Shown here piece by piece: positions 1 through 37,145 of a DNA stretch of 37,145 bases. The notes under the pieces are model-generated. The model had not been told where the DNA came from, ran no database searches, and worked only from the letters and a program-made list of their open reading frames with translations. Each line of letters begins with the position of its first letter. Positions within the stretch are counted from its first letter, which is position 1. The DNA is from Bernardetiaceae bacterium (lineage in GTDB: Bacteria; Bacteroidota; Bacteroidia; Cytophagales; Thermoflexibacteraceae): contig JALONO010000019.1 of NCBI GenBank assembly GCA_025454895.1, positions 1 to 37,145 on the forward strand, read 5' to 3'. The position numbers and the translations under genes are program-made.

Positions 1-45
1 TTACCGTTGGGCATTGGCCGTGGCTAAACTCAAGTACTGGCTGAG

Positions 46-528
46 TTAGTTAAACAGCGACGGGTCGATTTGCAGCGGCCGGTTGATCCGCTCCTCGAGC
101 GAGATAAATGTTTCGGTGCGCTCGATGCCCTTCACCTTCTGGATTTTGTTGTGCAGCACCTCCATCAGGTGGTTGGTGTCTTGGCAGATCACTTTGGCAA
201 AAATGCTGTAAGCGCCCGTGGTGTAGTTGATGGTGAGTACCTCGGGGATTTTGGCCAGCTCGGCGCAAACGGTTTCGTAGAGCGAGCTTTTTTGGAGGTA
301 AATCCCTAAAAAGGCGGTGATGTCGTAACCAAGTTTGCTAAAGTCGATAATGAGCGAGGCCCCTTTGACCACCCCCATTTTTTCCAGCTTTTTCATGCGC
401 ACATGGACAGTGCCGCCCGATACGAACACTTTTTCGGCAATTTCGGTGTACGGGGTTTTGGCATCCTTCATCAATTCGGACAATATTTTGATGTCCACAT
501 TGTCGATTTCGGAATTTTTGTCGTTCAT
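46..528 (-). CDS. Lrp/AsnC family transcriptional regulator
   Basis: A 160-residue protein with the Lrp/AsnC layout: an N-terminal helix-turn-helix (about residues 10-58, with the recognition part near GGTVHVRMKKLEKMGVV) and a C-terminal ligand-binding RAM domain (about 70-150). The family binds DNA as dimers or octamers and usually senses amino acids. Length and domain order are normal. It is transcribed away from two structured RNAs at 664-1241 and shares the AT-rich 529-663 interval with the first, so it could bind there, but that is inference. The ligand cannot be read from the sequence. The TAA stop is followed by 14 more in-frame codons before a second stop at the window edge. Confidence 0.93.
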   Translation of the reverse strand: MNDKNSEIDNVDIKILSELMKDAKTPYTEIAEKVFVSGGTVHVRMKKLEKMGVVKGASLIIDFSKLGYDITAFLGIYLQKSSLYETVCAELAKIPEVLTINYTTGAYSIFAKVICQDTNHLMEVLHNKIQKVKGIERTETFISLEERINRPLQIDPSLFN

Positions 529-609
529 GGTGGGTTAAAATTATTGACTTGTTAATTATAGCGTCTTAAATTATCAATTATCTAAATTTATGAATAATAC
601 CTTGCGAAG

Positions 610-642
610 TTTGCAATTATAGACCGATTGGATTTAACTTTG
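610..642 (+). promoter_or_regulatory. Bacteroidota-type promoter for tRNA-like RNA copy 1
   Basis: TTTG at 610-613, then 21 nt, then TAACTTTG at 635-642. This fits the Bacteroidota housekeeping sigma pattern (TTG near -33 and TAnnTTTG near -7). Transcription would start near 649, about 15 nt before the acceptor stem of the RNA at 664. Confidence 0.6.
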
Positions 643-663
643 TGCTGTTGTTGAAAGTAACAA

Positions 664-812
664 TGTAGGGTGATGAAACTGGCAGCCATGCCCTCCCGTC
701 CCGAGGGTGAGGAAACCGGAATAAACCTGTAAAACATGGTGAGATAAGTAATTACCTCACTTTGGTGCTACAAGCTAACCGCCTCGTGAAGGTTCGAATC
801 CTTCCCCTACAG
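664..812 (+). ncRNA. tRNA-like structured RNA with giant variable arm, copy 1
   Basis: A complete class II tRNA fold. The 7-bp acceptor is TGTAGGG 664-670 / CCCTACA 805-811. T8 and G9 follow, then a D-arm with a 3-bp stem (ATG 673-675 / CAT 687-689) and GG in the loop. The anticodon arm is CCCTC 691-695 / GAGGG 703-707 around loop CCGTCCC. The T-arm is GAAGG 788-792 / CCTTC 800-804 around the canonical loop TTCGAAT. The discriminator would be G812 and no CCA is encoded. The variable region (708-787) is about 80 nt, against roughly 10-25 in normal tRNA-Leu or Ser. It contains helices GAGG 709-712 / CCTC 782-785, CCTGTA 726-731 / TACAAG 769-774 with one mismatch, and GTGAG 739-743 / CTCAC 756-760. 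Read as a tRNA the anticodon would be GUC (Asp), but residue 33 is C rather than the near-universal U, and tRNA-Asp is class I. It therefore looks like a tRNA-derived RNA rather than a standard decoder. I do not recognise the family. Confidence 0.75.
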
Positions 813-851
813 CAAGTAATTATGTGTTGTTTATTGGTTAAGGTTGAAAGG

Positions 852-882
852 TGGTATGCACTTGCATACCATTTTTTATTTT
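852..882 (+). terminator. Rho-independent terminator after RNA copy 1
   Basis: Stem TGGTATGCA 852-860 / TGCATACCA 863-871 followed by a T-rich run. It lies about 40 nt past the 3' end of the first tRNA-like RNA and separates it from copy 2. Confidence 0.85.
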
Positions 883-1038
883 TGGCAAAAGTACGCCTTA
901 TTATTTGAAATTATTTAAACGATTTGCGCTTACCGCCATCTTTTTTTCGGAGTTACCAATGGCTGCGTGCATCGGTTGCGAATATTGAAAATAATCAAAA
1001 AATACGTTGATACATTTTTAAAATACAATCGGTTATTT

Positions 1039-1046
1039 TAGTTTTG
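1039..1046 (+). promoter_or_regulatory. Candidate -7 element for RNA copy 2
   Basis: TAGTTTTG matches TAnnTTTG, but no TTG lies at the right distance upstream (nearest 1007-1009, 29 nt away). It would give a leader of about 40 nt before the RNA at 1096. It is weaker evidence than the promoter of copy 1. Confidence 0.3.
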
Positions 1047-1095
1047 TCGCAACAAGCCGCAAGCCTACTAAAATACGGTTTTGCAAATTTGATAA

Positions 1096-1241
1096 TGTAG
1101 GGTGATGAAACTGGCAGCCATGCCCTCCCGTCCCGAGGGTGGGGAGTCCGGAACAAACCCGGCCCAAGAATAAGGTAGTTTACTGCCTCCTATTTAGGCC
1201 GGGCTAACCGCCCCGTGAAGGTTCGACTCCTTCCCCTACAG
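1096..1241 (+). ncRNA. tRNA-like structured RNA with giant variable arm, copy 2
   Basis: The first 46 nt are identical to copy 1, and the last ~37 nt (from GCTAACCG) differ only at two base positions, so the acceptor, D, anticodon and T arms are the same (acceptor 1096-1102 / 1234-1240, discriminator G1241). The expanded variable arm differs in sequence but keeps its pairing: GGGG 1141-1144 / CCCC 1211-1214 replaces GAGG/CCTC, CCCGGCC 1158-1164 / GGCCGGG 1197-1203 replaces the weaker helix of copy 1, and the inner hairpin is AGGTAG / CTGCCT around TTTA. Single-stranded CCGGAA(C/T)AAACC and GCTAACCG are conserved. Compensatory change with conserved loops argues for selection on RNA structure rather than a decaying tRNA pseudogene. 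Confidence 0.75.
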
Positions 1242-1263
1242 CTTTTATCTGGTTTTCACCAAC

Positions 1264-1296
1264 AAAAAGCGGATGCCCACCGGGTGCCCGCTTTTT
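1264..1296. terminator. Bidirectional terminator between RNA copy 2 and the RlpA-like gene
   Basis: AAAAAGCGG 1264-1272 pairs with CCGCTTTTT 1288-1296, with a short GC-rich inner stem. The T-run on each strand allows termination of the plus-strand RNA and of the minus-strand gene ending at 1343. Confidence 0.75.
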
Positions 1297-1342
1297 GCTT
1301 TTTGGTCAAAGCCCTGGTTATCCGCCCGTTGATCGGTGATGA

Positions 1343-2356
1343 TTAATAGTGCTGCTTTACAAAGCCCTTGTACCCGCTGTCTTTGAGGTCGGGGATGAGC
1401 GAGGCGGCCTGGGCTTCGTTGCCTTCCCCGATGATGATCCGGTAGGCCCGTTTTTCACCTGCCCAGCCGGTTTGGATGTACACTTTGTCAAACCCTTGGC
1501 CGCTGATTTCGCGGCCTTTGGCCAGGGCGGCGTCCAGCACGGTGTACGAGGCCACCTGCACCCCAAAACCTTCCGGGTACTGGATGGTGCCCCACAAGCT
1601 ATAAGTGTTTAGCCCGGCAAAGGTATCTTCGGTGAGGGGGCGGTTGCGGCGGCGGTTGGGCATATCCACCTGGCCACCCCCGCCGGGCGTGGGTTTGGTG
1701 TCCACCGTAGGTTCGTCAACGGGCACGGGTTTTTTAGCCGGCTCGGTTTCTTTCGGCTCGGGTTCCTTGGTTTTGGGCCGCTTGGGCAGGTCGGTTTTCG
1801 GCTGGGGGGCTGGTTCCTCTTTCTTCTTCTTACCCAACAGTTTATCTAGCCAGGCTGGTCGCTTTTCCTTGTCTTTCTTGGCGGTTTCTTGTTCAGTTGG
1901 CTCGGCTTCGGTGCCTTGTTCACGTTGGCGGCGTTCGCGTTCCAGGCGTTCGCGCACGGCGGGCGGCATGTCCTCGACCGATACTACTTCGCAGCGCACA
2001 CGGGAAGTGCCGGAGCGGATCATGTCCAACTTGCGGGCCGCGGCCAACGACAGGTCGATGATCCGGTTGTCGACGTAAGGGCCCCGGTCGTTGACCCGCA
2101 CAATCACGCTCTTGCCGTTGGCCAGGTTGGTTACCCGTAGCTCGGTATTGAACCGGATGCGCGGGTGGGCGCAGGTGAGGTCGTGCATGTCGAACCGCTC
2201 GCCGTTGGCCGTTTTGCGGCCGTGGAACTGGTCGGCGTAATAGGAGGCCACGCCCTCTTGGATGTAGCCTACCCGGTTATAACTTTGATCAAAGCCGAAC
2301 AGGGCCGCACTTGCAACCAGTAACATGCTCAGCAACGCCAGCCATTTTAGTTTCAC
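1343..2356 (-). CDS. RlpA-like septal ring lytic transglycosylase with SPOR domain
   Basis: A 337-residue exported protein that starts at GTG (2354-2356), since no in-frame ATG precedes the signal peptide. It has a signal peptide (1-22), an RlpA-like double-psi beta barrel (about 30-125), a Lys/Pro/Glu-rich linker (about 130-235) and a C-terminal SPOR domain (about 260-337). The barrel keeps the family motifs: GVASYYADQFHGRKTANGE, CAHP, VRVNDRGPYV and IIDLSLAAA. RlpA proteins cleave glycan strands lacking stem peptides at the division site, and SPOR binds such denuded peptidoglycan. A paralogue lies directly upstream (2563-3627). The enzyme call rests on the intact barrel motifs. Confidence 0.9.
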   Translation of the reverse strand: MKLKWLALLSMLLVASAALFGFDQSYNRVGYIQEGVASYYADQFHGRKTANGERFDMHDLTCAHPRIRFNTELRVTNLANGKSVIVRVNDRGPYVDNRIIDLSLAAARKLDMIRSGTSRVRCEVVSVEDMPPAVRERLERERRQREQGTEAEPTEQETAKKDKEKRPAWLDKLLGKKKKEEPAPQPKTDLPKRPKTKEPEPKETEPAKKPVPVDEPTVDTKPTPGGGGQVDMPNRRRNRPLTEDTFAGLNTYSLWGTIQYPEGFGVQVASYTVLDAALAKGREISGQGFDKVYIQTGWAGEKRAYRIIIGEGNEAQAASLIPDLKDSGYKGFVKQHY

Positions 2357-2562
2357 AGGTGTAAGGAAAATTGGTGGGGTAGGGGAGTGGCAATGGGCCG
2401 GGGGAAAAGGTAAAAGGAGTGAACTTTTTAGGGTTTAAACGGGCAATTTGCCCATTTAAGTTGAATCGTGGACAAAAGTTTAGGCAAAATTTCGCTTTTG
2501 AGCCATTCAGCGGGCTAAAACCGGGCCGATTGTTAGCTTATCCCAGCCAGGCGCAGGCTCCG

Positions 2563-3627
2563 TTAATCGGCAAAGTGCGGTTTGGCCACCCCGTTGATCT
2601 TCTTCTTTTTTAGGGCCGTCCCGGCTTTTTCCGCCTCTTGGCGGGTGGCATAGGTACCGATCAGGACCCGGTAGTTTTTCTTGCCCGAAGTCCAACCTGC
2701 CTGGATGAACAACTTGCCCGGCTTGCTCTTTTCCAAACGTTTGGCCTCTACTAAAGCCGGGTTCACTTCGCCGAACGAGGCCACTTGCAGCCCGTAACCG
2801 GCTGGTTTCACGCGCTCGCCGGTGAGGGCGTAGGTGCCGGTGGGGGCAAAGGGGCTTTCGTTGCGCTTAGCGGCCGTTTTTTTGGCCGTCAATTTTTCGG
2901 TCTCGGCTTTTTTTACCAAATCGCCCACGTTGGTTTGCAGCCCTTTGGTAGCGGCGGCCGTTCCATTTTGCGTCGCCTTGGCATTATTTACGGGATTTTT
3001 GGCCAAAGGGTTGGCGTTCTTGGCTTCGGCGGCTTTGTTACCGACCTCCAGGGTTTTGGTTGCACCCGGTTTAGGAGCGGCCAACGGTTTGGGCGAGGCA
3101 TTGGGCTGCACTACATGGGCGGCGGTGCTCAAGTAACCTTTTTCGGTAGTACCTTCGTTATCGTAAGGCAGTTGGCTGGGCAACTGATTAGCCGGGGCTT
3201 CGCCCACCCCTGGCTGGCGGTGCTGCTCGCGGCGCACGTTTTGGGCCAAGTTGCGGGGCATGCCCAACGCAATTACCTCCAACTGCACCTGGGTTTGGGG
3301 GCTGGCAATGCCCAGGGAGTCGGCGGCGGCCGGGGTGATCAGCAGGGTTTCCGGCCCGGTGGGCACGTCGTTGATGCGCACCACCACGCTGCGTTGGGTA
3401 ATGAGATTGGTTATTTTGACCAAACTCTCGAGCGGGATGTGCCGATGGGCTGCCTCCATGCCCCCTCGGTTGTAACGTTCGCCGCTCCGGGTGAACGAGG
3501 CGGCCTCGGAGCGTACTACGGCTACCCCTTTTTCGGTGTAGCCCACCCCAACCGGAGCTTGGCCCCAGGCCTGGCCCAATGGCAGTAGCCCTAGCGTGGC
3601 AACTAAACCATAAAGCAGAAGTTTCAT
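2563..3627 (-). CDS. RlpA/SPOR paralogue with degenerate barrel
   Basis: A 354-residue exported protein. I chose ATG 3625-3627 because it sits directly before a clear signal peptide (MKLLLYGLVATLG...). It shares the layout of its neighbour: signal peptide, DPBB-like region (about 35-125), a long Ala/Lys/Asn-rich linker, and a C-terminal SPOR domain (about 275-350) with GYGLQVASF and KLFIQAGWT. The barrel has lost the landmarks: DRGP is replaced by DVPTGP, the IDLS segment reads LITPAAAD, and the WYG...FHG loop is missing. AAHR and VVVRIND remain. It probably binds the envelope through SPOR without lytic activity. The two genes look like a tandem duplication with divergence. Confidence 0.85.
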   Translation of the reverse strand: MKLLLYGLVATLGLLPLGQAWGQAPVGVGYTEKGVAVVRSEAASFTRSGERYNRGGMEAAHRHIPLESLVKITNLITQRSVVVRINDVPTGPETLLITPAAADSLGIASPQTQVQLEVIALGMPRNLAQNVRREQHRQPGVGEAPANQLPSQLPYDNEGTTEKGYLSTAAHVVQPNASPKPLAAPKPGATKTLEVGNKAAEAKNANPLAKNPVNNAKATQNGTAAATKGLQTNVGDLVKKAETEKLTAKKTAAKRNESPFAPTGTYALTGERVKPAGYGLQVASFGEVNPALVEAKRLEKSKPGKLFIQAGWTSGKKNYRVLIGTYATRQEAEKAGTALKKKKINGVAKPHFAD

Positions 3628-3863
3628 AAACCTTAATAAGTTGTTTGGCGGAAAATTTAAACAAAATCGCTTGATAATCAAGTAACTACTTGTTTTTAGC
3701 AACAAATTGCCTTGCTCGCGGATGCTTCATGGCTTGCCTGGGCGCACGACCAAGGCGCAAATTGGGTCGTAAAAAGATTTCGCATTGGCTTAAGATCAGG
3801 CAAAAACCCTGCAAATATTGTCTTTATTGTTGGTTGAATAGGACTAAAGCATAAGAACTAGCG

Positions 3864-4895
3864 GTGAAAAAGCAAATTTTGGGGTTAGGCGGCGGGTGGC
3901 TACTGGGATGGTTGGTGGCTTGCGGCCCGGTAACCACCCATCGCCCTTGGGCCCCGCCTCCGTTGCCGCCCGGCCTGGCCGCGCTGCCCCAGCCCGCCCA
4001 TAACCCGAGCACCGAGGCCGGGGTGGCCCTGGGCCGCCAGCTTTTTTTTGACCCCGCGCTGTCGGGTAACAACCGGCTGGCCTGCGCCAGTTGCCACCAG
4101 CCCGCCCGGGCCTTTACCGATGGCCAGGCCCTGAGCCAACTGGGGGCCAGCGGGCGGCCGCTCAAGCGAAACGTGCCTACCTTGGCCAACCTCGCTTGGG
4201 CCGAGGGCCTTTTTTGGGACGGCGGGGCCAAAAACCTGGAGTCGCTGGTATTTGGCCCATTGCGCCACCCGGACGAACTGGCCCAGGACCTGGCCGCCCT
4301 GCCCGCCGAACTGGCCCGCAACCCCACGTACCCTCCCCAATTCGCCCAAGCGTTTGGCACTGACAGCATTACTTTGGCTTTGCTGGCCCGGGCTTTGGCC
4401 CAATACCAGCGCAGCTTGCTTTCGTTTAACAGCCGCTACGACGCTTGGCAAGCCGGGCGAATACAAATCAACGACTTGGAAATGAATGGATGGAAGGTGT
4501 TTAACCAGCATTGTTCGGGTTGCCACCCGCCACCGCGGTTTACCGACGACCGCTACCATAACACGGGGTTGGATACGGCCTTTACCCCCGACCACGAGGG
4601 CATTTACCTTGGCCGCGAGCGCATCACCGGCCAACCCGCCGACCGGGGGCGGTTTAAAACCCCGACGCTGCGCAACTTAGCCCGCACCGCTCCGTATTTT
4701 CACGATGGTCGGGCGGCCACTTTGCCCCAGGTGCTGGCCCATTATCACACCGGGGTGCGGCTTTCGCCCACGCTGGACAGCCTGCTGCGCCCCGGCCCCG
4801 GCAAGCCCCGGCCCGGCCTGGCCCTCAGCCTGGCTGACCGGGAGGCACTTTTGGCTTTTCTGGCCACTTTGAACGACGAGGGTTTCGGGGAATGA
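3864..4895 (+). CDS. MauG-type di-heme cytochrome c peroxidase, lipoprotein
   Basis: A 343-residue protein that starts at GTG. It has a lipoprotein-type signal (GWLVAC, Cys20), a first c-type heme site CASCH (74-78) and a second CSGCH (217-221). The layout matches the bacterial CCP/MauG family, which reduces hydrogen peroxide with electrons from cytochromes or oxidises protein side chains. Other family landmarks are GRQLFFDPALS, KRNVPTL, and FKTPTLRNL...APYFHDGR, which should carry the distal heme ligand. Location would be the periplasm, lipid-anchored. It is followed on the same strand by an exported RidA and a thiol peroxidase, suggesting a periplasmic oxidative-stress group. The electron donor is unknown. 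Confidence 0.92.
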   Translation: MKKQILGLGGGWLLGWLVACGPVTTHRPWAPPPLPPGLAALPQPAHNPSTEAGVALGRQLFFDPALSGNNRLACASCHQPARAFTDGQALSQLGASGRPLKRNVPTLANLAWAEGLFWDGGAKNLESLVFGPLRHPDELAQDLAALPAELARNPTYPPQFAQAFGTDSITLALLARALAQYQRSLLSFNSRYDAWQAGRIQINDLEMNGWKVFNQHCSGCHPPPRFTDDRYHNTGLDTAFTPDHEGIYLGRERITGQPADRGRFKTPTLRNLARTAPYFHDGRAATLPQVLAHYHTGVRLSPTLDSLLRPGPGKPRPGLALSLADREALLAFLATLNDEGFGE

Positions 4896-4951
4896 TCTTC
4901 CTCCTTTGATTTGGATTTAAATTAGTTGTCTCTTTAATTCCATTTACTATC

Positions 4952-5425
4952 ATGTGTAAAATGCTGGAAACGATTGGTTTAATTGGCTTTTTTGCCCTAC
5001 TCAGTCTCACGGTTCAGGCCCAGTCGCCCCGGTTAGAGCACTTGAACCCGCCGGGCTGGTCCATCCCACCGGGCTACTCGCAGGCCGTGAAAGTGCAAGC
5101 AGGCACCACGGTGTACCTTTCGGGCCAGGTGCCCACCAATGCCCAGGGCCAGTTGGTGGGCCAGGGTGACTTTGCGGCCCAGGTGCGGCAGGTGTTCGCC
5201 AACTTGCAAACCGTGCTCCAGGCCGCCGGAGCCACCTTTGCCGATGTGGTGAAGGTCAATTATTACGTGGTGGGCCTCACGCCGGAGCGGCGCAACCTCA
5301 TCCGCGAGGTGCGGGCTAATTACCTGGACCTGAAGCAGCCCCCAGCCAGCACCTTGGTGGGCGTAACGGCCCTGTACGATCCCGAAGTGCTGATCGAGAT
5401 CGAGGTGGTGGCAGTGGTGAAGTAA
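4952..5425 (+). CDS. Exported RidA-family protein
   Basis: A 157-residue protein with an N-terminal signal peptide (about 1-23, ending near TVQAQ) and a RidA/YjgF/UK114 domain. Visible motifs are GTTVYLSGQVPTNAQG, the VFANLQTVLQAAGATFADVVK helix region and PPASTLVGV. Cytosolic RidA hydrolyses reactive enamines/imines to keto acids. The usual active-site Arg segment (R.N....) is represented by ANYLDLKQPPAS, so deaminase activity is uncertain. Export is not typical for RidA proper, though secreted members are known. An alternative ATG lies three codons in. It sits 56 bp after the di-heme peroxidase. Confidence 0.88.
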   Translation: MCKMLETIGLIGFFALLSLTVQAQSPRLEHLNPPGWSIPPGYSQAVKVQAGTTVYLSGQVPTNAQGQLVGQGDFAAQVRQVFANLQTVLQAAGATFADVVKVNYYVVGLTPERRNLIREVRANYLDLKQPPASTLVGVTALYDPEVLIEIEVVAVVK

Positions 5426-5492
5426 CCGAAACGTCAGGGCCGCGACACTCGGGCCTGGGTCGAGGGGTTAATTTTGGGTCTTAAAATCAAGG

Positions 5493-6110
5493 ATGATGAA
5501 CACGCTTAAACTCGCGGGTCTTGGCCTGCTGTTGACATTGGTTACTGGCCTAGCCCAGGCCCAGGTTCCGGCCAAGCCGGAGGACATCAGCCCCTTACTA
5601 GTGGGCGAAAAAATCCCCGAGGTAAGCTTGGGCCAGTTGGACGGTGGCAAAGTGAGCTTGCCCCAGTTGGTCAAACGCCAGCCGACGGTGCTGGTGTTTT
5701 ACCGGGGCGGGTGGTGCCCTTATTGCAACACTCAATTAGCTGGTTTGCAGTCGGTTGAAGAGAAGCTCAAGCAGGCTGGTTACCAAATTGTGGCCGTTAG
5801 CCCAGACAAAGCCGCCGACCTTCAAGCCTCGGTAGATAAGCACCAGCTTAGCTATACCCTCCTGGCCGACAGCAAGTTAGAAGCGGCCCAACAATTTGGG
5901 CTGGCCTTTCAAGCCCCAAGCCAATACTCGGGCATTTTGGCCAAGGCTTCGGGTGGACAAAATCCCGGTTGGCTACCCGTACCGGCGGTGTATATCATCG
6001 CCCCGGACGGGACTATTTTATTCAGCTACGTGGCTCCTAACTACAAGCAACGCCTGAGCGGAGCGGTGCTGTTGGCCGCAGCGGAGGCCCTGGCCAAGGA
6101 GGCCAAATAG
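5493..6110 (+). CDS. Exported AhpC/TSA-family thiol peroxidase
   Basis: A 205-residue protein with a signal peptide (1-23, ending AQAQ) and a thioredoxin-fold peroxiredoxin-like domain. The redox centre is GGWCPYC (Cys75, Cys78), preceded by PTVLVFYR and followed by YQIVAVSPD. The CxxC form is that of the peroxiredoxin-like AhpC/TSA subgroup rather than classical 2-Cys AhpC. It would reduce peroxides or act as a thiol oxidoreductase in the periplasm. It is the last gene of the 3864-6110 group and is followed by a strong terminator. Confidence 0.9.
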   Translation: MMNTLKLAGLGLLLTLVTGLAQAQVPAKPEDISPLLVGEKIPEVSLGQLDGGKVSLPQLVKRQPTVLVFYRGGWCPYCNTQLAGLQSVEEKLKQAGYQIVAVSPDKAADLQASVDKHQLSYTLLADSKLEAAQQFGLAFQAPSQYSGILAKASGGQNPGWLPVPAVYIIAPDGTILFSYVAPNYKQRLSGAVLLAAAEALAKEAK

Positions 6111-6117
6111 CTACCCC

Positions 6118-6160
6118 AGCGTGGGCTTACTCGAGCAGACCCACGCTCGCTCATTTTTTT
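6118..6160 (+). terminator. Rho-independent terminator
   Basis: Stem AGCGTGGG 6118-6125 / CCCACGCT 6140-6147 followed by a T8 run at 6153-6160. It closes the peroxidase / RidA / thiol peroxidase group. Confidence 0.88.
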
Positions 6161-6173
6161 TAGGTTTTTTTGT

Positions 6174-6190
6174 GGGTAAGATTGTTACCC
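6174..6190 (+). promoter_or_regulatory. Small inverted repeat upstream of the FAD oxidoreductase
   Basis: GGGTAA 6174-6179 and TTACCC 6185-6190 are separated by 5 nt and end 6 nt before the ATG at 6197. It could be an operator or a leader hairpin masking the start. No functional evidence beyond the symmetry. Confidence 0.3.
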
Positions 6191-6196
6191 GTCCAG

Positions 6197-7336
6197 ATGC
6201 TTAGTTTTTGGGAAAAACGCGCGTTCACCGAATACGATTTCGCGGTAGTGGGCGGTGGTATCGTGGGGCTGTCCACCGTGGCGGCACTGTTGGAACGCCA
6301 GCCCCAGGCCCGGGTGCTACTGCTCGAGCGGGGCCTTTTGCCCACCGGGGCCAGCACCAAAAACGCCGGGTTTGCCTGCTTCGGCAGCCTCACCGAGCTA
6401 CTGGCCGACCTGCGCACCACCTCCGTGGCCCAAATGACCGACCTGGTGGAGCAGCGGTGGCGCGGCCTGCACCGCCTGCGCGAGCGCCTGGGCGATGCCC
6501 CCATCGGCTACGAACCCTTGGGCGGCTACGAGGTGCTCACCGAACGCGAACTGCCCGCCCTGGCCCGGCTGGACGAGGTGAACCAATACCTCTGGCCCAT
6601 TTTCGGCCAGCCGGTTTTTGCGGTTAAAAACGAACTTTTGCCCACCTTCGGCTTTGCGCCCAGCCTAGCCAAGTCGTTGGTTTACAACCATTTGGAAGGG
6701 CAGATTGACACTGGGGCCATGATGGCCCGCCTCTGGGCCTACGTGCAGCACCTGGGCGCGCGCCTGCTCACCGGCTGCCAAGTGGAAGCCTTGGAACCGA
6801 GCGGCTTGGGGGTGCGCCTCCGCGTGCGCGGGCCCCTGGGCGAGGCGGTTGGGTTCCAAGCCGGCCGGGTGGCGGTGTGTACCAATGCCTTTACCCACCA
6901 ATTAGTGCCCGGCCTGGACATGGCACCCGGCAGGGGGCAGGTGCTGGTAACCGAACCCTTGGCCCGGTTGCCGTTCAAAGGGGCGTTCCACTACGACGAG
7001 GGCTACTACTATTTTCGCAACCTGGGGCCTGACCGGGTGCTGCTGGGCGGCGGCCGCCACCTGGATCGCGCTGGGGAGACCACCACCGAACTAGCGACTA
7101 CCCCGCTGATTATGAATACGTTGGAGGATTTGCTCCGCACCCTTATTTTGCCAGGCCAACCCGTGGCGGTCGCCCACCGCTGGGCGGGGATCATGGCCTT
7201 TGGGGCCACCAAAGCTCCTATTGTGCAACCTTGGGCCGCCTTGCCCCAGGTGGTGCTGGGCGTGCGCATGGGGGGCATGGGCGTAGCCCTAGGCAGCCTC
7301 ACCGGCGAGCAGGTGGCGGGGTGGTTGGCCAGCTAG
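6197..7336 (+). CDS. FAD-dependent oxidoreductase (DAO family)
   Basis: A 379-residue protein from ATG 6197; upstream extensions would rely on rare starts inside a hairpin. It has an N-terminal Rossmann FAD-binding motif (YDFAVVGGGIVGLST, about residues 13-27), the conserved GASTKNAGFACFG segment of the DAO superfamily and a C-terminal HRWAGIMAF...GVRMGGMGVALG segment. The family oxidises amines, amino acids or glycerol-3-phosphate type substrates; the substrate cannot be assigned. The YYYFRNLGPDRVLLGGGRH stretch and overall form resemble DadA/glycine-oxidase-like enzymes. No signal peptide, so cytosolic. Confidence 0.88.
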   Translation: MLSFWEKRAFTEYDFAVVGGGIVGLSTVAALLERQPQARVLLLERGLLPTGASTKNAGFACFGSLTELLADLRTTSVAQMTDLVEQRWRGLHRLRERLGDAPIGYEPLGGYEVLTERELPALARLDEVNQYLWPIFGQPVFAVKNELLPTFGFAPSLAKSLVYNHLEGQIDTGAMMARLWAYVQHLGARLLTGCQVEALEPSGLGVRLRVRGPLGEAVGFQAGRVAVCTNAFTHQLVPGLDMAPGRGQVLVTEPLARLPFKGAFHYDEGYYYFRNLGPDRVLLGGGRHLDRAGETTTELATTPLIMNTLEDLLRTLILPGQPVAVAHRWAGIMAFGATKAPIVQPWAALPQVVLGVRMGGMGVALGSLTGEQVAGWLAS

Positions 7337-7382
7337 CCAACCACCCTGCCACGGGGCTTGCCTGCCGCAATAACTGGGACGG

Positions 7383-8047
7383 TTACCGGAAATTGACCGA
7401 CAAAAACGGCATGGCCGACAAATTGATCCAACTGGCACCTAAATAAGGCGACCAAAAAGCTGCTCCTTTAAGTCCGACCGAGGCCCGGTCGCCCAGTCGT
7501 CTTTCATAAGTGAGATCGAGGTGAAACCCGCCCTCAATTTCGTAGCTCCACCCGTTCGAGTTGGCCCCCCACAGCGACACCGCTCCTCCGTTAGGGCCTT
7601 GGGAATTGAACCATAATTCTTGCTGGTCGATATAGCGCAACATCAGCCCGCCCCCTAACCACAATTGGTGCGGGGTATCAATGAGCTTTCGGCTGTAGCC
7701 CACCGCCCAAAAATGCCATTGGTCGCGCAGGCGGAAACCTTCCACCCGAATATTCCCATCCATAAAATCAACCTTTTGCGTAAACTGCTGTTGGTGATAC
7801 TGGTGTACAACCGGTTCCGGTCGCGCCAGCGCCAGGCTAACCCTACCATTAGCCCGCTGCCGAGCGGCTGCTTGTTGATGTACTCGCGCATGGTGGCGGT
7901 AGCGGGTAGTTCGTAACGCCGATGGCCAAAGTAACTGGCCCCGGCCGCCGCTTGCACCTCAATACTGGGAGTTTGAGCGGCGGCTTCGCTGGTTAATAAA
8001 ATCAACCAACTAAGTATTAGAAACTTGATCTTTAATGGGTTATTCAT
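7383..8047 (-). pseudogene. Frameshifted outer-membrane beta-barrel-like gene
   Basis: Two overlapping reading frames form one gene. The 5' part (from ATG 8045-8047) encodes a signal peptide ending SEAAAQ and barrel-like sequence up to about WRWRDRNRL. The 3' part continues in another frame with VHQYHQQQFTQKVDF, then MDGNIRVEGF and alternating aromatic strands, ending SVNFR at 7383. The switch lies at about 7800-7825 and needs one inserted or two deleted bases. Restored, the protein would be about 220 residues with a C-terminal aromatic strand typical of small barrels. No homopolymer is present at the switch, so a real mutation is plausible, but a sequencing error is not excluded. No specific family recognised. 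Confidence 0.7.
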
Positions 8048-8317
8048 AAAAGTATGTTTGAAAGTGGATAAGAAAGAACCTTATTCCCAAAGTTAAATGC
8101 AATTAAATGATCTGGCTTAGCAGTTTTTCATAAAAAGATTGAGGGGGATGTCCTCACTTGCCCTCCTGTAGTAGCGGGCCGTCTTCAATCACGTGAGAGG
8201 ATCGACCGCTACCATCACCTAGACTGACGATCCCTTGAAGTAAAGTGGTTTGCTCCGCTTTTCGCTTGGTCAACCCCTTCGCTAGCGATTACCGCCCCCG
8301 GCCCTTACTTTTGCCGC
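8048..8317. other. Intergenic region, 270 bp
   Basis: Between divergent units. TACTTTTG at 8306-8313 matches the -7 consensus just before the ATG at 8318, but no partner TTG is at the right distance. Nothing else recognisable. Confidence 0.4.
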
Positions 8318-9175
8318 ATGGAACGCGCTGATGAGGAACTGCGGCTTGGCCGGTACAACCGCCTGCGGGTGGTCAAATTCGTGGATTTTGGCCTTTACCT
8401 TGACTCCGACCAGGGCGAAATCCTCTTGCCCCGCAAATACGTGCCGCCCGGCACCCAGGTGGACGACGTGCTGGAGGTGTTCATCTACACCGACAGCGAA
8501 GACCGCCCCATCGCCACCACCCTCAAACCTCTGGCCACCGAAGGCCAATTTGCCAGTTTGCGGGTAAAAAATGTGGCTACCGTCGGGGCTTTTTTAGACT
8601 GGGGGCTGGAAAAAGACCTCTTCGTGCCGTTTAAAGAGCAACTGCGCCGCATGGAAGAAGGCCGCCGCTACGTGGTGCGGGTATGCGTGGACCACCAGAG
8701 CGGCCGCCTCGTCGGCACGAGCAAAATCGCCGAGTTTTTGTACGCGGGCGCGCCCGACCTGGAAGAAGGCCAACCCGTTGATTTAATGGTGTTTGACCAA
8801 AGCCAGCTTGGCTTTTCGTGCATCGTGAACGGGCTGTACCGCGGCATGTTGTTCCGAAACGAGGTGTTCCGCGACCTCGAGGTGGGCGATGTCCTGCCCG
8901 GCTTCGTCAAACAACTACGCCCCGACCACCGCATCGACCTCACCCTCCAAAAAAGCGGCATGATGGCCATGCGCCGTGAGGAAGAGAAAATCCTGACCAA
9001 GCTCCGGGCTAACCGGGGCTTTGTACCCTTCGGCGATAAGTCGGAGCCGGAGGCCATCTATCGCGAGTTCGCGATGAGCAAGAAAACCTTTAAGGCCGCC
9101 CTGGGCCAACTCTACAAGCAACGCCGGGTGCGCCTGGCCCCCGAGGGCACTTATTTGCTCGATGATTTCGATTAA
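8318..9175 (+). CDS. CvfB-like S1 RNA-binding protein
   Basis: A 285-residue protein whose N-terminal part reads as successive S1-like OB folds (RLRVVKFVDFGLYLDS; ATVGAFLDWGLEKDLFVPF) and whose C-terminal part is a winged-helix-like segment (SKKTFKAALGQLYKQRRV). This is the arrangement of the CvfB/YitL family of conserved RNA-binding proteins, linked in other bacteria to virulence gene expression. Length agrees with the family. It lies alone between a decayed gene and the next plus-strand gene, 104 bp upstream of it. Confidence 0.85.
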   Translation: MERADEELRLGRYNRLRVVKFVDFGLYLDSDQGEILLPRKYVPPGTQVDDVLEVFIYTDSEDRPIATTLKPLATEGQFASLRVKNVATVGAFLDWGLEKDLFVPFKEQLRRMEEGRRYVVRVCVDHQSGRLVGTSKIAEFLYAGAPDLEEGQPVDLMVFDQSQLGFSCIVNGLYRGMLFRNEVFRDLEVGDVLPGFVKQLRPDHRIDLTLQKSGMMAMRREEEKILTKLRANRGFVPFGDKSEPEAIYREFAMSKKTFKAALGQLYKQRRVRLAPEGTYLLDDFD

Positions 9176-9279
9176 TAGGTGCCTCTGAGCGGCCACCCTC
9201 ACAAGGTTGCGCCGGGCAAATTTGGAAATCAATCGCCGGGAGGTTTATTTAGGCGGTACGCTCCAAAACCCCGTTTGCC

Positions 9280-10482
9280 ATGATCAATCACTACCGCCAA
9301 TGGTTCAATCAAAATTTCACGCCGGCTAAATACCAGGCCCTGATTGCCGGGGTTAACCAAGAGTTTGACTACCAGGTAGCCTTCAAAATTTGCGAGACCC
9401 CCATTTTCATCCCCGACCAACTTAAAACCGAACTAGAGAAAGCCTGTCAAGACGTGCTGAACCAGGTGTTTAGCCCGGCTTACCAGGCCCAAATGCACCG
9501 GGCCGTGCCCGAGCAGTTCTACGTGCCCGGCGATACGCCCATGCCCACTTTTGCGGCCATCGATTTTGCCGTGGCCCGCGACCCGGAGAACCCAGATCGC
9601 TATTTGCCGCAACTCATTGAGTTACAGGGTTTCCCGTCGTTGTTTGGCTTTCAGGAGTTCATTAGCACCATGTACCGCCGGTATTACGGGCTGCCAGGTA
9701 ACCTCATCCACCTGTTTCCGCCGGAGTTACAGGCCGACGAAAGCCTGTACTTCGAGAAACTGCGCCTGGCCATGCTGGGCGGCCACCACCCGGATCAGGT
9801 GATTTTGATGGAGATCGAGCCGGAAAAGCAAAAAACCTATATCGACTTCCTTTGTACCCAGCGCTATTTTGGCATCAAACCCGTGTGTATCACGCGGTTG
9901 CGCAAGCAAGGCCGCAAGCTTTATTACGAAGAAGGCGGCCACCGCATTTGGGTGGAACGGATTTACAACCGCGTCATTTTTGACGAACTGGTACAACGCC
10001 CTGACCTAGACCTGCACTTTAGCTTCCGCGACGAGCTGGACGTGAGCTGGGCGGGCCATCCCAACTGGTTTTTTAAAATGAGTAAGTTCACCCTGCCGTT
10101 TTTGAACAGCCGTTATGTGCCCACCACGTATTTCCTCAATGAGCTAAAGAGCATCCCCGACAACCTGGACGATTACGTGCTCAAACCCCTGTTCAGCTTC
10201 GCGGGCGCGGGCGTGAAGTTTGGCGTGAGCCAGGCCGACCTGGACCAGGTGCGCGACCCCAGTAATTTTATTTTGATGAAGAAAGTGCAGTATGCGCCCG
10301 AGGTAACCACCCTGGATCTGCCCGCCAAAGCGGAAATCCGCCTGCTGGTGGTGAACGTGGGCGGTAAGCTGGAACTGCTCACCAACCTGGTGCGCCTGAG
10401 CAAGGGCAAAATGATGGGCGTCGATTTCAACAAAGGTCTCGACTGGGTGGGCGGCAGCATCGGCTTTTTTGAGCGCGATTAA
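9280..10482 (+). CDS. Conserved hypothetical protein, possible ATP-grasp fold
   Basis: A 400-residue cytosolic protein of a kind I do not recognise by name. Around residues 297-316 the DYVLKPLFSFAGAGVKFGV segment resembles the ATP-grasp Lys/Gly-rich nucleotide loop (YVLKP....GGGV). It is followed by ILMKKVQYAPEV and then AEIRLLVVNVGG, where ATP-grasp enzymes often have a catalytic acidic residue and Arg. The N-terminal half is rich in aromatic and acidic residues (LIELQGFPSLFGFQEF, RIWVERIYNRVIFDEL), compatible with a substrate domain. If correct it would ligate a carboxylate to an amine using ATP. Substrate unknown; the family call is inference. Confidence 0.6.
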   Translation: MINHYRQWFNQNFTPAKYQALIAGVNQEFDYQVAFKICETPIFIPDQLKTELEKACQDVLNQVFSPAYQAQMHRAVPEQFYVPGDTPMPTFAAIDFAVARDPENPDRYLPQLIELQGFPSLFGFQEFISTMYRRYYGLPGNLIHLFPPELQADESLYFEKLRLAMLGGHHPDQVILMEIEPEKQKTYIDFLCTQRYFGIKPVCITRLRKQGRKLYYEEGGHRIWVERIYNRVIFDELVQRPDLDLHFSFRDELDVSWAGHPNWFFKMSKFTLPFLNSRYVPTTYFLNELKSIPDNLDDYVLKPLFSFAGAGVKFGVSQADLDQVRDPSNFILMKKVQYAPEVTTLDLPAKAEIRLLVVNVGGKLELLTNLVRLSKGKMMGVDFNKGLDWVGGSIGFFERD

Positions 10483-10496
10483 TAGTAGAATGGTTT

Positions 10497-10645
10497 AATA
10501 GACCTCTTGCAGATTAGCCGTAGTCAGGTTGAAGTTGCATCCCCTCCCCGACGGGGCAGGGATAGGGTGGGGCCAAAAAAGGCGTATTTTTAAACTAAAA
10601 ATCGGGCTTGCATTCGATAAAAAACTAATCTGCAAGAAGCTTATT
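10497..10645. repeat. MITE-like repeat, copy 1 (149 bp)
   Basis: The ends form terminal inverted repeats of about 21 bp: AATAGACCTCTTGCAGATTAG at the left and its near-complement CTAATCTGCAAGAAGCTTATT (10625-10645) at the right. Internally it contains a CCCTCCCCGACGGGGCAGGG stem region and no coding capacity. A second copy lies at 23195-23381 with the same order of internal blocks. The element sits directly after the stop of the gene ending at 10482 and before the terminator of the TonB gene. Confidence 0.75.
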
Positions 10646-10660
10646 TTAGTAGAAGAAAAA

Positions 10661-10691
10661 ACCCTCCAATAGTTTCAAACTATTGGAGGGT
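10661..10691 (-). terminator. Terminator of the TonB receptor operon
   Basis: A near-perfect hairpin (CCCTCCAATAGTTT paired with AAACTATTGGAGGG). On the minus strand it is followed by a U-rich run (plus-strand A-run at 10654-10661). It lies about 30 nt beyond the stop at 10720. Confidence 0.88.
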
Positions 10692-10719
10692 TGGTCGCTA
10701 ACCTAAGGCGGCGTTTCAA

Positions 10720-13065
10720 TCACTCGATGCTCACCCGTACCCCGGCGTAGAGCATACGGCCCATGATGGGGGCCCAAATAATGCCTGCATCAAAGTTTTG
10801 ACTGAAGGGGTTGGCGGCTTCCACAATGGGGCTGTGCTGCATCATATTGCCTATGTTTTCCATACCCAGGTAGGCTTCCCAAGTCCGGTACACTTTGGTA
10901 ACCTGGGCGTTCCATAAAAAGTAATGCGGTGCGGTTTCGCGCCGGAGCATGAAACTGCCGTCCTCGGCTGGGCGGCCATCCCCGTGGATGGAGTGGTCCA
11001 CTGGCTGAGTGGGGGTGCTGGCGGCCTCGCGCGGGGCTGTGGGCAACCGGCGGGTGCCATACCACTGCATGGTGAGGTCAAACCGCCACCGTTTCAGGTC
11101 GTAGGCCAGGTTGGCAAAGGCCCGGTGCCGGGGGATAAACGGCACGTCGCGCACCTGGTCGCCGATTTGCTGGCGCACCTCGTACCGCTTGGCCGCCACG
11201 GTGAGGGTGAGGCCGTCGGTGAGGTGCTGTTCCACCTGTACTTGCAAACTGTTGGCATACGAGGGGCCGTTGAGGTTGTAAATGCGGATTTGGTTGGGGT
11301 TGCTGTCCAGGTCCACCACCACTTGGTTCACAAAATCGGTGCGGTAGAAATCGGCGGTGAGGCTACCCTCGTGCTCGCCCAGGTGGTATTTATGGTGCAG
11401 GCTGAGGCCGTAGTTCCAAGCAACTTCGGGGCGGAGGTTGCCCTGGGGCAAAAAGGCCCGGCTGCTCACCAGGTAGCCGAGGTTTTCCATGATGGGGTTG
11501 GCGTAGCGCAGCCCTCGGCCTGCGGCGGCGCGCAAGGCGGTGCGGGGGCCTACGTCCCACTTCAGGTGCAAGCGCGGGGTAACAATGTTGCCCGCCAAGT
11601 TGTGGCGGTCATAGCGCAGGCCCAGCACGGCCGTGAACCGGGCAGGCACCGTGTAGGCGTATTCGGCAAAGGCCCCGGCCACCACCTCGCGCCGCCGGAA
11701 CAGGCTGATATTGAGGTTCTCCCGGTAATCGTCGTAAGTGGCACTCAGGCCGGTTTTAAGGTTGTGGCGTTCGCCGAATTTATTTTGATAGATGGCGTTG
11801 AAGGTAGCGTATTGCTGGCGACCCAGGTAGTTGTTTGTCCCCCAAAAACCATTGAGGTCGTGGTGGGCCAGGTGGGCAATGAGGCCGATGCTCTCGTTTT
11901 GGCCGGGCAGCAAAATACCAAACTTGCCGAAGCCCTCCACTTTTCGGCTGCTTTGGCGGTAGCCGTAGGGGTTGGCGCGGGTGCGGGCCTGGCCGGGCCT
12001 AAAGTCCATTTGGCCGCCCATTCGGTCGTCGTACAGGGCGCGTACCCCAAACTGGCCCTCGGTATTTTTGCCCTGGTATTGCCAGCGGTTGAGCACGTTC
12101 ACTTGGGTAAAAATGGGGATGTCCATAAACCCGTCCATGTTGCCGTCTTCCCTAAACTGCTGGGTGCTGCCGTGGGCCAGCAGCCCGGTCGACCATTTTT
12201 TGTTCAGTTTTTTGGCTAGGTGTATATTCTGCTCCAACCGGCCGAACTGGCTCACGTAAGCGTTATAGAAAAACCGCTCGCTGTCGGCGGGTTTGGCCAG
12301 TTCCACGTTGATCTGGCCCGTGATGGACTCGTAGCCGTTGACCACGCTGCCCGCGCCCTTGCCCACGTCGATGGACTTGATCCACGTGCCGGGGATGAAG
12401 TACAGCCCGCTGCGGGCACTCAGGCCCCGCACGGCCGGGATGTTTTCGCTCAGGATTTGGGCGTACACCCCGTCTAGCCCCAGCATTTGCAGTTGGCGCA
12501 TGCCCGATACGGCATCGGAATAGTGCATGTCCACGGCGGCCTGGGTCTCAAAACTTTCCGACAGGTTGCAGCAGGCGGCCTTGCGCAGGTCCTGGGTGGT
12601 AATCACCTCGGTGCGGATGGGGTTGGTTTCGTCCACCCGGTTGCCTTGCACGGTTACGGTGGCCAGTTCGATGCTGCCCCGTAAGGTGATCACCAAGTGC
12701 GAGTCGGGGTCGTGGTCTTGGTGCTCGCCGGTGCTGTCGTGCCCCTCGGTTTTGGAGGCAACGTCCTGGTGGCGGTGGGGCCGCATGTCCAGCGTATCGG
12801 TTTGCAGGCCCACAAAGCTTACTACCAGGCGGTAAACCTTAGCGTCTTTGGGCCATTTGAGGGAAAAGTGGCCCTTGGCATCGGTGGTGGTGCCGGCTTG
12901 GGTGCCCAGCCATACCAGGGTGGCTCCAGGCAGGGGTTGGTCTTGGTTATTCACGCGCTCCACCACGAGGCCGTGGAGGGTTTGCTGGGCCAAGCTTGGG
13001 TTTGCCCAGGCCAACAGGCCCAATAACCAACCTAATTTATAAGTATTTACTAAGAAATTTTGCAT
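10720..13065 (-). CDS. TonB-dependent outer-membrane receptor, probably metal uptake
   Basis: A 781-residue receptor from ATG 13063-13065, in front of a signal peptide (about 1-26). It has an N-terminal carboxypeptidase-regulatory-like domain (about 28-130), a plug (about 145-260, RTEVITTQDLRKAACCNLSE) and a 22-strand-type barrel to the C-terminus (YAGVRVSIE). The first domain carries a His-rich loop (His 97, 99, 109, 115, 118, 123). The upstream partner (13144-13653) is Cys-rich and lies 78 bp away in the same direction. The His loop, the CC in the plug and this partner suggest import of a transition metal such as copper or zinc; the metal is inferred. Confidence 0.92.
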   Translation of the reverse strand: MQNFLVNTYKLGWLLGLLAWANPSLAQQTLHGLVVERVNNQDQPLPGATLVWLGTQAGTTTDAKGHFSLKWPKDAKVYRLVVSFVGLQTDTLDMRPHRHQDVASKTEGHDSTGEHQDHDPDSHLVITLRGSIELATVTVQGNRVDETNPIRTEVITTQDLRKAACCNLSESFETQAAVDMHYSDAVSGMRQLQMLGLDGVYAQILSENIPAVRGLSARSGLYFIPGTWIKSIDVGKGAGSVVNGYESITGQINVELAKPADSERFFYNAYVSQFGRLEQNIHLAKKLNKKWSTGLLAHGSTQQFREDGNMDGFMDIPIFTQVNVLNRWQYQGKNTEGQFGVRALYDDRMGGQMDFRPGQARTRANPYGYRQSSRKVEGFGKFGILLPGQNESIGLIAHLAHHDLNGFWGTNNYLGRQQYATFNAIYQNKFGERHNLKTGLSATYDDYRENLNISLFRRREVVAGAFAEYAYTVPARFTAVLGLRYDRHNLAGNIVTPRLHLKWDVGPRTALRAAAGRGLRYANPIMENLGYLVSSRAFLPQGNLRPEVAWNYGLSLHHKYHLGEHEGSLTADFYRTDFVNQVVVDLDSNPNQIRIYNLNGPSYANSLQVQVEQHLTDGLTLTVAAKRYEVRQQIGDQVRDVPFIPRHRAFANLAYDLKRWRFDLTMQWYGTRRLPTAPREAASTPTQPVDHSIHGDGRPAEDGSFMLRRETAPHYFLWNAQVTKVYRTWEAYLGMENIGNMMQHSPIVEAANPFSQNFDAGIIWAPIMGRMLYAGVRVSIE

Positions 13066-13143
13066 GAAGATAAAGGATGAAGATTGATAAACAGTCAAAG
13101 CAGGTTCCAACGAACCACGCTAATGGGATTTACCAATTCACCT

Positions 13144-13653
13144 TTAAACTTGCCAGCATTGTTTTTGGAGCAGCACCGTGCGCCCTGGCTTGGGGGGCGA
13201 CGGATTGGGCGGGGCGGGGACAGCGGCCAGGACCGAACTAACGGCCATAGCGGGTGCCCAGGCCACTACCGCCGGGGGCACTGGCGGCGGCAGGGCCACC
13301 CAGTCCACCGTGGGCAAGCTCGGCTTGGACTGGAGCGGCCCAGGCTCGGTGTGTTGCCAAACTTTCTCGGTTTTGCAGCAATCGTCGTCGCCACAGCCCG
13401 CCTGGTCGTCGGTGGCCGAAGGGCAGCCGTTATCGGGACTGGGTAGGCAGCAAGCCTCAGGGGCAGGCTCGGGCGCGTGGGGGCAAGCCAGGCTGGCCAA
13501 GGCGGCGGCTACCGTGGCCGGTTGGCCCAGCACCGAGCAAAAATGCCGGTACAACGGCCGCCCGGTGGTGGAAACCAACAGGCTCACCGAGAGCAACCAA
13601 GCAAGCGTATGGCGGAGCAAGGACGGCAAAGTGTAGTGGATTTGCGGCAGCAA
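13144..13653 (-). CDS. HYC_CC_PP-like cysteine-rich exported protein
   Basis: A 169-residue frame with an N-terminal hydrophobic segment (about 10-30), then YRHFCSVLG (His37-Cys39), a Cys-rich middle (Cys57, CC 68-69, Cys77, Cys87, CC 92-93) and a Pro-rich C-terminal part ending in SPPKPGRTVLLQKQCW. These match the layout of small Bacteroidota proteins named HYC_CC_PP, which commonly sit upstream of TonB receptors. The Cys pairs suggest metal binding. The start is uncertain: the frame opens with TTG (13651-13653), no in-frame ATG is present, and a TAACTTTG promoter-like box overlaps that codon. Confidence 0.7.
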   Translation of the reverse strand: MLPQIHYTLPSLLRHTLAWLLSVSLLVSTTGRPLYRHFCSVLGQPATVAAALASLACPHAPEPAPEACCLPSPDNGCPSATDDQAGCGDDDCCKTEKVWQHTEPGPLQSKPSLPTVDWVALPPPVPPAVVAWAPAMAVSSVLAAVPAPPNPSPPKPGRTVLLQKQCWQV

Positions 13654-14008
13654 AGTTATTTATAATACTGTACAAACCCGGAAAAGGTTTCCTGAGCGGC
13701 TCTTGTTTAAGCCTCTGAGCGCAAATCTTTTACCTGGCCTAACGGTAACTGGTTAATTTGGGTGATGAAATCGTCGGCAGCCCCGGCAGCGATGAGGCGT
13801 AGCGCAGTCGCGACTTTCTCTTCTTCTTTACCTTCTTCCTCGCTTAGGGAAACCACCTTTCGTTTAAAGGCGGCAAGTTTACTCCCACTCCTCGGTGCTA
13901 AGGTTTTCCTATATATAAAGATAAATCAACAAAGGCAGAGATGGTCAAATTGACTGATTTATTTTTTTGATTTTCAATTATTTGTGGTAAAATATGAACC
14001 GCTACCGT
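13654..14008. other. Intergenic region, 355 bp, with a short open frame
   Basis: No standard gene. On the minus strand about 73 codons are open from 13926 down to a TAA at 13707-13709, ending in KVATALRLIAAGAADDF and then ITQINQLPLGQVKDLRSEA, which reads like the tail of a real soluble protein. There is no ATG; a GTG near the KVVSLSEEEG segment could start a peptide of about 50 residues. It may be a remnant. The rest of the interval is AT-rich. Confidence 0.35.
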
Positions 14009-15340
14009 CTAGTTTTTCAACAAAGCCAACAGCCCCGGCAAATCGGTTGACTGCTGCTGCCCGGTGGCCAGGTTTTTAAGGGCGAGCAGGCCGTTGGCCA
14101 TCTCGTCAGGCCCGATGATGGCCACCCACGGGATTTGTTTTTTGTCGGCGTAGCCTAGTTGTTTCTTCAGTTTGGCTGGCTCGGGATAAAGCTCGGCGTT
14201 GCAGCCCGCTTGGCGCACTTGCCGCAGCAGGGGCAGGGCATAGCGCAAACCCGCCGGGTCCATCGCCACGAACAGCAACTGGGTGCCAAACGTGCGGGTG
14301 TCGGGGAAACCGCCCAGGGCTTCCAATACGTCGTAAATGCGGTCGGCCCCAAACGAGATGCCCACGCCGGGCACCCCGGGCAGGCCAAACCCGCTAGTGA
14401 GGTCGTCGTACCGGCCCCCGCCGCTGATGCTGCCCATAGCTACGCCTTGGGCTTTTACCTCGATAATGGCTCCGGTGTAATAGTTAAGCCCTCGGGCCAG
14501 GGTTACGTCCACTTCCACGGCGTTGCGCAGCGGGGTGGCTTGCAACAAATCGAGGATTTGGGCAATTTCGGCAAGGCCGGTGGGGCCGCTGGGCGTGCCC
14601 GCCAGGAACGTCCCCAGGTCGGCCAGCGACATTTGCAAAAATTCCCCCACCTGCTCGGCGGCCGTCTCGGGGATGCCCCGGGCCAGCAGTTCGGCCCGCA
14701 CCTTCTCCCAACCGATTTTGTCCAGCTTATCGATGGCGGTGGTAATGGCCGTGAGTTGGTCGGCTTGCCCCACCTTTTCGGCCAGGCCTTGCAGCACTTT
14801 GCGGTTGTTGAGTTTGATCGTTACCGGGATTTTCAGTTCGCTAAACACCTCATCCACTAGTTGGAGCAGTTCGGCCTCGCACACCAGCGAGTAGCTGCCC
14901 ACCACGTCGGCATCGCACTGGTAAAACTCGCGGTAGCGGCCTTTTTGAGGGCGGTCGGCCCGCCAAACCGGCTGGATTTGGTACCGTTTGAACGGGAACG
15001 CGATCTCGTTTTGGTGCATGGCCACGTAGCGGGCAAAGGGCACGGTCAGGTCGTAGCGCAACCCCTTTTCGCTGATCTGAGGGGCCATTTTGCGGTAGTC
15101 TTCGCGCTCGGTGGCCTTGCTCAAAAAGTCGCCCGAGTTGAGGATGCGGAACAAGAGCTGGTCGCCTTCTTCGCCGTACTTGCCGGTGAGCGTGCTCAGG
15201 TTTTCCAGGCTGGGGGTCTCGATGGGTTGGAACCCGTAGCGCGCAAAAGCCCGGCGGATGGTGTCAAAAATATAGGTGCGCTTGGCCACTACCTCCGGGG
15301 TAAAATCGCGGGTGCCTTGCGGGATGCTGGGTTTGCTCAT
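14009..15340 (-). CDS. hisS: Histidine--tRNA ligase
   Basis: A 443-residue class II aminoacyl-tRNA synthetase that charges tRNA-His with histidine in the cytosol. Motif 1 lies near [18 protein letters not shown], motif 2 is [20 protein letters not shown], the histidine A-region is [10 protein letters not shown], and motif 3 is [20 protein letters not shown] with the downstream [10 protein letters not shown]-terminal anticodon-binding domain follows (about 345-443). Length is normal. It is monocistronic on the minus strand, and one copy of the AAATGATTG hairpin repeat lies about 45 bp upstream of its start. Confidence 0.96.
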
Positions 15341-15385
15341 TGGGTAACTGGGGTAATGCTAAAATGATTTAGTGGTTGCACAATT

Positions 15386-15452
15386 AAATGATTGTTTTGC
15401 TTGGTTATCAATCATTTATAGCGTAAAAAACGCACAATCTCTATTTGATTTT
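15386..15452 (+). repeat. AAATGATTG/CAATCATTT hairpin repeat, copy A
   Basis: AAATGATTG 15386-15394 and CAATCATTT 15409-15417 form a 9-bp stem with the conserved interior TTGGTTAT. After a 20-nt spacer comes ATCTCTATTTGATTTT, also present at the same spacing in copy C near 36942-37024. It lies upstream of hisS. Confidence 0.65.
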
Positions 15453-15508
15453 GAGATGATGGCAGTGGGCCTGACCACGACACTGTTATCAAAGGCCGCA
15501 AAAATAAA

Positions 15509-15534
15509 TCCCAGCGCGGGTTGTGCGCTGGGAA
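15509..15534 (-). terminator. Terminator after the acidic-tail protein
   Basis: The stem CCCAGCGC / GCGCTGGG encloses a 7-nt loop, with a T-rich stretch on the minus strand. It lies about 55 nt beyond the stop at 15590. Confidence 0.75.
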
Positions 15535-15589
15535 AGGGAGTAAAATCAATAAGCGAGGCCCAAGATAGGGCAAAAAGGCAAACCAGTTG

Positions 15590-16012
15590 CTAAAATTCGT
15601 CCCAGTTGGCCGAGTCGTCGGCAATGTCCTCCTCGTCGTCGAGATCGTCCAGGTCGTCGTCCTCGAAGTCGAGGTCGTCCATATCGTCATCAAAATCGTC
15701 GTCGTCGTCGAAGTCCTCGTCATCTTCGTAGTCCTCGTCGTCGTAATCGTCATCGAACTCATCTTCCAGGTCCTCGTCCTCATCGCCAAAGCCGTCGTCG
15801 TCGTCGGAGCCTCGTTTGGCATCGTTTAAAATTTGGCCAGCCACCGAGGGTAGGGCGGCAGGCCGGGTCAAAGCGCCAAACAACCGAGCTTCGGCCAACC
15901 GGTCGGTGAACAATTGGTTAGGCAACAAAACCTCGGTGGGGTGGGGGGCTTCCACTTCGGTAAAGGATTGAATGCCCGCGATGGGTAATGAATCCACGTT
16001 GTTAAACTTCAT
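15590..16012 (-). CDS. Hypothetical protein with Asp/Glu-rich C-terminal half
   Basis: A 140-residue protein from ATG 16010-16012; a longer frame to 16159 has no supporting features. Residues 1-70 are ordinary (MKFNNVDSLPIAGIQSF..., LPNQLFTDRLAEARLFGALT). From about residue 71 to the end nearly every residue is Asp or Glu, with scattered Phe, Tyr and Leu. The DNA there is a GTC/CTC-rich imperfect repeat on the plus strand, prone to slippage. No family recognised. Such tails are often disordered and may bind cations or basic proteins, which is inference only. A terminator follows. Confidence 0.75.
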   Translation of the reverse strand: MKFNNVDSLPIAGIQSFTEVEAPHPTEVLLPNQLFTDRLAEARLFGALTRPAALPSVAGQILNDAKRGSDDDDGFGDEDEDLEDEFDDDYDDEDYEDDEDFDDDDDFDDDMDDLDFEDDDLDDLDDEEDIADDSANWDEF

Positions 16013-16119
16013 TGCAGTAAATGCTAAGGGTGAGTTAGTAAATTTTGGTTCTATAACAGGGCCAGGTATGATCTGCCAAAAGTAATCAACTTTCCAAACC
16101 AAAAAAACTTGGCCATTTT

Positions 16120-16509
16120 TTATTGGAGTATGGAGTCGTACACCTGTACGCGCTCCCAATATGTTTGGTATTGCTCCACAAATTTAAGGTGGATCGGGTC
16201 TTTTTGGTAGGCATCTTGGGCGGCGGCGTTCTCAAAATGCAAAATAAGGCAGTAGGCGTAGCTGTTATCCACTACTTGGCGGGGGGTGCCGGCCGGGGTG
16301 CCCAGTTGCAGGTAGGCAATGTGGCTGATCGGCCGTAGCGTCTCGATGCCTTTGCGAAGCTCGGCCAAATCGGCGGCGGTGGCCCCGGGCTTGGCCCAAA
16401 AGTACACCACGTGGACAAACCGGCCCGGTAAACCGGCCGAACGGGTACAACTGGTTAACGTGCCGACCAGGGCCAGGCCGCTGATCAACCAAAGGAGGCG
16501 GTTTTTCAT
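16120..16509 (-). CDS. Dabb-family lipoprotein
   Basis: A 129-residue protein with a lipoprotein signal (lipobox LTSC, Cys21) followed by a Dabb (stress-responsive alpha/beta barrel) domain: FVHVVYFWAKPGATAADLAELRKGI, then SYAYCLILHFENAAAQDAYQ and DPIHLKFVE. Dabb domains form small dimeric ferredoxin-like barrels with varied roles. It would sit in the periplasm as a lipid-anchored protein. The stop lies about 105 bp before the acidic-tail gene in the same direction. Confidence 0.88.
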   Translation of the reverse strand: MKNRLLWLISGLALVGTLTSCTRSAGLPGRFVHVVYFWAKPGATAADLAELRKGIETLRPISHIAYLQLGTPAGTPRQVVDNSYAYCLILHFENAAAQDAYQKDPIHLKFVEQYQTYWERVQVYDSILQ

Positions 16510-17029
16510 GAAGTGAGCGAAAGGGCGATGGAGAAGAAGGTTTTTGCCGACCGCAATTATAGTACTTGCCGCGTAATGGCCAAGCCTACTTAAAAAAATG
16601 CGGGCGGTTTTTTAGACGGTTTTTTAGAACAAACCGGCCAGACTAAATGTACAATCGTCCAAATTGGTGTCCAAGGGGCTATTTAGGTTCCCCAGCCTCA
16701 GTTAGGCGCGAGGGGCATAGGGATAAAAATAGTCAACCCGGCTATAAAATAACCGGGTTGGCTCTGGTTGTTTAAATTTACCCCTTATTAAAATTTATCT
16801 TTGCGGTTATAAAAACCGTTTAAGTCATATTTTAACACCACAAAATTACAACTCTTCGTTCTCGTGGCTTTGAGTTTAAGTACCTAAAAAAAGTAAGTAG
16901 AATTACTCAATTTAGGTGAAATTGCACTAGAGCACCAGCAAAAGTCCTTGAAAATGAGATGATTAAAAAAGCAGGGAGCGTTAGGCTCCAGTAGTAAACC
17001 GATGTAAGTTTGTTTCCGTTACATTTTTT
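16510..17029. other. Intergenic region, 520 bp, between divergent genes
   Basis: No coding sequence seen. It holds a hairpin CAACCCGG / CCGGGTTG with an 11-nt loop (about 16734-16760), a -7-like TATCTTTG at 16796-16803 on the plus strand about 225 nt before dprA, and a small hairpin ATGTAA 17002-17007 / TTACAT 17019-17024 with a T-run just before the dprA ATG. The length suggests a long dprA leader or a small RNA, neither of which is shown. Confidence 0.4.
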
Positions 17030-18154
17030 ATGATGACAATTTCGCCTCAGCAAAAATTACACGAGGTGGCCTTGACTAAAATCCCGGGCATCGGCCGGTT
17101 TTTGACCCGGACGCTGGTGAGCTATTGCGGCACGGCCCAGCAGGTATTTGCCACGCCCAAGGGCAGGTTGCTCAAAATCCCTCAGGTGGGCGAAAAGGCC
17201 GTCCAGGCTATTCAGGAACACGCTGCCCCCGCGCTCAAGTTGGCCGAAGCCGAACTTGCCCAGGCCCAGGACCAACGGGCCCAGGTGCTGTTTTTTACCG
17301 ATGCGGCCTTTCCCGCCCGCCTCCGCGACCTGCCCGATGCGCCCGTGCTGCTGTATTACCAGGGCCAGGCCGACTTGAACCATCCGAAAACCGTGGCCGT
17401 GGTGGGTACCCGCAAAGCCACCGATTACGGCCGCCAGGTAACCGAAACGATCTTGGAAGGATTGGCAAAGCATAATCCAATGGTTATTAGTGGCTTAGCT
17501 TATGGTATTGATATTGCTGCCCATCGGGCCGCCCTGAAGCTGGGCCTGCCCACGTTGGGCATATTGGGTAGCGGGCTCGATGTGGTGTACCCCGCCCTGC
17601 ACAAAGCCACGGCCCAGCAAATGCAAGCCCAAGGCGGGCTGCTCAGCGAGTACCCGTTTGGCGTGGGGCCGGATGCCCCCCATTTCCCGGCCCGCAACCG
17701 GGTGATCGCGGGCCTGGCCGACGTGGTGATTGTGGTGGAGGCGGCCGAAACCGGGGGTGCGCTCATCACCGCCGAACTGGCCAATGGCTACCACCGCGAG
17801 GTGATGGCCGTGCCGGGCAGCATTTTTGCGCCTTACTCGGCCGGGTGCCACTTGTTGCTCAAACAGCACAAGGCCGCGCCCTGTACCTCGGCGGCCGATG
17901 TGGAGTACTTAACTGGCTGGGATAACCAGGCCCCCAGTAAAAGCCCGACCGCCCCGCGCCAGGCCCCCACCGGCTTGCCCAGCGAGCAAATGGCAGTGGT
18001 GCAACTGCTGGCCGCCCACCCGGAGCTGCACCTGGACGACATCGGTTGGCAGAGCGGCCTGGGGGTGAGCCGTGCCGCCGTGGTGCTGCTGGAACTTGAG
18101 TTCGGCGGCTTGGTAAAAGCCCTGCCCGGCAAGCGGTTCGTGGCGGCTTGGTAA
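17030..18154 (+). CDS. dprA: DNA-processing protein DprA
   Basis: A 374-residue protein. It has an N-terminal helix-hairpin-helix/SAM-like region (about 1-75, ALTKIPGIGRFLTRTLVSY and LLKIPQVGEKAVQ). A Rossmann-like DprA domain follows (about 80-290) with VAVVGTRKATDYGRQVTE, SGLAYGIDIAAHRAAL, LGSGLDVVYP and PARNRVIAGLADVVIVVEA. A C-terminal winged helix (about 310-374) ends the protein. DprA loads RecA on incoming single-stranded DNA during natural transformation. The fold is complete and the length normal. It is preceded by a long intergenic region. Confidence 0.95.
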   Translation: MMTISPQQKLHEVALTKIPGIGRFLTRTLVSYCGTAQQVFATPKGRLLKIPQVGEKAVQAIQEHAAPALKLAEAELAQAQDQRAQVLFFTDAAFPARLRDLPDAPVLLYYQGQADLNHPKTVAVVGTRKATDYGRQVTETILEGLAKHNPMVISGLAYGIDIAAHRAALKLGLPTLGILGSGLDVVYPALHKATAQQMQAQGGLLSEYPFGVGPDAPHFPARNRVIAGLADVVIVVEAAETGGALITAELANGYHREVMAVPGSIFAPYSAGCHLLLKQHKAAPCTSAADVEYLTGWDNQAPSKSPTAPRQAPTGLPSEQMAVVQLLAAHPELHLDDIGWQSGLGVSRAAVVLLELEFGGLVKALPGKRFVAAW

Positions 18155-18293
18155 ACGATGCCTTGACTCTCCGTTTTTGATGGCTTGGTCAACCACTGCG
18201 CAGGCGGCATAGGCTACGCAAAAACCAAAAGGTGGTCGCGGCCTGCTTGCTAAATAATTGATAGTTAAATTGTTGTGATACAAAATATTGGCC

Positions 18294-18710
18294 ATGAAGA
18301 AAAACCGAAACGAAAAAATCATGTTATGGGCGGTAGGCGGTTTGCTGCTGCTGCTGGCGGGCGCGGGTTACTTATGGCAAAAAAGTTATTACGATGGCCT
18401 GCGGGAGGTCGAGGCGGTGCTGATCGGTTACGAGCAGTTGGATGCCCGGCGGCCGCATTACCAGTATCCCGTGCTGGTGTTTGCCCCAGCGGGCGGCCCG
18501 GCCGATACCCTTACCGCCGCTGACCCCTACCCCAACCAAGGCGAGGCCCTGCCCGCACCGGGTAGCCGCCACCGCATTAGGTACGTGCCCGACCACCCCG
18601 GCGAGGTGGTGTTTGACCAGTCGCCGTGGCACCTGGGCGGGTACGCGATGCTGGCTTTTGCCTTAGCGGCCGGGTTGTGGCTGTCGCAGCCCCTTTGGCG
18701 AAAAAGGTAG
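18294..18710 (+). CDS. DUF3592-like membrane protein
   Basis: A 138-residue protein from ATG 18294 (an in-frame TTG lies 6 nt upstream). It has two transmembrane segments (about 8-28 and 111-130) flanking an extracytoplasmic beta-rich part with YPVLVFAPAGG and a RIRYVPDHPGEVVFD stretch. This is the pattern of DUF3592 proteins. Function unknown. It stands alone between dprA and a convergent ABC transporter. Confidence 0.75.
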   Translation: MKKNRNEKIMLWAVGGLLLLLAGAGYLWQKSYYDGLREVEAVLIGYEQLDARRPHYQYPVLVFAPAGGPADTLTAADPYPNQGEALPAPGSRHRIRYVPDHPGEVVFDQSPWHLGGYAMLAFALAAGLWLSQPLWRKR

Positions 18711-18845
18711 CGGTTTTATAGAGGAATGGGCAGCAAGTTCGCTGCCGTGGGTTGCGCCCAGCACCAAAGGCAGCGGGTTAAAAAGAACCTAAAGAACGAA
18801 AAGTCGTACCAAAACAGCATACAGATTGCGCTTCCCTCATCTTGT

Positions 18846-18877
18846 AAATGATTGATAACCAAAGAGAACAATCATTT
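18846..18877 (-). repeat. AAATGATTG/CAATCATTT hairpin repeat, copy B (inverted)
   Basis: AAATGATTG 18846-18854 and CAATCATTT 18869-18877; read on the minus strand it gives the same TTGGTTAT interior as copies A and C. It lies 14 bp beyond the stop of the ABC transporter gene. Confidence 0.65.
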
Positions 18878-18891
18878 CGTCATTTTTAGCA

Positions 18892-20667
18892 TTACACCGC
18901 ACCCAAGGCGTGTTTGTATTGCATTTGGTGCAGGTGGGCGTAGTAGCCGCCCAGGGCCAGCAGTTGGTCGTGGGTGCCACTTTCTTTGATCTCGCCCTTG
19001 TCCAGCACCAAAATCTGCTCGGCCTTTTGGATGGTGGACAGCCGGTGGGCGATAATGAGCGCGGTGCGGCCCTTCATCATCCGGCCAATGGCTTGCTGGA
19101 TGAGTTCCTCGGTCTCGGTATCCACCGACGAGGTGGCTTCGTCCAGCACCAAAATGCTGGGGTTGTACACCATGGCCCGCACAAACGAGATGAGTTGCCG
19201 CTGGCCCACCGATAGGGTGGCCCCGCGCTCCATCACGTTGTAGTCCAGCCCGCCGGGCAGCCGCTCGATAAAGGTAGTGGCCCCCACCAGGTCGGCGGCG
19301 GCCATTACTTGGGCGCGGGTAATGGCCGGGTTGCCCAGGGTAATGTTGTTGAAAATGGTATCGGAAAAAAGAAATACATCTTGCAACACCACGCCTACGC
19401 GGTCGCGCAGGTAGGTAAGCTCGTAGTCGCGCACGTTGTGGCCGTCGATCAAAATTTGACCTTGGTTCACATCGTAAAAGCGGCTAAGTAGGTTGATGGT
19501 GGACGACTTACCCGCCCCGGTGGCCCCCACCAAAGCCACGGTTTGGCCTGCTTTCACGCTAAAACTCAGGTTTTTGAGCACGTAGTTGTCGCCTTCGTAA
19601 GCAAACCACACTTGGTCAAAGGTTACTTGCCCGGCCATTTGGGCGGGGCGGTACGTGCCCGTATTCTGGATTTGGTCCTGGCTATGCAAAATCTTGAGCA
19701 GTCGGTCGCCGCTCACGATGCCCAGTTGCAGGGTGTTGAACCGGTCCGCAATAAGGCGGATGGGCCTAAAAAACATGGCGATGTACAAAATGAACGCGAT
19801 GAGGGTGCCCAGGGTCATGTCTTGCGAGATGACCCCGCGCGCCCCGTACCACACCAACATGCCCGTGGCCACGGCACCAATGACTTCCGCCACCGGAAAG
19901 TAGATAGAATAATACTTGACCGACTTGAGGTGAGCCCGGCGGTGCTCACGGTTGATGGCCTCAAATTTTTCGTACTCCACCTTTTCGGCATTGAAAATCT
20001 GCACCACGCTCATGCCTGTAATGTGCTCTTGCACAAACGAGTTGAGGTTGGCCACAGCGGTGCGCACATCGTTGAACGAGGTTTTGAGTTTCTCCTTAAA
20101 TATATAAGTGGCCAAAAACAGCAGCGGGAACGTGGCCAGGCTCACCAGGGTCAACCGCCAGTCGGTGTACAGCATCAGCCCCAGGATAAACAGGAGTTGC
20201 AGCAAGTCGCCCGCGATAGCGGCCAGGCCCTCGGTAAAAACGTTATTGAGCGTTTCCACGTCCGAAATATTGCGGGTGATGAGCCGCCCCACCGGGGTGC
20301 GGTCGAAATACTGGGTTTTCAGCGACAGCAGGTGCCGGTACAGGGCCACCCGGATATCGCGGATCACGTATTGGCCAATGTAGGCCGACAGGTAGGCGTT
20401 GTAAAACTGGATGAGGGCCTGCACCACGGCCAAGCCCACTTGCGCCCAGGTCATCCACACCAGCCCGGCCACATCGCCCACGCTAATGTAGCGGTCCACC
20501 GTGTACTGGATCAAGTACGGCCGCAGGGGGGTAAGCAGGCCCAGCAGCAACGTGAGGCCCACCAACAGGTAAAACTTGACAAGGTAGGGCTTAACAAAAA
20601 CGAAAATGCCCGATAAGACTTTGCGGTCAAAAATTTTGCCGCTAGCCGTAGCTTCGGTTTGGGACAT
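18892..20667 (-). CDS. ABC exporter, fused permease and ATPase
   Basis: A 591-residue half transporter. Six transmembrane helices (about 22-305) form a type I exporter domain and are followed by a nucleotide-binding domain. The Walker A is GATGAGKSS (381-389), the Q-loop LQD (429), the signature LSVGQ (485-489), the Walker B ILVLDEATS (505-513) and the H-loop His541 in IIAHRLSTI. This is the MsbA/BmrA/lipid-drug exporter group and should dimerise in the inner membrane. The substrate cannot be assigned. The coding sequence is complete and stands alone. Confidence 0.93.
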   Translation of the reverse strand: MSQTEATASGKIFDRKVLSGIFVFVKPYLVKFYLLVGLTLLLGLLTPLRPYLIQYTVDRYISVGDVAGLVWMTWAQVGLAVVQALIQFYNAYLSAYIGQYVIRDIRVALYRHLLSLKTQYFDRTPVGRLITRNISDVETLNNVFTEGLAAIAGDLLQLLFILGLMLYTDWRLTLVSLATFPLLFLATYIFKEKLKTSFNDVRTAVANLNSFVQEHITGMSVVQIFNAEKVEYEKFEAINREHRRAHLKSVKYYSIYFPVAEVIGAVATGMLVWYGARGVISQDMTLGTLIAFILYIAMFFRPIRLIADRFNTLQLGIVSGDRLLKILHSQDQIQNTGTYRPAQMAGQVTFDQVWFAYEGDNYVLKNLSFSVKAGQTVALVGATGAGKSSTINLLSRFYDVNQGQILIDGHNVRDYELTYLRDRVGVVLQDVFLFSDTIFNNITLGNPAITRAQVMAAADLVGATTFIERLPGGLDYNVMERGATLSVGQRQLISFVRAMVYNPSILVLDEATSSVDTETEELIQQAIGRMMKGRTALIIAHRLSTIQKAEQILVLDKGEIKESGTHDQLLALGGYYAHLHQMQYKHALGAV

Positions 20668-20789
20668 GGGCAGGCGAAATGAGCCGGAAAGTTAACGCTT
20701 TTCGGGGGATAGTGGGGTTTTCGCTGGTTTCGTTGCTTTTGAACCTGCCTCGTTGGCCAGGGCCAGCGTCTGCGCGCGGGCCTGGGCGG

Positions 20790-22631
20790 CTACCAAATTA
20801 TTTGATAGCTCAGTTGCAACCGGGGGCTTTTGCCGCCGGCCTCTACCAGTAGCACCTGCCGCCCGCCTTGGGTGCGCACTTGCGGCTTGGCCCGTTCGTC
20901 CACCTGGATGTAATATTGCTGATTATCAACGGCGTAAATGCCTTTTTCCACTTGCACTATCTGCTGGCCCTCGCCCAAACGGTAGTAAACGGTGCCACTG
21001 GGCAAGCTAGCTAACTGGAGTTGGCGTTCCAGGCCCTGGCCGCCGGGCAGCGGGCGCAGTTGGTCGGTAAAATCAACCGCCTGGTAGCGATGCAGGAACA
21101 CCGGGTAGCCGTTTTCCAGCCGGTAGCCGCGGTCGGCCAGCAGGGCGGGCGGCAGCGAGTCGGGTAGGGGGGCCTCCGGGCTGGCCAGGGCCACTACGGG
21201 GCACCGCCCGGCCAGCACCACGGCCCCGCCCAGGGGGCTAGCGGTTTGTGGCTCGCCGCGCTCGTGCCACATATCGGTGGCGTTCAGGAACCCGCCGCGC
21301 CAAATTTGGAGCAGGCCGGCCTGGTTCAGGTCGTAGCTGTAATGGGCACCGGCCGGGTCGCCCACCGAGAGGCAGTGGGTGCGTTTGCTGCCCTGGTGGT
21401 ACAAAAACGAGCGTAAAACCTCAGGTTGCTGGCCCACCGGTACCTCAATCAACGGGGCGGGTGGGCGTTCGGGCAGCGAGGCCGGGTTGTGCAGGGCCAG
21501 CAATTGGCTGTTCGGTTTTTGGATAAACCAGCCCAGCCCCGGCCCGCTCCAGGTAAAGTCGCGGTGCAACGTAAGCGTAAATGGGTGCTGGCCCGCAGGG
21601 AGGGTGGCCGTGGCCCGCAACGGCTCGCCCCCGAGCCAAGTCCATTTTTCGGGCAAGACGGTTTGGTTGCCCACCACAAGTTGGAAGTTGCCCCCGCCCC
21701 GGAAAGTAAACGAATAAGTATCTGCGGTGGGCACCTGCAGTTGGCCCTTGAACACCAGGGTATAATCGCTCTTGGCATCGGCCAGGCGGTAGTCAAGGCC
21801 GGCGGTTGGGCCCTCGCGCACTAGTTTGGCCTTGCCTTGGCCCAGCGGTTCGCGGCCCTCATAGTATTGGTAAGTGAGGTTGGTGAGGCGGGCATCCAAC
21901 TGTTCCAACCGGGCGTAGCGCATATTTCGGAAATACACTGGCCCGTGGTCGCCTTGGATCATCAGCGGAGCCAGGGCTTGCTCATGGTCAAAAGCGGCGG
22001 CGCGGGTGGGGCCGCTCAGCACCACGTTTTCGTGCAGGGTGATGCCGTTGAGCGTAACTTTTACAAACCGGGCCGGGGCGGTTTTGCGCCCGTCGGCCCC
22101 AAAGCGCGGGGCCTGAAAATGCACCGTGAGCCGCTGCCACAGGCCGGGGGCCAGGCAGGCGTTTACCAAGGGCGGGTGGCCTTCGTAGCCTTTTTGGCCG
22201 TTGGGCCGCTGCTCGTCCCAGCGTTCGTAAATGCTGCCGCAGTCCACCACCCTGGGCCGGGCCACGCCCCAACTGTCATAGAGCTGGATTTCGTAGCGGC
22301 TTTGAAAATACAGGCCCGAGTTGGAGCCTTTGGGCAACATGAATTCCGTTTCCAGGTACAAATCGCCGTGTTCCCAGGCCGTGAACAAATTAGCCGCAGA
22401 TTGGTACTTGATTTTGTCGTTGTACTGATTGGCCAACACGCCCGTGCCCGCGCTGGTGCGCGCCTGCGGCTGGGCCGGGCCGGCCGTGAGGCCACCCACG
22501 ACCTGCCAATTGGCGGGCGGGTTTTTGAACGCGCTCAGGTCGTTGAGGGGTACGTCGGCTAACTGGTATAGGTTGGCCTGGCCCCAGGCGGCGGGGGCTA
22601 TTAGGCAAAATAGATAGAATAGTTTTTTCAT
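20790..22631 (-). CDS. Secreted DUF1080/PA14-like protein
   Basis: A 613-residue exported protein; ATG 22629-22631 precedes a signal peptide (MKKLFYLFCLIAPAAWGQ). Residues about 25-250 form a DUF1080 (3-keto-glucoside hydrolase-like, concanavalin fold) domain with AWEHGDLYLETEFMLPKGSN, SGLYFQSRYEIQLYDSW and VYFRNMRYA. Residues about 265-385 read like a PA14-type carbohydrate-binding domain (TYSFTFRGGGNFQLVVGNQ). The C-terminal 230 residues, with a YQ-rich beta pattern, are not recognised. The context suggests carbohydrate handling at the cell surface. No SusC/D neighbours are present. Confidence 0.85.
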   Translation of the reverse strand: MKKLFYLFCLIAPAAWGQANLYQLADVPLNDLSAFKNPPANWQVVGGLTAGPAQPQARTSAGTGVLANQYNDKIKYQSAANLFTAWEHGDLYLETEFMLPKGSNSGLYFQSRYEIQLYDSWGVARPRVVDCGSIYERWDEQRPNGQKGYEGHPPLVNACLAPGLWQRLTVHFQAPRFGADGRKTAPARFVKVTLNGITLHENVVLSGPTRAAAFDHEQALAPLMIQGDHGPVYFRNMRYARLEQLDARLTNLTYQYYEGREPLGQGKAKLVREGPTAGLDYRLADAKSDYTLVFKGQLQVPTADTYSFTFRGGGNFQLVVGNQTVLPEKWTWLGGEPLRATATLPAGQHPFTLTLHRDFTWSGPGLGWFIQKPNSQLLALHNPASLPERPPAPLIEVPVGQQPEVLRSFLYHQGSKRTHCLSVGDPAGAHYSYDLNQAGLLQIWRGGFLNATDMWHERGEPQTASPLGGAVVLAGRCPVVALASPEAPLPDSLPPALLADRGYRLENGYPVFLHRYQAVDFTDQLRPLPGGQGLERQLQLASLPSGTVYYRLGEGQQIVQVEKGIYAVDNQQYYIQVDERAKPQVRTQGGRQVLLVEAGGKSPRLQLSYQIIW

Positions 22632-22858
22632 TTTCAAATTGGGCAGGCGAGTCGCCGAGCGGCGGGCAAAAGTAAAGGCTTTTACCGGAGGGCCAATGGT
22701 GGGTTTTAGGCTTTCTTTGCTGGCGGGTTAGCCGTTTCATCCTAGTTAAGGAGGCCAAAGTAAAAGTGTTAAAACCTTGCTTGAGCTAGCCTGAAACGGG
22801 TGTGCGGTTGAAGTTGCGGTAAAAAACCATCAGCCAAGGGTAAAAAAATGTCAGAATA

Positions 22859-23158
22859 ATGAGCAAGTATTATGGCGTGGAGGCATTGCTGCTGTTAGCC
22901 GTGTTGGGCGGGATGTTGTGCCTGGCGGCCGGTTTCCAGTTCCTGCTGCCCGGCCGGGCCGACCGGGAACTGCCCTCGTACCAGCGACGCCCCTTCCGGC
23001 AAATGGCGGTGGCCCTGTTGCCCTTTGGGGTGGGGGCCTTGGGGCTATGGCTGGTGCCCGACTATCGCGCCGTGCTGGACATGGCGGGCATCCCGCTGGC
23101 CCTGCTCACCCTGGTGGGCATGTATTGGCTGATGCAGCGGTTTAAAGCCGGGTTTTAA
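22859..23158 (+). CDS. Small membrane protein, unknown function
   Basis: A 99-residue protein with about three hydrophobic segments (8-30, 47-66, 75-93) and a basic loop (PGRADRELPSYQRRPFRQM). It is preceded by a plausible start but no known motif is seen. It is downstream of a divergent DUF1080 gene and upstream of the second MITE-like element. The GC-rich codon use matches its neighbours, supporting that it is real. Confidence 0.6.
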   Translation: MSKYYGVEALLLLAVLGGMLCLAAGFQFLLPGRADRELPSYQRRPFRQMAVALLPFGVGALGLWLVPDYRAVLDMAGIPLALLTLVGMYWLMQRFKAGF

Positions 23159-23194
23159 AAGAAAGATTTCTTGCAAATATATGATAATCATAAT

Positions 23195-23381
23195 ATTATA
23201 CCTCTTGCGCATTACCCGTACTCAGGTCGTAATTGCGTCCCTTTCCCGACGGACGACCAAAAGCGAATGAGCTTTTGGGGCGAGCCAGTGCTGCTGGACA
23301 GGGTGGGGTCAAAAAGGGCGCATTTCAAACGAAAATCCAATCTGTAACCAGTCTAATAAGCTAATCTGCAAGAGGTCTATT
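23195..23381. repeat. MITE-like repeat, copy 2 (187 bp)
   Basis: The same terminal inverted repeats as copy 1: ATTATACCTCTTGCGCATTAC at the left (23195-23215) and CTAATCTGCAAGAGGTCTATT at the right (23361-23381). The right end is the exact complement of the left end of copy 1. It contains an extra internal segment with a CCAAAAGC / GCTTTTGG hairpin (about 23258-23280) that copy 1 lacks, which accounts for most of the length difference. Confidence 0.75.
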
Positions 23382-23422
23382 GAATTAGATTTTTTGCGGC
23401 TTTTTGAGCGTTTCTTTTTCGT

Positions 23423-24139
23423 TTAAAGAAGATCAAATAAATTGTTGACCCCCAGTTGTTTGTTGGTTTGGAAGCCCTCGCCAAAGGTGGTGCGGATGGC
23501 CTGGCCAAACTCGCGGGCGCGGGCCTCCAAAAAGCGGATAAACTCCGGCGTGGCGATAAACGTGGGCGTGTTGGCCTGACCGGGCACGTAAAACTGGGTT
23601 TTGTAGGCGTAAACGGCCTGCATTTTTTGTTCCCAATACGGCGTGATGTCGACCACAAAATCGGGTTTTAGGTAGTTGCTTTGGATAATGTGGTACAGGT
23701 TTTTGGGCCGCCAAGGGGCCTGGGGCTGGCCGTTAAGTTCGGTTTGCACCTTGGGCAACCCGGCCAAAAAGCAGGCATCGGCCACCAGTTGGGCGGCGCG
23801 CCCGTGGTCCGGGTGGCGGTCGGCCTGGGCGTTGGCCAGCAGCACCTCGGGTTGGTATTGGCGGATGGCCCGCACTACGGCCAGTTGGTGGGCCTCGTCG
23901 TTGGCAAAAAAACCGTCGCGCAGGCCCAGGTTGGCCCGCACTTGCAGGCCCAGCAGTTGGCTGGCGGCGGCGGCTTCTTCGGCCCGGGTTTGGGCGGTGC
24001 CGTTGGTGCCCAGTTCCCCGGCGGTAAGGTCCACCACGCCCGTGCGGTAACCCAGGGCGGCATGCTTGATGAGGGTGCCACCGCAGCCCAGTTCGGCGTC
24101 GTCGGGGTGGGCCACGATGGCCAGCAGGTCGAGTTTCAT
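23423..24139 (-). CDS. bshB1: Bacillithiol biosynthesis deacetylase BshB1
   Basis: A 238-residue PIG-L/LmbE-fold metal-dependent deacetylase. The zinc site shows as AHPDDAE (His11, Asp13, Asp14) and DRHPDHGRA (His109, Asp111, His112). It removes the acetyl group from GlcNAc-malate to form the precursor of bacillithiol. Landmarks AGELGTNGT, NLGLRDGFF and a closing GEGFQTNKQLGVNNLF match the BshB1 type. It is the last gene of a minus-strand run with a methyltransferase and nucleotidyltransferase upstream. Confidence 0.93.
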   Translation of the reverse strand: MKLDLLAIVAHPDDAELGCGGTLIKHAALGYRTGVVDLTAGELGTNGTAQTRAEEAAAASQLLGLQVRANLGLRDGFFANDEAHQLAVVRAIRQYQPEVLLANAQADRHPDHGRAAQLVADACFLAGLPKVQTELNGQPQAPWRPKNLYHIIQSNYLKPDFVVDITPYWEQKMQAVYAYKTQFYVPGQANTPTFIATPEFIRFLEARAREFGQAIRTTFGEGFQTNKQLGVNNLFDLL

Positions 24140-24208
24140 AAGGGCAGGGTGGGTGCTTGCGCCCGGTGATGGGGTTAATTTGAATGTAAAAACTTCAATA
24201 TCAATTAA

Positions 24209-25039
24209 TTAACTTTTGCGCAGCACCATCACAAACGTGCCTTTGCGGCGATAAAACTTGGTTTGGTTTTTCGGGGGGTAGATTTTGTACATGATTTCCA
24301 TCGGCTCCAGCACAATGTCGGAGTTGAGCGAACTGGAAACCGCGCCTTCCACCTGGAGCCCGGGCGCGGAGCGGAACTGGGAGCCAAAGGTTTGGCGGAG
24401 GAAACTTTTCCACCCGCGCAAGGTTTTGAGCTGGGGCTTGGCTGCCGAGGCAAACGGGGTGGCAGCGGCAAAGTAGAGCCAGTAGCCCAGAGTGCCGGCC
24501 AGCAGGCTTTGGAGGCCGGGGCCGCGGTGCAGCTTCAGGGGAATTTGCAGGTCGATGCAATGCACCATGAGGCCGCCGGGCTTGAGCATGGCCTCCATGT
24601 GCCGGAAAACCCCGGCCATGGCCGTTTCGGGGATGTGCTCGATGGTGGAAACGGAGAACACCACATCGTAAAAATTTTGGGGGATGACGGTGGAACCGAA
24701 GTTGCCCGCCCGGTCGAAAATGTACTTAACGTCCGGGTTTTTCTGTTCCAGTTCTTCGCGCTGGCCCCAGCGGCTCCACATTTCGGCCTCGCCGCTCTCG
24801 ACCCCAAAGTCGTCGATCACGTGCACTTGGCAACCAAACTGCCGGGCAATGTGCTGGGGCAGTTCGCTGTACGCCCCGCCGATTTCGACCACGGTTTGGC
24901 CCGGTTTAAACGGCACGGTGGCCAAAATAAACGGACGGTTATGGCCCTTAATGCCCCAGTCAGCAAAGGGGATGCCCGCGTCGTGGAATTGCATGAGTTC
25001 GGTAACGGTTCCCCAGCGGAGTTGCTCCAGCGTTAGCAT
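24209..25039 (-). CDS. SAM-dependent methyltransferase
   Basis: A 276-residue class I methyltransferase. Motif I is TVVEIGGAYSELP (about 69-81), the acidic end of beta-2 is VHVIDDFGV, and the post-I segment YDVVFSVSTIEHIPE with MLKPGGLMVHCIDL corresponds to motifs II-III. The C-terminal portion (YRRKGTFVMVLRKS) closes the fold. Methyl acceptor unknown; it may belong to the Methyltransf_11/12-like group. It is 69 bp upstream of bshB1 in the same direction and could be co-transcribed. Confidence 0.85.
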   Translation of the reverse strand: MLTLEQLRWGTVTELMQFHDAGIPFADWGIKGHNRPFILATVPFKPGQTVVEIGGAYSELPQHIARQFGCQVHVIDDFGVESGEAEMWSRWGQREELEQKNPDVKYIFDRAGNFGSTVIPQNFYDVVFSVSTIEHIPETAMAGVFRHMEAMLKPGGLMVHCIDLQIPLKLHRGPGLQSLLAGTLGYWLYFAAATPFASAAKPQLKTLRGWKSFLRQTFGSQFRSAPGLQVEGAVSSSLNSDIVLEPMEIMYKIYPPKNQTKFYRRKGTFVMVLRKS

Positions 25040-25084
25040 AGTGGTTTGGCTTGCAAAAAACTCCGCGAAGTACCGGGGTTTCGG

Positions 25085-25557
25085 TTAATTATCCAACCGG
25101 GGGCGGGCTTTGGCCCCGCCGTCGCCCTGCAATTGGGCTAGCTCGCCAAATAACGAACGGCCCACCAGCAAGGGCACGCCCATTTGGCCGTTGTCGTATC
25201 GGCTGGCCACCAAAGGCAGGTGGCTGGCCGCAAATTCAGTTTGTAATTGTTGAAGCAGTGGGGGCGTTACATGGGGCTGGTCGCACAGCATAAACACCAC
25301 GGCCTCAACGGGTTGGGCGGTCGCCCAGTCGGCTCCTTGCCGCTAACGGCCAACTCGGCTAATTCGGACTTGAATAAGGCCGACTGCGCGCCCAGCACCA
25401 CCGCCACCGGCCCAAGCTGGGCGGCCAGGGCGGTGGTTACGGCCCGGCGGAGCAAGGTTTGGCCGCCGTAGGGCAATAATTGCTTGGGCTGCCCCAGCCG
25501 GGTGGAGGCCCCAGCGGCCAGCACCACTACGGCCAAGGGCGGATCAAGGTGAGGCAT
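25085..25557 (-). pseudogene. Broken MobA/MocA-like nucleotidyltransferase
   Basis: The N-terminal half (ATG 25555-25557) begins with a sugar-nucleotide/molybdopterin-type NTP transferase: VVVLAAGASTRLGQPKQLLP, then GPVAVVLGAQ. After about residue 73 the frame runs into KEPTGRPPNPLRP and is off-frame. The continuation, in another frame, reads TAQPVEAVVFMLCDQPHVTP and goes on to GVPLLVGRSLF and GDGGAKARPRLDN at 25085. Between the halves, the segment that family members use for the NPDW..GMGSS motif is missing, so an internal deletion (about 60-75 bp, not a multiple of three) seems to have caused the frameshift. The C-terminal DID-type ending is also missing. It is likely inactive. Confidence 0.75.
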
Positions 25558-25570
25558 CGGTTTAAAAAGC

Positions 25571-26119
25571 TCAGCGCCGCGCGGCCGGGGCAGCCGGGGC
25601 CATCTTGCCGCGCTTTTGAACGGGTTGGTCGGAGGCGGCCGTGACGTTAGGTCCGGTTTTTTGCAAGCCCAGGTTGCCGGTATCGCCTATCCATTGCCAT
25701 TGGCCTTGTTGGTTTTTTTGCCAAACCGTGAGGTAATTGCCTTGCTGGGCGGGCAGGGTGGTGTCGCGGGGTTGCAGCAGGTAGGTGCCGTAAGTTTGGC
25801 CAAAATCGCCGGAGGAGGCGATGCGGCCGCCCAGGGGCTCCCAGGTGAGCGTGTACGTGGAGTCGGGCCAGTCGGCGTTAAAATGCTGCACCGAAGCTAG
25901 CCCCACCACCGGCATGGCGTTGGGGCGCAGGAGCACGGCCTCGAGGTGGGCAAAATCGGCAAAAGCCGCCCGCATACCTCTCTGGGCCGAAGCCTGGGAA
26001 AAGGCCCGGTCGGCGGCTAGCATTTCGGCTTTAGCCGTAACTAGGTCCACTGTGGTAGGTGATGTTTTACAACCTGTCCACAACGACAGGATTGTAGCAG
26101 CCCAAAAAAATCGTTTCAT
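25571..26119 (-). CDS. DUF4440-like lipoprotein
   Basis: A 182-residue protein from ATG 26117-26119 with a lipoprotein signal (MKRFFWAATILSLWTGC, Cys17). The rest is an NTF2/SnoaL-like alpha+beta fold: EMLAADRAFSQASAQRGMRAAF, YTLTWEPLGGRIASSGDFG, and TYGTYLLQ, ending in GQWQWIGDTGN. The C-terminus is a Pro/Ala-rich tail. Function unknown. It is 13 bp from the start of the broken nucleotidyltransferase, probably in one operon. Confidence 0.8.
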   Translation of the reverse strand: MKRFFWAATILSLWTGCKTSPTTVDLVTAKAEMLAADRAFSQASAQRGMRAAFADFAHLEAVLLRPNAMPVVGLASVQHFNADWPDSTYTLTWEPLGGRIASSGDFGQTYGTYLLQPRDTTLPAQQGNYLTVWQKNQQGQWQWIGDTGNLGLQKTGPNVTAASDQPVQKRGKMAPAAPAARR

Positions 26120-26273
26120 GACCGTCAGGAAATTTGGTTTTTCGTGCCAAAAGTAAAACATTTTTCAGGTGATGAACCACCAACGACCATCAGCGGCGGG
26201 CCAATGGAGTTTTAGTTTTAGAACGAAAGATCCTGACGGTTAGGTATGCTGATCAGTTGATTAGGGCATAGAA

Positions 26274-26783
26274 CTATTCAAATAGTACCAACACCTGGTT
26301 CTTCTCCACATTATCACCTTTGGCCACCTTCACGGCTTTGATGGTGGCATCGCCGGGAGCTTTGAGCACGTTTTCCATTTTCATGGCTTCCAAAATGAGC
26401 ACTACCTCCCCTTTTTTCACCTGGGCACCCTCGCTCACGGCCACGCTCAAAATGGCGCCCGGCATGGGGGCCTTCAGGTCGTTGAGCTTGGCTTTGGCGG
26501 CTTTGCCCATGCCCATTTGCTCGAGTAGTAGGTCAAACCGGTCTTTGGCATTGAGGGTGTACAATTGGCCGTTTACTTTGAGCACAAAGTGTTTGTTCTC
26601 ATAGTCGGCTTTTACCAGTTCGGCGCGGTAAGAGCGGTCTTGATGCAAGATGTGGAAATGGCCATCGGCCAGTTTCACCAGGTTCCAGGCCAGTGGTTCG
26701 CCGTTGATTTGCAGGGGTTCGGTAGGTTTGCCGACTTCAATGTTGAACTCGGGGCCTTTTTCTACGCTGATTTTAAAGCTCAT
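26274..26783 (-). CDS. Biotin carboxyl carrier protein-like subunit
   Basis: A 169-residue protein. Its C-terminal biotinyl domain (about 100-169) has EAMKM, with the biotin-accepting Lys135, and the two-fold PMPGAILSV / KAPGDATIKAV pattern. The N-terminal half (ILHQDRSYRAELVKADYENKHF) matches the linker domain of propionyl-/acyl-CoA carboxylase or decarboxylase carriers. It carries CO2 as carboxybiotin between carboxylase and transferase subunits, whose genes are not in this window. Cytosolic. Confidence 0.9.
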   Translation of the reverse strand: MSFKISVEKGPEFNIEVGKPTEPLQINGEPLAWNLVKLADGHFHILHQDRSYRAELVKADYENKHFVLKVNGQLYTLNAKDRFDLLLEQMGMGKAAKAKLNDLKAPMPGAILSVAVSEGAQVKKGEVVLILEAMKMENVLKAPGDATIKAVKVAKGDNVEKNQVLVLFE

Positions 26784-26943
26784 ACAAAAAATTGTTTTGG
26801 GTAAAAGTTGGATAAGTTAACTTTTTGACAATTAGCGGGTTGTAACAAAAGCCGATGGAAAATGGGTCAGACCAGGTTAGGCTTGGTTGCATACCCTCGG
26901 TTTTTTTCGGAAATTTAAGGGTGTTTTCAAGTTTATGTAACCA

Positions 26944-28503
26944 ATGATGAGCAAAGTCATAATTTTAGTAGGGACGATCCTGTTGATGGCCCTCCCAGTT
27001 TGGGGGCAGGCCCCAGCTACCAAGTATTGGATTTATTTTACCGATAAACCCACCCAGGGGTACGATTACCGGCAACACCTCAGCCCGCAAGCGATCGAGA
27101 ACCGCCAAAAGTTTGGGCTACCCTTGGTGCAATTGACCGATATGCCGCTCGCGCCCGCCTATGTGCAAGGGGTGCGGGAGGTAGCCGCCGGGGCTGGCAC
27201 GGGAGTGGTGTGCCAAAGCAAGTGGCTCAACGCGGTTTCGGTGCGGATGACGGCCGAGCAGGCGGCCCGCTGCCGCCAGTTGCCCTACGTAAAAGCCGTG
27301 GAGCCGATGGGCCGGCGCGTGCAAGTGCTGGCCGCTTCCGCCGCCGACCCGACCGAATACGGCTCGGCCCTGGAGCAGATCGGGGCCAATGCCTTTGCCC
27401 AGGCCGGCCTCAGCGGCGAAGGCGTAGTGGTGGGGGTGATCGATGCGGGTTTTTTAGGGGCCAACGAAAACCCATACTTACAACACTTGTTTGACCAACA
27501 ACGCATTCTAGGCGTTCGGGATATGCTCAATCCCTTGAAAATCAATCATTTTTCGGAAAGAGAAACGTCCTCTGACGACCACGGTAACACCGTGCTGCAA
27601 ATGATTACGGGCGTACAGCAAACCAAAAAGCAGTATGGGCTGGCCACCAACGCCCGCTTTTACCTGGCCCGCACCGACCACGGCGACCGGGAGTTCCGGG
27701 CCGAAGAGGACTACTGGGTAACCAGCATGGAATGGATGGACAGCCTGGGCGTGCGCCTCATCAACACTTCGCTGGGCTACGCCAATGGGTTCGATAAAAA
27801 CGAGGACAACTACCAGCCCAGCCAAATGGACGGCAAAACCAGCGTGGTGAGCCGGGCCGCCCAGATCGCGGCCGATGACAAGGGCATCCTGTTGGTGGTA
27901 TCGGCGGGCAACGAAGGCTCGGAGTTCGACTGGCAGGTGGTGTCGGCCCCGGCCGATGCCCAGGGCGTGCTGTCGGTAGGGGCCTTGAGCAACCAGGGCC
28001 TTAAAGCCTATTACAGTAGCATTGGCCCGGCCCAGTTGCCTTATTTAAAGCCCAACGTGGCCTGCTCGGTGCAACTGATGGCGGGCACATCGTTTTCGGC
28101 CCCGGTGATCACGGGGTTTGCCGCTTGCCTCATGCAGGCCCAGCCCAACGCCTCCAGCAAACAAATTTTTGCTATGATTGAGCAGTGTGGCACTTTGTAT
28201 CCGTTTGGCAACAACTATGTGGGCTACGGCACTCCGCTGGCCAGCCGGGCGTTGCAGTACATCCACGGGCGCAAACCCGCGCCCGGGGCGGCCGTGGTCA
28301 AGGCCAAGGGCCAATACGATTTGCAATTGAAAGCCGTCAAGGATGCCAAGGCCCTGGTGTTCCACAAAATCAACGAGCGGACCGTGGTGGCGCAAGACCT
28401 GCTAAGCCCCAAAAAAGGGCGGTACAAAATTATGCCCCGCGAAGGGGCCACCCGCACCACGGTAGCGGTGGCCGGGCAGGTGCTGGAAATCGTGTGGCAG
28501 TAA
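26944..28503 (+). CDS. Subtilisin-family (S8) serine protease
   Basis: A 519-residue exported protein with a signal peptide (1-21, ending VWGQ). An inhibitor-like propeptide (about 25-130) is followed by an S8 peptidase domain. The catalytic triad is visible: Asp167 in VVGVIDAGF, His213 in DDHGNTV and Ser383 in GTSFSAP, with the oxyanion Asn323 in SAGNEG. The C-terminal 90 residues are a beta-rich tail without a recognised type IX sorting domain. The start ATG ATG at 26944 is supported by the signal peptide. It is monocistronic, ending in the bidirectional terminator at 28573-28609. Confidence 0.93.
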   Translation: MMSKVIILVGTILLMALPVWGQAPATKYWIYFTDKPTQGYDYRQHLSPQAIENRQKFGLPLVQLTDMPLAPAYVQGVREVAAGAGTGVVCQSKWLNAVSVRMTAEQAARCRQLPYVKAVEPMGRRVQVLAASAADPTEYGSALEQIGANAFAQAGLSGEGVVVGVIDAGFLGANENPYLQHLFDQQRILGVRDMLNPLKINHFSERETSSDDHGNTVLQMITGVQQTKKQYGLATNARFYLARTDHGDREFRAEEDYWVTSMEWMDSLGVRLINTSLGYANGFDKNEDNYQPSQMDGKTSVVSRAAQIAADDKGILLVVSAGNEGSEFDWQVVSAPADAQGVLSVGALSNQGLKAYYSSIGPAQLPYLKPNVACSVQLMAGTSFSAPVITGFAACLMQAQPNASSKQIFAMIEQCGTLYPFGNNYVGYGTPLASRALQYIHGRKPAPGAAVVKAKGQYDLQLKAVKDAKALVFHKINERTVVAQDLLSPKKGRYKIMPREGATRTTVAVAGQVLEIVWQ

Positions 28504-28572
28504 TAGGTTACCGCAATTGATTGGGAGGGTTGGGCCCGTCATCACGGGGTAATCGGAACTGATACGTCAACT

Positions 28573-28609
28573 AAAAAGGGCCGGACTTTGAAAAAGTCCG
28601 GCCCTTTTT
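28573..28609. terminator. Bidirectional terminator between convergent genes
   Basis: A nearly perfect palindrome, AAAAAGGGCCGGACTTT paired with AAAGTCCGGCCCTTTTT around a short loop. It serves the protease gene (plus) and the zinc-ribbon gene (minus, stop at 28651). Confidence 0.93.
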
Positions 28610-28650
28610 AGCAAATAGTAAATGGATTATAAGGAAAGACGAAACGGGAT

Positions 28651-29460
28651 TTACTCCTCCACGCTGGTTTCCACAGGAGCGACCGCAGCGGCTTCTTTCT
28701 TTTTCAACCCTTTTTTGGTTACTTTTTCAGGGATGACGATGTCTTCCACATCGGCCAAGATACGGCCGCAGTGCTCGCAAACGATGATTTTTTTGCGTTC
28801 CTTGATGTCGGCTTGGCGCTGGGGCGGCACCACGTTAAAGCAACCACCACAAGCATCGCGCTTTACCGAAACTACGGCCAAGCCGTTTTGGGCATTGCCC
28901 CGGATTTTTTCGTAAGATTTCAGCAGGCGCGACTCCACGGCTTTTACGCGGCGTTCCCGCTCTTTTTGCATTTTCTCCTCGTCTTCCCCGCTTTCGGCAA
29001 TCAACTGCTCTAGTTCGCGCTGCTTATTGGCCAGGTCTTTTTTACGCTCGGTCATGGTGGCCTCGGTTTGCTCAATCTGCTCTTCCTTGGCTTCGATTTT
29101 GAGGTGGGCTTCGCCGCTTTTCTTTTTCAGGATTTTGATCTCCAGTTCTTGCAGCTCGATTTCCTTGGCAATGGCCTCAAACTCGCGGTTGTTACGCACG
29201 TTGTTCTGCTGCTCCTGGTACTTATTGATCAGCCCTTCGGCCTCGCGCACCAGGTTGTTGTTTTGCTTGATGGTTTCTTGAAGGGTTTTGAGTTCTTCGT
29301 TGAAACGCCCGATGCGGGTTTCGTAACCTGCTATTTCATCTTCCAGGTCCCGAACTTCTTCGGGCAAGTCGCCGCGCAGTTTGCTGATTTCGTCCAGTTT
29401 GGAGTCGATGGCTTGGAGTTTGAGCAGTGCTTCTAATTGTTTGGCAATCGGGTTTTCCAT
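28651..29460 (-). CDS. Coiled-coil protein with C4 zinc ribbon
   Basis: A 269-residue protein. Residues about 5-190 form a long coiled coil rich in Glu, Lys and Leu, followed by a zinc ribbon with Cys204-x2-Cys207 (DACGGCFN) and Cys228-x2-Cys231 (VCEHCGRI). This is the widespread CT398-like zinc-ribbon family of hypothetical proteins, of uncertain cellular role though often linked to nucleic-acid or flagellar functions in other phyla. A Lys/Ala/Val/Glu-rich tail closes it. It is 409 bp downstream of the next minus-strand gene. Confidence 0.85.
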   Translation of the reverse strand: MENPIAKQLEALLKLQAIDSKLDEISKLRGDLPEEVRDLEDEIAGYETRIGRFNEELKTLQETIKQNNNLVREAEGLINKYQEQQNNVRNNREFEAIAKEIELQELEIKILKKKSGEAHLKIEAKEEQIEQTEATMTERKKDLANKQRELEQLIAESGEDEEKMQKERERRVKAVESRLLKSYEKIRGNAQNGLAVVSVKRDACGGCFNVVPPQRQADIKERKKIIVCEHCGRILADVEDIVIPEKVTKKGLKKKEAAAVAPVETSVEE

Positions 29461-29869
29461 AAATGTCTATGCAACAGCGGATTAGGCGGGTGATTATTTT
29501 TTGTGGCACAAAGGAAAGGCAAAGTTAGGGTTTTTTACCCGTTTTTTGTGGTTTTGCCAAAAAATCCTCGAGCGTTTTTTGCGGCGTTTGGCCAAGGCGG
29601 ACAGCCGGGCCAAGCGGGCTAGGGCGCGCTCGTTGCCAAGCCAAAATCCCGGAAACCAGCGGGTTCCGCAACCTCATACTGCGCCACCGGCTAAGGGAAT
29701 TTTCGGGCCTTGGCGCAACAAGATAACAGCATACTTGCTAAAAAAGTACCCGAGAGATATGAAACTCCGGCCCCTAAAATCAGAGGTGCCAACCGCGTTA
29801 TTTTTGGCCGGTACAAAAAACCGGCCAGCCAAAGGCAGCCATTGGCAAAACGGTAAGCGGGGAAAATGA
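29461..29869. other. Intergenic region, 409 bp
   Basis: Only low-quality reading frames are seen here (one on the plus strand needs a TTG start and is Lys/Arg/Pro-rich). A GGCCGGT 29806-29812 / ACCGGCC 29820-29826 hairpin without a T-run lies near the right end. No gene supported. Confidence 0.4.
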
Positions 29870-31261
29870 TTAGGCTTCAGTGGGCACGGCCAGCGGGGCC
29901 TTGGTTTGGGCGATGGCCTTGTAGCCCCCGGCCACGTCGAGCACCGGGTAGCCCCGGGCTTTTAAAATGGAGCAGGCGATCATGGAACGGTAGCCCCCCG
30001 CGCAGTGGACGTAGTTGGGTTGCTGCGCGTTCAGGTGGCTCATCAGGTCGTTCAGTTCGGCCAGGGGCAGGTTTTCGGCCGCCTGCACGTGCCCGGCCGC
30101 AAACTCGGCGGGTTTGCGCACGTCTTTGACCGCCAGCGGGCCTTGGGCCAGCCGTTGGGCAAACTCCTCAGCGGGGATCGACTCGATGGTATCCACCTCG
30201 TAACCAGCGGCTTGCCAAGCGGCAATGCCCCCGGCCAGGTAACCCAGCGTGTGGTCGTACCCCACGCGCGAGAGGCGGGTGATCACCTCTTCTTCTCGCC
30301 CAGCCTCGGCCACGATCACCAGGGGCTGGGCAATGTCGGTGAGGAGGGTGCCCACCCAGGGCGCGAAATCGCCATCTACCCCTATGTTCACCGAGTTAGG
30401 CACAAAGCCGTTTTTGAACACCTGGGGCGCGCGGGTGTCCAGCACCAAGGCCCCGGTTTGGCTTACTAGGGCCTCAAACTCGGCGGGCGGCAAGGCCCGC
30501 AAGCCTTGGCCCAGCACGGTATCCAAGCTGGCATAACCTTGTTGGTTCATCCGCACGTTCTGCGGGAAATAATAGGGCGGCGGGGTAAGCCCCTCGGTTA
30601 CTTCGCTAACGAACTGGGCTTTACTGGTTGCCCGCAGCGCGTAATTGCTGGCTTTTTGGCGGCCCAGGGTATCCGAGGTTTCTTTGCTCATGTTTTTACC
30701 GCAGGCCGAACCGGCCCCGTGAGCCGGGTACACCACCACTTCGTCGGGCAGGGGCATCAGCTTGGCGTGTAGCGAGTCGTACAGCATCCCGGCCAAATCT
30801 TCCTGGGTCAAATCGTTTTTCTGGGCTAAATCGGGGCGGCCCACATCGCCGATGAACAGCGTGTCGCCGGTGAACACGGCCTGGGGTTGGCCCGCCTCGT
30901 TCAACAATAAATAGCAAGTGGACTCGAGCGTGTGTCCGGGCGTGTGGAGCACGCGCAGGCGTACCGGGCCTAGGCGGAACTCCTGGCCGTCGGTGGCGAT
31001 GAGGGCCGGGAACGACGGCTTGGCCTGCGGGCCGTACACAATGGGCGCCCCCGTAGCCTCGGCCAGGTCTAAATGGCCCGACACAAAGTCGGCGTGGAAG
31101 TGCGTCTCAAAAATATATTTGATGGTGGCCCCGTTGCGCTTGGCTTTTTCCAGGTAGGGTTTCACTTCGCGCAAGGGGTCAATCACGGCGGCCTCGTTGC
31201 CCGCTTGCAGGTAATAAGCTCCCTGGGCTAAGCAGCCGGTATAAATTTGTTCAATGGTCAT
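29870..31261 (-). CDS. Metallo-beta-lactamase-fold hydrolase with two rhodanese domains
   Basis: A 463-residue protein from ATG 31259-31261 (MTIEQIYTGCLAQGAYYLQA); a longer frame to 31378 has no support. An ETHE1-like MBL domain (about 1-240) shows HFHAD (His54, His56, Asp58), HTPGH (His110), and GDTLF (Asp133). Two rhodanese domains follow: the first (about 265-360) has IVAEAGREEE in place of a catalytic Cys loop, the second (about 365-463) has VHCAGGYRS with the active Cys. The arrangement matches persulfide dioxygenase-sulfurtransferase proteins that oxidise persulfides in sulfide or thiol metabolism. Cytosolic. Confidence 0.9.
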   Translation of the reverse strand: MTIEQIYTGCLAQGAYYLQAGNEAAVIDPLREVKPYLEKAKRNGATIKYIFETHFHADFVSGHLDLAEATGAPIVYGPQAKPSFPALIATDGQEFRLGPVRLRVLHTPGHTLESTCYLLLNEAGQPQAVFTGDTLFIGDVGRPDLAQKNDLTQEDLAGMLYDSLHAKLMPLPDEVVVYPAHGAGSACGKNMSKETSDTLGRQKASNYALRATSKAQFVSEVTEGLTPPPYYFPQNVRMNQQGYASLDTVLGQGLRALPPAEFEALVSQTGALVLDTRAPQVFKNGFVPNSVNIGVDGDFAPWVGTLLTDIAQPLVIVAEAGREEEVITRLSRVGYDHTLGYLAGGIAAWQAAGYEVDTIESIPAEEFAQRLAQGPLAVKDVRKPAEFAAGHVQAAENLPLAELNDLMSHLNAQQPNYVHCAGGYRSMIACSILKARGYPVLDVAGGYKAIAQTKAPLAVPTEA

Positions 31262-31415
31262 CTTGATTGACAAATGGTTAGGTAATCGTCGCCCTCGGCG
31301 CGACGGCCTTGGCGACTGCCAGGTGGTTAGGTTTCCCGGTTTGGCCCCGAAGCAGGGCGAAGCGGCCTCAACGGCCACTTTCTCTTATATATAACTTGCT
31401 GGGCGGTGGGTTGGT

Positions 31416-32351
31416 TCAGCCCAGGTACGATTTTACACTTTGTTCAATCTCGGCCAGGCGGTGGGCGTAGCTACCCCGCACAAATGGCTGGCCAGTGAGC
31501 TGCTCGTAGAGCTCCACATACCGGTCGGTGATGTGGGCCACCCGTTCGTCGGTCATGGGTGGCACGCTTTGGCCCGCTTGGCCCTGGAAACCGTTCTCGA
31601 TCAGCCACTCGCGCACAAACTCTTTGGACAGTTGCCGTTGCGGTTGGCCCTGGGCCTGGCGCTCGGCGTAGCCCTGGGCGTAAAAGTAGCGCGACGAGTC
31701 GGGGGTGTGGACTTCGTCGATGAGGTAAATCTGGCCGTCCCGCTTGCCAAATTCGTATTTAGTATCCACCAAAATCAGCCCGCGCTCGGCGGCCATTTGG
31801 GTGCCCTGGGCAAACAAGGCCAAAGCGTAGCGTTTCAGCACTGCGTAGTCGGCAGCACTGGCCAAGCCTTGGGCGATGATTTCGGCTTCGCTGATGTCCT
31901 GGTCGTGCCCGGCCTCGGCCTTGGTAGTGGGCGTGATCAGCGGCTGGGGCAGGCGGTCGTTTTCGCGCAGGCCCTCGGGCAGCGGCTCGCCGCAGAGGGT
32001 GCGCCCGCCCGCCCGGTACGTGCGCCAGGCATGGCCCGCCAGGTAGCCGCGCACCACCATTTCCACCTTAAACGGCTCACAGGCTTTGCCCACCGCCACG
32101 TTGGGGTGGGGCAGGGCTTCCAGCCAGTTGGGCACCAAGTGGGCCGTTGCCCGCAGAAAATGGGCGGCAATTTGGTTGAGCACTTGGCCCTTGTGCGGGA
32201 TGGCGCGGGGCAGCACCACATCGAACGCCGAGATCCGGTCCGAGGCCACCACCACCAGCCGGTCGGCCAAATGGTACACATCGCGGACTTTGCCCCGGTA
32301 AAACCCGGTTTGCCCCGCAAATTGGAAGTTGGTTTCTTTGAGCGCGTCCAT
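31416..32351 (-). CDS. purC: Phosphoribosylaminoimidazole-succinocarboxamide synthase
   Basis: A 311-residue SAICAR synthetase, chosen from ATG 32349-32351 ([11 protein letters not shown]). It couples ATP hydrolysis to the addition of aspartate to CAIR in purine synthesis. Family motifs are [20 protein letters not shown] ([13 protein letters not shown]), [17 protein letters not shown], the [17 protein letters not shown] segment, and a [26 protein letters not shown] pair. Length matches the longer family members found in Bacteroidota. It lies 154 bp upstream of the MBL-rhodanese gene in the same direction. Confidence 0.96.
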
Positions 32352-32759
32352 GCGGCAGAGTAAAAACAGGCGCAAAGCTAAATCAAGCCGTCCGCAATTA
32401 GCCGCGCTTGTCCAAATCCGCCCTTTTCGCTTGTATCTAAAAAAATGGCTTTTTACTTTTTTGGGCGCCGGGATCTGAACGTTTGCCTAGGCGACCTCGG
32501 TGCGGCGTCTTGTGGGGTACACGCTAGTTCCCGTGTTTTGGCGGGGGCAACGGGCCAGCCAGCTAGCGCGGCAGTCCGCCGCCCCCGCCAAAACACCGGT
32601 TCGTGCCTCACCGCCCTCCAGCGGTCCGACGACTCGGCCGCCGGGCGCGGCTAACCGTACTGCCTAGGAACCTCATTCCTCGACCAAATTCTACCACACT
32701 TACCAGGTTTTCTAGCGTAACTTGCCCTTCGGCCCGTAATCCGGCCCCATTGCTTGCCC
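32352..32759. other. Intergenic region, 408 bp, with a strong inverted repeat
   Basis: Between divergent purC and the LysM protein. A 16-bp perfect inverted repeat (GTGTTTTGGCGGGGGC 32533-32548 / complement 32581-32596) with a 32-nt GC-rich loop occupies the middle. No convincing coding sequence. Confidence 0.5.
32533..32596. repeat. 16-bp perfect inverted repeat with 32-nt spacer
   Basis: GTGTTTTGGCGGGGGC and its exact complement enclose a GC-rich interior. It has no T-run on either side, so it is not a simple terminator. It lies about 165 bp upstream of the LysM gene start. Confidence 0.75.
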
Positions 32760-35309
32760 ATGAAGTACTTTAACTGGTTGTTTCTATTTTTACTGGCGGG
32801 TGCCGCCCAGGCCCAACTGCCCATTTTTACCGAGGTGGAAGCCGCCCAAGCCCTTCGCCTCCGGGCCAACCTGGATACCGCCCAGGGCGTGGCCCGCGTT
32901 ACCCTGCTCAACAAACTGGCCCCACTCGAGCCCGACTTTGCCCAGGCCGCCCGCTACGCCGAGGAGGCCCGCCAACTGGCCCAATCGCTAGGCTACCGCG
33001 AGGGCGAGGCCGTGGCCCACCTGCGCCTCGGCGATGCCCTGCGCTGGACCCGCCACCTGGTAACCCCCGCCGACTCGAGCTTGGCCGAACTGGCCGCCCG
33101 CTACCAAGCCACGGCGGCCGAAGTAGCCCAAGTGAACCACCTGCTGGCCGGGACTATTTTTGTGGGTCAACAACTCTACATTGAGAACCGGGGCCGCCGG
33201 GCCGAGATTCTGGCCCATTACCAGCGGGCGTTGGTCCTCCGCCAGCAAATTGGCCAGCCCGACGGCGAGGCCTGGGCTTGGCGCAAGCTCGGCGATTTCC
33301 ACCTCAGCCTGGCCGATACCACCCAGGCTGAGCAGTGCTACCAAAGCTGGCTGGCCGTGCGCCAGCGCGAGGGCGATCCCCAAAAACAGGCCTGGGCCTT
33401 GGATTTTCTGCAACATTATTACCAACGAACGGGCAAGCTCGCCGCCCTGGCCCAAGTGGTGGCCGCCCGGCTGGCCCTGATGGCTCCGGCCCAAAAGGCA
33501 GCGAACCAGGGGGCCATTGCCCAAATGTGGGCTACCCTGGACCAGCCCGAGCGGGCCGAAGCCCACTTTGCAGCTGCGTATGCCGCTGCCGCTGATGCAG
33601 CCACGGCTCATCAGCTAGCCACCAATTGGTTGTGGTTTTACCGTGGGCAGTTGGCCGGGGCCGCCAACTGGCCGGAGGCTAACCTTTGGCTGGGCCGTTG
33701 GCGGACGTTGGTGGCCCGGCACCCCGCTTGGCCCGCCGATCCGGCCACCCAACTGGCCACCTTGGCCGCCCATTACGAGCGGCACGGCCTGCCCGAAATT
33801 GCCTTGTTTTGGCAGGCCCAACTGCTGCGCCACCGCCTGGCCCAACCGGATACCTCACGGGTCAAGCAAGCTCAGTACGCCTTGCGCAATGCGGGCGAGC
33901 GGTCTTGGGCGCAAGTGGGCGCGGGCGCGTTGGCGATCCCGCGCCTCGCCCCCGGCCAAACCGAGTACCAGGTAGCGGCGGGCCAGTCGCTGGCCGGGGT
34001 GGCCGCGGCGGCGGGCACCGATCTGGCTACCTTTCTGCAATTCAATAATTTGCCCGCCGATTTGCGCACCTTGGCCAGGCCCTTGACCTTGAACTTGCCC
34101 CCCTGGTACGCCGGGGCCTCTGGTTTGCCCCGTGCCCGATGGCAGCCCACTCCCCCCGAGTTGGCCACCCTGGCCGATACCCTGCTGGCCTGGGCCAAAA
34201 CCTGGCGCGCCCGCGAATTGGCCGCCCCCACGCCGGGGCTGCGGGGCAGTGCGGCCGTGGCGGGGCAGGTGGCCGCGTTCCTACTAGCCCGGGCCGCCCA
34301 ACCCGAGGCCGCCGCCCAGCGGCTAACCGAACTGGCGGCGGACCGCTGGGGCAGTTGCCAAGCTTGCCCCTCGGCGGTCGCTTACCAAAACCAGGCCGCC
34401 GAAGTGTACCTCGCGGCCCAGCAACCTGCCAAGGCCCTGGCCTTTTATCAAAAAGGACTGCAGATGCTAGCGGCCGACCGCCAGGACGCGCGCCCGGCCC
34501 TGGCCCAGTACCTGCGCATGGCCCAACTGCATCAAAACCAGCGCGATACGGCGGCCTTGTTGCGACTTTACATCGACTTGGAAAAGTTTTGCGAAGCGCG
34601 GGTTTACCCGTTGCCCGCCCCGGCGGCCCTGGGCCTGGCCGAGCACTACCAGCAGCGCAACCAGCGGACGCTGGCCATCGCCTACGCGCGCAAGGCCCTC
34701 CTCACCGCCGACTTGGATTTACTGCCCGGCCTGCCCGCCCAGGTAAATACGGAGCCTCCGCCCAGCGAGCAAGCTACTGAAGAGGAAGGGGAAGAAGAGG
34801 CCACCACCGACGGCCCCGCCAACCCTTCCCCCGCCAAAAGTTCGGTTGAGCAGCCCACCAACCCCGTGGCTAAGCGGGCGGTAGCTTTGCTGCGCCTACT
34901 CACCCAGGTGGACACCGCCCGGCCTGAGGATTTCCGGGAGTTCGTGATCCATACCGTGGGGCCGGACGAAACGCTGGATCAGATCATGGAGCTGTACCAA
35001 GTGAGCCGGGCCTGCTTGGAAGAGTGGAACTTTATTGAGAACAACTACCCCTTGCCCGGCCAGCAGTTGCGAGTGTGCCGCCGGGCTACTTGGGACCTGC
35101 CCGTTAACCCGGCCAAACCGCCCGAGGCGAATGCCAGCCGCCAGCACCGCACCCGCTCTGGCGACCGCTGGGAAACCCTGGCCCGGGAATACCAAACCAC
35201 CGTGCCCCAGTTGCTGGCCTGGAACCCCCGTCTCAAGCCTGGCCCCCTGCCCGTGGGCGAGAACTTAAAAGTTGGTGAGTACTTTACCCCCTGCGGCTGC
35301 GGTAAATGA
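32760..35309 (+). CDS. Large exported protein with four LysM-like and TPR-like repeats
   Basis: An 849-residue protein from ATG 32760 with a signal peptide (1-18, AGAAQAQ). It has LysM-like segments at about 98-143, 400-447 (TEYQVAAGQSLAGVAAAAGT), 728-775 (IHTVGPDETLDQIMELYQVS) and 794-843 (HRTRSGDRWETLAREYQTT). Between them are helical TPR-like repeats (ILAHYQRALVLRQQIGQ, AEQCYQSWLAVRQREG, and KALAFYQKGLQMLAA). LysM binds peptidoglycan, so the protein probably sits in the periplasm or outer envelope. A Glu/Pro-rich linker lies near 670-710. Ala/Gln/Leu use is high. A GC-rich hairpin lies upstream. Confidence 0.82.
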   Translation: MKYFNWLFLFLLAGAAQAQLPIFTEVEAAQALRLRANLDTAQGVARVTLLNKLAPLEPDFAQAARYAEEARQLAQSLGYREGEAVAHLRLGDALRWTRHLVTPADSSLAELAARYQATAAEVAQVNHLLAGTIFVGQQLYIENRGRRAEILAHYQRALVLRQQIGQPDGEAWAWRKLGDFHLSLADTTQAEQCYQSWLAVRQREGDPQKQAWALDFLQHYYQRTGKLAALAQVVAARLALMAPAQKAANQGAIAQMWATLDQPERAEAHFAAAYAAAADAATAHQLATNWLWFYRGQLAGAANWPEANLWLGRWRTLVARHPAWPADPATQLATLAAHYERHGLPEIALFWQAQLLRHRLAQPDTSRVKQAQYALRNAGERSWAQVGAGALAIPRLAPGQTEYQVAAGQSLAGVAAAAGTDLATFLQFNNLPADLRTLARPLTLNLPPWYAGASGLPRARWQPTPPELATLADTLLAWAKTWRARELAAPTPGLRGSAAVAGQVAAFLLARAAQPEAAAQRLTELAADRWGSCQACPSAVAYQNQAAEVYLAAQQPAKALAFYQKGLQMLAADRQDARPALAQYLRMAQLHQNQRDTAALLRLYIDLEKFCEARVYPLPAPAALGLAEHYQQRNQRTLAIAYARKALLTADLDLLPGLPAQVNTEPPPSEQATEEEGEEEATTDGPANPSPAKSSVEQPTNPVAKRAVALLRLLTQVDTARPEDFREFVIHTVGPDETLDQIMELYQVSRACLEEWNFIENNYPLPGQQLRVCRRATWDLPVNPAKPPEANASRQHRTRSGDRWETLAREYQTTVPQLLAWNPRLKPGPLPVGENLKVGEYFTPCGCGK

Positions 35310-35667
35310 CCCAACGATCCGGTGGGGGAGCCAGGGCGCATCCTGCTCTAGGGTTAGATAGCGGTTGTGCCAAGGCACTACGGGCTGCCACGTCCACCCG
35401 CGCACGGGAGCGGAGCGCACCGAAACGTCGGCCCGGCCCGCAGGGCGCCGCACCGTGGTTACCTATTAAAATGCGTCGGCTCCGGTGCCAAGAAACTAAC
35501 TAAACAGCGGGGGCGGTTTTGGGCCGTGCCAGGTTGAAATGAAAGTAAACTTGGTGTTATCCTAAAACCAACCTAATTTTTCAGCCGCGAAACCACGGCT
35601 GTCTTGCGCAAGCCGTTCGGTTTTACCTGTTACTAAACTACCTGCGCACGCTGCAATTAAAACCTGT
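35310..35667. other. Intergenic region, 358 bp
   Basis: No confident gene. A minus-strand open frame around 35265-35453 has Pro/Trp/Arg-rich sequence but overlaps the end of the LysM gene and lacks any recognisable domain. A short CAGCCG/CGGCTG hairpin lies at 35582-35601. Confidence 0.4.
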
Positions 35668-36819
35668 ATGGCAAAAATCCTGATCATCGACGACGAAAAG
35701 AGCATCCGCTACACCCTGCGGGAAATTTTGGAATATGAAAAATACGAAGTGGACGAGGCCAAAGACGGCGAAGAAGGGTTGGAAAAACTGACCAAGCATG
35801 ACTTTGACATTGTGCTGTGCGACATTAAAATGCCTAAAGTGGACGGCATGGAAGTGCTGGAAAAGGCGATGGAACTGGGTAAAGACACCCAGTTTATCAT
35901 GATTTCGGCCCACAGCAATATCGAGACGGCGGTGGAGGCCACCAAAAAAGGGGCCTATGATTTTATCCAAAAACCGCCCGATTTGAACCGCCTGCTGCTC
36001 ACTATCCGCAACGCGCTCGATAAATCGTCGCTGGTGGCCGAGACGAAGGTGCTGCGCAAAAAAGTAGCCAAGGCGTTTGATATCATCGGCGAGTCGGAGG
36101 CCATTAAACGGGTGAAAGAAACCATTGAAAAAGTGGCCCCCACCGAGGCGCGGGTGATGATCACGGGCCAAAACGGCTCCGGCAAGGAACTGGTGGCCAA
36201 ATGGCTGCACGTGAAAAGCGGCCGCTCGCCCATGCCGCTGGTGGAGGTGAACTGCGCCGCTATTCCGTCTGAACTCATTGAAAGTGAACTTTTTGGGCAC
36301 GAAAAAGGCTCGTTTACCTCGGCCGTTAAGCAGCGCATTGGCAAGTTTGAACTGGCTAACGCGGGCACCTTGTTCCTCGACGAGATCGGCGACATGAGCC
36401 TTTCGGCCCAGGCCAAGGTGCTGCGTGCCCTGCAAGAGCACAAGATCACCCGCGTGGGCGGCGACAAGGAAATCAAGGTGAACGTGCGGGTGCTGGCCGC
36501 CACCAACAAAGACCTCAAAGACGAGATCAAGAAGGGCAACTTCCGGGAGGACTTGTACCACCGGCTGAGCGTGATCGTGATCCACGTGCCGCCTTTGAAG
36601 GAGCGCAAGGACGATATCCCGCTGCTGATGGACCATTTCCTGGACGACATCTCGGCCGATTACGGCACGCCCAAGAAACACGCCACCCCCGAGGCTATTG
36701 CCAAGTTGCAGGAATTTGAATGGACGGGCAACATCCGGGAACTACGCAACGTGGCCGAGCGGCTCTACATCATGTGCGGCGCGGAGATCACCGCCGAGGA
36801 CGTAGAGCGGTATGCGTAA
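35668..36819 (+). CDS. Sigma-54-type response regulator lacking the Fis domain
   Basis: A 383-residue protein. Its N-terminal receiver domain (1-120) has phosphoacceptor Asp52 (VLCDIKMP) and Lys102. An AAA+ domain follows (about 138-365) with Walker A GQNGSGKE (167-174), Walker B TLFLDEIGD (234-242) and a sensor II region WTGNIREL (352-359). The family loop that contacts sigma-54, usually GAFTGA, reads GSFTSA (214-219). The usual C-terminal Fis-type DNA-binding helix-turn-helix is missing: the protein ends about 20 residues after the AAA+ domain. It may activate without direct DNA binding, or have a function other than sigma-54 activation. No sensor kinase is adjacent. Confidence 0.88.
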   Translation: MAKILIIDDEKSIRYTLREILEYEKYEVDEAKDGEEGLEKLTKHDFDIVLCDIKMPKVDGMEVLEKAMELGKDTQFIMISAHSNIETAVEATKKGAYDFIQKPPDLNRLLLTIRNALDKSSLVAETKVLRKKVAKAFDIIGESEAIKRVKETIEKVAPTEARVMITGQNGSGKELVAKWLHVKSGRSPMPLVEVNCAAIPSELIESELFGHEKGSFTSAVKQRIGKFELANAGTLFLDEIGDMSLSAQAKVLRALQEHKITRVGGDKEIKVNVRVLAATNKDLKDEIKKGNFREDLYHRLSVIVIHVPPLKERKDDIPLLMDHFLDDISADYGTPKKHATPEAIAKLQEFEWTGNIRELRNVAERLYIMCGAEITAEDVERYA

Positions 36820-36827
36820 TGATTAAA

Positions 36828-36938
36828 CTCTAACCCTAACGATTTAGGTAATATATTGCACTTAAGCCATTGATTATCAATAAGATGAAAAAGATGTTAT
36901 ATTACCTAATTAGGTAATGCAAAAATTTAGGGTTAGAG
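36828..36938. repeat. Nested AT-rich inverted repeat, 111 bp
   Basis: Three nested stems share one centre: CTCTAACCCTAA 36828-36839 / TTAGGGTTAGAG 36927-36938, TAGGTAATATA 36845-36855 / TATATTACCTA 36898-36908, and TTGAT / ATCAA near 36870-36880. It lies just after the stop of the response regulator and could act as a 3' hairpin or be a small mobile palindrome. Confidence 0.65.
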
Positions 36939-36941
36939 ATT

Positions 36942-37024
36942 AAATGATTGCATGACTATAGTATTTTCTCTTTGGTTATCAATCATTTATGCCATCAACA
37001 AAATACCATCTCTATTTGATTTTG
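36942..37024 (+). repeat. AAATGATTG/CAATCATTT hairpin repeat, copy C
   Basis: AAATGATTG 36942-36950 and CAATCATTT 36980-36988, interior ending CTTTGGTTAT. Then, after about 19 nt, comes ATCTCTATTTGATTTT as in copy A. The interior is 15 nt longer than in copies A and B. It follows directly on the nested inverted repeat. Confidence 0.65.
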
Positions 37025-37145
37025 GGGTAGGTGATTGTTAAGGGTTTAAGAACATGTTTTGGATTTTTAAATGTTTGAATATCAGCAACTTATTTGAAAT
37101 TGCTCATCTTTTACGCCCTTTAGATTTAAATGGTTGGGACTGAGC

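Follow-up and report, generated by a model that had tools for sequence, protein, structure and literature searches.

tRNA-shaped RNAs with giant variable arms and aspartate-like identity elements in Bacteroidota and their phages

Introduction

What might a bacterium do with an RNA that folds as a complete tRNA, carries an outsized structured variable arm and stands twice in tandem on its genome? The question is raised by a 37,145-nt stretch of DNA from a Bernardetiaceae bacterium (GenBank assembly GCA_025454895.1, contig JALONO010000019.1, positions 1 to 37,145), analysed here at its full length and referred to as the window. A preliminary description of this stretch had noted two units in which a class II cloverleaf holds an insertion of about 80 nt, had assigned them to no named RNA family, and had offered as functions a tRNA-derived regulatory RNA, a decoy or scaffold for a synthetase, or a specialised adaptor.

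Structure of the RNAs

Copy A (664-813) and copy B (1096-1242) each form a full class II cloverleaf on the plus strand, as had been described, end in G73 and C74, and score 143.6 and 142.8 bits, respectively, against a covariance model of the family. In copy A, the sequence gives an acceptor stem (664-670/805-811, UGUAGGG/CCCUACA), a D stem (673-675/687-689), an anticodon stem (691-695/703-707) and a T arm (GAAGG-UUCGAAU-CCUUC) that leads into G73 and C74. The anticodon loop of copy A, CCGUCCC (696-702), presents GUC at 698-700, and that of copy B (1128-1134) presents GUC at 1130-1132, both placed by sequence and by conservation within the family. The variable arm of copy A spans 80 nt (708-787) and is resolved by covariation into a first stem (709-712/782-785), an inner stem (717-719/779-781), an internal loop AAUAAA/CUAA (720-725/775-778) and a variable hairpin (726-774); that of copy B, placed by covariation and by comparison of the copies, spans 77 nt (1140-1216), confirming the unusual size and structure first claimed for these arms. 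Pairwise comparison of the copies finds the tRNA parts near-identical and the inserts diverged, and the folding energies of the two window copies lie at z = -2.5 and -3.4 relative to dinucleotide shuffles.

Models of ordinary tRNAs (ARAGORN, RF00005) miss both copies: ARAGORN reported no tRNA anywhere in the window and no tmRNA at this site. The earlier view that the RNAs match no named family held when Rfam 15 was searched, with zero matches at the site of the two copies at gathering thresholds and none credible below them; sub-threshold matches (HOTTIP_4, the L20 leader, FopS and others) were rejected as chance or, at most, as resemblance to the tail described below. The host genome has an ordinary tRNA set, with 42 RF00005 matches that include tRNA-Asp, Asn, Gln, Glu, Leu and Ser. 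Downstream of the RNAs, on the opposite strand, stand two RlpA-like genes with DPBB and SPOR domains (1343-2356 and 2563-3705), a pair that is not kept beside the RNA at other loci.

Across the family, the arm combines two stems, of 4 bp and 3 bp, with a conserved internal loop (RAYAAA/CUAA) and a hairpin that evolves fast and varies widely in length; the outer pair of the 3-bp stem occurs as C-G, U-A, A-U and G-C. In a structure-free MAFFT alignment of 24 homologues, 97.5% of cells in the proposed pairs are paired, a share that drops to about 55% on shifting the partners by one column, and 48 cells carry double changes against 14.4 in shuffles. Among 87 distinct rows, in an alignment fitted to the covariance model itself, 27 of 29 pairs have changed on both sides, with 316 double-change cells against 71 in shuffled data. 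These counts uphold the proposal that the inserts diverged with their pairing kept, and random decay of the stems, looked for in the homologues, was not seen. Phage copies have one extra compensated arm stem, GUAG/CUAC. The variable-arm hairpin of many families conserves GGGUUGACCAC (e.g. L107:8007-8152 and phage L252:6342-6491), a motif common to bacteria and phages and absent from both window copies.

Distribution in bacteria and phages

BLAST located the RNA in 62 of 98 relatives. A covariance-model search, proposed in the preliminary description as a check and negative with Rfam, was positive with a family model built from 24 copies, which detected the RNA in 76 of the 98 at an E-value of 1e-13 or better. 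Scores were bimodal, the large forms falling at about 80-155 bits and ordinary tRNAs of 83-85 nt below about 64; a laxer rescan of the 22 negative relatives returned just short matches of about 72-93 nt that scored below 59 bits and were taken for ordinary tRNAs. The high-scoring form occurs in about 50 of 295 genomes of the class, spread over many families, and the RNA frequently stands in arrays of 2-6 copies. A pattern scan of named genomes places the RNA, among the matches listed, in Chitinophaga, Dyadobacter, Cyclobacterium, Belliella, Fulvivirga, Hymenobacter and Emticicia, as well as in Flammeovirga, Neolewinella, Portibacter, other Saprospiraceae and a few Flavobacteriales MAGs. The order to which the window itself belongs is probably Cytophagales. 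A BLAST search of PLSDB plasmids gave zero matches to the RNA.

Within IMG/VR, the RNA lies on 26 contigs, marine phage contigs among them. Plainly viral proteins are encoded near it on three of six contigs examined (DNA polymerase and endolysin on L249, portal and terminase on L252, primase-helicase on L255); the other three have phage-type exonucleases (L244), a phage protein of unknown function (L261) or no match (L267). A BLAST search of the isolated phages of INPHARED gave zero matches to the RNA. The full phage copies listed keep the invariant positions set out below and are intact rather than end fragments, and an AsnC-type gene, a regular neighbour of the bacterial copies, is absent from these viral contigs. 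That phages carry the RNA points to action in trans. Two phage-like contigs also bear other large tRNA-like units of 120-150 nt (L249:4587-4706 and 9979-10112; L267:5951-6100), which have the acceptor AGUCAGG/CCUGACU, A73 and a Leu-type D arm and are unlike the family considered here.

We found the RNA described nowhere in the open-access papers searched, and it apparently represents an undescribed family of tRNA-shaped small RNAs that is widespread in environmental Bacteroidota and their phages.

Identity elements

The hallmarks of a decoding tRNA are U33 and a purine at position 37. Identity positions were counted in 84 distinct copies, drawn from loci found by similarity or by the covariance model. 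On the acceptor side, U1-A72, G2-C71, G73 and C74 are each present in 84/84; in the anticodon loop, U35 (83/83), C36 (83/83) and C38 (81/83) are near-invariant, and G34 is found in 72/83 copies, the others having A (8), U (2) or C (1), such that some anticodons read AUC, CUC or UUC. The decoding features are kept far less: U33 occurs in 60/83 copies and is missing in 28%, and position 37 is U in 69, C in 8, G in 6 and A in 0, giving a purine in 6/83 and its loss in 93%. The commonest anticodon loop of the family is CUGUCUC; the host's tRNA-Asp has the loop CUGUCAC and G73. A short-armed variant of 77 nt (L097) has the same acceptor invariants, with the loop CUAUCUC.

In bacteria, the strong aspartate determinants are G73, G34, U35, C36 and C38, with G2-C71 a minor one; G1-C72 assists in placing the 3' end and prevents amidation of aspartyl-tRNA, which U1-A72 confers (PMC9976931). 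Like tRNA-Asp, the RNA has a CUGUCxC loop, G73 and G2-C71; unlike it, the RNA has a class II body, a giant arm, a base other than A at 37 and no sign of decoding constraint, and it lacks G1-C72 (always U-A here) and G10 (position 10 is mostly A). Its body resembles instead that of the host's class II tRNA-Leu, with which it shares the 7-bp acceptor, the D arm GUGRUGAAACUGGYAGACAY, the T arm and two unpaired bases at the base of the arm; it differs from tRNA-Leu in U1-A72, in the Asp-like loop, in an arm of about 45-120 nt rather than about 10-15, and in G73 (84/84) in place of the leucine identity element A73, which all host tRNA-Leu carry. Serine identity fails at A72 (84/84), where C72 would be expected, and at pair 11-24, mostly U-A rather than C11-G24. 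As read from these positions, the RNA keeps most of the bacterial aspartate-identity set on a Leu-like body, without the decoding features; it looks as if evolution has parted the half of a tRNA that takes up the amino acid from the half that reads codons.

Genomic context

Divergent from copy A, on the minus strand at 46-528, stands a gene for a regulator of the Lrp/AsnC family (Pfam AsnC_trans_reg and HTH_AsnC-type domains), whose best NCBIfam match is AsnC at 160 bits, under the NF008384 cut-off of 227, so that it is labelled AsnC-type only. In 40 of 61 loci, such a gene lies divergently and immediately upstream of the RNA, at a distance of 92-328 nt; no other neighbour, downstream genes included, is comparably conserved beside the RNA. 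Among the matches listed by the pattern scan with room upstream, an AsnC-type gene is present at 38 of 85 loci and is always divergent. Across the 98 relatives, 75 have both RNA and AsnC-type gene, one has the RNA alone, eight the gene alone and 14 neither (Fisher 1.3e-10, inflated by shared ancestry; 4e-7 taking one genome per genus as the correction for phylogeny, a value likewise subject to inflation). Two genomes of the same genus differ in both at once, G039 having RNA and AsnC and G067 neither, and where the two are unlinked, both are usually retained.

A Bacteroidota-type promoter motif precedes copy A on the plus strand (TTTG at 610-613 and TAACTTTG at 635-642), and a promoter-like element of TAnnTTTG consensus, TAGTTTTG, precedes copy B (1039-1046, plus strand), where the -33 element is absent at the usual spacing. 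TAnnTTTG is found upstream of family members in 62/80 and 52/75 cases, against 6-7 in shuffles. Hairpins resembling intrinsic terminators, each with a U run, follow copy A and its tail (852-877) and copy B (1269-1296), both on the plus strand. Upstream of copy A lies a palindrome, TTGCGAAGTTTGCAA (602-616), a candidate operator for the AsnC-type regulator. Palindromes like TTGCAAANTTTGCAA, with at most three mismatches, occur in the upstream regions of 54% of linked copies and 36% of unlinked ones; the rate is 6% in other intergenic windows, which are less AT-rich than the RNA upstream regions, and about 8% in composition-preserving shuffles. As the palindrome was first spotted in linked loci and the enrichment is to that extent post hoc, the unlinked set is its sole independent check.

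A conserved 3' tail, UUAUGUGUUGUUUAUUGGUUAAGGUU, follows copy A (820-845, plus strand). Its 19-nt core recurs exactly beside asnC across several families, even where the tRNA-like part is reduced or missing; full tRNA-like copies are then located elsewhere in the genome. The tail is lacking in copy B, in most arrays and in phage copies, and other families each have a U/G-rich tail of their own. At asnC loci without a full tRNA-like part (L276, L277, L268, L278, L279 and L280; L270-L274), an acceptor/T-arm minihelix, or a conserved U/G-rich tail and terminator alone, is found, which suggests a separate AsnC-linked small RNA. The tail and terminator weakly resemble the FopS sRNA of Bacteroides (RF04319; 25.7 bits against a gathering score of 56), a likeness confined to those elements, with no tRNA-like part in the match.

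Enzymes of aspartate and asparagine metabolism

GatB is encoded in 75 of 76 RNA-positive relatives, a co-occurrence that is weak evidence because GatB is nearly universal among the relatives. AsnRS is present in 98 of 98, AsnB-type asparagine synthetase genes in most, and AsnA is rare everywhere. Two possible drivers were rejected on these grounds: lack of asparagine synthetases shows no clean pattern, AsnA being rare everywhere and AsnB-type genes common, and AsnRS is missing from no relative. With AsnRS universal and AsnB-type genes in most relatives, a need for tRNA-made asparagine is not evident, though formation of asparagine on tRNA alongside AsnRS has precedent (PMC4206432).

A GatA paralogue and a GatB-AspRS fusion of about 1112 aa (GatB_N, GatB_Yqey, OB fold, class II synthetase and GAD domains) form an operon that was encountered in G005 (L328:5635-10424), in G060 (L329:1289-6012) and in family f33 (L360-L368). 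It is sporadic in Cytophagales-like genomes and present in at least nine genomes of that family, and the genomes that have it also encode ordinary AspRS and AsnRS. The fusion is predicted to be a self-contained enzyme for Asp-to-Asn conversion on tRNA; as a partner enzyme of the RNA it was rejected, being found mostly in genomes that lack the RNA.

Proposed function

From this computed evidence, we infer transcription, processing, aspartylation, AsnC-type control and possible amidation of the RNA. Each copy or array would be driven by its own promoter, the transcript would be trimmed as tRNAs are, and the cell's AspRS would load aspartate onto it; the charged RNA would then serve aspartate/asparagine metabolism or sensing under the control of the AsnC-type regulator. 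That the RNA is aspartylated, does not decode and belongs to an AsnC-linked aspartate/asparagine function, whether or not it is amidated, is the reading we favour, at a probability of roughly 0.45. In its most specific version, GatCAB would amidate the bound aspartate, and an RNA unable to place asparagine in protein would serve to make or measure it. Amidation is proposed on account of U1-A72, the pair that allows it, and, taken alone, is the weakest step, plausible and yet on balance doubtful. Slightly further down the scale, and decidedly tentative, is a dedicated tRNA-shaped, non-decoding metabolic cofactor on which aspartate would be loaded by AspRS and then amidated, or its level sensed, under an AsnC-type regulator, and of which phages would carry copies for the same pathway. 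Counted against the favoured explanation are that G1-C72 and, in most copies, G10 are lacking, that G34 is not universal, that some AsnC loci have a minihelix or tail only, and that the phage copies are not beside asnC.

Several rival explanations draw on the same observations. The RNA may be a decoy or sensor, bound or charged by AspRS or another tRNA-binding enzyme, whose occupancy reports aspartate/asparagine status or buffers the enzyme, rather than a metabolic intermediate; on phages, it could occupy a host enzyme or nuclease that acts on tRNAs. Conserved identity positions, the AsnC link, arrays of up to six copies and phage carriage all agree with such a role, no computed result tells it from the favoured explanation, and the invariant U1-A72 would be needless in a pure binder; we consider it about as tentative as the dedicated cofactor. 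A processing or stability module, in which RNase P and 3' tRNA processing would free the tail (820-845) as an sRNA or protein-binding segment, draws on the exact tail core beside asnC in several families, reduced loci included, and on the weak likeness to FopS, but is unlikely given that the tail is missing from copy B, from most arrays and from the copies on phages, and that a conserved anticodon loop would serve no purpose.

The remaining readings would make the RNA a tRNA of another kind or its remnant. Charging by SerRS through the long arm and G73 gains from the bacterial serine determinants, which include G73, G2-C71 and a large variable region (PMC9976931), but is improbable without C72 or C11-G24 and with two unpaired nucleotides at the arm base, as in tRNA-Leu, and it leaves the conserved anticodon loop unexplained. 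Of the functions offered at the outset, that of a decoding adaptor, here an oddly armed tRNA reading Asp codons, fared worst: the full cloverleaf, GUC in most copies and the habit of phages of carrying tRNAs speak for it, yet it is disfavoured, and very improbable, because neither U33 nor a purine at 37 is conserved and the genome has a normal tRNA-Asp, with AUC, CUC and UUC anticodons as a further difficulty. The RNA may well be a synthetase substrate, a decoy or a tRNA-derived regulatory RNA, and AspRS can be put forward as the likely synthetase. Decayed copies of tRNA-Leu or scars of integration, to which the Leu-like D and T arms, the tandem duplication and the presence on phage contigs might point, are scarcely credible beside strong covariation, acceptor and anticodon bases invariant across families, promoter motifs and intact phage copies.

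Like tmRNA, the RNA is a tRNA-shaped, non-standard stable RNA for which charging is presumed; unlike tmRNA, it has a complete anticodon arm, lacks a reading frame or tag and the G3-U70 alanine signal, and is missed by the tmRNA search of ARAGORN. Long variable arms are shared with other unusual bacterial tRNAs, namely tRNA-Sec, allo-tRNA and selC*-tRNA-Cys (PMC7609411), which are translation adaptors with lengthened acceptor and anticodon stems, whereas the RNA has stems of normal length and an arm that is much larger and has an internal structure. Another known system is tRNA-dependent asparagine formation by AspRS2 or ND-AspRS with GatCAB, which likewise would use an Asp-charged U1-A72 RNA (PMC4206432, PMC9976931); its known substrate is the decoding tRNA-Asn, in contrast to the separate, non-decoding RNA with a GUC loop seen here.

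Significance

Beyond the fold first noted, the analysis adds an Asp-like anticodon loop, a conserved 3' tail, promoter motifs, terminator-like hairpins, an AsnC-type neighbour and homologues in many genomes and in phages. Within one bacterial order most sampled genomes have the RNA, as do several other families of the class and phages, and yet it has no Rfam family. Should it be aspartylated, amino-acid metabolism or sensing would have in this RNA a natural acceptor that does not decode; the AsnC-type regulator of these bacteria would gain an RNA as partner, and one would have to ask why phages carry it.
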